Source: Pseudomonadota bacterium (lineage in GTDB: Bacteria > Pseudomonadota > Alphaproteobacteria > Acetobacterales > Acetobacteraceae). From it: a stretch of DNA of 39,105 nucleotides. Location: the NCBI GenBank assembly GCA_021780035.1, contig JAJXZO010000238.1, positions 1-39,105 on the forward strand, in the 5' to 3' direction. A program made the translations under genes and the position numbers. The notes beneath the pieces were generated by a model. It saw only the letters and a list, made by a program, of their open reading frames with translations, had not been told where the DNA came from and made no database searches. This document shows, one piece after another, positions 1 to 39,105 of this stretch; position 1 is the first letter of the stretch, and each line of letters starts with the position of its first letter.

Positions 1-657
1 CAGCAGGATCGCGTTCGCCACCTGCAACGTGGTGTAGACAACCAGGATATCGACAGAGTTGGGCAGGCCGTGGCGCAGCATCAGGTGCCAGAAGCCGCCG
101 CCCATGCCGCGCGCGGCGAGCACGAACTCGCGCTCGCGGAGTTCGAGCAGCCGCGCGCGCACCAGCCTTGCCAGCACCGGCCAGGAGAGCAGCGCGATGA
201 CGATGATGGTGGGAAGCACGCCCTGCCCGGCGATGGCGGCGAGCACCAGCAGCAGCACCACCGGCGGCAGCGTCATCGCCAGATCGACGAGGCGCATGGC
301 GAACACATTCGCCACGCGGCCGCCGAGCGCGGCGACGGCGCCGAGAACGTAGCCGATGACAAGGGAAATCGCTACCGCGCCGCAGGCGACCAGCAGCGAC
401 ACGCGCCCGCCGTCGAGCGTGCGGGCGAGAATGTCGCGGCCGACGCCGTCGGTGCCGAGCGGGTGCGCGAGCGAGGGCGCCGCGTTCAGCGCCAGAAGAT
501 CGATGGCGTTCGGGCGCACCGACGAGAGCGGCGGGTAAAGGACGATGGCCGCGACCACCAGGAGCAGCAGCGCGAGGCCGAACAGCGGCACCGGCAGCCG
601 GCCGAAGCGCCGTACCGCGCCTGCCAACGGATGGCCGCGACGCAGAAGCGGGATCAT
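1..657 (-). CDS. ABC transporter permease, DppC/OppC type (3' end outside window)
   Basis: Second inner-membrane permease of a peptide/opine/nickel-class ABC importer. The 219 visible residues start at [13 protein letters not shown] and show the family pattern: a short cytoplasmic N-terminus, a first membrane helix ([17 protein letters not shown]), the periplasmic motif [15 protein letters not shown] typical of DppC/OppC, and further helices up to an EAA-like loop ([10 protein letters not shown]...HGLPNS). The ATG lies in an ATGA overlap with the stop of the upstream permease (654-657), so the two are translationally coupled. The last part of the gene, and presumably the ATPase genes, lie left of the window. 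Substrate cannot be read from the permease alone; oligopeptide, opine or other small polar solutes are all possible. Confidence 0.9.
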
Positions 658-1613
658 TGCAGGCGGATCCTGGGGTCGATCGCGGCGTACAGGAGGTCGG
701 TGGCGAGATTCACCAGCAGCACCGCCGCGCCGATCATCAGCGTCGCCCCCATGATGGTGGGGTAGTCGCGCGCCTCCACCGCGTTCACCAGCAACAGGCC
801 CATGCCCGGCCAGTTGAATACGGTCTCGATGAAGATGGCGCCGCCGACCGCGGCGCTGATGTTCGCGCCCACCAGCGTCACCACCGGCAGGAGCGCGTTG
901 CGCAGCGCGTGCTTCATCACCACCGCGAACTCGGCGACACCCTTGGCGCGGGCGGTGCGCACGTAGTCGGCATTCAGCACCTCGAGCAGGCTCGCGCGCA
1001 TGTAGCGGAGCGTGAGCGTGGTTTGCGCGATGGCGAACAGCGAGGCGGGCAGCCACAGATGGCGCAGCACGTTGGCCACCGTGACCGGCACGCCGGGAGA
1101 GGCCATGCCGCCCGAAGGCGCCAGCCGCAGGTGGACGGAAAAGACGAAGACGCCGAGCAGCGCGGTGAGGAACGCCGGCGAGGAGATGCCGAGCGAACTG
1201 AGCACGCCGACGGCGATGTCGAACGGGCTGTCGCGCCACACCGCGCCGGCGATGCCGACGATGATGCCGAGCACGGTGGCGAGCGCGAGCCCCGTGCCCA
1301 TCAGCATAAGCGTCGGCAGCGCGTGCTGGGTGAGCAGGCGCGCCACGGGCGCGCGCTCCTTCTGCGTGGAGTAGCCGAGATCGCCCTTGAGCGCCGCACC
1401 GGCCCAGGCGAGGTACTGCACCGGCAGCGGCCGGTCGAGGCCGAGGCGCGTGCGGAGCGCTGCGATGTCGGCCTCTGTCATCGGCACCATCGGGTCGATG
1501 TAGGCATCCACGGGATCGCCAGGGGTGAGGCGCAGCAGGCCGAAGGTGAGAACGCTCAGCGCCGCCATCATCAGCACGGCAGCGGCGAGCCGTTGGGCAA
1601 GGAAGCGCAGCAT
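654..1613 (-). CDS. ABC transporter permease, DppB/OppB type
   Basis: First permease of the same importer, 319 aa, full length for the family. It begins [16 protein letters not shown], with the usual N-terminal helix followed by the LRLTPGDP motif, then about five more membrane helices. The cytoplasmic EAA coupling loop is visible as [11 protein letters not shown]...[10 protein letters not shown], the site that contacts the ATPase. It sits 25 nt downstream of the binding-protein gene and overlaps the next permease by ATGA, which places it inside one transcript. The ORF on the opposite strand here is a GC-rich shadow. Confidence 0.93.
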
Positions 1614-1638
1614 CGGTCCCCGCCCGCCGCGCCGCCGC

Positions 1639-3216
1639 TCAGCCGAAGGCCCAGAGTTCGGCGTGCTGGGCGAACGGCCCGCCGGAAGGCGCAGGCTGCC
1701 AGACGAAGTTCTTCACGTTGGCGGTGACCACGCCGTAGCGCTTCGCCACCCACATCGGCGCGAGCGGCACGTCGTGGTTGGCGACTTCCGCGACCTTGCG
1801 CCAGTCGGCCAGGCGCCTGGCGTCGTCGCCTTCCGCCATCGCCGCCGCCAGCGCCGCGTTGAGCGCGGGATCGTGGATGCGCGCGACGTTGGTGCCGTTC
1901 GGCGGGATCTGGTTCTCGGCGGTCCAGATGTTGGCGATGGCCGGGTCGGGGCCGTTCTGCGCGCCGGCGAAGATCAGCGGATAGGCGGAAGGATCGGGCT
2001 TCTTCGCGTAGACGATGCCGTTGTAGGTGGCGACGTCCACCGCGCGCGGCACCACCGCCACGCCTACCTGGGCGAGCATGGCCTGCATCGCCGCCATGAC
2101 GTTCGCGATCAGCGGCGTGTTGTAGTAAGTGAGCCAGGGAAGCGGCTTGCGGCCGTTGATTTTTTCCCAGCCGGCAGCGGCGAGCAGCGCGCGGGCGCGC
2201 GCCGGATCGTAGGGATATTTCTCCAGGGTCTTCGGCGTCACGTTCGGGGCGATGAACAGCGAATCGGCCACGTCGGCGGCGCCGCGGAACAGCGTCTTCA
2301 CGATCTCGGTGCGGTTGATCGCATAGAGGAACGCCCGGCGGACGCGCTCGTCCGTCCACAGGCCGGCATCCCAGTTGAAGCCGATGTAGTTCAGCACCCA
2401 GGACGGTCCTTCGATGATGCGGAAGTCCTTGTTGCCGGTGAACCCGCGCGCCTCGTCCGGCTCGACGTAGCTGAACTCGATCTCGCCCGCCTTCAGCGCC
2501 GCCACCGCGCTGGCCGAGTCCTTGAAGTAGCGGTTGATCAGCCCGTCGAGCTTCGGCTTGCCGAGGCGATAGCCGGGGAAGGCCTTGTAGGAGACGTACT
2601 GGTCGGTCTCGTAGTGGGTGAACTGGAACGGGCCGGTGCCGACGGGCGATTTCGTCCACCAGGGATTATGGTCGAGGCCGTCGCGGCCGAGCGGTTCCAG
2701 TTGGTGGCGCGGCAGCATCATCAGCTTCGACAGCAGGTCGGGCAGGCTCGCGTTCGGCTTCGTCAGCGTGAGCACCACGGTTTTCGCGTCCGGCGCGGTG
2801 ACGGCGATGCCGGCGAGGCGCGAGGCGAAGATCGAGCCGGACTTGGCGTCCTGGGCGAGGGCGAGGGTGAACGCCACATCGGCAGAGGTGAACTTCTGGC
2901 CGTCCTGCCAGTGCACGTTGTCGGCCAAAGTGAAGGTGTATTTCGTCTTCTCGGCGGTTGCCTCCCAGCCGTTGGCCAGCGCGCCCTCGATGCGGTCGAG
3001 CGCGGGGGTGTAGATGACCAGCGGCTCGTACATGAAGTTGAGCGCGGTATAGCCGGCGGTGGCGGCGAGCGGGTTGAAGTTGCCCTGGTAGCCGCCGGGG
3101 CCGACATCGAAGCCGCCCACCATCACGTTGCGGGAGGGCTGGGCCGCGGCGAGGCGGGGAGCGGCGGCGAGAGCGGCCGCGCCGAGCGCGAGGCCGCGAC
3201 GGGTGATCGGCATCAT
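1639..3216 (-). CDS. ABC transporter substrate-binding protein, SBP family 5
   Basis: Periplasmic solute receptor of the importer, 525 aa. The start ATG at 3216 overlaps the stop of the regulator gene (ATGA), and a second ATG follows at once. The N-terminus [19 protein letters not shown] ends in an Ala-rich cleavage region and carries a twin arginine, so Tat export is plausible, though Sec cannot be excluded. The mature part has hallmarks of extracellular solute-binding protein family 5: YEPLVIYTP near the N-terminus, [16 protein letters not shown], and the C-terminal [14 protein letters not shown] region. The ORF track fuses it with upstream non-coding frame (1639-4971); the true gene is only this part. 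The ligand is unknown; family members bind peptides, opines, nickel-chelates or sugars. Confidence 0.92.
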
Positions 3217-3959
3217 GGCGGGTTTCCTTCGTGGTTGAATGTGCCGGCACCGGCCGGCGCGTGGCGGGAAAGCACGGCGGCGATGGCGCCGTAGTGCTGC
3301 GCGAGGCGTTCGCGGACCAGGGAGGCATCGCCCCGCTCCACGGCGGCGAGGATGGCGGCGTGGTCGCGCCAGGTGGCGACGGGGTCGTGATTGGCGAGAT
3401 CGAAGAACCCCGAGGCCTGATGGAAGGCGAGCCAGAAGACGTCGATGAGCCGGAGCAGCACGCGGTTGCCGAGGGAGCGGAACAGCACTTGGTGGAAGGC
3501 GCGGTCGAGTGCGGCGAAGGTTTCGCCGCGGCGGGCCCGGCGGCCCATCGCCGCCGCCACTTCGGTCAGTTCGGCGCGGTCGGCGGCGGTGAGGGCGGCC
3601 AGCGCGCGGGCGGCGAGGCCGACCTCGAGCGTCCGGCGGATTTCCAGGATGTCGGCGAGATCGCGCGGGCCGAGGCCGCTGCCGAGATGCGCGAGCAACG
3701 GTTCGAGCGACAAGTCGCGCACGAAGACGCCGATGCCGCGCCGCACCTCCAGCATGCCGACCGATTCGAGCGCCTTCACCGCCTCGCGCAGCGAATTGCG
3801 GGAGACGCCGAAGGCGGCGGCGAGATCGGCTTCCGGGGCGAGGCGGTCGCCGGCGGCAAGCCCGTTCTCCCGCACGTACTGGCGCAGGTGCTGCTGCACC
3901 GCGCGGTACAGCGGCTGTGGGCGCATCGCGGGAGAAGGCGCAGGCGGCCGCATTGGCAT
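3213..3959 (-). CDS. GntR-family transcriptional regulator, FadR subfamily
   Basis: DNA-binding repressor or activator, 248 aa. Residues about 13-75 form the winged helix-turn-helix (LYRAVQQHLRQYV..., FGVSRNSLREAVKALESVGML, VRRGIGVFV). The C-terminal all-helical FCD domain (residues about 95-230) has the typical metal/ligand-binding histidine positions (DRAFHQVLF, WRDHAAIL, LAQHYGAI). I chose the ATG at 3959 because AGGAG lies 8 nt upstream; the longer track ORF runs through the promoter. It is the first cistron of the ABC importer operon and overlaps the binding-protein gene by 4 nt. That arrangement fits autoregulation in response to the imported solute, which is an inference. Confidence 0.9.
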   Translation of the reverse strand: MPMRPPAPSPAMRPQPLYRAVQQHLRQYVRENGLAAGDRLAPEADLAAAFGVSRNSLREAVKALESVGMLEVRRGIGVFVRDLSLEPLLAHLGSGLGPRDLADILEIRRTLEVGLAARALAALTAADRAELTEVAAAMGRRARRGETFAALDRAFHQVLFRSLGNRVLLRLIDVFWLAFHQASGFFDLANHDPVATWRDHAAILAAVERGDASLVRERLAQHYGAIAAVLSRHAPAGAGTFNHEGNPP

Positions 3960-3978
3960 CGGGGCGTCTCCTGCCGTG

Positions 3979-4007
3979 ACGGTACGTAGTTGTAGGATAT
4001 CCGTCAA
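3979..4007 (-). promoter_or_regulatory. Predicted sigma70-like promoter of the FadR/ABC operon, with GGATATCC palindrome
   Basis: On the minus strand TTGACG (4007-4002) and TACCGT (3984-3979) are separated by exactly 17 nt. The perfect 8-bp palindrome GGATATCC (3995-4002) sits in the spacer next to the -35 element, where a bound repressor would block polymerase. Initiation would fall close to the ribosome-binding site, giving a very short leader. The -10 is weak (TAnnnT only). The palindrome as operator for the FadR-type protein is an inference. Confidence 0.4.
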
Positions 4008-4086
4008 GTGTGGTGCGGCGGCAAAAGATGGTTGCCGATGGCATGGAAATCGTTGACAACAGCAAAAACATCGGGAGTTCACCGCC

Positions 4087-5004
4087 ATGACCGCCGCCGA
4101 CCCCCGCATCGACGCCGTCCGCCGCTTCGGCCGCTTCTACACCGGGCGGATCGAGGCGCTGCGGGACGCCTACCTCGGCTTCGGCTGGTCGCTCGCGGAG
4201 TGCCGCGTGCTTTATGAACTCGCCAATCGTGAGGGTGTCACCGCCGCCGATCTCGGCCGCGATCTCGGGCTCGACGGAGGCTACCTCAGCCGCATCCTCC
4301 GCCGTTTCGCGGCGGAGGGGCTGCTGGCGCAGGAGCGGGACCCGGCGGATGGGCGCATCCGGCTGCTGCGCATGACCGCGACCGGACGGGACGCGTTCCT
4401 GCCGCTCGACCGCAAACAGAACGAAGTGACAGGGAACATTCTTGCCGGACTGCCCGGCGCGGCGGCGAACGAGCTGGTCGGCGCCATGCGGCGGATAGAG
4501 GAGTTGCTCGGCGGCGCGGGCGGGCCCGCTTATGTGCTGCGCGGCCTGCGGCCTGGGGATCTCGGCTGGCTGATCTCGCGGCACGGCGCCCTCTACACCG
4601 AGGAATATGGCTGGAACGGCGAGTTCGAGGTGCTCGTGGCGCGCATCATCGCCGAGGCGATGGAGCGGTTCGATCCGGCGCGCGAGGGGGTGTGGATCGC
4701 CGAGCGCGATGGTGTGCCGGTGGGCTCGGTGATGCTGGTGCGCGTGGACGACGAAACCGCCAAGCTGCGCGTGCTGCTGGTGGAGCCGGCCGCGCGGGGA
4801 CTCGGCATCGGCGGGCGGCTGATCGACGAGTGCACGGCGTTTTCCCGCCGGGTGGGATACAGGCGCATCGTGTTGTGGACGCATTCGGTGCTGCAAGGGG
4901 CGCGGCGGCTCTATGCCCGTGCCGGCTACCGGCTGGTGGCGAGCGAACCGTTCGAGGGATTCGGCCAGCACCTCGACAGCGAGACGTGGCGGCTCGACCT
5001 CTGA
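4087..5004 (+). CDS. MarR-type HTH / GNAT acetyltransferase fusion protein
   Basis: Two-domain protein of 305 aa. Residues about 10-140 are a MarR winged helix (GVTAADLGRDLGLDGGYLSRIL recognition helix, wing RDPADGRIRLL). Residues about 150-305 are a GNAT N-acetyltransferase with the acetyl-CoA pyrophosphate loop (ARGLGIGGRLID) and the usual C-terminal YARAGYRLV. The fusion is a known bifunctional family in proteobacteria; the acetylated substrate is generally unknown. It is transcribed divergently from the FadR/ABC operon across a 127-bp gap, so the two may share control. TTGACA at 4053-4058 is followed 17 nt later by a poor -10 (AGTTCA) only 5 nt before the ATG, so any transcript from it would be nearly leaderless. 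Confidence 0.9.
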   Translation: MTAADPRIDAVRRFGRFYTGRIEALRDAYLGFGWSLAECRVLYELANREGVTAADLGRDLGLDGGYLSRILRRFAAEGLLAQERDPADGRIRLLRMTATGRDAFLPLDRKQNEVTGNILAGLPGAAANELVGAMRRIEELLGGAGGPAYVLRGLRPGDLGWLISRHGALYTEEYGWNGEFEVLVARIIAEAMERFDPAREGVWIAERDGVPVGSVMLVRVDDETAKLRVLLVEPAARGLGIGGRLIDECTAFSRRVGYRRIVLWTHSVLQGARRLYARAGYRLVASEPFEGFGQHLDSETWRLDL

Positions 5005-5011
5005 ATCGCCG

Positions 5012-5053
5012 TTGCGGGTGGATGACGAAACGGTTATACTTTGTTACCGTAAC
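5012..5053 (+). promoter_or_regulatory. Sigma70-like promoter with overlapping palindromic operator, upstream of MFS/SMP-30 operon
   Basis: TTGCGG (5012-5017), a 17-nt spacer and TATACT (5035-5040) make one of the best promoter matches in the window. The predicted start is near 5047. It lies inside a perfect odd palindrome GTTACCGTAAC (5043-5053), and GGTTA upstream (5032-5036) mirrors TAACC (5050-5054). A repressor bound here would occlude the start site. The leader to the ATG at 5170 would be about 120 nt and ends in a good AAAGGA. The half-site resembles the TGTTA-centred operators of gluconate-type LacI regulators, but that is only a resemblance. Confidence 0.55.
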
Positions 5054-5169
5054 CACAGAGCGGGGGTGGCATCGCCGCCGACTCCCGGGGTTTTGTTTCG
5101 GTCTTGCGGCTGATTCGGGCGTACGACTGCCGGTAAGCCTGCCTGTTCTACTTCAATAAAGGAACAACA

Positions 5170-6393
5170 ATGAAACAGTCCATCTGGTGGAATATCGGCG
5201 CCACGCTGTTCATCGGCTTGTTCGTCGCCTACCTCGACCGCACCAATCTTTCCGTGGCCATGCCGCAGCTCTCCCGCGACATGGGCTTCCCGATCGGCAC
5301 CCCGGGCTTCGCCGTCACCGCAAGCTGGACACTCACCATCTTCCTGATCGGCTACGCCTTCGCCAACATTCTGGGCGGCATCTTCACCAAGAACCTCGAC
5401 CCGAAGCAGGTGGTGATCTGGTGCTTCGCCATCTGGTCGGTGGCGACGGTGGTGGTCGGCTTCACCAGTTCGGTGGCGATCCTGCTCGTCTCCCGCCTCA
5501 TCCTCGGCATCACCGAGGGCATCTACTGGCCGCAGCAGTCGCGCTTCGCCCGCGCCTGGTTCGAACCCCACGAACTCACCACGGCCAACGCCATCATCCA
5601 GTACTACGGCCAGTACCTGGCGCTTGCCATCGGCTTCATGCTGCTGACGCCGATCTACGCCGCGTTGGGCTGGCGGGCACTGTTCTTCATCACCGGCGGC
5701 ATCGGCCTCGTCATCATCGTGCCGCTGTTCATTGCCAAGCTGCGCCCCGAGAGCGAGGCGCCCTACCTGCCCAAACCGAACGGCGAACAGCCGAAGCTGA
5801 CGCTGGAGGCGATGGGCGGGCCGGCCTTCCTGCTGATGATCTTCAGCTACATCACCCAGGGCATGCTGTTCTGGGGCATCACGCTCTGGATTCCGCTCGC
5901 CGTGCGCAGCCTCGGCTTCACCGGCGTGAGCCAGGGACTCGCCAGCGCGGTGCCCTATTTCGCCGCCATCGTTCTTGCCTACCCGATGTCGATCATCAGC
6001 GACCGCACCGGCAAGCGGGTGCTGATCGCCGCGCTCGGCATGCTGGTGGCCGGCGTGCTGCTGCTGCTGCTGCCGGCGGTGGATTCGGGCGGCGCCAAGC
6101 TCGCGCTGATCACCATCGCCCTCGGCTACTACGCGGCGAGCTTCACGCCCAACATCTGGTCGATCCTACAGTCCACCGTCGAGCCGCACGCGGTCGGCCC
6201 CGCCGCCGGCATCATGAACGGCCTCGGCGCGGGCGGCGGCGGCACCATCGCGGGATTCGTCGTCGGCATGCTGACGGCGAGCACCGGCTCCTACACCGCG
6301 GGCTTCATGGTGCTGGGCGCGCTGGTCATTCTGGGCGGGCTGGCGCTGCTGCTCTACGGAAAAGTCGCGGCGCAGCACGGCAAGGCCACCTGA
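5170..6393 (+). CDS. MFS transporter, anion:cation symporter-like
   Basis: Twelve-helix inner-membrane transporter of 407 aa. It begins MKQSIWWNIGATLFIGLFVAYLDR; the LDRTNLSVAMP motif in helix 1 is typical of the ACS family that takes up sugar acids, phthalate and related organic anions. Other segments (GITEGIYWPQQSRFARAW, a central loop around residue 195-215, and GLGAGGGGTIAGFVVGM near the C-terminus) fit an MFS fold. The start has AAAGGA 8 nt upstream. The gene is followed after 21 nt by an SMP-30 lactonase, so the likely cargo is an aldonate, its lactone or a related sugar acid. That substrate assignment is an inference from context. Confidence 0.88.
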   Translation: MKQSIWWNIGATLFIGLFVAYLDRTNLSVAMPQLSRDMGFPIGTPGFAVTASWTLTIFLIGYAFANILGGIFTKNLDPKQVVIWCFAIWSVATVVVGFTSSVAILLVSRLILGITEGIYWPQQSRFARAWFEPHELTTANAIIQYYGQYLALAIGFMLLTPIYAALGWRALFFITGGIGLVIIVPLFIAKLRPESEAPYLPKPNGEQPKLTLEAMGGPAFLLMIFSYITQGMLFWGITLWIPLAVRSLGFTGVSQGLASAVPYFAAIVLAYPMSIISDRTGKRVLIAALGMLVAGVLLLLLPAVDSGGAKLALITIALGYYAASFTPNIWSILQSTVEPHAVGPAAGIMNGLGAGGGGTIAGFVVGMLTASTGSYTAGFMVLGALVILGGLALLLYGKVAAQHGKAT

Positions 6394-6414
6394 ACAAAGG
6401 GAAAGGCAAGCGAA

Positions 6415-7353
6415 ATGACCTGGGAACCGAGCCAGCGCTATCCCGATCCGGCGATCGAGGTGCTCGACGCCAGCTTCATCAAATACCGACTGTTCAACGC
6501 CGGCGTGGAGCGGTTGGCCACGGGCACCCGCTGGGGCGAGGGGCCGGTCTGGTTCGGCGACGGCCGCTATCTGCTGTGGAGCGACCTGCCCGGCGACCGC
6601 ATCATGCGCTGGGACGAGGCAACCGGTGCCGTCAGCGCCTTCCGCCAGCCTTCCAACCGGGCCAACGGCAACACCCGCGACCGCGCCGGCCGGCTCGTCA
6701 CCTGCGAGCACGGCGGGCGGCGGGTGACGCGCACGGAGTACGACGGCTCCATCACCGTGCTGATGGACAGCTTCGCGGGCAAGCCGCTGAACTCGCCGAA
6801 CGACGTGGTGTGCAAGTCGGACGGCAGCATCTGGTTCACCGACCCGCCGTTCGGCCTGACCTCGTTCTACGAAGGCGTCGTCGAGGCGCCGCAGCAGCCG
6901 CACCGCATGTACCGGATCGACGCGGACGGCAGCGTCTCGGTGCTGACGGACGACGTTCTGGGGCCGAACGGACTCTGCTTCTCGCCTGACGAGAGCATCC
7001 TCTACGTGGTGGAGTCCCGCGGCATCCCCAACCGCAAGATCCTCGCCTTCGACGTGGTGGAAGGCAAACGGATCGCGAACAAGCGGGTGCTGATCGACGC
7101 CGGCCCCGGCACGCCGGATGGCATGCGCTGCGACATCGCCGGCAATCTCTGGTGCGGCTGGGGCATGGGCGCGCCGGAACTCGACGGGGTGCGGGTGTTC
7201 AACCCCGACGGCGTGGCCATCGGTCACATCGCCCTGCCGGAACGAGCGGCCAACGTCTGCTTCGGCGGGCGCTACCGCAACCGGCTGTTCATGGCCGGTG
7301 GGCACGCGCTCTACGCGCTCTACGTCAACACGCAGGGGGTGGCGGGCGGCTGA
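6415..7353 (+). CDS. SMP-30/gluconolactonase/LRE-family lactonase
   Basis: Six-bladed beta-propeller metalloenzyme of 312 aa that hydrolyses sugar lactones. Metal-site motifs of the family are present: GEGPVW (Glu42), SPNDVV, GPNGLCFSPD and PDGMRCDIAGNLW. No signal peptide is visible, so it should act in the cytoplasm on a lactone formed after uptake or oxidation. It lies 21 nt behind the MFS gene with AAAGG in the gap, so the two form an operon. Together they suggest import and ring opening of a sugar lactone or acid. The exact sugar cannot be told from sequence. The opposite-strand ORF at 6166-7305 is a shadow. Confidence 0.9.
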   Translation: MTWEPSQRYPDPAIEVLDASFIKYRLFNAGVERLATGTRWGEGPVWFGDGRYLLWSDLPGDRIMRWDEATGAVSAFRQPSNRANGNTRDRAGRLVTCEHGGRRVTRTEYDGSITVLMDSFAGKPLNSPNDVVCKSDGSIWFTDPPFGLTSFYEGVVEAPQQPHRMYRIDADGSVSVLTDDVLGPNGLCFSPDESILYVVESRGIPNRKILAFDVVEGKRIANKRVLIDAGPGTPDGMRCDIAGNLWCGWGMGAPELDGVRVFNPDGVAIGHIALPERAANVCFGGRYRNRLFMAGGHALYALYVNTQGVAGG

Positions 7354-7387
7354 GGGCCGGGCGGACGACGGGCGTTTTTTCCGACCG

Positions 7388-7406
7388 TATTGAATACTGA
7401 ATACAA
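7388..7406 (+). promoter_or_regulatory. Palindrome plus tandem TGAATAC half-sites upstream of the torD-like gene
   Basis: GTATTGAATAC (7388-7397, with the shared G centre) is a perfect odd palindrome. Its right half TGAATAC is immediately repeated in tandem (7391-7397 and 7398-7404). The block is an AT-rich island in a very GC-rich 138-bp gap between the lactonase and the molybdoenzyme chaperone. It looks like a regulator site for the redox operon. It is not an FNR box (no TTGAT-N4-ATCAA). No convincing -10/-35 pair is visible nearby. Confidence 0.4.
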
Positions 7407-7491
7407 AGATGGGTAGGCGCGGCTACGGGGGCGTGCTAGGGTCGCCGCCGTTGTCTTGCCGAAACGTCCAGCTGCCCCTGGAACTCCCGTG

Positions 7492-8097
7492 ATGCTGCCT
7501 GCCACCACCGAGATCTGCGCCGCCTTCGCGGATCTGTTCGCCGACCCGCTGCAGGCGGGGGACATCGAGGCACTCCGCGCCGATGATGCGCTGGGCCGTC
7601 TCGCGCCGCTCGCCGGATGGCCGGGGTGCGGCGAGCCGTGGCAGCGCGCGCGCGCGGCGCTGGCCGCCGCCGGCGGCACGGAAGCGGCGGTGAGCACGCT
7701 GAACGCCGCCTTCTGCCGGCTGTTTCTCGGCGTCGGCGGACCGGCGCAGAGCGCGCCGCCGTACCAGTCGGCCTATGTCGGCACGGGGCGGCTGTTCGCC
7801 GAACCCGAGACCGAGATGGCGGCGATGCTCGCCCGCCACGGGCTTGTCGTGCAGGACAACGAGGCGGCCGACCATCTGGCGGTGGAATTGCTGGCGCTGT
7901 CCGCGCTGCTCGCGGCGGGCGACCCCGAAGCGGCGGCCCTGCACGCCCGCATCGCCGGCTGGCTTCCCGATTTCGCCGCGGCCTGCGCCGCGGGCGACGC
8001 ATCCGGATTCTACGCCGCGCTGGCGGCGCTGCTGTTCGCCTTTCTCGCCGCGCTGAACGCGGAGCTTCCGCCCGGCGCGGCTTCCGATCGCACCTAA
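7492..8097 (+). CDS. TorD-like cytoplasmic chaperone for a molybdoenzyme
   Basis: Predicted all-helical 201-aa chaperone of the TorD/DmsD family, which binds the Tat signal and apo-form of a molybdoenzyme so the cofactor is inserted before export. Typical features are the N-terminal helical half with FADLFADPL, then LNAAFCRLFLGVGGP and SAPPYQSAYVGTGRLF (the family's P-P/Y region), then EPETEMAAMLARHGL and DNEAADHLAVELLALS (family E-x-x-D-H-L-x-x-E motif). I prefer the ATG at 7492 over the upstream TTG in the track because similarity begins there; GGAA lies 7 nt upstream. It precedes the molybdoenzyme gene by 12 nt, so the two are an operon and chaperone and client are made together. Confidence 0.85.
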   Translation: MLPATTEICAAFADLFADPLQAGDIEALRADDALGRLAPLAGWPGCGEPWQRARAALAAAGGTEAAVSTLNAAFCRLFLGVGGPAQSAPPYQSAYVGTGRLFAEPETEMAAMLARHGLVVQDNEAADHLAVELLALSALLAAGDPEAAALHARIAGWLPDFAAACAAGDASGFYAALAALLFAFLAALNAELPPGAASDRT

Positions 8098-8109
8098 AGG
8101 AGTTTCTCC

Positions 8110-10581
8110 ATGACCCGTTCCGCGGTGAGCGCCGCCATCGGACTTACACGCAGGCGGCTGCTCGCGGCCTCGGCCGGCGCTTCGGCGCTGGCCGGATTCG
8201 GCCTGCCGTTCGCTTCCCGCGCCGCGGCGGCGCTGCCCGACGGCGAGGTGATGAGCGCCGCGCATTGGGGCGTGTTCTACGCCAGGGTGCAAGGCGGGCG
8301 CTTCACCGGCGTTCGGCCGTGGGAGAAGGATCCGCGTCCCTCGCCGATGCTGCCCGGCGTGCAGGACATCGTCTACGGGCCGACGCGCATCCGCTACCCA
8401 ATGGTCCGTCGCGCCTGGCTGGAGAAGGGGCCCGGCGCCGCGCCCGGGGAGCGCGGCAGGGGCGACTTCGTGCGCGTCTCCTGGGACAAGGCGCTCGACC
8501 TGGTGGCGGGCGAGATCAAGCGTGTGCAGAGCCAGTTCGGCCCGTGGGCGATCTTCGGCGGCAGCTACGGCTGGCGCAGTGCCGGGCGCGTGAACCCGCA
8601 GATGATGATGAAGCGCCTGCTCAACCTCTCGGGCGGCTACGTCGATTCCTCGGAGGATTACTCGAAGGCGGCGATCGAACGTATCATGCCCTACGTGGTC
8701 GGCTCGGTGGAGGCCGAAGGGCCGCAATCGACCTACCAGACGGTGCTCGACCACAGCCAGGTGGTGGCGTTCTGGGGGGTAAGCCCGATCGACAACAACG
8801 GCATCGCCAACACCGTCGCCGACCATCTGGACGCGCCGTTCTTCGACGCGCTCGCCAAGGCCGGCAAACGGGTGATCTTCATCGATCCGGTGCGCACCGA
8901 CGCCTGCAAGCTGCTGCGGGGCGAGTGGATCGCGCCCCGGCCGGGCACCGACACGGCGATGATGATCGGCATCGCCCACACGCTGCTGACCGAGAAACTG
9001 CACGACGCGAAATTCCTTGCCGCCTACACCACCGGCTTCGACAAGTTCGCCGCCTACCTCGACGGCAGGATCGACGGCGTGGCGAAGACCGCCGAGTGGG
9101 CCTCGGCGATCTGCGAGGTGCCGGCGGCGAAACTGCGCGACCTTGCGCATCTGTTCGCCGGCAACCGCACCTTCCTGGTGGGCGGCTGGGCGACGCAGCG
9201 CCAGCAGCACGGCGAGCAGACGCCTTGGATGCTGATCACGCTCGCCGCCATGCTGGGGCAGATCGGCCTGCCGGGCGGTGGCTTCACCCAGCGCTACCAC
9301 CTCGACGCCTGCGGCACCCCGGCCACGCCCGCGCCGGCGGTGGCTGGCGGCGGCATCGTCGCCGGGACGCGGCCGGCGAACGGCAAGCCCTGGCCGGATG
9401 AGCGCGGCGCCAAGGTGATCCCCTGCGCGCGCATCGTCGACATGCTGGAAAACCCCGGCGGCAGCTACGAGTTCAACGGCCGCACCTTCCGCTATCCGGA
9501 TATGCGGCTCACCTACTGGGTGGGCGGCAATCCGTTCCATCATCACCAGGACCGCAACCGGCAGGTGGCGGCGTGGAGGAAGTTCGAGACCTTCATCGTC
9601 CAGGACAGCCAGTGGACGGCGAGCGCGCGCATGGCCGACATCGTGCTGCCGTCGGCCACGGTGGTGGAGCGCAACGACATCGACCGCGTGGGGCCGGCGA
9701 GCGGCCGGGCGATCGTGGCGATGAAGCAGGCGATCGCGCCGGTGTTCGAGGCACGTTCCGACTACGACATCTTCGTCGCGCTGGCGCAGCGCCTCGGCGT
9801 GGAGCAGGCGTTCACCACCGGCAAGACGGAACTCGACTGGGTGCGCTCGCTCTACGACACTGCGCGCAAGCTCGGCGAGACGAAGAAGGTGCCGATGCCG
9901 GACTTCGACACCTTCTGGAAGCAGGGGATCGTCGAGTTCGAGGTACAGCCCGCGGCGGTGAACTGGACCAAATACGCCGACTTCCGTGCCGACCCGCTGC
10001 TCAACCCGCTGCCGACGCCTTCCGGCAAGATCGAGATCTTCTCCGAGGCGGTGGAGAAGATGCACTACGACGACTGCCCGCCGCACCCGACGTGGCTCGA
10101 GCCCACCGAGTGGCTGGGGCAGAAGGACGGGAAGTATCCGCTGCACCTCGATTCGGCGCATCCGAAGCTCCGGCTGCACTCGCAGCTTTGCAACGCGGCC
10201 GTGGTGCGCCGGCTCTACGCGGTGGCTGGGCGCGAGCCGTGCCTGATCAGCACCGCCGACGCCAAGGCGCGCGGCATCGCCGATGGCGACGTGGTGCGGC
10301 TTTTCAACGATCGCGGCCAGGTGCTTGCCGGTGCCGTGGTGACCGGGGACGTCCGTCCCGGTGTGGTGCGGCTCTGCGAGGGCGCGTGGTACGACCCCGA
10401 GCGCCCGGGCGGCAGGGACACGCTGTGCAAATACGGCGATCCCAACGTGCTGACCAAGGATGTCGGCACGTCGCGTCTCGCCCAGGGCACGACGGCGCAT
10501 ACGGCGATGGTGCAGATCGAGAAGTTCGCCGCCAAGGCGCCGGCGGTGACGGTGTTTGCCGCCCCTTCCGCCGCGGTGTGA
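8110..10581 (+). CDS. Molybdopterin-dependent S/N-oxide reductase, TorA/DorA/BisC family, Tat-exported
   Basis: Periplasmic bis-MGD molybdoenzyme of 823 aa, reducing a sulfoxide or N-oxide. The N-terminus carries a Tat signal (LTRRRLLAASAGASALAGFG). The mature start SAAHWGVFYARV and lack of a CxxC iron-sulfur motif fit the single-subunit TorA/DorA type rather than DmsA. The active-site stretch GGSYGWRSAGR contains the conserved Tyr/Trp pair, and SSEDYSKAA supplies the serine expected to ligate molybdenum. C-terminal cofactor-binding motifs (LHSQLCN, DVVRLFNDRGQ) are intact. AGGAG lies 9 nt before the ATG. No pentahaem TorC-like cytochrome or TorRST regulator is nearby, so the electron donor must be encoded elsewhere. 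Natural substrate (TMAO, DMSO, methionine or biotin sulfoxide) is open. Confidence 0.92.
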   Translation: MTRSAVSAAIGLTRRRLLAASAGASALAGFGLPFASRAAAALPDGEVMSAAHWGVFYARVQGGRFTGVRPWEKDPRPSPMLPGVQDIVYGPTRIRYPMVRRAWLEKGPGAAPGERGRGDFVRVSWDKALDLVAGEIKRVQSQFGPWAIFGGSYGWRSAGRVNPQMMMKRLLNLSGGYVDSSEDYSKAAIERIMPYVVGSVEAEGPQSTYQTVLDHSQVVAFWGVSPIDNNGIANTVADHLDAPFFDALAKAGKRVIFIDPVRTDACKLLRGEWIAPRPGTDTAMMIGIAHTLLTEKLHDAKFLAAYTTGFDKFAAYLDGRIDGVAKTAEWASAICEVPAAKLRDLAHLFAGNRTFLVGGWATQRQQHGEQTPWMLITLAAMLGQIGLPGGGFTQRYHLDACGTPATPAPAVAGGGIVAGTRPANGKPWPDERGAKVIPCARIVDMLENPGGSYEFNGRTFRYPDMRLTYWVGGNPFHHHQDRNRQVAAWRKFETFIVQDSQWTASARMADIVLPSATVVERNDIDRVGPASGRAIVAMKQAIAPVFEARSDYDIFVALAQRLGVEQAFTTGKTELDWVRSLYDTARKLGETKKVPMPDFDTFWKQGIVEFEVQPAAVNWTKYADFRADPLLNPLPTPSGKIEIFSEAVEKMHYDDCPPHPTWLEPTEWLGQKDGKYPLHLDSAHPKLRLHSQLCNAAVVRRLYAVAGREPCLISTADAKARGIADGDVVRLFNDRGQVLAGAVVTGDVRPGVVRLCEGAWYDPERPGGRDTLCKYGDPNVLTKDVGTSRLAQGTTAHTAMVQIEKFAAKAPAVTVFAAPSAAV

Positions 10582-10586
10582 GCGAA

Positions 10587-10618
10587 GGCCAGGGGGCGGC
10601 GCCAAGCCCCCCCTGGCC
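10587..10618. terminator. Bidirectional hairpin between convergent genes
   Basis: GGCCAGGGGG (10587-10596) pairs perfectly with CCCCCTGGCC (10609-10618) across a 12-nt loop. It lies 5 nt after the molybdoenzyme stop and 12 nt after the end of the convergent aminotransferase gene, so it can serve both. There is no U-tract on either side, so termination may be inefficient or Rho-assisted. Confidence 0.55.
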
Positions 10619-10630
10619 GGGCGCCTCAGG

Positions 10631-11812
10631 CTATACGCCGGCGAGATAGTTGAGCGCCGCCTGCACGCCGCCCGCCCGGTGCGGCACGCCGGCGAGCGCG
10701 AGCCCCATCTCCACCCCGCCCAGCGTGCCGACGAGCATGAGGTCGGAGAAGTCGCCGAGGTGGCCGATGCGGAACACCCGGTCGTTCAGCGGCCCGAGGC
10801 CGTTGCCCAGGCTCATGTTGAACTTCTCCAGGATGACGGCGCGCAGCGCGTTCGATGAGTGCCCGTCGGGCAGCCGGACGGCGGTGAGCGACGAGGAGTA
10901 GTGGCGCGGATCGGCGCACTGGATCTCGAGCCCCCAGGCGCGCACGGCGCGGCGTGTCGCCTCGGCGTGGCGGGAATGCCGGGCGAAGACGTTCTCCAGC
11001 CCTTCCTCGAGCAGCAGAGTGAGCGCCGCATCCAGTCCGTAGAGCAGGTTGGTGGCAGGTGTGTAGGGGAAGAAGCCGGTGCCATTGGCCGCGAGCATCG
11101 GCCGCCAGTCCCAGTAGCTGCGCGGCAGCCGCGCCGTCTCCGCCGCCTGCAGCGCCTTTTGGCTGACGGCGTTGAAGGAAAGGCCGGGCGGCAGCATCAG
11201 CCCCTTCTGCGATCCGGCGACGGTGACGTCGACGCCCCATTCGTCGTGCCGGTAGTCGATGGAGGCGAGCGAGGAGATGGTATCGACCATCAGCAGCGCC
11301 GGGTGCTTCGCCGCGTCCATCGCCGCGCGCACCTCGTCGATGCGGCTGGTGCAACCGGTGGAGGTCTCGTTGTGCACGACGCACACCGCCTTGATGCGGT
11401 GCCCGGTGTCGGCCGCGAGCGCAGCGGCGAGGGCCGGAACGTCGGCGCCGCGCCGCCAGTCGGTGTCGAGGAAGATGGGCTGGAGGCCCAGTCGCTCCGC
11501 CATGTCCTTCCACAGGGTGGCGAACCATCCGGTGCGGCACATCAGCACGGTGTCGCCGGGGGAGAGGGTGTTCACCAGCGCCGCTTCCCAGGCGCCGGTG
11601 CCGGAGGCGGGGTAGATCACCACCGGCCCCGCGGTGCGGAACACCTGCCTGAGATTGTCCAGAAGGCGGAGCCCGAGGCGGCCGAAATCGGGGCCGCGAT
11701 GGTCGATGGTGGGGTTGTCGATCGCCCGCAGCACCGGATCAGGGACGTTGGTGGGGCCGGGGATCTGCAGGAAGTGGCGGCCGGCGGGCCGATGCGGGGC
11801 GTTCTGCAACAC
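10631..11812 (-). CDS. Class V aminotransferase, serine/alanine-glyoxylate type
   Basis: PLP enzyme of 393 aa that moves an amino group from serine (or alanine/aspartate) to glyoxylate, giving glycine. The start is FLQIPGPTNVPDPVLRA, a signature of the serine-glyoxylate aminotransferase group. YPASGTGAWEAAL holds the phosphate, VDTISSLAS contains the PLP-binding aspartate, and GSQKGLMLPPGL carries the Schiff-base lysine. The C-terminal RIGHLGDFSD is also typical. The start codon is GTG at 11812, with AAAGGAG 9 nt upstream. It lies 78 nt behind an MFS transporter on the same strand. The close relative BhcA (aspartate-glyoxylate aminotransferase) cannot be excluded, but none of its partner genes is present. 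Confidence 0.9.
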   Translation of the reverse strand: MLQNAPHRPAGRHFLQIPGPTNVPDPVLRAIDNPTIDHRGPDFGRLGLRLLDNLRQVFRTAGPVVIYPASGTGAWEAALVNTLSPGDTVLMCRTGWFATLWKDMAERLGLQPIFLDTDWRRGADVPALAAALAADTGHRIKAVCVVHNETSTGCTSRIDEVRAAMDAAKHPALLMVDTISSLASIDYRHDEWGVDVTVAGSQKGLMLPPGLSFNAVSQKALQAAETARLPRSYWDWRPMLAANGTGFFPYTPATNLLYGLDAALTLLLEEGLENVFARHSRHAEATRRAVRAWGLEIQCADPRHYSSSLTAVRLPDGHSSNALRAVILEKFNMSLGNGLGPLNDRVFRIGHLGDFSDLMLVGTLGGVEMGLALAGVPHRAGGVQAALNYLAGV

Positions 11813-11846
11813 GAAGGCTGGCTCCTTTGCGAATGGCTCGGCGTGG

Positions 11847-11872
11847 GCGGCCGGGAGCGGGTTCCCGGCCGC
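11847..11872 (-). terminator. Hairpin between MFS gene and aminotransferase gene
   Basis: GCGGCCGGGA and TCCCGGCCGC form a perfect 10-bp stem with a 6-nt loop, 18 nt after the MFS stop and 35 nt before the aminotransferase GTG. It has no U-tract. It may reduce read-through or stabilise the upstream message rather than separate two transcripts completely. Confidence 0.4.
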
Positions 11873-11890
11873 TTCCGCGGGAAGTGAGGG

Positions 11891-13180
11891 TTATTTCTCG
11901 ACGACGGAGCGTGCCGGATCGATCAGCAGGCCCCAGCACAAGGAGCCGGCCACCAGCAGCCCGGCGGCGACGAAGAACGGCGCCTGCCAGGAGCCGAACT
12001 GCACCAGGACGCCGAACACGATCGGCGACAGCGCGCCGCCGATGTTGCCGGCCATGTTCATCATCCCCGAGACGGTGCCGGAATATTGGCTGCCGACGTG
12101 CATCGTCGCGCCCCAGGAGGGGCCGATGATGCATTCGAGGAAGAACATGGAGATGGTGAGGCAGGTGATGGCGGTGACGGCATTGGACGCCATCGCCGCG
12201 GGAACGATGAACGACGCGCAACCGAGCATGCCAACGATCGCCACCAGCCGGTGGGCGAGGCGCACGTTGCCGGTCTTCACCAGCAGCCAGTCGGTGGCGA
12301 CGCCGCCGAATGTGTCGCCCACCACGCCGGCCCACAGCGGCAGCGAGCCGTAGATGCCCGCCTTCACCAGAGTGAAATGGCGGAAGTCCACAAGATACGA
12401 AGGCAGCCAGCTGAGGAAGATCCACAGGCAGTAGACGTAGGTGAAGTAGCCGAACATGATCGCCCACATGTTGGGAGAGCGTAGCATGATCCCCCACGGC
12501 AGCGAGGAGACGTGCGCGCCTTCGGGCGGCTTGATGTTTCCCTGCTCGTCCACGCCGCGGATGTAGGCGAGTTCCTCGCGGCTGACGGCGGCTACTTCCT
12601 CCGGGGCGTTGCGGTAGAGCGAATACCACAGCACGGTCCACAACAGGCAGAGGCCGCCGACGATGTAGAACACCCAGCGCCAGCCGAGGGTGGTGATGAT
12701 TAGCACCGCGAACGGCGGCGCCACGGCGGCTCCGAGTCGACTCGCGCTGTGCGAGATTCCCTGCACCATGGACCGCTCCCGGCGTGGGAACCAGAGCTGC
12801 ATGGAGCGGGTGGCGGTGGGAAAGGCGCCCGCTTCGCCGACGCCGGTGAGGAAGCGCATCGCCGCCATCGAGTACACGCCGGTCACCGTGCCAAGGAAGG
12901 CGACGGTGAGCGACCAATAGCCGAACAGCCCCGCCAGCACTTTGCGCGGGCCGAAGCGGTCGCCGAGCCAGCCGCCCGGCACCTGGAACAGCGCGTAGCT
13001 CCAGACGAAGGCGCTGAACACGAGGCCCATGGTGATCTTGTCGAAGTGGAACTCCTTGCTGATCACCGGCGCGGCGGCCGACATGTTCACCCGGTCGAGG
13101 TAGGAGAAGAAATACATGAGGCTGATGAGCAGCAGCACGAACCAGCGTTTGCCGCCGCTGCTCCTGGGTGCCGTTTGCAT
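11891..13180 (-). CDS. MFS transporter, ACS family
   Basis: Twelve-helix organic-anion transporter of 429 aa. Helix 1 has MYFFSYLDRVNMSAAAPVI, a near-consensus ACS-family motif (hexuronate, glucarate, tartrate, phthalate carriers). It continues with FQVPGGWLGDRFGPRKVLAG, the MFS loop 2-3 signature. The ATG at 13180 has GAGGAAA upstream; the track's longer version extends into the regulatory region. The neighbour downstream is a glyoxylate-using aminotransferase, so a C2-C6 organic acid that yields glyoxylate is a reasonable but unproven cargo. It is the second of three MFS carriers in the window; they are clearly different sequences, not recent duplicates. Confidence 0.88.
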   Translation of the reverse strand: MQTAPRSSGGKRWFVLLLISLMYFFSYLDRVNMSAAAPVISKEFHFDKITMGLVFSAFVWSYALFQVPGGWLGDRFGPRKVLAGLFGYWSLTVAFLGTVTGVYSMAAMRFLTGVGEAGAFPTATRSMQLWFPRRERSMVQGISHSASRLGAAVAPPFAVLIITTLGWRWVFYIVGGLCLLWTVLWYSLYRNAPEEVAAVSREELAYIRGVDEQGNIKPPEGAHVSSLPWGIMLRSPNMWAIMFGYFTYVYCLWIFLSWLPSYLVDFRHFTLVKAGIYGSLPLWAGVVGDTFGGVATDWLLVKTGNVRLAHRLVAIVGMLGCASFIVPAAMASNAVTAITCLTISMFFLECIIGPSWGATMHVGSQYSGTVSGMMNMAGNIGGALSPIVFGVLVQFGSWQAPFFVAAGLLVAGSLCWGLLIDPARSVVEK

Positions 13181-13258
13181 GGTTGGTCGTTTCCTCGCGT
13201 TGTCTGTTGGGAGGCCCGCCCCGGCGTGCGCCGGACGAGGGTTCAACCTCGTAATTTG

Positions 13259-13343
13259 CCAATCTTTTTCGCGGCCGGAGTCGCCGTGGGGCGAACCGCG
13301 GTGCCTGCCGCAGATTGGTCCGGTTGGCTGATTGAACCAATCT
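13259..13343. promoter_or_regulatory. Cluster of CCAATCT motifs upstream of the MFS gene
   Basis: AGATTGGT (13312-13319) and ACCAATCT (13336-13343) are perfect inverted repeats separated by 16 nt, with GGTT/AACC (13322-13325, 13335-13338) nested inside. A third CCAATCT lies at 13259-13265. Arm centres are 24 bp apart, more than two helical turns. The block sits 79-163 nt upstream of the MFS start and is AT-richer than its surroundings. It is probably an operator region for the MFS/aminotransferase genes; no regulator gene is adjacent. I could not place a convincing -10/-35 pair. Confidence 0.4.
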
Positions 13344-13388
13344 CGACGACGCATAACAGATCGCCGGCGTTTTGTATATCGCCGGAGA

Positions 13389-13424
13389 CAAAAACGCCCC
13401 CGGACCTCTCGGTCCGGGGGCGTT
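13389..13424 (-). terminator. Strong intrinsic terminator of icd
   Basis: AACGCCCCCGGACC pairs with GGTCCGGGGGCGTT over 14 perfect base pairs around a 4-nt loop (13393-13424). On the minus strand the stem is followed by a run of Ts (GTTTTTGTC), the classical Rho-independent layout. It lies 27 nt after the icd stop and insulates icd from the MFS gene downstream. Confidence 0.9.
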
Positions 13425-13450
13425 CCGTTCGGTTGGGCCGGCGGAAGGGG

Positions 13451-14665
13451 TCAGCCCATCGCCTTGCGCAGGTTGGTGTCGATGCGGTCGAGGAACGCCT
13501 CGGTGTTCAGCCAGGGCTGCGCCGGGCCGATCAGTGACGCGAGGTCCTTGGTCATCGCGCCGCTTTCCACCGTTTCCACGCACACGCGCTCGAGCGTGTC
13601 GGCGAAGCCGGTGACGTCGGGGGTGTTGTCGAAACGGCCGCGCCAGGCCAGCCCGCGCGTCCAGGCGAAGATGGAGGCGATCGGGTTGGTGGAGGTCTCC
13701 TGGCCCTTCTGGTGCTGGCGGTAGTGGCGGGTGACGGTGCCGTGCGCCGCCTCGCTCTCCACGGTCTTGCCGTCGGGCGCCAGCAGCACTGAGGTCATCA
13801 GCCCGAGGGAGCCGAAGCCCTGCGCCACGATGTCGCTTTGCACGTCGCCGTCGTAGTTCTTGCACGCCCACACGTAGCCACCGCGCCACTTCAGCGCGCA
13901 GGCCACCATGTCGTCGATCAGGCGATGTTCGTAGGAGATGCCGGCGGCCTGGTAGCGGGCGCGGAACTCGGCATCGAACACCTCCTGGAACACGTCCTTG
14001 AACATGCCGTCGTAGGTCTTGAGGATGGTGTTCTTGGTGGAGAGATACACCGGATAGCCGCGCATCAGCCCGTAGTTGAAGCTCGCCCGGGCGAAGCCTT
14101 CGATGGAGGCGCGGGTGTTGTGCATACCCATCGCCACGCCCGGACCCTTGAACTCGTGCACCGCGACCTGCTGCGCCTCGCCGCCGCCGGCGGGCTGGAA
14201 GGTGAGGGTGACGGTGCCGGCGCCGGGGATGCGCAGCTCGCTCGCGCGGTAGATGTCTCCGTAGGCGTGGCGGCCGATGACGATGGGCTGGTCCCAGTGC
14301 GGCACGAGGCGCGGCACGTTGCGGCAGATGATGGGTTCGCGGAAGATGGTGCCGTCGAGGATGTTGCGGATGGTGCCGTTCGGGCTGCGCCACATTTTCT
14401 TCAGGCCGAACTCGGCGACGCGCGCCTCGTCCGGGGTGATGGTGGCGCACTTCACGCCGACGCCGAACTGCCGGATGGCGTTGGCGGCATCGACGGTGAT
14501 CTGGTCGTCGCTCGCGTCACGGGCCTGAATGCCGAGGTCGTAGTAGCGGAGGTCGATGTCGAGATAGGGGAGGATCAGCTTCTGCTTGATGAATCCCCAG
14601 ATGATGCGGGTCATTTCGTCGCCGTCGAGTTCCACGACCGGCGTTTTCACCGTGATCTTGGCCAT
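13451..14665 (-). CDS. icd: NADP-dependent isocitrate dehydrogenase
   Basis: TCA-cycle enzyme converting isocitrate to 2-oxoglutarate with NADP, 404 aa. It is the eukaryote-like homodimeric type found in alphaproteobacteria ([23 protein letters not shown]). Substrate and metal motifs are clear: [21 protein letters not shown], the [11 protein letters not shown] segment with the catalytic Tyr/Asp pattern, and [13 protein letters not shown]. The NADP-binding region [12 protein letters not shown] is present. The start at 14665 matches the family; the 27 extra residues in the track ORF are Arg-rich non-coding frame. It is transcribed alone, with a strong terminator behind it and a 106-nt gap from purK. 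It makes NADPH as well as the carbon skeleton for glutamate. Confidence 0.97.
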
Positions 14666-14689
14666 TCTATCCCCTTGCCCGTGCCGAGA

Positions 14690-14763
14690 GCGGCCGCGGC
14701 GCGGCCGCATGCGCCGTTGCTTCTGCCATCGCCGCCGCCGTCGCACAAGCTGGCGGCGGCGAC
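14690..14763 (-). other. purK-icd gap: GC dyads, probable terminator of the purine operon
   Basis: GTCGCCGCCGCC and GGCGGCGGCGAT (14729-14763, read on the minus strand) can form a 12-bp stem, including one G-U pair, about 10 nt after the purK stop. There is no U-tract, so it is a weak terminator candidate. Farther on, two copies of the 8-bp palindrome GCGGCCGC lie 3 nt apart (14690-14697 and 14701-14708), which can also fold on themselves. No convincing icd promoter is visible in this gap. Confidence 0.35.
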
Positions 14764-14771
14764 GTTCCGTT

Positions 14772-15914
14772 TCAGCCGTGGCCGCCGGGCGCCAGCGGCC
14801 CGAGCGCGGCGGCGATGCCGTGCGCTCCGGGCAAGCCGCCGCGTGGGAACAGGCGGGTAACGTGACCCATCTTGCGTCCCGGCCGGGCTTCGATCTTGCC
14901 GTAGTGGTGCGGGATCAGCCCCTCGGTGGCAACCACCTCCGACCACAGGGCGAGGTCGTCGGGGCCGATCAGGTTGCGCATCACCGCGTCGGAATGACGC
15001 ACCGCCTGCGGCAGCGGCAGGCCGGCGATGGCGCGCACGTGCATCTCGAACTGGCTCACCGGGCAGGCGTCGATCGTCCAGTGCCCGGAATTGTGCGGCC
15101 TGGGCGCGATCTCGTTCGCCAGCACCTTGCCGTCGGAAGTGACGAACATCTCGACGGCCAGCACTCCGACGAGGTTGAGCCCCTCGGCCACGCGGCGCGC
15201 GATCGCCTGCGCCGCCGTCGCCACCGCTTCCGGCACCCGCGCCGGCGCGTAGCTGGTGGTGAGGATGTGGTGGCGGTGCTCGTTCTCCACGGTGTCGAAC
15301 GTGACCATCCTGCCGTCGGAGCCGCGGGCCACCACCACGCTCACCTCGCAGCGGAAGTCGACCAGCGCCTCGAAGATGAGCGGCTTCTGGGTGAGGGTGC
15401 GGAAGGCGCGGGCGGCGTCGTCCGGCGAGCGCAGCAGCATCTGCCCCTTGCCATCGTAGCCGAGGCGGGCGGTCTTGAGCACGGCGGGCAGGCCGATGCG
15501 CTCGATCGCCGCTTCCATCTCGGTTGGGTTGCCGATGGCGGCCCAGCGCGCCGTGGGCACGCCGATGCCGTTGAGGAAGCTCTTTTCCGCCAGCCGGTAC
15601 TGGCTGATGCGCAGCACCGCCGGCGAGGGCCGCACCGGGCGGATAGAGGCCATCAGGTCGAGGCCCTCGGCGCTGATGTTCTCGAACTCGAAGGTGATGA
15701 CATCCACCTGGTGGGCGAAGGCGCGCAGCACCGCCGGGTCTTCGTAGTCGCCGACCGTGCTGGCGGCGGCCACCAGGGCGGCGGGGCTGTCCGGCTCGTT
15801 GGAGAGGATGTGGCAGCGGTAGCCGAGCCGCGCCGCCGCCAGGGCGGACATGCGGCCGAGCTGCCCGCCGCCGACGATGCCGATGGTGCTGTTCGGCGGC
15901 AGCAGAATGCTCAT
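14772..15914 (-). CDS. purK: 5-(carboxyamino)imidazole ribonucleotide synthase
   Basis: ATP-grasp enzyme of de novo purine synthesis that carboxylates AIR to N5-CAIR using ATP and bicarbonate, 380 aa. The N-terminal dinucleotide-like fold reads [12 protein letters not shown]. The ATP-grasp core shows [13 protein letters not shown], and metal/substrate residues appear in [18 protein letters not shown]. It overlaps purE by ATGA (15911-15914), so PurE and PurK, consecutive enzymes, are made in coupled fashion. Length and motifs are normal. Confidence 0.97.
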
Positions 15915-16420
15915 GATGGAGAAACGTCCTGCGGGCTAAGGGCGACGTCGGCGGTCTGGGCGGCGCGCAGCGCGTCGAGCCGCGCCGCGAGAGCGGGGTC
16001 GGCGGTGGCCAGCATGGCGGCGGCGAGCAGAGCGGCGTTCACCGCTCCGGCCCGGCCGATGGCCAGCGTACCCACCGGCACGCCCGCCGGCATCTGTACT
16101 ATGGAAAGGAGGGAATCGAGGCCGCTCAGCGCCTTGCTCTCCACCGGGACGCCAAGTACGGGCAGTGGCGTCCAGGCCGCGCACATGCCGGGGAGGTGGG
16201 CGGCGCCGCCCGCCCCGGCGATGATCACGCGCACACCCCGCTCGCGGGCGGTGGTGGCATAGTCGCGGAGCCGCTCCGGCGTGCGGTGGGCAGACACGAT
16301 GCGCACCTCGTGCGCCACTTCCAGGCGGGCGAGGGTCTCGGCGGCGTGGCAGAGCGTTGCCCAGTCCGACTGGCTGCCCATGATGATGCCGACCAGCGGC
16401 AGGACGGGGCTTTGACTCAT
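15911..16420 (-). CDS. purE: N5-CAIR mutase, class I PurE
   Basis: Small octameric mutase of 169 aa that converts N5-CAIR to CAIR, the step after PurK. Diagnostic stretches are [10 protein letters not shown] at the N-terminus, [10 protein letters not shown] with the catalytic histidine, [12 protein letters not shown], and [30 protein letters not shown]. It is the middle gene of ydcH-purE-purK: the upstream stop is only 5 nt away and the downstream gene overlaps by 4 nt. The presence of PurK marks this as the bacterial N5-CAIR route. Confidence 0.97.
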
Positions 16421-16425
16421 CTCCG

Positions 16426-16629
16426 TCAGGCGATGCTGTCCGGGATCAGGCGCGATTCCAGCCAGGCGATCTCGTCCTTCAGCGCGAGCTTGCGCTTTTT
16501 CAGACGCTTGATCTGCAGCTGGTCGATGGCATCGTCTTCCGCGAGGTGCGCGATAACGGTATCAAGATCGCGGTGCTCGCTCCGCAATTCGTGCAGCTTG
16601 CGCAGAAGGGAATCACGGTCGCTCAGCAT
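16426..16629 (-). CDS. YdcH/DUF465 family small protein
   Basis: 67-aa helical hairpin or coiled-coil protein ([20 protein letters not shown], then [18 protein letters not shown]). The EHRDLD motif and basic KRLKKRKL patch are typical of the DUF465/YdcH family, widespread in proteobacteria and of unknown function. It is the first gene of the purEK operon, with only 5 nt between its stop and the purE ATG. A second DUF465-like gene lies head to head with it 185 bp away. Confidence 0.85.
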
Positions 16630-16700
16630 GGGCGGACCCTTACCACACCGCGCGCTCCGCGCCTACCGAGCGACCCTTGCGCTTCTTTCATGCCGATGTG

Positions 16701-16730
16701 CTGGCAAATGCCGGCATTCGGCGTTACGAT
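16701..16730 (+). promoter_or_regulatory. Putative promoter with 12-bp palindrome in the spacer, between two ydcH-like genes
   Basis: CTGGCA (16701-16706) and TACGAT (16725-16730) are 18 nt apart on the plus strand. The perfect palindrome AATGCCGGCATT (16707-16718) fills most of the spacer. A protein bound there would contact the promoter directly. Both hexamers match the consensus only partly (4 of 6 or fewer), so this is tentative. The leader to the ATG at 16815 would be about 75 nt. No promoter for the divergent ydcH-purEK operon could be picked with confidence. Confidence 0.3.
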
Positions 16731-16814
16731 TCCGGACGCACAGCCCGGCGAGGCGCCGTCGAGGCGAACCGGGCGGGCGGTGCGGCTTCGACGCCATGCC
16801 CGTGAGGAGGCCCC

Positions 16815-16985
16815 ATGAACCTAGAATCCCGCCTCGAAAGCCTGAAGCAGCGCCATGCCAGCCTGGAGGCCCGGATCGCCGACGAGGATCAGCGGCCGCG
16901 ACCAGACTCCGAGGTGTTGACGCGCCTCAAGATCGAGAAATTGCGGGTGAAGGAGGAGATGGAGCGGCTGCGCGCCAGCGCCTGA
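16815..16985 (+). CDS. Second YdcH/DUF465-like small protein (56 aa)
   Basis: This gene is too short for the supplied ORF track. It reads MNLESRLESLKQRHASLEARI... and ends RLKIEKLRVKEEMERLRASA. The pattern is the same as its divergent neighbour: a first helix with KQRHASLEARI, a short acidic loop, then a basic second helix ending the chain. GAGGAGG lies a few nt before the ATG. Function is unknown; the family is small, helical and probably dimeric. The head-to-head pairing of two family members around a palindrome suggests co-regulation, which is an inference. Confidence 0.8.
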   Translation: MNLESRLESLKQRHASLEARIADEDQRPRPDSEVLTRLKIEKLRVKEEMERLRASA

Positions 16986-17008
16986 CGGCCCGTCGCGCAC
17001 TGCCGGGG

Positions 17009-17035
17009 CCTGGGCGAGGCGGGGCCTCGTCCAGG
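17009..17035. terminator. Bidirectional hairpin between convergent ydcH-like gene and trcR
   Basis: CCTGGGCGAGGC and GCCTCGTCCAGG form a 12-bp stem with one G-U pair and a 3-nt loop. It lies 24 nt after the plus-strand stop and 11 nt after the end of the minus-strand gene. There is no U-tract on either side. Confidence 0.55.
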
Positions 17036-17045
17036 AGAGAGTAGC

Positions 17046-17624
17046 CTAACCCTGGTCGTCGCTCTCCGGCACCGGCAGCGGCGGCACCGCCTGGCCGTCG
17101 CGCACGAGGCGTTCGTTGGCCTGGGCCACCATGGCGTTGAGGTTGGTCTGCGTGCACAGGCCGAGGATCACCGGGTCGCTCGGCTTGATGTTGGTGCTGT
17201 TCCAGTGCGTGTGGTCGCGCACCTTCTGGATGGTGTCCTTCGTCGTGCCCATCAGCTTGGCGATCTGGGCATCCGTGAGCTGCGGATAGTTGCGCAGCAG
17301 GAAGGCGATGCCGTTCGGGCGGTCATTGCGCTTCGCCACCGGCGTGTAGCGTGCGCCCTTCAGCCGCTTCGGCGCCGGCATGGTGCTGGGCGCGAGATGC
17401 AGCCTCGCCTCGGGGTCGGCCTCGCAGCGGCGGATGTCGCCGGCGGTGAGCTGGTTGTTGGCCACCGGGTCGTAGCCGACGATGCCCTGCGCGACCTCGC
17501 CGTCGGCGATCGCCTGCACCTCGAGCGGGTGCAGGCCGCAGAACTCGGCGATCTGGGTGAAACTGAGTGCGGTCTTTTCGATCAGCCAGACCGCCGTGGC
17601 CTTGGGCATCAGGGGAAGGGTCAT
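17046..17624 (-). CDS. trcR: DUF1013 family protein, cell-cycle regulator TrcR-like
   Basis: 192-aa protein of the alphaproteobacterial DUF1013/TrcR family, annotated in reference genomes as a cell-cycle transcriptional regulator. The N-terminal half has TALSFTQIAEFCGLHPLEVQ, which looks like a helix-turn-helix, and a conserved DPVANNQLT segment. The C-terminal half has LTDAQIAKLMGTTKDTIQKVRDHTHWN, a second HTH-like element. Two potential DNA-binding motifs in one chain fit a regulator. The ATG at 17624 is chosen because conservation begins there; the track ORF extends through the DUF1192 gene on the other strand. A GANTC (CcrM-type) site, GAATC, lies 2 nt upstream of the start codon. Experimental support for function in this lineage is unknown to me. 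Confidence 0.82.
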   Translation of the reverse strand: MTLPLMPKATAVWLIEKTALSFTQIAEFCGLHPLEVQAIADGEVAQGIVGYDPVANNQLTAGDIRRCEADPEARLHLAPSTMPAPKRLKGARYTPVAKRNDRPNGIAFLLRNYPQLTDAQIAKLMGTTKDTIQKVRDHTHWNSTNIKPSDPVILGLCTQTNLNAMVAQANERLVRDGQAVPPLPVPESDDQG

Positions 17625-17810
17625 CGGGAATCCCTTGGCGTCGTTGAGGAGCGTCGCGCGGACGCCTTGGACAGATACGCCTGCCGTGCGATCATCGCCC
17701 GGAGAGGCGGCCTGCCGGAGAAGCGGAAGGCTGGGGATATGGCGCCCCAGGCCCGCCTCGGTCAAGCCGCTCGTTGCATGCGCGCGTTTCGGTTTGCAGG
17801 AGGCTGCCCG

Positions 17811-17999
17811 GTGATCAGCGACGAAGAAGAGGCTCCGCGCCCGAGATTCCTGTCCCGTCCACCGCTGGACAGGCTCGGGGTGGCGGAGCTTTCCGCCTAC
17901 ATCGAGGAGCTTCGCGCCGAGATCGCCCGCGCCGAGGCGGAGATCGGCCGCAAATCGTCCCATCGCAGCGCCGCCGAGGCGGTCTTCCGCGGCCGCTGA
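17811..17999 (+). CDS. DUF1192 family small protein
   Basis: 62-aa acidic protein starting at GTG with AGGAGG 7 nt upstream, which fixes the start. The core LDRLGVAELSAYIEELRAEI followed by ARAEAEIGRK is the DUF1192 signature: a short amphipathic helix after a conserved LG-V-EL turn. Function is unknown. It is divergent from trcR across 186 bp with no obvious promoter. In the track it is hidden inside the 264-aa shadow 17205-17999. Alphaproteobacteria commonly carry DUF1192, so it is likely part of the conserved core rather than acquired. Confidence 0.82.
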   Translation: MISDEEEAPRPRFLSRPPLDRLGVAELSAYIEELRAEIARAEAEIGRKSSHRSAAEAVFRGR

Positions 18000-18021
18000 G
18001 AGGGAAGGCCTCGATACGGCG

Positions 18022-18075
18022 CGGGAGCCGCGTCGCCGCGGCTCCCGTTCCTCGTTCGGGCCGGCTTGCGCCGGC
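18022..18075. terminator. Tandem hairpins between DUF1192 gene and convergent hsp20
   Basis: The first hairpin has an 11-bp perfect stem, CGGGAGCCGCG with CGCGGCTCCCG, and a TCGC loop (18022-18047). The second, GCCGGC-TTGC-GCCGGC (18060-18075), lies right next to the hsp20 stop. The first is followed by TTCCTCGTTC on the plus strand, a weak pyrimidine tract. Together they probably end both convergent transcripts. Confidence 0.65.
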
Positions 18076-18078
18076 GGC

Positions 18079-18552
18079 TCACGGCTTGTGGGCGACCGCG
18101 GGCTTCGCGGATTCACCCTCGAGGCGCGGGGCCGAAGCCTGCACCGGAATCCGGCGCGGCTTCAGCGCCTCGGGGATCTCCCGTCGCAACGCCACGCTCA
18201 GCATGCCGTTCTGAATGTCGGCGCCGTCCACCACGATGTGTTCGGCGAGCACGAAGCGGCGCTCGAAGGCGCGCGCGGCGATGCCGCGGTAGAGGACCTC
18301 GTTCTTCTGCCCCTCGGCCCCGCCGATGCGGCCGGAGATCAGCAGCGTGTTGTCCTGCACGGTGAGTTCGATGTCGTCCGGCCCGAAGCCGGCGACGGCC
18401 ATGGTGAGGACGTAGCGGTCCTCGCCGGTGCGTTCGATGTTGTACGGCGGATAGGAAAGATCCGCGCCGGCCGAAGCCGTGTCGAGCATGCGGGCGAGAT
18501 GGTCGAACCCGATCGCGGTACGGAAAAGCGGAGCGAAATCGAAAGCGTTCAT
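18079..18552 (-). CDS. Small heat-shock protein, Hsp20/IbpA type
   Basis: ATP-independent holdase chaperone of 157 aa that keeps unfolding proteins soluble. It has the IbpA/HspA-type N-terminus (FDFAPLFRTAIGFDHLARML), then the alpha-crystallin domain from about residue 35 to 130. Typical marks are YPPYNIERTGEDRYVLTMAVAGF, the dimer-loop YRGIAARAFERRFVLAEHI, and the strand GMLSVALRREIPEALKPRRI containing the IPI-like C-terminal anchor (RIPV). AGGAGG is 7 nt before the ATG. The 95-nt leader folds as a ROSE-type thermometer, and the promoter matches sigma32, so control is expected at both transcription and translation. Confidence 0.95.
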   Translation of the reverse strand: MNAFDFAPLFRTAIGFDHLARMLDTASAGADLSYPPYNIERTGEDRYVLTMAVAGFGPDDIELTVQDNTLLISGRIGGAEGQKNEVLYRGIAARAFERRFVLAEHIVVDGADIQNGMLSVALRREIPEALKPRRIPVQASAPRLEGESAKPAVAHKP

Positions 18553-18647
18553 CGCGGTACCTCCTGGAGCAGCAAGGTTCCATGTTCGGCCACCCGATGC
18601 GGGCCGGCCGTAGCCATTCTCCGGGACCCCACGGGGCATCCCGGACA
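18553..18647 (-). promoter_or_regulatory. ROSE-like RNA thermometer in the hsp20 5' leader
   Basis: The predicted leader folds into three consecutive hairpins: CCGGGA/TCCCGG with inner CCCC/GGGG (18644-18621), CGGCC/GGCCG with inner CCCG/CGGG (18610-18587), and a last stem ACCUUGCU/AGGAGGU around a 5-nt loop (18578-18559). The last stem sequesters the whole Shine-Dalgarno AGGAGG. It includes the UUGCU pentamer whose G has no Watson-Crick partner opposite the SD, the hallmark that makes ROSE hairpins melt at heat-shock temperature. ROSE elements are established for alphaproteobacterial hsp20 genes. This assignment rests on reading the sequence; no folding program was run. Confidence 0.8.
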
Positions 18648-18653
18648 ATGACG

Positions 18654-18683
18654 ATATGGAACAGGTTCCCCCCGCTTCAAGGG
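18654..18683 (-). promoter_or_regulatory. Sigma32 (RpoH)-like promoter of hsp20
   Basis: Reading the minus strand, CCCTTGAA is followed by 14 nt and TTCCATAT. This matches the heat-shock consensus (CNCCCTTGAA, 13-17 nt, CCCCATNT) in sequence and spacing. The start point would be near 18647, giving the 95-nt leader described above. The -35 region also lies in a small stem, CCCCCC/GGGGGG around TTGAAGC, which may act as a weak end signal for rpmE just upstream. Confidence 0.75.
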
Positions 18684-18704
18684 GGGCGGTACCACCGGCG
18701 AGGA

Positions 18705-18932
18705 CTACTTCCGCTTCAGGCCGAGGCCGCCGAACTTCTGGTTGAAGCGGGCCACGCGTCCTCCGGTGTCGATGATGCGCTGCACGCCGGTCCACGCCGG
18801 ATGCGACTTGGGATCGATGTCGAGCCGTAGGGTTTCCCCGGGCTTGCCCATGCAGGAGCGCGTCGTGAAGGTGGTGCCGTCGGTCATGATGACCGTGATC
18901 TCGTGGTAGTCGGGGTGGATGCCCGCTTTCAT
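18705..18932 (-). CDS. rpmE: 50S ribosomal protein bL31
   Basis: 75-aa large-subunit ribosomal protein that bridges the two subunits. The start [12 protein letters not shown] and the segment [25 protein letters not shown] are diagnostic. Only one cysteine (RSCMGK) is present, so it is the zinc-free C-minus form normal for alphaproteobacteria. An in-frame ATG five codons upstream (MERAA) exists, but homologues start with MK. It has its own promoter (18987-19015) and lies immediately upstream of the hsp20 promoter. Confidence 0.95.
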
Positions 18933-18986
18933 CGCCGCTCGCTCCATGCTGGTCCCGCCGATGCCGACCGGCCGGACAGGGGCCGG

Positions 18987-19015
18987 CCTATAGGCCAGCC
19001 GCCCGCCGGACGCAA
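18987..19015 (-). promoter_or_regulatory. Sigma70-like promoter of rpmE
   Basis: On the minus strand TTGCGT (19015-19010), a 17-nt spacer and TATAGG (18992-18987) give a near-ideal promoter. The start point would be about 18980 with a leader near 48 nt. The -10 lies at the centre of a palindrome GCCTATAGGC flanked by further self-complementary bases, which may also act as the end hairpin of the MFS gene upstream. Confidence 0.6.
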
Positions 19016-19024
19016 GCCGTTCCC

Positions 19025-20305
19025 TCAGTCGCCGTGGCCGGCGAGTGCGGGGATCGGCCGTTCGGGATGCACGAGCAGCCAGAGCAGCGCCCCGGCGGCG
19101 GCGAAGGCGGCGATGGTGGGCAGGGCGACGTTCCAGCTTCCGGTCCAGCGCACCAGGTAGGCCATCGCCACCGGCCCCACGAAGCCCGCCGAGTTGCCCC
19201 AGCAGTTGGTCCAGCCGGTCACCACGCCGGTGGCGGTGCGGCCGAGATCCTGTGTCGCCGACCAGATGGAGACCTGCACGAGGCCGACGGCGCCGAGCGA
19301 GACGCACAGCATCGTCATCATCAGCACCGTGCTCGAGGTCCGCGAGGCGACGATCAGCCCGCCGGCGGCCACCAGGAAGCCGATCATCGCCGCCGGCACC
19401 CGCGCCATCCACACCGAGCCGGTCGCGTGCAGCACGCGGTCGGCGATCCAGCCGGCGATAAACACCATGACGAAGAGTGCCACCCACGGCAGCGCCGAGT
19501 TGACGCCCATCGCCGCGAGCGACATGTGGCGGACGTTCATCAGGTAGGTGGGCAGCCAGGTAGTGTAGAAGCTCTGCACCAGGATCAGGAAGAAATACTG
19601 CACGGCGATGGCCCAGAACTGCACGGAGCCGAGACCCCGCCAGAAGGCGCCCTTCTCTTTCACCACCGTATCGTCGTCCTGGTCGGCTTCGATCAGCGCC
19701 ACTTCGTCTGCGCCGATCTGCGGATGCCGCCGGGGCTCGTCCCGGAACCACGACCACCACGCGATGCCGAGCAGCACGCCAAGGAAGCCGAAGCTGTAGA
19801 AGGCCACCTGCCAGCCGAAATACTGGATGACGAGAGCCGTTGCCGGTCCGGCGGCGATCGGCCCGAGGTACAGCCCGCCAAGCAGGACGGAATTGCCCTT
19901 CGCGCGTTCCCGGCGGGGGAACCAGCGGCGCAGCGCCAGCACCGAGGCCGGCCAGTCGGCCGACTGCCCGGCGCCGAGGAGGGCGCGGATGCCGACGAAG
20001 GAGGCCACCGAGAAGCCGAGCGGCGTCGCCATGGTAAGCAGTGACCAGGCGAGGTTGGCCCAGGCCAGCGCCCGACGCGGGCCGAATTTCTCCGCCAGCC
20101 AGCCTGCCGGCACCTGCAGCGCCGCGTAGGTCCAGGAGAAACTGGTGAGAATGAGCGACATCTCCACCAAGGAGAAATGGAACTCGTGCATGATGGTGGG
20201 TGCCGCCACCACGATCGCCGTGCGATCGAGCGACATGACGAAGGTAATGGGCCCGATCAGCGCAAACGCCATCCACCAGCGCAGCTTTCCCGCCGCTTGA
20301 GTCAT
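19025..20305 (-). CDS. MFS transporter, ACS family
   Basis: Third MFS carrier of the window, 426 aa. It begins [20 protein letters not shown] and has the ACS motif [16 protein letters not shown] in helix 1, followed by [21 protein letters not shown] charged central loop (about residues 200-230, [19 protein letters not shown]) separates two sets of six helices. The ATG at 20305 has GGGAGAAA upstream. It stands alone: rpmE downstream has its own promoter, and ompA is divergent 466 bp away. The family carries organic anions such as glucarate, galactonate or phthalate; nothing nearby narrows this down. Confidence 0.87.
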
Positions 20306-20771
20306 TGTTTTTCTCCCGTGCCGCCCTGGGGCGCAAACGAAGCTTAGGGGTGAAACCCGCCCGCGGCCAAATGGTTTTCCGGTCCGCGGCGGCAATTCCG
20401 CCCGCCGCCGATGTTTCGGGGCCGCTGCCGCGCGAACGCCCGTCACGGGCGGCGGCGGCGGGCTCGGGCTGCCGACCCGTGACGGATTGGCCGACTCGGG
20501 CGGCCGAAGCACGCGGGCATCATCTTCCGCTGGACGGTCCGGTTACTGGACGCGACTTCGAAAGCGGGGGTTTTGTGGCGAATCGGCAAGGTGAGCGTCC
20601 CCACTGTGGCGTCCGTGCAACAATGATGACCGAAATGCCACGTCGGGAGGCCCCGACTCGCGTTCACGCTGGCATTACGGCCCGGTGATTACTAGGTTGC
20701 CGGCGTGGTACGGCGGTCGCTGTCGTCCGCCTGGGGTTGCGATCGGCAGCCTGGAACACGAGGAGATCGAA
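20306..20771. promoter_or_regulatory. 466-bp divergent regulatory region between MFS and ompA-family genes
   Basis: No gene is visible here. For the MFS gene (minus), TTGGCC (20370-20365) and TAAGCT (20346-20341) are 18 nt apart, a weak promoter giving a 29-nt leader. For ompA (plus), CTGGCA (20669-20674) and TAGGTT (20693-20698) with 18 nt between are also weak. Two related palindromes, GCCCGTCACGGGC (20438-20450) and CCGTGACGG (20477-20485), are spaced 37 bp centre to centre. A hairpin GTCGGG/CCCGAC with AGGC loop lies near 20643-20658. None of these is assigned to a known regulator. Confidence 0.35.
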
Positions 20772-21800
20772 ATGAACCTTCGCAGTATGCTGCTCGCCGC
20801 GACCATGCTGGCGCTGCCAGCCGGTGCGGCGCTGGCGCAGCCCATCAGCGGGCCGTATGTCGCCGGCGGCCTCGGCTATGCCTGGACCCAGAACATCGAC
20901 GTCCGCCATGCCGCGGGCACGCAGCTGAAGACCGGCGGCGGCCTGGGCGCCGGGGCGAGCGTCGGCTGGGGCTTCGGCAACGGGCTGCGCGTCGAACTGC
21001 AGGGCCTTTACGCGGGTGAACATTTCCATACGACGGGCAGCGGCATCGTCGGCGGCGCGAACCTCCAGAACTACGGCGTGTTCGTGAACGGCCTCTACGA
21101 CTTCCAGACCCCGTGGCCGGTAACCCCGTATGTCGGCGCCGGCTTCGGCTATCTGTGGTCGGCCGCGAGCAGCATCCATGGCACCTACAACAACGTGGTG
21201 GCCACCGGGAAGAACGAGACCAAGGGCAGCGCGGCGGCGCAGGGTATCCTGGGTGCGGCACTGCCGCTCGGCGTGCCGGGCCTCGATGCGACCGCCGAAT
21301 ACCACTTCGTGGCGTCGCTCTCCGACGAGACGTTCGACGGCGTGAAGGTCGGCAAGCAGTACACGCATATGTTCCTGATCGGCCTGCGGTACGCGTTCAA
21401 CAACGCCCCGCCGCCCGCCGCCGCGCCGATGCCGGCTCCGGCTCCGGTCGCCGCGCCGGCCCCGGCTCCGGCCCGCAGCTACATCGTGTTCTTTGACTGG
21501 GACAAGGCGGCGCTGACGCCGCGCGCGCACCAGATCATCGCCGAGGCGGCGCAGAACGCCAGCCGCGTGAAGGTGACCACGATCGACGTCTCGGGCTATG
21601 CGGACCGCACCGGTTCCGCGGCCTACAACATGAAGCTGTCGCAGCGGCGCGCCGAGAACGTGGCGGCCGAACTGGTTCGCCTGGGCGTGCCGAAGAGCGA
21701 GATCGTCATCCGCGCGTTCGGCGATACGCATCTGCTGGTTCCCACCGGCCCGAACACCCGCGAGCCGCAGAACCGCCGGGTCGAGATCGTCTTCAAGTAA
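20772..21800 (+). CDS. OmpA-family outer-membrane protein
   Basis: Outer-membrane barrel with a peptidoglycan anchor, 342 aa. A Sec signal (MNLRSMLLAATMLALPAGAALA) precedes an eight-strand barrel (GPYVAGGLGYAWTQNIDV to FLIGLRYAF). A Pro/Ala hinge (PPPAAAPMPAPAPVAAPAPAP) leads to the OmpA_C domain: IVFFDWDKAALTPRA, then VSGYADRTGSAAYNMKLSQRRAENV with the Asp and Arg that bind diaminopimelate, and NRRVEIVF at the end. The ATG at 20772 is preceded by GAGGAG; the longer track version starts outside the signal peptide. It is followed by an intrinsic terminator and is probably monocistronic. It has a structural role in cell-envelope integrity. Confidence 0.95.
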   Translation: MNLRSMLLAATMLALPAGAALAQPISGPYVAGGLGYAWTQNIDVRHAAGTQLKTGGGLGAGASVGWGFGNGLRVELQGLYAGEHFHTTGSGIVGGANLQNYGVFVNGLYDFQTPWPVTPYVGAGFGYLWSAASSIHGTYNNVVATGKNETKGSAAAQGILGAALPLGVPGLDATAEYHFVASLSDETFDGVKVGKQYTHMFLIGLRYAFNNAPPPAAAPMPAPAPVAAPAPAPARSYIVFFDWDKAALTPRAHQIIAEAAQNASRVKVTTIDVSGYADRTGSAAYNMKLSQRRAENVAAELVRLGVPKSEIVIRAFGDTHLLVPTGPNTREPQNRRVEIVFK

Positions 21801-21820
21801 GCAATCCGGCTGAAGTAGCG

Positions 21821-21850
21821 AACGCCACCGCCTGCGAGCGGTGGCGTTTT
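21821..21850 (+). terminator. Intrinsic terminator of the ompA-family gene
   Basis: AACGCCACCGC pairs with GCGGTGGCGTT over 11 perfect base pairs around a 6-nt loop, followed by TT. It lies 20 nt after the stop codon and is oriented for the plus strand. Confidence 0.85.
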
Positions 21851-21903
21851 GCTGTACATCCGGCGGCGGTGGGGTGTGTTCTTTTTGCCGCCGGCCGGGC
21901 TGT

Positions 21904-22497
21904 CTAGCGTGCGGTCTTTTTCGCCTTGCGCGGCTCCGGCCGGTGCCGCTCCGCAGTGGAGGCGGGGCAGTCGGTGAACGCCATCGCCTGCGGCACCGAG
22001 GCGACCTGGCTGGTGGCGTAGCCGCCAAGGTCGCTGACACTGGACAGACCCATCGCCGACGAGAAAGCGCCGCCGCTGCGCGAGCAGAACTGGTCGCCGA
22101 GCACGACGGCCCGATCCGACTGGTCGTTGGCGAGGAGCGTGATGTAGTCGTCGCGCTCCTTCTGCCACGAGCGGCTATTGTTGCGCCGGAAATAGTTATC
22201 TGTCACCTTCTGTGCGTCGCGCAGAACCGGCATGAAACGGCGCATGAAGGCGTTGTATTTTTCGTCCTCGTGGCAGGACACGGCGATCACCATCAGGTCG
22301 CTTTTCAGCGCCGTTTCGGCGAACGCCGTCTGCTCGTCGGGCCGCGCGCACCAGGGCGCGGACGGAGGGGTGGGCAGCGGCGGCGGCACGTATGCCGCCA
22401 CGGTCGGCACGTTGGCGGCGGGGGGCGGCTTGGCGCAGCTGGCGAGGGCGGCGAGCACGGAAAGGACGATGGCCTGTTTCGGCGATAGACGAGGCAT
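21904..22497 (-). CDS. Hypothetical lipoprotein with conserved cysteines
   Basis: 197-aa protein that I do not recognise beyond general features. The ATG at 22497 gives a clear lipoprotein signal (AIVLSVLAALASC), with LASC as lipobox, so it should be lipidated at that Cys. A short Pro-rich linker (PPPLPTPPSAP) follows. The mature domain has four more cysteines (WCARPDE, SCHEDEK, QFCSRSG, FTDCPAS), enough for two disulfides in the periplasm. DRAVVLGDQFCSRSGGAF and a basic end (RPEPRKAKKTAR) are the other visible marks. It stands between the ompA terminator and the S41 protease gene, 80 bp after the latter's start region ends. Confidence 0.6.
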   Translation of the reverse strand: MPRLSPKQAIVLSVLAALASCAKPPPAANVPTVAAYVPPPLPTPPSAPWCARPDEQTAFAETALKSDLMVIAVSCHEDEKYNAFMRRFMPVLRDAQKVTDNYFRRNNSRSWQKERDDYITLLANDQSDRAVVLGDQFCSRSGGAFSSAMGLSSVSDLGGYATSQVASVPQAMAFTDCPASTAERHRPEPRKAKKTAR

Positions 22498-22577
22498 TCG
22501 CAAGATCCACGAAGCGGTGAGGGCCTGAGCAATAGGCCCGCCCGCCCGCATCGCGCAACCTTCGGCTGGAAGGGCCG

Positions 22578-24092
22578 TCAGCGCGCCGGAGAGAGAAGCG
22601 CCGAGGTGTAGGCTTTGGGCGATTGGACGAGGGCCTGGGCGGCGGCGAGCATCCCCTGCGGCCCGCTTGCCGGCGGACAGACGGCGCGCAGCCTGTCGAT
22701 CTCGGCGGTGGCGAGCGGTGCGCGCGCCGCACGGTCCTGGCGCAGCGCCTCCGCCAGCAGCGACGTGCCGCCCCTGAGCGCGGCGAGCTGCTGTTGCAGC
22801 GACACGGAGCCGAGGCTCGTGCAGACCTGCGGCATCACCCCGAGGTCCTGCAACGGCCAGCCGCGCGGCGCCAGGACGCGGCTCCAGGTGATCAGCAGTT
22901 CGCCGCCGTCGGGCAGTGGATCGATCGTCTGCACCAGCCCCTTGCCGAAAGTGGAACTGCCGACCACGACGCCCCGGCCCTGGTCGGCCAGCGCGGCGGC
23001 CAGGATTTCGGCGGCGCTGGCCGAGCCGTTGTTCACCAGCACCACCACCGGCAGCCCATGCGCGAGATCGATGCCGTCGGCGCGGAAATCGTGCGCCGCC
23101 TGCGGGTCGCGGCCGAGGGTGCGCGCCACCGTGCCGGAGGGGATCAGCGCGTCGGCCGCCGCCACGGCCTGCAGCAGCAGTCCGCCGCGGTTGTCGCGCA
23201 GATCGAGCACGAGGCCGCGCGGCGCCGGCCTGGCCGCCAGACCGTGCACGATCTCGTAGGCGAGTCTTGCCCCGGTATCGGAGGCGAAGCCGGTGATGCG
23301 CAGCACCAGCAGCGGGCCGACGCGGCGGGCCAGCACCGTCGGCGGCGGCACCAGCGCCCGGGTGAGCACGATGTCGCGCCGCTGTCCGTCGGCCTGGCGC
23401 AGTTCCAGAAGCACGGTGGATGCCGCCGGGCCGGCGAGCAACCCCGCCGCCTGTTTCGTGGGCAGCGTGTGCAGCCTAGTGCCGTCCACTCCCACCACGC
23501 GGTCGCCCGGGCGCAGGCCGACGGCATCCGCGGGGCCACCGGGTGCGACCGCGCCGATGACATATCCGCCCCCCCGGCGGACGAGCGTGAGGCCGACACC
23601 CGCCGTGCCCGAGCGCCATGCCTCGTCGGAGAGAGCGCGCGCCGGCGGCAGGTAGCGCGAATAGGGGTCGAGGTGGGAGCACATGGCGTCGAAGAACGTC
23701 GCCAGCACGCCCTCGGTGCCGATGCGGCGCACGGCGTGCGAGGCGTCCCAGGCGGCTTCGGCCATTACGCCGATCGTCGCGCCCCAGCCGCCGGCATCGT
23801 CCGGCAGCGGCGCGGAGAGCGCGACCAGCGGCCGGCCGTCGCGCAGCAGTTCCACCTTCTCGTCGCTGAGGGCGAGGGTGAGGCGGGAATCGAGCGCCGG
23901 AATGCCGCGCAGCCCCCACAGCGCGAGTTCCTGAGCGGTCACCGGTTGCAGGGTCCGCGGCACCATGAAGGCGAGAGCGTTTGCCGTTACCGCCGTCACC
24001 AGCGGCTGGTTCAGTTCCTGACCGGGTTCGAACGGTTCCGCCCCCGCCGGAACGGCAAGGGAGAGCGCCAGCAGGAGACAGAGAAGTTTCAC
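22578..24092 (-). CDS. S41-family periplasmic processing protease (CtpA/Prc-like)
   Basis: 504-aa secreted serine protease. It starts at GTG 24092, in a GTGA overlap with rnr, and has a Sec signal (KLLCLLLALSLAVPAGA). A PDZ domain (GVGLTLVRRGGGYVIGAVAPGG to LRPGDRVVGVDG) binds C-termini of substrates. The peptidase core shows GLVLDLRDNRGG, the catalytic serine in NNGSASAAEILA and the catalytic lysine in STFGKGLVQ. Family members trim C-terminal tails or degrade tagged periplasmic proteins. The 1128-aa ORF in the track adds false upstream frame. It is the last gene of the pyrB-to-protease train. Confidence 0.9.
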   Translation of the reverse strand: MKLLCLLLALSLAVPAGAEPFEPGQELNQPLVTAVTANALAFMVPRTLQPVTAQELALWGLRGIPALDSRLTLALSDEKVELLRDGRPLVALSAPLPDDAGGWGATIGVMAEAAWDASHAVRRIGTEGVLATFFDAMCSHLDPYSRYLPPARALSDEAWRSGTAGVGLTLVRRGGGYVIGAVAPGGPADAVGLRPGDRVVGVDGTRLHTLPTKQAAGLLAGPAASTVLLELRQADGQRRDIVLTRALVPPPTVLARRVGPLLVLRITGFASDTGARLAYEIVHGLAARPAPRGLVLDLRDNRGGLLLQAVAAADALIPSGTVARTLGRDPQAAHDFRADGIDLAHGLPVVVLVNNGSASAAEILAAALADQGRGVVVGSSTFGKGLVQTIDPLPDGGELLITWSRVLAPRGWPLQDLGVMPQVCTSLGSVSLQQQLAALRGGTSLLAEALRQDRAARAPLATAEIDRLRAVCPPASGPQGMLAAAQALVQSPKAYTSALLSPAR

Positions 24093-26095
24093 TTTCGGCC
24101 GCGATACCCCCGCACGCGCGTCGACGCGGAGCCCGTGTTCGCCATATGGAAAGTGAGCCCGCCGGTGATGCCGTTCGCTTCCACGAGCCGAACCGCAGCC
24201 TGCTGGGCCAGCCGCCACGTCTTGCCGTGACGGCGACCCAGGAGTGTCTGGGTCGTCGCGTCGAAGTGCCAGAAGTCGTTCCCCAACGAGGACATCGGGA
24301 CGAGTCCGCTCGCGCCGCTTTCGTCCAATGTGACGAAAAGGCCGAAGCGGGTCACGCCGGAAATGCGCGCCGGGAACACCGTTCCGACATGGTCTGCCAT
24401 GAACAGCGCGAGGGCCCGGTCCATCGCCTCGCGTTCGGCCGCCGCCGCGCGGCGCTCGGTGGCGCTGATCGCTGCCGAGCAGGCGGCGAGGGTGGGGATT
24501 TCGGCGTCGGCGAGCCCGTCGTCGCCCAGGCCGAGCCCGCGGATCAGCGCCCGGTGCACCAGCAGATCGGCGTAGCGGCGGATCGGGCTGGTGAAATGCA
24601 CGTATTTCGGCAGGCACAGGCCGAAATGGCCGATGTTCTCCACCGCGTAGGCCGCCTGCGACTGCGCCCGCAGCATCATCTCGGCGACGAGGGGAGCGGC
24701 GTCGTGCCCATCGAGGCGCTCGAGCGCGCGCTGCAGGTCGCCGGCCCGGACGTGGCCGCCCTGCGGCAGGGAGATGCGCATGGCGCGGAGGAAGCCGCGC
24801 AGTGCTTCCAGCTTTTCCTCGGTGGGCGGAGCATGCACGCGCCAGACGGCCGGCAGCCGCAGGCGCTCCAGTTCCTCGGCGGCGGAGACGTTGGCGAGCA
24901 GCATGATCTCCTCGACCAGCCGGTGGCTGGCGAGCCTCGGGCGCGCTTCCACCCGGAGCACGGCGCCGTCGTCTCCCAGCACCACGCGGCGCTCCGGCAG
25001 CGGCAGGTCGAGCGTGCCGCGTTCGGCGCGGGCGGCGAGCAGCACCTCGCTTGCCGCGAACAGCGCCGGCAGGGAAGGAGCGATGGGTTGCGCGGAGCCG
25101 TGCGAGGCTTCCGCCTGCTCGTAGGTGAGGCGGGCGGCGCTGTGCATCAGCCCGCGGCCGAAACGGTGGCGAAGCTTGCGCCCCGAGGCATCGATGTCGA
25201 TTTCGGCGAACAGGCAGGCGCGGTCTTCGCCCGGGCGCAGGCTGCACCAGCCGGCGGAGAGCGCCTCCGGCAGCATCGGCACCGCGCGATCGGGGAAATA
25301 CACGGAGTTGCCGCGGGCGCGGGCATCGGCATCGAGCGCCGAACCGGGGTGGACATAGGCCGCGACGTCGGCGATCGCCACCAGGATGTGGAAGCCGCCG
25401 TCCACGGGCTCCGCGAACACCGCGTCGTCGAAGTCGCGGGCGTCCTCGCCGTCGATGGTGACGAGCGGGATGGCGCGCAGGTCGGTGCGCGCTCCCGCTT
25501 CCGGCGGGCCGGCGGCGGCTGCCTCGGCCAAAGCCCCGGCGCTGAAGCTCTCTTCGATGCCGAAGCTGTGCTGCACGGCGAGGCTGAGCGTGGCGGCCTC
25601 GCCGAAACGGCCCAGAAGCTCCACCACCTGCGCCGATTTGCGCGCGAAGGGCGCCGAAGGCAGGGGTGTGGCGCGCACGAGGTCGCCGTCGCGGGCCGCG
25701 GCGGTGGCGTCCTTCGGCACCAGCCACGCCGCCTTCGCCCTGCGGTCGGTGGGGACGATGCGGCCGCCGCCGTTCGGGCTTGCGTGGAAGACGCCGATCA
25801 CCCGTCCGGGTGCCGTGTCGAGCCGGCGCAGCGTGCGCCCGGCAAAGCGGTTGCCGAACAGTGGGCGAAGCCGCGCCAGCACCCGCTCGCCAGGGGCGAG
25901 CGCCGGCTGGCCGCGGGCCTCGGGTTCCATGAGGATCAGGGGCGGCGGGCCGTCGCCCTGCCATCCCACGGGCCGGGCCAGGGCTTCGCCGTCGGCATCG
26001 GTGCCGAAGATCTCGACCTCGGTGGCCACCGCCGGGGGCGGCGAAGCGGGTTGTGGACGCGAGTGCCGCCGCGAGGCCCGGAAGGCGCCCTTCAC
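24089..26095 (-). CDS. rnr: Ribonuclease R, lacking the N-terminal HTH domain
   Basis: Processive 3'-5' exoribonuclease of the RNase II/R family, 668 aa. The start is GTG 26095, overlapping the topA stop as GTGA. A cold-shock-like segment (EVEIFGTDADGEALARPVGW) comes almost at once, then a second one (IGVFHASPNGGGRIVPTDRR). The RNB domain holds the catalytic acids in TIDGEDARDFDDAVF and the later signatures FTSPIRRYADLLVHRALI. A C-terminal S1 domain (FPARISGVTRFGLFVTLDESGASGLVPM) ends in GRK. Usual RNase R has about 70-90 further N-terminal residues with a winged helix; here those bases encode the topA tail in another frame. It may therefore resemble a short RNase R or RNase II variant. Confidence 0.9.
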   Translation of the reverse strand: MKGAFRASRRHSRPQPASPPPAVATEVEIFGTDADGEALARPVGWQGDGPPPLILMEPEARGQPALAPGERVLARLRPLFGNRFAGRTLRRLDTAPGRVIGVFHASPNGGGRIVPTDRRAKAAWLVPKDATAAARDGDLVRATPLPSAPFARKSAQVVELLGRFGEAATLSLAVQHSFGIEESFSAGALAEAAAAGPPEAGARTDLRAIPLVTIDGEDARDFDDAVFAEPVDGGFHILVAIADVAAYVHPGSALDADARARGNSVYFPDRAVPMLPEALSAGWCSLRPGEDRACLFAEIDIDASGRKLRHRFGRGLMHSAARLTYEQAEASHGSAQPIAPSLPALFAASEVLLAARAERGTLDLPLPERRVVLGDDGAVLRVEARPRLASHRLVEEIMLLANVSAAEELERLRLPAVWRVHAPPTEEKLEALRGFLRAMRISLPQGGHVRAGDLQRALERLDGHDAAPLVAEMMLRAQSQAAYAVENIGHFGLCLPKYVHFTSPIRRYADLLVHRALIRGLGLGDDGLADAEIPTLAACSAAISATERRAAAAEREAMDRALALFMADHVGTVFPARISGVTRFGLFVTLDESGASGLVPMSSLGNDFWHFDATTQTLLGRRHGKTWRLAQQAAVRLVEANGITGGLTFHMANTGSASTRVRGYRGRK

Positions 26096-28797
26096 GCCTC
26101 CGGCCGCCGGCGCGCCGTCTTCCGCGCCGCTGCGGGCTTCGCTTTCGCCTTCGGTTTCGCCGCCGCCTTGGCCTTCGGTTTCGCCGCCGCCTTGGCCGTT
26201 GGTTTCGCCGCCGGCTTCGTGGCGGCGGGCTTCGCGCCCGTGGCGGGTTTCGCCGCCGCGCGCTTCCTGCCGCCCGCCCGAGCCTTCAGCGGCTTGCCCT
26301 TTGCCGCCAGCAGCGCCACCGCGTCTTGCAGGGTGAAGCTCTCGGCCTCGGCATCGCGCGGCAGCGTGGCCACCATCGAGCCATGCTGCACGTAGGGGCC
26401 GAAGCGGCCCTTGCGCAGCAGCACCGCTTCCCCGTTCGCCGGATGCGCCCCCAGCGTGCGCACGCTGGCGAGCTTGGCGGCAAGCAGGGCGCAGGCGCGG
26501 GCGAGGTCGATGCGCAAGACGTCGTCGCCGCGCTCGAGCGAGGCATAGACGCCGCCCATCTTCACATAGGGGCCGAAGCGGCCGAGACCCGCCTCCACGT
26601 TCTGCCGGTTTTCCGGGTGCGGGCCGAGCGCGCGCGGCAGGGAAAGCAGGCCGAGCGCCTGCGGCAGCGTCAGCGTGTCGCCGCTCTGGCCGCGCGGCAG
26701 GCTGGCGCGGCGCGGCTTTTCCTTGGTGCCCGGCGCGGCCTCGCCCTGCTGCACGTAAAGCCCGTAGGGGCCGCGGCGGAGCGTGATCTCCTCGCCGGAA
26801 TCGGGATCGGTGCCGAGGACGCGCATCCCCTCCTTCAGCACGTCGGTGCCGTCGCCGTTGCCCTCGACGATCAGCGGCCTGGTGTACTGGCATTCGGGGT
26901 AGGTGGAGCAGCCGATGAAGCTGCCGTGGCGGCCGAGCTTCAGCCCGAGCCTCCCGGTGCCGCAGGCGGGACAGGTTCGCGCGTCGCTGCCGTCGTCGCG
27001 CGCGGGGAAGAAGTGCGGCCCGAGGTCGCGGTCGAGCGCGGCGATGACGTCGCCGATGGACAGCTCCCGCGTGCCCTCGACGGCACGGGAGAACTCCTCC
27101 CAGAAGGCGCGCATGACGTCCCGCCAGTCCGCCCGGCCTTCGCAGATGTCGTCGAGCTGCTGCTCGAGGCCCGCGGTGAAGCCGGTATCGACGTAGCGGT
27201 TGAAGAAGCTGACCAGGAAGGCGGTGACGAGGCGCCCGCGGTCCTCGGGGACGAAGCGGCGGCGTTCCAGGCGGACGTATTTGCGTTCCTGCAGCACCTC
27301 CAGGATAGAGGCGTAGGTCGAGGGGCGGCCGATGCCGAGTTCCTCCAGCTTCTTCACGAGGCTCGCCTCGGAATAGCGGGGCGGCGGTTCGGTGAAGTGC
27401 TGGTCGGCGCGTACCCACTCCGTGCCCGGCTCGCCGTGCAGCGCCTCGCCTTCCGCCATCGGCGGCAGCAGGCGGTCGCCCTCGTCATCGTCGGCGTCGT
27501 CGCGGCTCTCGCGGTAGAGCTTGAGGAAGCCGTCGAAAACCAGCGTCGAGCCGGTGGCGCGGAGCCTCGGACCCCGTGGCGTGGTGTCGGCCGCGTCCAC
27601 ACTCACCTGGTCGAACTCGGCCGACTGCATCTGGCTTGCCACCGCCCGCTTCCAGATCAGCTCGTAGAGGCGGCGCTGGTCCGGGCTGAGGTGGCGGGCC
27701 ACCGTGTGCGGCGTGAGGGCGACATCGGTCGGGCGGATCGCCTCGTGCGCCTCCTGCGCGTTCAGCACCCGGCTCTGGTATTCGCGCGCCGAGGGCGGCA
27801 CGTACTGTGCGCCGTAGGCATTGCGCACGTGCGAGCGGATGGCGTCCACCGCCTCGCGCGCCATCTGCACGCCGTCGGTGCGCATGTAGGTGATGAGGCC
27901 CACCGCCTCTCCGTCGATGTCCACGCCTTCGTAAAGCTGCTGGGCGAGGCGCATGGTCGCCTGGGCGCCGAAGCCGAGCTTGCGCGAGGCTTCCTGCTGC
28001 AGGGTGGAGGTGGTGAATGGCGGCTGCGGATGGCGGCGGACGCGCTTGCGCTCCACCGCGTCGACGCGAAGCGACGCCGCCTCCACCGCCGCCCTGGCGG
28101 CGAGCGCCGCCTTCTCGTCGGGCAGGTCGAACTGGTCGAGCTTCGCGCCGTTCAGATGCGTGAGGCGGGTGGTGAACGGGGCGTTCACCTCGGTGAGCAG
28201 CGTGGCTTCCACCGACCAGTACTCGCGGGGGCGGAAGGCCTCGATGGCGGCCTCGCGCTCGCAGACGAGACGGAGCGCCACGGACTGCACGCGCCCGGCG
28301 CTGCGGCTGCCGGGCAGCTTCCGCCACAGCACCGGCGAAAGGGTGAAGCCGACGAGGTAGTCGAGCGCGCGGCGGGCGAGGTAGGCCTCGATCAGCGGCT
28401 GGTCGAGGTCGCGCGGGTGCGCCACCGCGTATTGCACGGCGCTGCGAGTGATCTCGTTGAAGGTGATGCGCCGCACCGTAACGCCCTTCAGTGCCCGGCG
28501 CGCCTCCAGCATGGAGCGGACGTGCCAGCTGATCGCCTCGCCCTCGCGGTCGGGGTCGGTGGCGAGATACAGGGTATCCGCCCCCTTCAGCGCCTTGGCG
28601 ATGGCCGCGATCTGCCGGTTGCCGCGCTCGTCGGCCTGCCAGTCCATGGCGAAATCGGCCTCGGGCCGCACCGAGCCGTCCTTGGGCGGCAGGTCGCGCA
28701 CATGGCCGAGGCTAGCCACCACCGTGAACTGGCTGCCGAGATATTTGTTGATGGTCTTTGCCTTGGCGGGCGATTCGACGACGACGACGTCGGGCAT
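26092..28797 (-). CDS. topA: DNA topoisomerase I (type IA) with Lys/Ala-rich tail
   Basis: Enzyme that relaxes negative supercoils, 901 aa. The toprim domain has VVVVESPAKAKTINKYLG at the N-terminus and DPDREGE (residues 81-87). The nucleophile is Tyr304 in ITYMRTDG. One Cys4 zinc finger follows (CPACGTG...CSTYPEC), then three repeats of the GPYGLYV/GRFGPYV type. The last 60 residues are Lys/Ala/Pro-rich (KPAAKPTAKAAAKPKAK...), partly encoded by perfect 24-bp tandem repeats, and likely bind DNA or RNA without order. ATG 28797 has AGGA upstream; the 27 extra residues in the track ORF are not conserved. It is separated from dprA by 52 nt and overlaps rnr by GTGA. Confidence 0.96.
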   Translation of the reverse strand: MPDVVVVESPAKAKTINKYLGSQFTVVASLGHVRDLPPKDGSVRPEADFAMDWQADERGNRQIAAIAKALKGADTLYLATDPDREGEAISWHVRSMLEARRALKGVTVRRITFNEITRSAVQYAVAHPRDLDQPLIEAYLARRALDYLVGFTLSPVLWRKLPGSRSAGRVQSVALRLVCEREAAIEAFRPREYWSVEATLLTEVNAPFTTRLTHLNGAKLDQFDLPDEKAALAARAAVEAASLRVDAVERKRVRRHPQPPFTTSTLQQEASRKLGFGAQATMRLAQQLYEGVDIDGEAVGLITYMRTDGVQMAREAVDAIRSHVRNAYGAQYVPPSAREYQSRVLNAQEAHEAIRPTDVALTPHTVARHLSPDQRRLYELIWKRAVASQMQSAEFDQVSVDAADTTPRGPRLRATGSTLVFDGFLKLYRESRDDADDDEGDRLLPPMAEGEALHGEPGTEWVRADQHFTEPPPRYSEASLVKKLEELGIGRPSTYASILEVLQERKYVRLERRRFVPEDRGRLVTAFLVSFFNRYVDTGFTAGLEQQLDDICEGRADWRDVMRAFWEEFSRAVEGTRELSIGDVIAALDRDLGPHFFPARDDGSDARTCPACGTGRLGLKLGRHGSFIGCSTYPECQYTRPLIVEGNGDGTDVLKEGMRVLGTDPDSGEEITLRRGPYGLYVQQGEAAPGTKEKPRRASLPRGQSGDTLTLPQALGLLSLPRALGPHPENRQNVEAGLGRFGPYVKMGGVYASLERGDDVLRIDLARACALLAAKLASVRTLGAHPANGEAVLLRKGRFGPYVQHGSMVATLPRDAEAESFTLQDAVALLAAKGKPLKARAGGRKRAAAKPATGAKPAATKPAAKPTAKAAAKPKAKAAAKPKAKAKPAAARKTARRRPEA
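26150..26221 (-). repeat. Tandem 24-bp repeats encoding the topA tail
   Basis: Two identical 24-bp units lie end to end (26150-26173 and 26174-26197), with a degenerate third copy (26198-26221). Each encodes eight residues of the AAAKPKAK type in the topA frame. Units of whole codons can expand or contract without a frameshift, so tail length may vary between strains. Confidence 0.85.
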
Positions 28798-28849
28798 GCT
28801 GTCCTGATTCTGAAACGCTGATCGGAAGCTGGAACGGCCGAAAGGGACG

Positions 28850-29980
28850 CTAATGATCGGCTTCGGCGAGCAATGCAACCATGTTTCCCGGCAGCATCTC
28901 CACGCGACCCGCCACTTCGAGCATGAGCAACGCCCCCATCACCACGCCGACGGGCACATGGGAATGGCGCACGAGTTCGTCAATCGCGGTCGGCGACGGG
29001 CCCAGAAGCTCAAGGATTCTGTCGGCTTGCGCCGGATCCTCCCGCGGGGGCGGCGACGAGGCGGGCAGAGGCGAGGAATGCTCGCGGAACATGCCCGGGC
29101 GGCTGAGTTGCAGGCCATCCTTCGCGGCCGGATCGGCCGCGAGTTCCACCAGCACGTCGTCGGCGCTTTCGACCAGCCCCGCCCCCTGGCGCAGCAGATC
29201 GTTGCTGCCGCGGCAGCGCGGGTCGAGCGGCGAACCGGGCACCGCGAACACGTCGCGCCCGGCCTCGCGGGCGAGACGGGCGGTGATCAGGCTGCCGGAG
29301 CGGAGCGCCGCCTCCACCACCACGACGCCGAGCGACAGCCCGGCGATGATGCGGTTGCGACGCGGGAAATGCCGGGCGAGCGGCGCGGTGCCGAGCGGGG
29401 TTTCGGAGACGACCGCCCCGGAGGCGGCGATCTGCGCCTGCAACGCGGCGTGCTCGAGCGGGTAGGGAACGTCGATGCCGCCGGCCACGCAGGCCACCGT
29501 GGCGCCGCCGCGCAGGGCGCCGGCATGCGCCGCAGCATCGACGCCGCGCGCCATGCCGGAGACGACGACAAGGCCGGCGCGGGCGAGCGCTTCCGCCAGT
29601 ACATCCGCCATCCGCCGGCCGTTCGCCGAGGCGTTGCGGCCGCCGACGATGGCCACAGCCCGCCTCTCCAGCGCCGCCGGCGCGCCGAGCACAGTGAGAG
29701 CGGCGGGCGCGTCCTCGAGCAGGGCCAACCGCGGCGGATAGGGAGGCGTATCGACGAACAGGATCGTGCCGCCCAGGCGTGCCACCGCCTCCTGCTCGCG
29801 TTCCGCCTCGTCCCGTGTGCAGAGGCGGACCGGCTGCCCGCGGCCGCCGGCGCGGGCGAGCGCGGGCAGCGCTTCCAGCGCCGCTTCCGGGTCGCCGAAG
29901 CGGGCGAGCAGGCGGCGGTAGGTGATGGGGCCGACGCCTTCGGTGCGCGCCAGCCGCAGGAACGCCGTGGCGCCGGTCAT
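28850..29980 (-). CDS. dprA: DNA-processing protein A
   Basis: Protein that protects incoming single-stranded DNA and loads RecA during natural transformation, 376 aa. The Rossmann core reads [24 protein letters not shown] (from about residue 110) and [52 protein letters not shown] and [22 protein letters not shown] complete the signature. A C-terminal winged helix ([22 protein letters not shown] to [17 protein letters not shown]) is present. The ATG overlaps the plsY stop (ATGA). It is widespread also in species not known to be transformable, so competence cannot be inferred from it alone. Confidence 0.94.
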
Positions 29981-30570
29981 TTGCCCTCCCCGATGCGGGG
30001 CTCCGTGCCAACGAGCAGACGGCGGATGTTCGCGTGGTGGCGGGCGGCGATCAGCAGCGCGGCGAGAAGGGCGAGCAGGCGCACCTGCGCCGGGCTGCCG
30101 AGCGCGAGCGCGAGCAGCGGCGCGGCCACGCAGGCGGCGAGCGCTCCGGCCGAGGAGCGGCGGCTGAGGACGGCGACGGCGAGCCAGACCACCGCCGCCC
30201 CGAGTGCCGGCAGCGGCGCGGCGGCAAGCAGCACGCCCACGCCGGTCGCCACACCCTTGCCGCCGCGGAAACGGAGCCAGACGGGGAACATGTGCCCGAG
30301 CAGCGCGGCGAGGCCAGCGACCAGCAGCCCCGTTTCTCCGGCAATCCGGGCACCGATCAGCACGGCGGCGGCGCCCTTCGCGGCGTCGAGCGCCAGGGTG
30401 GCCGCCGCCAGCCCCTTGCGGCCGGTGCGCAGCACGTTGGTGGCGCCGATGTTGCCGGAGCCGATGCGGCGGATGTCGCCCAGACCGGCGGCGCGGGTGA
30501 GCAGCAGGCCGAACGGGATCGAGCCGAGCAGGTAGCCGAGGCCTGCGAGCGCGGCGAGGGTGGCGCTCAC
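29977..30570 (-). CDS. plsY: Glycerol-3-phosphate acyltransferase PlsY
   Basis: Integral membrane enzyme that transfers an acyl group from acyl-phosphate to glycerol-3-phosphate, starting phospholipid synthesis, 197 aa. The three conserved loops are visible: [31 protein letters not shown], and the [16 protein letters not shown] phosphate loop with LGHMFPVW just before it. Five membrane helices can be traced. The start is GTG 30570 in a GTGA overlap with pyrC, and the end overlaps dprA by ATGA. In the track it is buried in a 491-aa false ORF. Confidence 0.95.
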
Positions 30571-31844
30571 GCGCCGAACACGCGCCGCCCGGCCTTCCAG
30601 GTGCCGAGCACGCGGCCTTGCAGCAGCCTGCCGTCGAACGGCGTGTTCTGCGCCTTGCCGGGCAGTTTCCCGGCTTCCACCAGCCACGCCGCGCCGGGGT
30701 CGAACAGGCAGAGGTCGGCCGCCGCACCGCGCGCCAGCGTGCCGGCGGCGCTGCCCAGCAGGCGTGCCGGCCGCTCGGTGAGCAGCGCGACGGCGCGGCC
30801 GAGGTCGAGCGTGCTGCCGTGCACCTGCGCCAGCGTGACGGCGAGCAGGGTGGCGAGGCCACTGCCGCCGGCCGCCGCCTGGGCGAAGGGCAGGCGCTTG
30901 TCGTCGGGGTCGCGCGGCTGGTGGTCGGAGGCCACCGCGTCGATGGTGCCGTCGGCCAGGGCGGCCGCTACCGCCGCGCGGTCGGAGGCGGCGCGCAGCG
31001 GCGGCGAGAGCTTGGCGTAGGTGCGGAAATTGCCGATCGCCGTTTCGTCGAGGTCGAAATAGGGCGGCGCCGTGTCGCAGGTTACGGCGAGGCCCTCGTC
31101 CTTGGCGCGGCGGATGAGATCGAGCGCCGCGGCGGTGGAGACGTGGGCGAAGTGCACCGCGCCCCGGGTCATGCGGGCGAGGGCGATGTCGCGCGCGACC
31201 ATGATCGCCTCGGCCTCGGCGGCGACCGCCGGCAGGCCGAGGCGGGTGGCGAGTTCGCCGCGGGTGGCGGCGGCGCCTTCGGAGAGGCTCGGTTCCTGGG
31301 CGTGCTGGACGATGCGCCCGCCGAAACCGCGCAAATAGGAGAGCGCCAGCGCCATCAGACGCGCCGGGCCGATCGCGCGCGTGCCGTCGGTGAAGGCCAC
31401 CGCCCCGGCCTCCCGCAGCAGGCCGAGTTCCGCCATTTCCTCGCCGCGGCAACCGCGGGTGACGGCGCCGTAGGGAAGGATGTCGAGACTGCCGGTCTCG
31501 GCGCCGCGGGCGATCAGCAGGCGGGCGATGGCCGGGTCGTCCACGGCGGGAGCGCTGTCGGGCAAGGCCGCGACCGTGGTGATGCCGCCGGCGGCGGCGG
31601 CGGTGGCGGCCGAGGCGATGGTCTCGCGGTACTCGAAGCCGGGCTCGCCCAGGGCGGCCCGCATGTCCACCAGGCCCGGGCAGAGCACCGCTCCGTTGCC
31701 GTCGATGACGGCCACGCCATCGGGCCGGCCGAGGCTCTGGCCGCTATCGGCGATGCGGCCTTCGCGCACCAGTAATTCGCCGGGCTGGTCGACGCCGCCG
31801 GCGGGGTCGAGCAGGCGGACGTTGTGGAACAGGACGTCGCTCAT
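30567..31844 (-). CDS. pyrC: Dihydroorotase-like protein lacking the HxH zinc motif (PyrC'-type)
   Basis: 425-aa amidohydrolase-fold protein next to pyrB. The overall sequence fits type I dihydroorotase: [46 protein letters not shown], and the end [15 protein letters not shown]. Active enzymes have D-x-H-x-H-x-R after PGLVD; here residues 60-67 read DMRAALGE, so both metal histidines and the following arginine are gone (Arg62, Ala64, Gly66). Catalysis is therefore unlikely. Such degenerate PyrC' proteins are known to be structural partners of aspartate transcarbamoylase in other proteobacteria, and similar variants occur in alphaproteobacteria. A separate active dihydroorotase is expected elsewhere in the genome. 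It overlaps pyrB (ATGA) and plsY (GTGA). Confidence 0.88.
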
Positions 31845-32767
31845 GACAGCCCCCGCCGCGATAGCGTATCGAGCACGGCCATGCGCACCGCCACTCCCAT
31901 TTCCACCTGCTCGCGGATCAGGCTGCGCTCGGGGTCGTCGGCGACGGCGCTGTCGATCTCGACGCCACGGTTCATCGGCCCCGGATGCATCACCAGCGCG
32001 TCGGACTTGGCATAGGCGAGGCGTTCGGCGTCGAGCCCCCAGAAGCGGAAATACTCGCGCGCGCTCGGCACCAGGCCGCGGGCCATGCGTTCCTTCTGCA
32101 ACCGGAGCGCCATGACGATGTCGGCCCCGGCGAGGCCGGCCCGCATGTCGTGGAACACCTCCACGCCCATCTTCTCGATGGCGGGCGGGATCAGTGTCGG
32201 CGGGCCGACCACGCGCACGTGGCCGCCCATGGAGGTGAGCAGGTGGATGTTGGAGCGCGCCACCCGGCTGTGCAGGACGTCGCCGCAGATGGCCACCACC
32301 AGTCCCTCCAGCCGGCCGCGGTGACGGCAAATGGTGAGCGCATCGAGCAAGGCCTGCGTCGGGTGCTCGTGGGTGCCGTCGCCGGCGTTGATCACCGCCG
32401 CATCCACCTTCTGCGCCAGGAGCGCCGGGGCGCCGGACTGCGCGTGGCGGACCACCAGCAGATCGCAGTGCATGGCGTTCAGGGTGGCGGCGGTATCGAG
32501 CAGCGTCTCGCCCTTGTTCACGCTGCTGGTGGCGACCGACATGGTGATGACATCGGCGCCGAGCCGCTTGCCGGCCAGCTCGAAGGAGGTGCGGGTGCGG
32601 GTTGAATCTTCGAAAAACAAGGTAATAAGGGTGCGCCCGTGCAGAAGATCCCGCTCTGTCTGGCCGGAGCGGTTCAGCAGCACATAGCTTTCCGCGAGTT
32701 CGAGCAGGGCGGCGATCTCGGACGGTGGCAGGCCCTCGATCTGCAGCAAGTGGCGGGGCGGGTTCAT
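31841..32767 (-). CDS. pyrB: Aspartate carbamoyltransferase catalytic subunit
   Basis: First committed enzyme of pyrimidine synthesis, joining carbamoyl phosphate and aspartate, 308 aa. The carbamoyl-phosphate motif [21 protein letters not shown] is complete. The second half shows [20 protein letters not shown], the [12 protein letters not shown] segment, and [15 protein letters not shown] near the end. No regulatory subunit PyrI is nearby, as usual outside enterobacteria. It is the first gene of the overlapping train; the pyrC-like partner begins within its stop codon, fitting a PyrB-PyrC' complex. Upstream lies a 111-bp gap shared with a divergent transglycosylase gene. Confidence 0.97.
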
Positions 32768-32878
32768 CTGAGCGCGAGTCCCGTTTGTGGACGAAAGGAA
32801 GGTTAGCGGCCAACGCCGGGCAAGACCAGGGGTGAGAAGGCGCGGAGGCGCTGGCATGGTTCGTGCGAAAGGGTGACC

Positions 32879-33865
32879 ATGCGACGCACGCTTTCCTTTC
32901 CCTTCCGGCATGGTCTGTTCGTTCTGCTGGTGGCGATGCTGCCGGGAGCCGGCCGGGCGGACGGCGGTGGAATGTCGCCGTTCTGGTCGCCGCCGCCGCG
33001 CGGTGGCGCGCTGTTGCCGGGAGCCGCGCCGCCGGGTGCCAGCCTGCCGCCGCTGCCGCAGCCCGCCGCCGGCACCGCCGGACAGGCACCGTCGTACGGT
33101 GCCCCGTGGCCGGCGGGCGCGGCCCCGGCACGGATTGCCGGCCCGTTGCCGGCCGGGCCCGGCGAAGCCTGCCGGGTGGCAATTCTCGGCGCCGCGGCGC
33201 ACTACGCCATTCCCCCCGCGCTGATGCTGGCGATGAGCCTGGTGGAGAGCGGCCGCGTCGATCCCGCTACCGGTGCAGAAATGCCCTGGCCCTGGACGGC
33301 CGACATCGCCGGGCAGGACTACCGCTTCGCCTCCGGTCCGGAGGCCGCCGCGTGGCTCAGGGCGCAGCAGGCGCGGCAGGTCCGTTCCATCGATACCGGC
33401 TGCATGCAGGTGAACCTGATGCACCATCCGGACGCCTTCGCCTCCGCCGAGCAGGCGTTCGACCCGGTGGCCAACGCCCAATACGCGGCACGCTTCCTGC
33501 GCGAACTCTACGACGGCCCGGCCGGCCGCAACTGGCTGCGGGCGGCCGGCTACTATCACTCGCAGACGCCGGCGCTCGCCGCGCGCTACGAGGAACAGGT
33601 GCAGCTTGCCATGCACGGGCCGCTGCCCCCGGTGGCGCGGACCATCCCGCCGATGGGCGCGCCGGTGCCGCCGGCCGGGCCGGTGATGGCGGTGAACGGC
33701 GTGGCGGGCGGTGGGCAGTCGCTCGACAACAATCTGGCGCGGGCGCAAATCCTGCCGCTGGCGCGGGGGCGTGTCGGCCGTTCGCTCGCCTCCTACCGGG
33801 CGCGGCCGATCCTGACGGCCGAGCGGATACCGCAACTCGCGTTGATCGGAGCGCCGGGGCGCTGA
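32879..33865 (+). CDS. Lytic transglycosylase-like protein (SLT fold)
   Basis: Secreted murein-cleaving enzyme of 328 aa. Start choice is ATG 32879 because AAAGGG sits 5 nt upstream; the track uses a GTG two codons earlier. A signal peptide ([23 protein letters not shown]) is followed by a long Pro/Gly/Ala-rich linker (about residues 35-95). The catalytic part has [22 protein letters not shown] with the expected catalytic glutamate, then [16 protein letters not shown] (the G-x-MQVN motif), [14 protein letters not shown] and [14 protein letters not shown]. The C-terminal region is again Pro-rich and of unknown role. It resembles the compact VirB1/IpgF-like SLT class, but no secretion-system genes are near. 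Confidence 0.85.
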
Positions 33866-33897
33866 CGCAGGCCTCGCCCGCGTGCTAGCTCTGGCCG

Positions 33898-34845
33898 ATG
33901 GTCGAGCCTCTGTTCGCCAACGAGGGCGAGATACCCGGTGCAAGCGGCCGCAGGGTGCGGGTGTGGCGCTGGCTGTTCCGGCGCAAACGCATTCCCTGGC
34001 CGCGCTGGCGGGAACATGCGCCGGCGCCGCCGCCCGGACGCGCCGCTCCGGGCACGCTCGGCGTCACGTTCATCGGTCATGCCACCTTTCTGGTGCAGTT
34101 GGGCGATGTAGCGGTGCTGACCGACCCAGTCTGGTCCTCCCGTGCGGGGCCGTTCGGACTTGTGGGGCCGAAGCGGGTGTGCGCGCCGGGGCAGCCGCTG
34201 CCGGCCCTGCCTGGGGTGGACCTCGTGCTGGTGTCGCACTGTCACTACGACCACCTCGACCTGCGCACGCTTGGGCGGCTGCGGCGGCGTTTTGCGCCGG
34301 CGTTCGTCTCCTGCCTCGGCAACGGCCGGCATCTCGCCAGGGCGGCGGTGCGCGATACCGTCGAGCTTGGCTGGTGGCAGAGCGCGGAACTGCGCGGGGT
34401 GCGCGTGACCTGCGTGCCGGCGCGGCACTTCTCCGCGCGCACGCCGTGGGACCGCAACCGCGCGCTGTGGGGCGGCTTCGTCGTCGAGGCGGGTGGCTTC
34501 CGCGTGTTTTTCGCTGGCGATACCGCCTGGGGCGGGCATTTCGCCGCCGTCCGCGAGCGGATCGGCGCACCCGACCTGGCGCTGCTGCCGATCGGCGCCT
34601 GCGAGCCGCGCTGGTTCATGGCGCGGCACCACATGAACGCCGAGGAGGCGGTGCGCGCGCACCGCGAGCTGGGCGCGCGCTTCTCCGTCGGCATGCACTT
34701 CGGCTGCTTTCCGCTCGCCGACGAGGCGATCGACGCGCCGCTCGAAAGCCTCGTCACCGCGCGGGCGGCGGCGGGGATCGCCGCCACGCACTTCTTCACC
34801 CTGGGCGTGGGGGAGAGCGCGGAGCTTTCCCCGCCTCCCGCCTGA
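33898..34845 (+). CDS. MBL-fold metallohydrolase, NAPE-PLD/UlaG-like
   Basis: Zinc hydrolase of the metallo-beta-lactamase superfamily, 315 aa. [22 protein letters not shown] marks the N-terminal strand pair typical of the UlaG/NAPE-PLD branch. The metal motif is complete: HCHYDHLD, then [22 protein letters not shown] and GMHFGCFPL. There is no signal peptide, so it should be cytoplasmic. Relatives include an ascorbate-6-phosphate lactonase and phospholipase-D-like enzymes; the substrate here is not evident. It starts 32 nt after the transglycosylase and runs toward uxuA, with only 3 nt between the two convergent stops. Confidence 0.85.
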
Positions 34846-34848
34846 GCC

Positions 34849-36039
34849 TCAGGCGACGCGGCCGGCGCGGAACGCCTCGATGGTGCGGATCACCCCGCGC
34901 AGTTCGGCGAGCCCCTTCAGCCGGCCGATGTTGGAGTAGCCGGGGTTCATCTTCTTGCCGACGTCGTCGCCGAGCAGGTGGCCGTGGTCGGGGCGCATCG
35001 GGATCTGCGTGTCGGCCCGGCCCTCGGCCGCCCGCCGCGCCTCCTCGGTGAGCAGCGCCGCGGCGACGCCGATGAGGTCGGTGTCGCCGTCGAGGTGCTC
35101 GGCCTCATAGAAGGAGCCGTCCGCCTCGTGGCGGGTGTTGCGCAGATGCGCGAAGTGGATGCGCGGCGCGAACTCCTTCGCCATGGCGACGAGATCGTTC
35201 TTCGGGTTGGAGCCGAACGAGCCGGTGCAGAGGGTGAGGCCGCAGGCGACGCTCGGCACCGCCTGGTACATGGCGCGCACGTCGGCGGCCGTGCACATCA
35301 CCCTGGGCAGCCCGAAGATGGGGAAGGACGGGTCGTCGGCGTGGATGCAGAGCCGTGCCCCCTCCTCCTCGGCGACCGGCGTGATCTCGTTCAGGAAGGC
35401 GAACAGGTGCTCGCGCATGCCCTCGGTGGAGATGTCGCGGTAGAGGTCGAGCATGCGGCGGAAGCCTTCCCGGTCGTAGACGAAATCGCGGGCCGGCAGC
35501 CAGTCGATGAGGATTTTCTCCAGCGCGACGAGATCGGACTCGCTCTTGGTGCGCAGCCGGGCGGCGGCGGCGGCGACGCGTTCCGCCGCGTAGTCGGCCT
35601 CCGCGCCCGGGCGCTTCAGCACGAACAGGTCGTACATGGCGAAATCGACGGCATCGAAGCGGAGCGCGAGCCCGCCGCTCGGCGCCTTCCATTCCAGGTT
35701 GGTGCGGGTCCAATCGGTGATGGCCATGAAGTTGTAGCAGATGGTCTTCACCCCGGCGCGGGCGACGTTGCGGATCGACTGCTTGTAGCTGTCGATCTTC
35801 TTCCGGAAGTCGCCGGTGCGGGTCTTGATCTCCTCGCCGACGCCGATGCTCTCCACCACCGACCACACGAGGCCGGCATCCTCGATCTGCCGCTTGCGCT
35901 TGAGGATCTCGTCCTCCGGCCAAACGCCGCCCGTGTTCAGATGGTGCAGCGCAGAGACGACGCCCTTGGCGCCGGCCTGCTTCACGTTTTCCAGCGTCAC
36001 CACGTCGTCGGGACCGAACCAGCGCCAGGTTTCGAGCAT
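34849..36039 (-). CDS. uxuA: Mannonate dehydratase
   Basis: Hexuronate-pathway enzyme that dehydrates D-mannonate to 2-keto-3-deoxygluconate, 396 aa. It begins MLETWRWFGPDDVVTLENVKQAG, the standard UxuA start. Further typical regions are VVESIGVGEEIKTR, VKTICYNFMAITDWTRT, LCIHADDPSFPIFGLPRV with metal ligands, and MRPDHGHLLGDD near the C-terminus. It lies 34 nt behind uxuB on the same strand and is probably co-transcribed with it, giving the two last steps from fructuronate to KDG. No uxaC or regulator is in the window. Its stop faces the MBL gene's stop with no hairpin between. Confidence 0.97.
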   Translation of the reverse strand: MLETWRWFGPDDVVTLENVKQAGAKGVVSALHHLNTGGVWPEDEILKRKRQIEDAGLVWSVVESIGVGEEIKTRTGDFRKKIDSYKQSIRNVARAGVKTICYNFMAITDWTRTNLEWKAPSGGLALRFDAVDFAMYDLFVLKRPGAEADYAAERVAAAAARLRTKSESDLVALEKILIDWLPARDFVYDREGFRRMLDLYRDISTEGMREHLFAFLNEITPVAEEEGARLCIHADDPSFPIFGLPRVMCTAADVRAMYQAVPSVACGLTLCTGSFGSNPKNDLVAMAKEFAPRIHFAHLRNTRHEADGSFYEAEHLDGDTDLIGVAAALLTEEARRAAEGRADTQIPMRPDHGHLLGDDVGKKMNPGYSNIGRLKGLAELRGVIRTIEAFRAGRVA

Positions 36040-36073
36040 CGTACCCTCTAGGGAAAGTTGTAAAAAGAGAATG

Positions 36074-37573
36074 TTAGCCGCGCAGGAAGCGCCTGAGCGC
36101 CTCGCGCGTACCATGCGTGAAGATGGTGGCGAGCTGTTCCGTCACCAGTGCCCTGAAGCCGGCATCCGCTGCGATGGCGGGCGGGAAGATGTCGGCGATG
36201 GCGAACAGCGAGCCGACGAGACTGGCGGCGTCGGTGCCGGCGGCGGCCGCGGGCGACAGCAGCCGGCCGGCCAGCGGGTCGGAGACGGTGTAGGCGGCGC
36301 CCGCGTCGGTGCGGCCCGAAAGGAAGCGCATCCAGGCCGCGGTGACGAAGGCGACAGCCCGCGCCTGGCCGCCCTTGGCGATCCGTTCGAGCGCCGGCGC
36401 CAGCAGGCGGGGCGGCAGCTTCTGCGAGCCGTCCATGGCGATCTGCAGCGTGAGGTGGCGGATCGCCGGGTTGCGGTAGCGCTCCTCGAGGTCGGCGGTG
36501 TAGCGGGCGAGGTCGGTTCCCGGCACCGGCGGCACGGTGGGCACCAGATCCTCCTGCCACAGCCGGCGGATGAAGGCGCCGAGATCGGCGTCGGCGATGG
36601 CGGCGGAGACAGTTTCCAGCCCGAGAAGGGAACCGATATAGGCGAGAGCCGAGTGCGTGCCGTTCAGGCAGCGCAGCTTCATCGTCTCGAACGGGTGGAC
36701 ATCGGCGACGAGTTGCGCGCCCGCGTCCTCCCAGCGCGGCCTGCCGGCGCTGAAGCTGTCTTCTATCACCCATTGGTGGAACGGCTCGGCGACGACGGGC
36801 CAGGCATCGTCGTAGCCGCAGTCGGCGCGAAGCCGGGCACGGTCCTCGTCCCGCGTGGCCGGGGTGATGCGATCGACCATCGAACAGGGAAAGCGGACCT
36901 CGTTCTCGATGAAGCGGCCGAGATCCTGGTCGCGCAGCGTGGCGAAGCGGGAGACGATGCGGTGCGCCTTCAGGCCGTTTTCCGCCAGATTGTCGCAGGA
37001 AAGCACGGTGAAGGGTGCGACGCCCGCGCGCCGGCGGCGGCCGATCGCCTCGGCCAGCAGGCCGGGAACGGAGCGCGGCGCCGCCGCGCCGGCGAGATCG
37101 GCCCGGATGGCGGGGTGCGTCTCGTCGAGGTCGCCGGTCGCCGCGTCCTGGCAGTAGCCCTTCTCGGTGACGGTCAGCGTGACGACACGGATGGAAGGAT
37201 CGGTGAGCAGGCGGAGCGTCGCCGCCGCCTCGTCGGCAGCCGAGACGACCCCGCGCAGCGCGCCGATCACCCGGCGGCGGTCGCCTTCCGGGGCGCGCAC
37301 GGAAAGCGTGTAGAGCCAGTCCTGCGGGGCGAGAGCGTCGCGCACGGCCGCGCGGTTGGGGGCAATGCCGACGATTCCCCAGTCGCGGGCGCCACTGGCC
37401 AGCAGGTCGTCGGTGTAGAGGCAGGTATGGGCGCGGCAGAAGGCGCCGACGCCGATGTGGGCGATGCCGGGGGTAACGGCGTGGCGATCGTAGCGCGGCC
37501 GCTCGACGTCGCCCGGCAGGGACGCCAGGGTTGCCTCTGCCAGCCGGGGGGCGGGCCTGGTTTCATCCGTCAT
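36074..37573 (-). CDS. uxuB: Fructuronate reductase (mannitol-dehydrogenase family)
   Basis: NAD(H)-dependent polyol-type dehydrogenase of 499 aa that reduces D-fructuronate to D-mannonate. The N-terminal Rossmann part has GIAHIGVGAFCRAHTCLYTDDLL, WGIVGIAPNRAAVR and VVTLTVTEKGYC. The catalytic signature of the long-chain mannitol dehydrogenase family is clear: PFETMKLRCLNGTHSALAYIG, with the Lys, Asn and His that polarise the carbonyl. Length is normal for UxuB. The adjoining uxuA makes D-mannonate oxidoreductase the best call over mannitol dehydrogenase. The ATG at 37573 has GGGAGAGA upstream. It is divergent from the TPR/GT9-like gene over 176 bp. Confidence 0.92.
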   Translation of the reverse strand: MTDETRPAPRLAEATLASLPGDVERPRYDRHAVTPGIAHIGVGAFCRAHTCLYTDDLLASGARDWGIVGIAPNRAAVRDALAPQDWLYTLSVRAPEGDRRRVIGALRGVVSAADEAAATLRLLTDPSIRVVTLTVTEKGYCQDAATGDLDETHPAIRADLAGAAAPRSVPGLLAEAIGRRRRAGVAPFTVLSCDNLAENGLKAHRIVSRFATLRDQDLGRFIENEVRFPCSMVDRITPATRDEDRARLRADCGYDDAWPVVAEPFHQWVIEDSFSAGRPRWEDAGAQLVADVHPFETMKLRCLNGTHSALAYIGSLLGLETVSAAIADADLGAFIRRLWQEDLVPTVPPVPGTDLARYTADLEERYRNPAIRHLTLQIAMDGSQKLPPRLLAPALERIAKGGQARAVAFVTAAWMRFLSGRTDAGAAYTVSDPLAGRLLSPAAAAGTDAASLVGSLFAIADIFPPAIAADAGFRALVTEQLATIFTHGTREALRRFLRG

Positions 37574-37749
37574 CGCTCTCTCCCGTGGGGTCGATCGTTT
37601 CGTCTCTGCGGTAGCACACCGGAGCCGGGCGGCACCCACGAAGCCGCCGCAGCCCTGATCCACACCCCTTGCTAGCGAGAGGGCGGCGTGGTTTCAATCG
37701 ATCCCTCGGTTTTGGCCGCCTCCCATGGCCGCATCACCCAGGAGTGCCC

Positions 37750-39105
37750 GTGTCCGCCGCGAGTCCCTCTCCCGCCGAGCCCGCCGCTTCCATGCGCGGA
37801 CCCATGCCCATGGTGCCGGTGCCGGTCAGCGAGGTGTATGCGATCGCGCAGGAATACATCGACGCGGGCAGGCTCGACGCGGCGGAGCGCATGCTCGGCC
37901 ACATGCTGGCGGTGGCGCCGAACCAGCCAGACGCCCTACAGGCGAGGGGTCTCATCGCTTTCCGGCGCGACCGCCTGCAAGAGGCCGCCGCGCTGATGGA
38001 GCGGGGGCTCGCCGCCGGCGGCTCGCGGCCGGTGCACTGGCGCAACATCTCCGAGGTGTACCGGCAGCTTGGCCGGCTCGACGAGGCGGTGGCGGCGGGC
38101 AGGCGGGCGATCAGCCTCGATCCCGCCGATCCGCTCGGCCCGTTCAACCTGGCGATGGTGCTGTACGACCGGATGGATGTGCGCGGAAGCCTTGCCGCGG
38201 CCCGGCACTGCGTCGATCTGCGCTCCGAACTGCCGCAGGGGCGGATGAAGCTCGCGCAGGTGCTGCTGGCGATGGGCGAACTGTCCGAGGGCTGGCAGCA
38301 CTACGAGTGGCGCTACCGGATTCCGGGCGCTCAGCCGCTGATGCCTCCCACCGACCGCAAGCAATGGGAAGGCCAGAATCTTGGTGCTGAGCGGCTGCTG
38401 CTGATCGGCGACCAGGGCTACGGCGACGTGCTGATGTTCGCCCGCTACGTTTCCTGGGCCAGGAGCCGCACGCCGGAAGTGGCGCTCGCCTGCAGCCGCG
38501 AGATCGAGCCCATCCTCGGGCGTATGTTTCCGGACGTGCCGCGCTTCACGCAGTGGGACAAAATTCCTCCCTACACGTGCTTCTGCCCGCTTTCCGGCCT
38601 GCCACGGCTGCATGGCACCACGCTCGCCAACATCCCGCCGGCGGAACCGCTGTTTCGGCCAGACCCCGCCAAGGTGGCGCGCTGGAGGGAGCGGATCGAT
38701 CGCGCCCTGCCTGCCGGGCTGCGGCGCATCGGCATCGCCTGGGCCGGGCGGCCCACGCACAACAACGACCGCAACCGCTCGCTGCCGCTTTCCGCCTTCG
38801 CGCCGCTCGGCGCCGTCGAGGGGGTGGCGCTGGTCTCGCTGCAGAAGGGACCGGCGGCGGCGGCGGCGAAGGAATGGCAAGGGCGCGCCCCGCTGCTCGA
38901 TCTCGACGCCGAGATCACCGATTTCGAGGACACGGCGGCGATCGTCGACGGGCTGGAGCGGGTGATCTGCGTCGATACCTCGGTGGGCCACCTCGCCGGG
39001 GCGATGGGTAGGCCGGCGTGGGTCCTGCTGCCCTTCGCCCCGGATTGGCGCTGGCTGACCGAACGCAGCGACAGCCCCTGGTATCCGACGCTGCGCCTGT
39101 TCCGT
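37750..39105 (+). CDS. TPR repeat / glycosyltransferase family 9-like protein (3' end outside window)
   Basis: This gene is missing from the ORF track because it has no stop inside the window. GTG 37750 has AGGAG 5 nt upstream and opens a frame of 452 codons to the edge. After a low-complexity start, residues about 25-190 are tetratricopeptide repeats (YIDAGRLDAAERMLGHMLAVAP, VYRQLGRLDEAVAAGRRAISLDP, VLLAMGELSEGWQHYEWR). LLLIGDQGYGDVLMFARY then begins a heptosyltransferase-like fold, with GIAWAGRPTHNNDRNRSLPL, VSLQKGP and VICVDTSVGHLAGAMGRPAWVLLP. This combination occurs in proteins that sugar-modify flagellin or surface polysaccharide. Which acceptor applies here is unknown. Confidence 0.85.
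   Translation, partial: MSAASPSPAEPAASMRGPMPMVPVPVSEVYAIAQEYIDAGRLDAAERMLGHMLAVAPNQPDALQARGLIAFRRDRLQEAAALMERGLAAGGSRPVHWRNISEVYRQLGRLDEAVAAGRRAISLDPADPLGPFNLAMVLYDRMDVRGSLAAARHCVDLRSELPQGRMKLAQVLLAMGELSEGWQHYEWRYRIPGAQPLMPPTDRKQWEGQNLGAERLLLIGDQGYGDVLMFARYVSWARSRTPEVALACSREIEPILGRMFPDVPRFTQWDKIPPYTCFCPLSGLPRLHGTTLANIPPAEPLFRPDPAKVARWRERIDRALPAGLRRIGIAWAGRPTHNNDRNRSLPLSAFAPLGAVEGVALVSLQKGPAAAAAKEWQGRAPLLDLDAEITDFEDTAAIVDGLERVICVDTSVGHLAGAMGRPAWVLLPFAPDWRWLTERSDSPWYPTLRLFR

Follow-up and report, generated by a model that had tools for sequence, protein, structure and literature searches.

A probable diverged ROSE-type RNA thermometer downstream of a sigma32-type promoter in the hsp20 leader of an Acetobacteraceae bacterium

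Introduction

How is the small heat-shock gene hsp20 controlled at a locus where it follows the ribosomal gene rpmE, and is its leader an RNA thermometer of the ROSE type? ROSE-like elements are defined by a U(U/C)GCU motif paired to the Shine–Dalgarno (SD) sequence within a leader of three to four hairpins, and they often lie behind sigma32 promoters (PMC3669281). According to the account of the Bradyrhizobium japonicum NMR structure in PMC11342760, G83, predicted to be bulged, forms a pair with a G on the opposite side of the stem. In the Acetobacteraceae, a ROSE element has been predicted with Rfam on the Hsp20 gene GOX_RS07835 of Gluconobacter oxydans 621H (PMC5756330).

Here, we analyzed a window of 39,105 nucleotides, an entire contig (JAJXZO010000238.1) of an Acetobacteraceae assembly, in which an initial annotation made from the sequence had read the region upstream of hsp20 as a complete heat-sensing module. 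Our analysis indicates that a sigma32-type promoter precedes this leader, which is very likely a diverged ROSE-type thermometer; hsp20 would then have two layers of control.

Results

A sigma32-type promoter lies between rpmE and hsp20

On the minus strand of the window, rpmE (ribosomal protein L31; 18705–18932; Pfam PF01197, 1.3e-25 for 18705–18929), with its ATG read from the sequence at 18932 and its stop codon at 18707–18705, is followed by hsp20 (18079–18552; 157 aa, ATG start; Pfam PF00011, 6.1e-17). The rpmE stop (18705) and the hsp20 ATG (18552) are separated by 152 nt, and since hsp20 is a PF00011 gene, the leader belongs to a small heat-shock gene, as do the leaders of the ROSE class.

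Within this interval, a −35 element, CCCTTGAA (18676–18683, a unique match), and a −10 element, TTCCATAT (18654–18661), are separated by a spacer of 14 nt (18675–18662), so that the whole motif CCCTTGAA-N14-TTCCATAT occupies 18683–18654 of the minus strand. It agrees with the sigma32 (RpoH) consensus NNCTTGAA-N(13-18)-CNCCATAT (PMC3669281), apart from a single C-to-T difference in the −10 octamer. A search for CTTGAA-N13..18-CCATNT gave a single match in the window, where 0.02 would be expected, and four matches across the 2.67 Mb genome. Among relatives, CTTGAA is found at 59 of 70 Acetobacteraceae loci and a spacing of 14–15 nt at 65 of the 70. The minus-strand promoter with an N14 spacer described in the initial annotation is thus borne out as a motif unique in the window; its position would put the transcription start at about 18646, and hsp20 would be transcribed with RpoH.

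The leader is predicted to fold into three hairpins, the last sequestering the SD

The predicted fold of the leader consists of exactly three hairpins. Hairpin 1 (18620–18645, minus strand) carries a bulged G at 18637, hairpin 2 (18587–18610) a bulged G at 18604, and hairpin 3, the putative thermosensor (approximately 18555–18580), a bulged G at 18573. In hairpin 3, ACCUU(G)CU (18578–18571) is paired to AGGAGGU (18565–18559), which contains the SD sequence AGGAGG (18560–18565; the ATG follows 7 nt further on). In this predicted fold the SD is sequestered by an imperfectly paired U(U/C)GCU motif with one unpaired G, in a three-hairpin leader, as in the ROSE class. The pattern ACCTTGCT-N3..7-AGGAGGT occurs once in the window, against an expectation of 0. 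A loop of 5 nt had been claimed for this hairpin; GCUCC is indeed the loop of the SD/anti-SD helix proper, but the minimum-energy fold adds a G–C pair, leaving CUC.

Single-sequence folding gave little statistical support for this structure: the z-score against shuffles was −1.76 when the whole leader was folded, and the SD hairpin, at −0.15, is no more stable than its shuffles. Taken with the G+C-rich sequence, such weak scores would fit the view that heat control of hsp20 is purely transcriptional and that a G+C-rich genome produced the hairpins by chance. We therefore base the significance of the structure on covariation among relatives. We collected 105 distinct leaders of hsp20 homologues and aligned 34 close ones, including that of the window. 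Over the 25 pairs of the three helices, 94.2% of alignment cells are standard pairs. Changes on both sides were found in 13 pairs, all among the 18 pairs of hairpins 1 and 2 (7 of 9 and 6 of 9, respectively), in 67 cells compared with 19 expected. The covariation score is 0.317, compared with 0.178 in shuffled alignments and at most 0.150 when the pairing partners were slid by 1–3 columns, and none of 500 shuffles matched the real alignment on any of five measures. These compensatory changes contradict a chance origin of the hairpins, which we regard as highly improbable.

Hairpin 3 is near-invariant. Because one of its strands contains the SD, this is to be expected, and conservation alone does not prove pairing there; 96.6% of its cells are paired in the 34 leaders, and 98 of the 105 leaders have the U(U/C)GCU...SD motif. 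One unpaired G stands in the 5′ arm of every hairpin, invariant in hairpins 1 and 2 and retained in 33 of 34 leaders in hairpin 3, which suggests a repeated structural motif. Both the roughly 95-nt leader with three consecutive hairpins and the UUGCU with an unpaired G opposite the SD, as initially annotated, are upheld by the fold and the related leaders.

Two variations were seen in the collection. Four rpmE-linked hsp20 leaders from Swaminathania, Asaia and Gluconobacter (L085, L087, L099 and L100) keep the promoter and hairpin 1 and have no UUGCU anti-SD motif; it is possible that the thermometer was lost or replaced there. In Gluconacetobacter azotocaptans (L050, ~1459–1482), a tandem anti-SD segment, AGACCTTGCTACAGACCTTGCT, precedes the SD, and its two copies could compete for the single SD.

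The leader is probably related to ROSE elements certified by Rfam

The Rfam search of the leader suggested in the initial annotation yielded no ROSE family at gathering score in the window, where 45 bits (RF00435) or 43 bits (RF02523) are needed. With lax settings and 401 bases, ROSE_3 scored 21.1 bits and ROSE 19.6 bits, both at full length and on the correct strand, and the ROSE model aligned end to end (1–94) in register with the SD. Likewise, no ROSE match at gathering score was obtained in 40 orthologue loci (20 from Acetobacteraceae and 20 from other alphaproteobacteria), among which the best sub-threshold scores were 40.4 (ROSE, L111) and 30.6 (ROSE_3, L053). ROSE elements above the Rfam threshold are present in 13 of 120 Acetobacteraceae genomes, where they adjoin more distant hsp20 paralogues wherever coordinates could be compared; certified ROSE and the branch of the window therefore coexist in the family. 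Because a gathering score is a database threshold and not a biological property, we call the leader ROSE-type and file it under neither accession. Other hits were set aside as chance, namely those to pRNA and snoRNA families of Rfam in the lax search and a weak RF00435 match on another contig (C84) of the same genome, inside a reading frame that by eye resembles polyphosphate kinase.

We then used the 34-leader alignment, with the window in the training set, as a covariance model (R1), under which the window scores 80.7 bits. R1 recovered Rfam-certified ROSE elements at two loci (L126, 2.5e-5; L118, 0.003) and four others weakly, with weak or no scores at the remaining certified loci; the model spans the SD and start codon, which could account in part for its scores on other hsp20 leaders. 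This reciprocal recovery gives moderate support, at the level of sequence and structure models, to common descent with the certified members. Nearly all R1 matches among the fetched loci are leaders that end at an hsp20 start. Of 189 additional genomes from the class, 14 contain R1 matches, and the three matches inspected (L135–L137) lie directly upstream of Hsp20. In the whole source genome, R1 has a single significant match, which also speaks against chance hairpins. From the structure shared among relatives and the recovery of certified ROSE by R1, we conclude that a sigma32-type promoter followed by a diverged ROSE-type thermometer is the best reading of the locus.

Predicted folding across temperature

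The initial annotation had proposed folding the leader at 30 and 42 °C. In ViennaRNA calculations the predicted opening of the SD was small, 4% at 30 °C and 8% at 42 °C. The proven thermometer E. coli ibpA, treated in this way, did not respond either (17% at 25 °C and 13% at 50 °C, no increase), so temperature folding cannot discriminate here. The combination set against the initial reading, no ROSE match together with an AGGAGG left open at low temperature, was found in its Rfam half and not in the other, since in the predicted fold the SD remains sequestered at every temperature calculated, up to 65 °C.

In E. coli, IbpA reportedly represses the mRNA that encodes it. The leader might accordingly be a structured 5′ UTR whose main reader is a protein, such as Hsp20, with temperature melting secondary. 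The small opening predicted between 30 and 42 °C would suit such a leader, and the strong covariation of hairpins 1 and 2, with their retained bulged G, would suit a scaffold recognized by a protein. Against this, the SD is paired by U(U/C)GCU, the ROSE hallmark, in nearly all leaders collected, and the two modes are compatible with each other. We consider a mainly protein-read leader unlikely.

For the ROSE-type thermometer that we favor, the sequence elements, the covarying structure, the SD pairing in the predicted fold and the likeness to certified ROSE members are directly supported. Upon heat shock, RNA polymerase with RpoH would start transcription near 18646 and produce a leader of about 95 nt, in which hairpins 1 and 2 would act as stable scaffolds and hairpin 3 would hold the SD paired to the UUGCU motif, in which one G is bulged. 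At low temperature this pairing would keep ribosomes off the SD; warming would presumably melt hairpin 3, and Hsp20 would be made. Homology and anatomy thus point to temperature-dependent translation of hsp20, and the phrase "complete heat-sensing module" would hold to the same extent.

The promoter is embedded in a hairpin that follows rpmE

The initial interpretation of promoter and leader stands, but it had missed that the promoter overlaps a hairpin that, in relatives, is probably the terminator of the upstream gene. In the window, a G+C-rich hairpin, CCCCCC-UUGAAGC-GGGGGG (18668–18686, minus strand; −13.2 kcal/mol), encloses the −35 element and is the counterpart of a strong hairpin in relatives. 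In most rpmE-linked relatives, this hairpin begins between a few and a few tens of bases past the rpmE stop and carries the −35 element at its tip; the promoter spacer is taken up by its 3′ arm, and behind it T-rich sequence continues into the −10 element, which interrupts the T residues in many cases. A strong hairpin over the −35 element is present at 42 of 57 rpmE-linked Acetobacteraceae loci. The median hairpin energy of these 57 loci is −24.1 kcal/mol, compared with −9.0 kcal/mol at 13 loci without a close rpmE and −7.4 kcal/mol at 33 loci of other alphaproteobacteria.

At 45 divergent loci, native hairpins had a mean energy of −20.3 kcal/mol and those with swapped 3′ arms one of −13.4 kcal/mol (sd 0.5), so the arms covary, and all nine consensus pairs in the relatives show compensatory changes. 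Moreover, another recognizable terminator is present at only 1 of the 42 strong-hairpin loci, compared with 3 of the 15 loci without one, a borderline difference (Fisher p 0.05). The four bases that precede the −10 element are enriched in T (2.44 versus 1.00, p 1e-7), an enrichment that could partly reflect the −10 element itself; the loci are mutually related, and these tests are not fully independent.

Supplementing the ROSE-type reading, these features argue that, in this family, the hairpin after rpmE is probably its intrinsic terminator, with DNA that also serves as the sigma32 promoter of hsp20. The window copy itself counts against this, as it has only six pairs, is followed by AACCTGTT with no T-run, and was negative in a terminator scan; in addition, a sister species keeps the hairpin behind a different upstream gene, with no rpmE. 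Judged from these sequences, an rpmE terminator and the hsp20 promoter appear to occupy the same DNA in most of the Acetobacteraceae, and the terminator appears to have decayed in the window. We lean slightly toward the broader proposal that, in this family, one segment acts as the rpmE terminator hairpin in RNA and as the sigma32 promoter of hsp20 in DNA, followed by the ROSE-type leader, with termination and heat-shock initiation competing or coupled.

Discussion

ROSE control of hsp20 is known; what is new is a branch below the Rfam thresholds and an unusual placement of its promoter. The leader resembles RF00435, the Bradyrhizobium hspA type, in preceding a small heat-shock gene, in having several hairpins, and in the UUGCU with an unpaired G that pairs to the SD in the 3′ hairpin. 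It differs from that family in reaching less than half of the score needed, in its anti-SD sequence (ACCUUGCU in the window, AUGUUGCU in RF00435), and in hairpin 2, which contains a bulged G and is without the long uninterrupted stem of the model. With ROSE_3 (RF02523) it shares the bulged-G first hairpin, GAU-G-CC...GGGUC, a bulge that is also present in the Rfam models; however, it likewise falls well below threshold there, the RF02523 model is shorter, and the second hairpin of that model aligns to hairpin 2 of the window and not to the SD hairpin.

At the level of motifs, the locus is also similar to the ibpA thermometers of E. coli and Pseudomonas, which combine a sigma32 promoter, a U(U/C)GCU/SD hairpin and a small heat-shock gene (PMC3669281), although the Pseudomonas form has two hairpins and the window leader three. 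The predicted ROSE of G. oxydans 621H (GOX_RS07835) is likewise an hsp20 leader from the Acetobacteraceae. It probably sits on an hsp20 paralogue, because the rpmE-linked Gluconobacter leaders L099 and L100 lack UUGCU.

At their thresholds, the Rfam models miss this branch across the Acetobacteraceae, a family that includes the acetic acid bacteria, in which tolerance of heat is important for fermentation. With the 34-sequence alignment and the model built from it, annotators could detect the branch. A sigma32 promoter overlapping a probable terminator hairpin is unusual and is kept over much of the Acetobacteraceae. If the proposed superposition is true, a growth-linked ribosomal gene would be terminated at the same bases at which heat-shock transcription is initiated. 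Our literature search found nothing relevant on a promoter inside a terminator or on rpmE–hsp20, which is weak evidence of novelty as subscription journals lay mostly outside the search.

The source genome contains a second hsp20 (L129, G000:C107:21700-22400), in which CUUCGCUCCAAGGAGG precedes a GTG start. As judged from the sequence, its leader possibly forms a short ROSE-like SD hairpin with a UCGCU variant; the RF00435 match there has an E-value of only 6.4. In one relative (G059, contigs C295 and C296), four ROSE matches over or near threshold lie on two contigs, and there are therefore probably several thermometer-controlled genes in that one genome.
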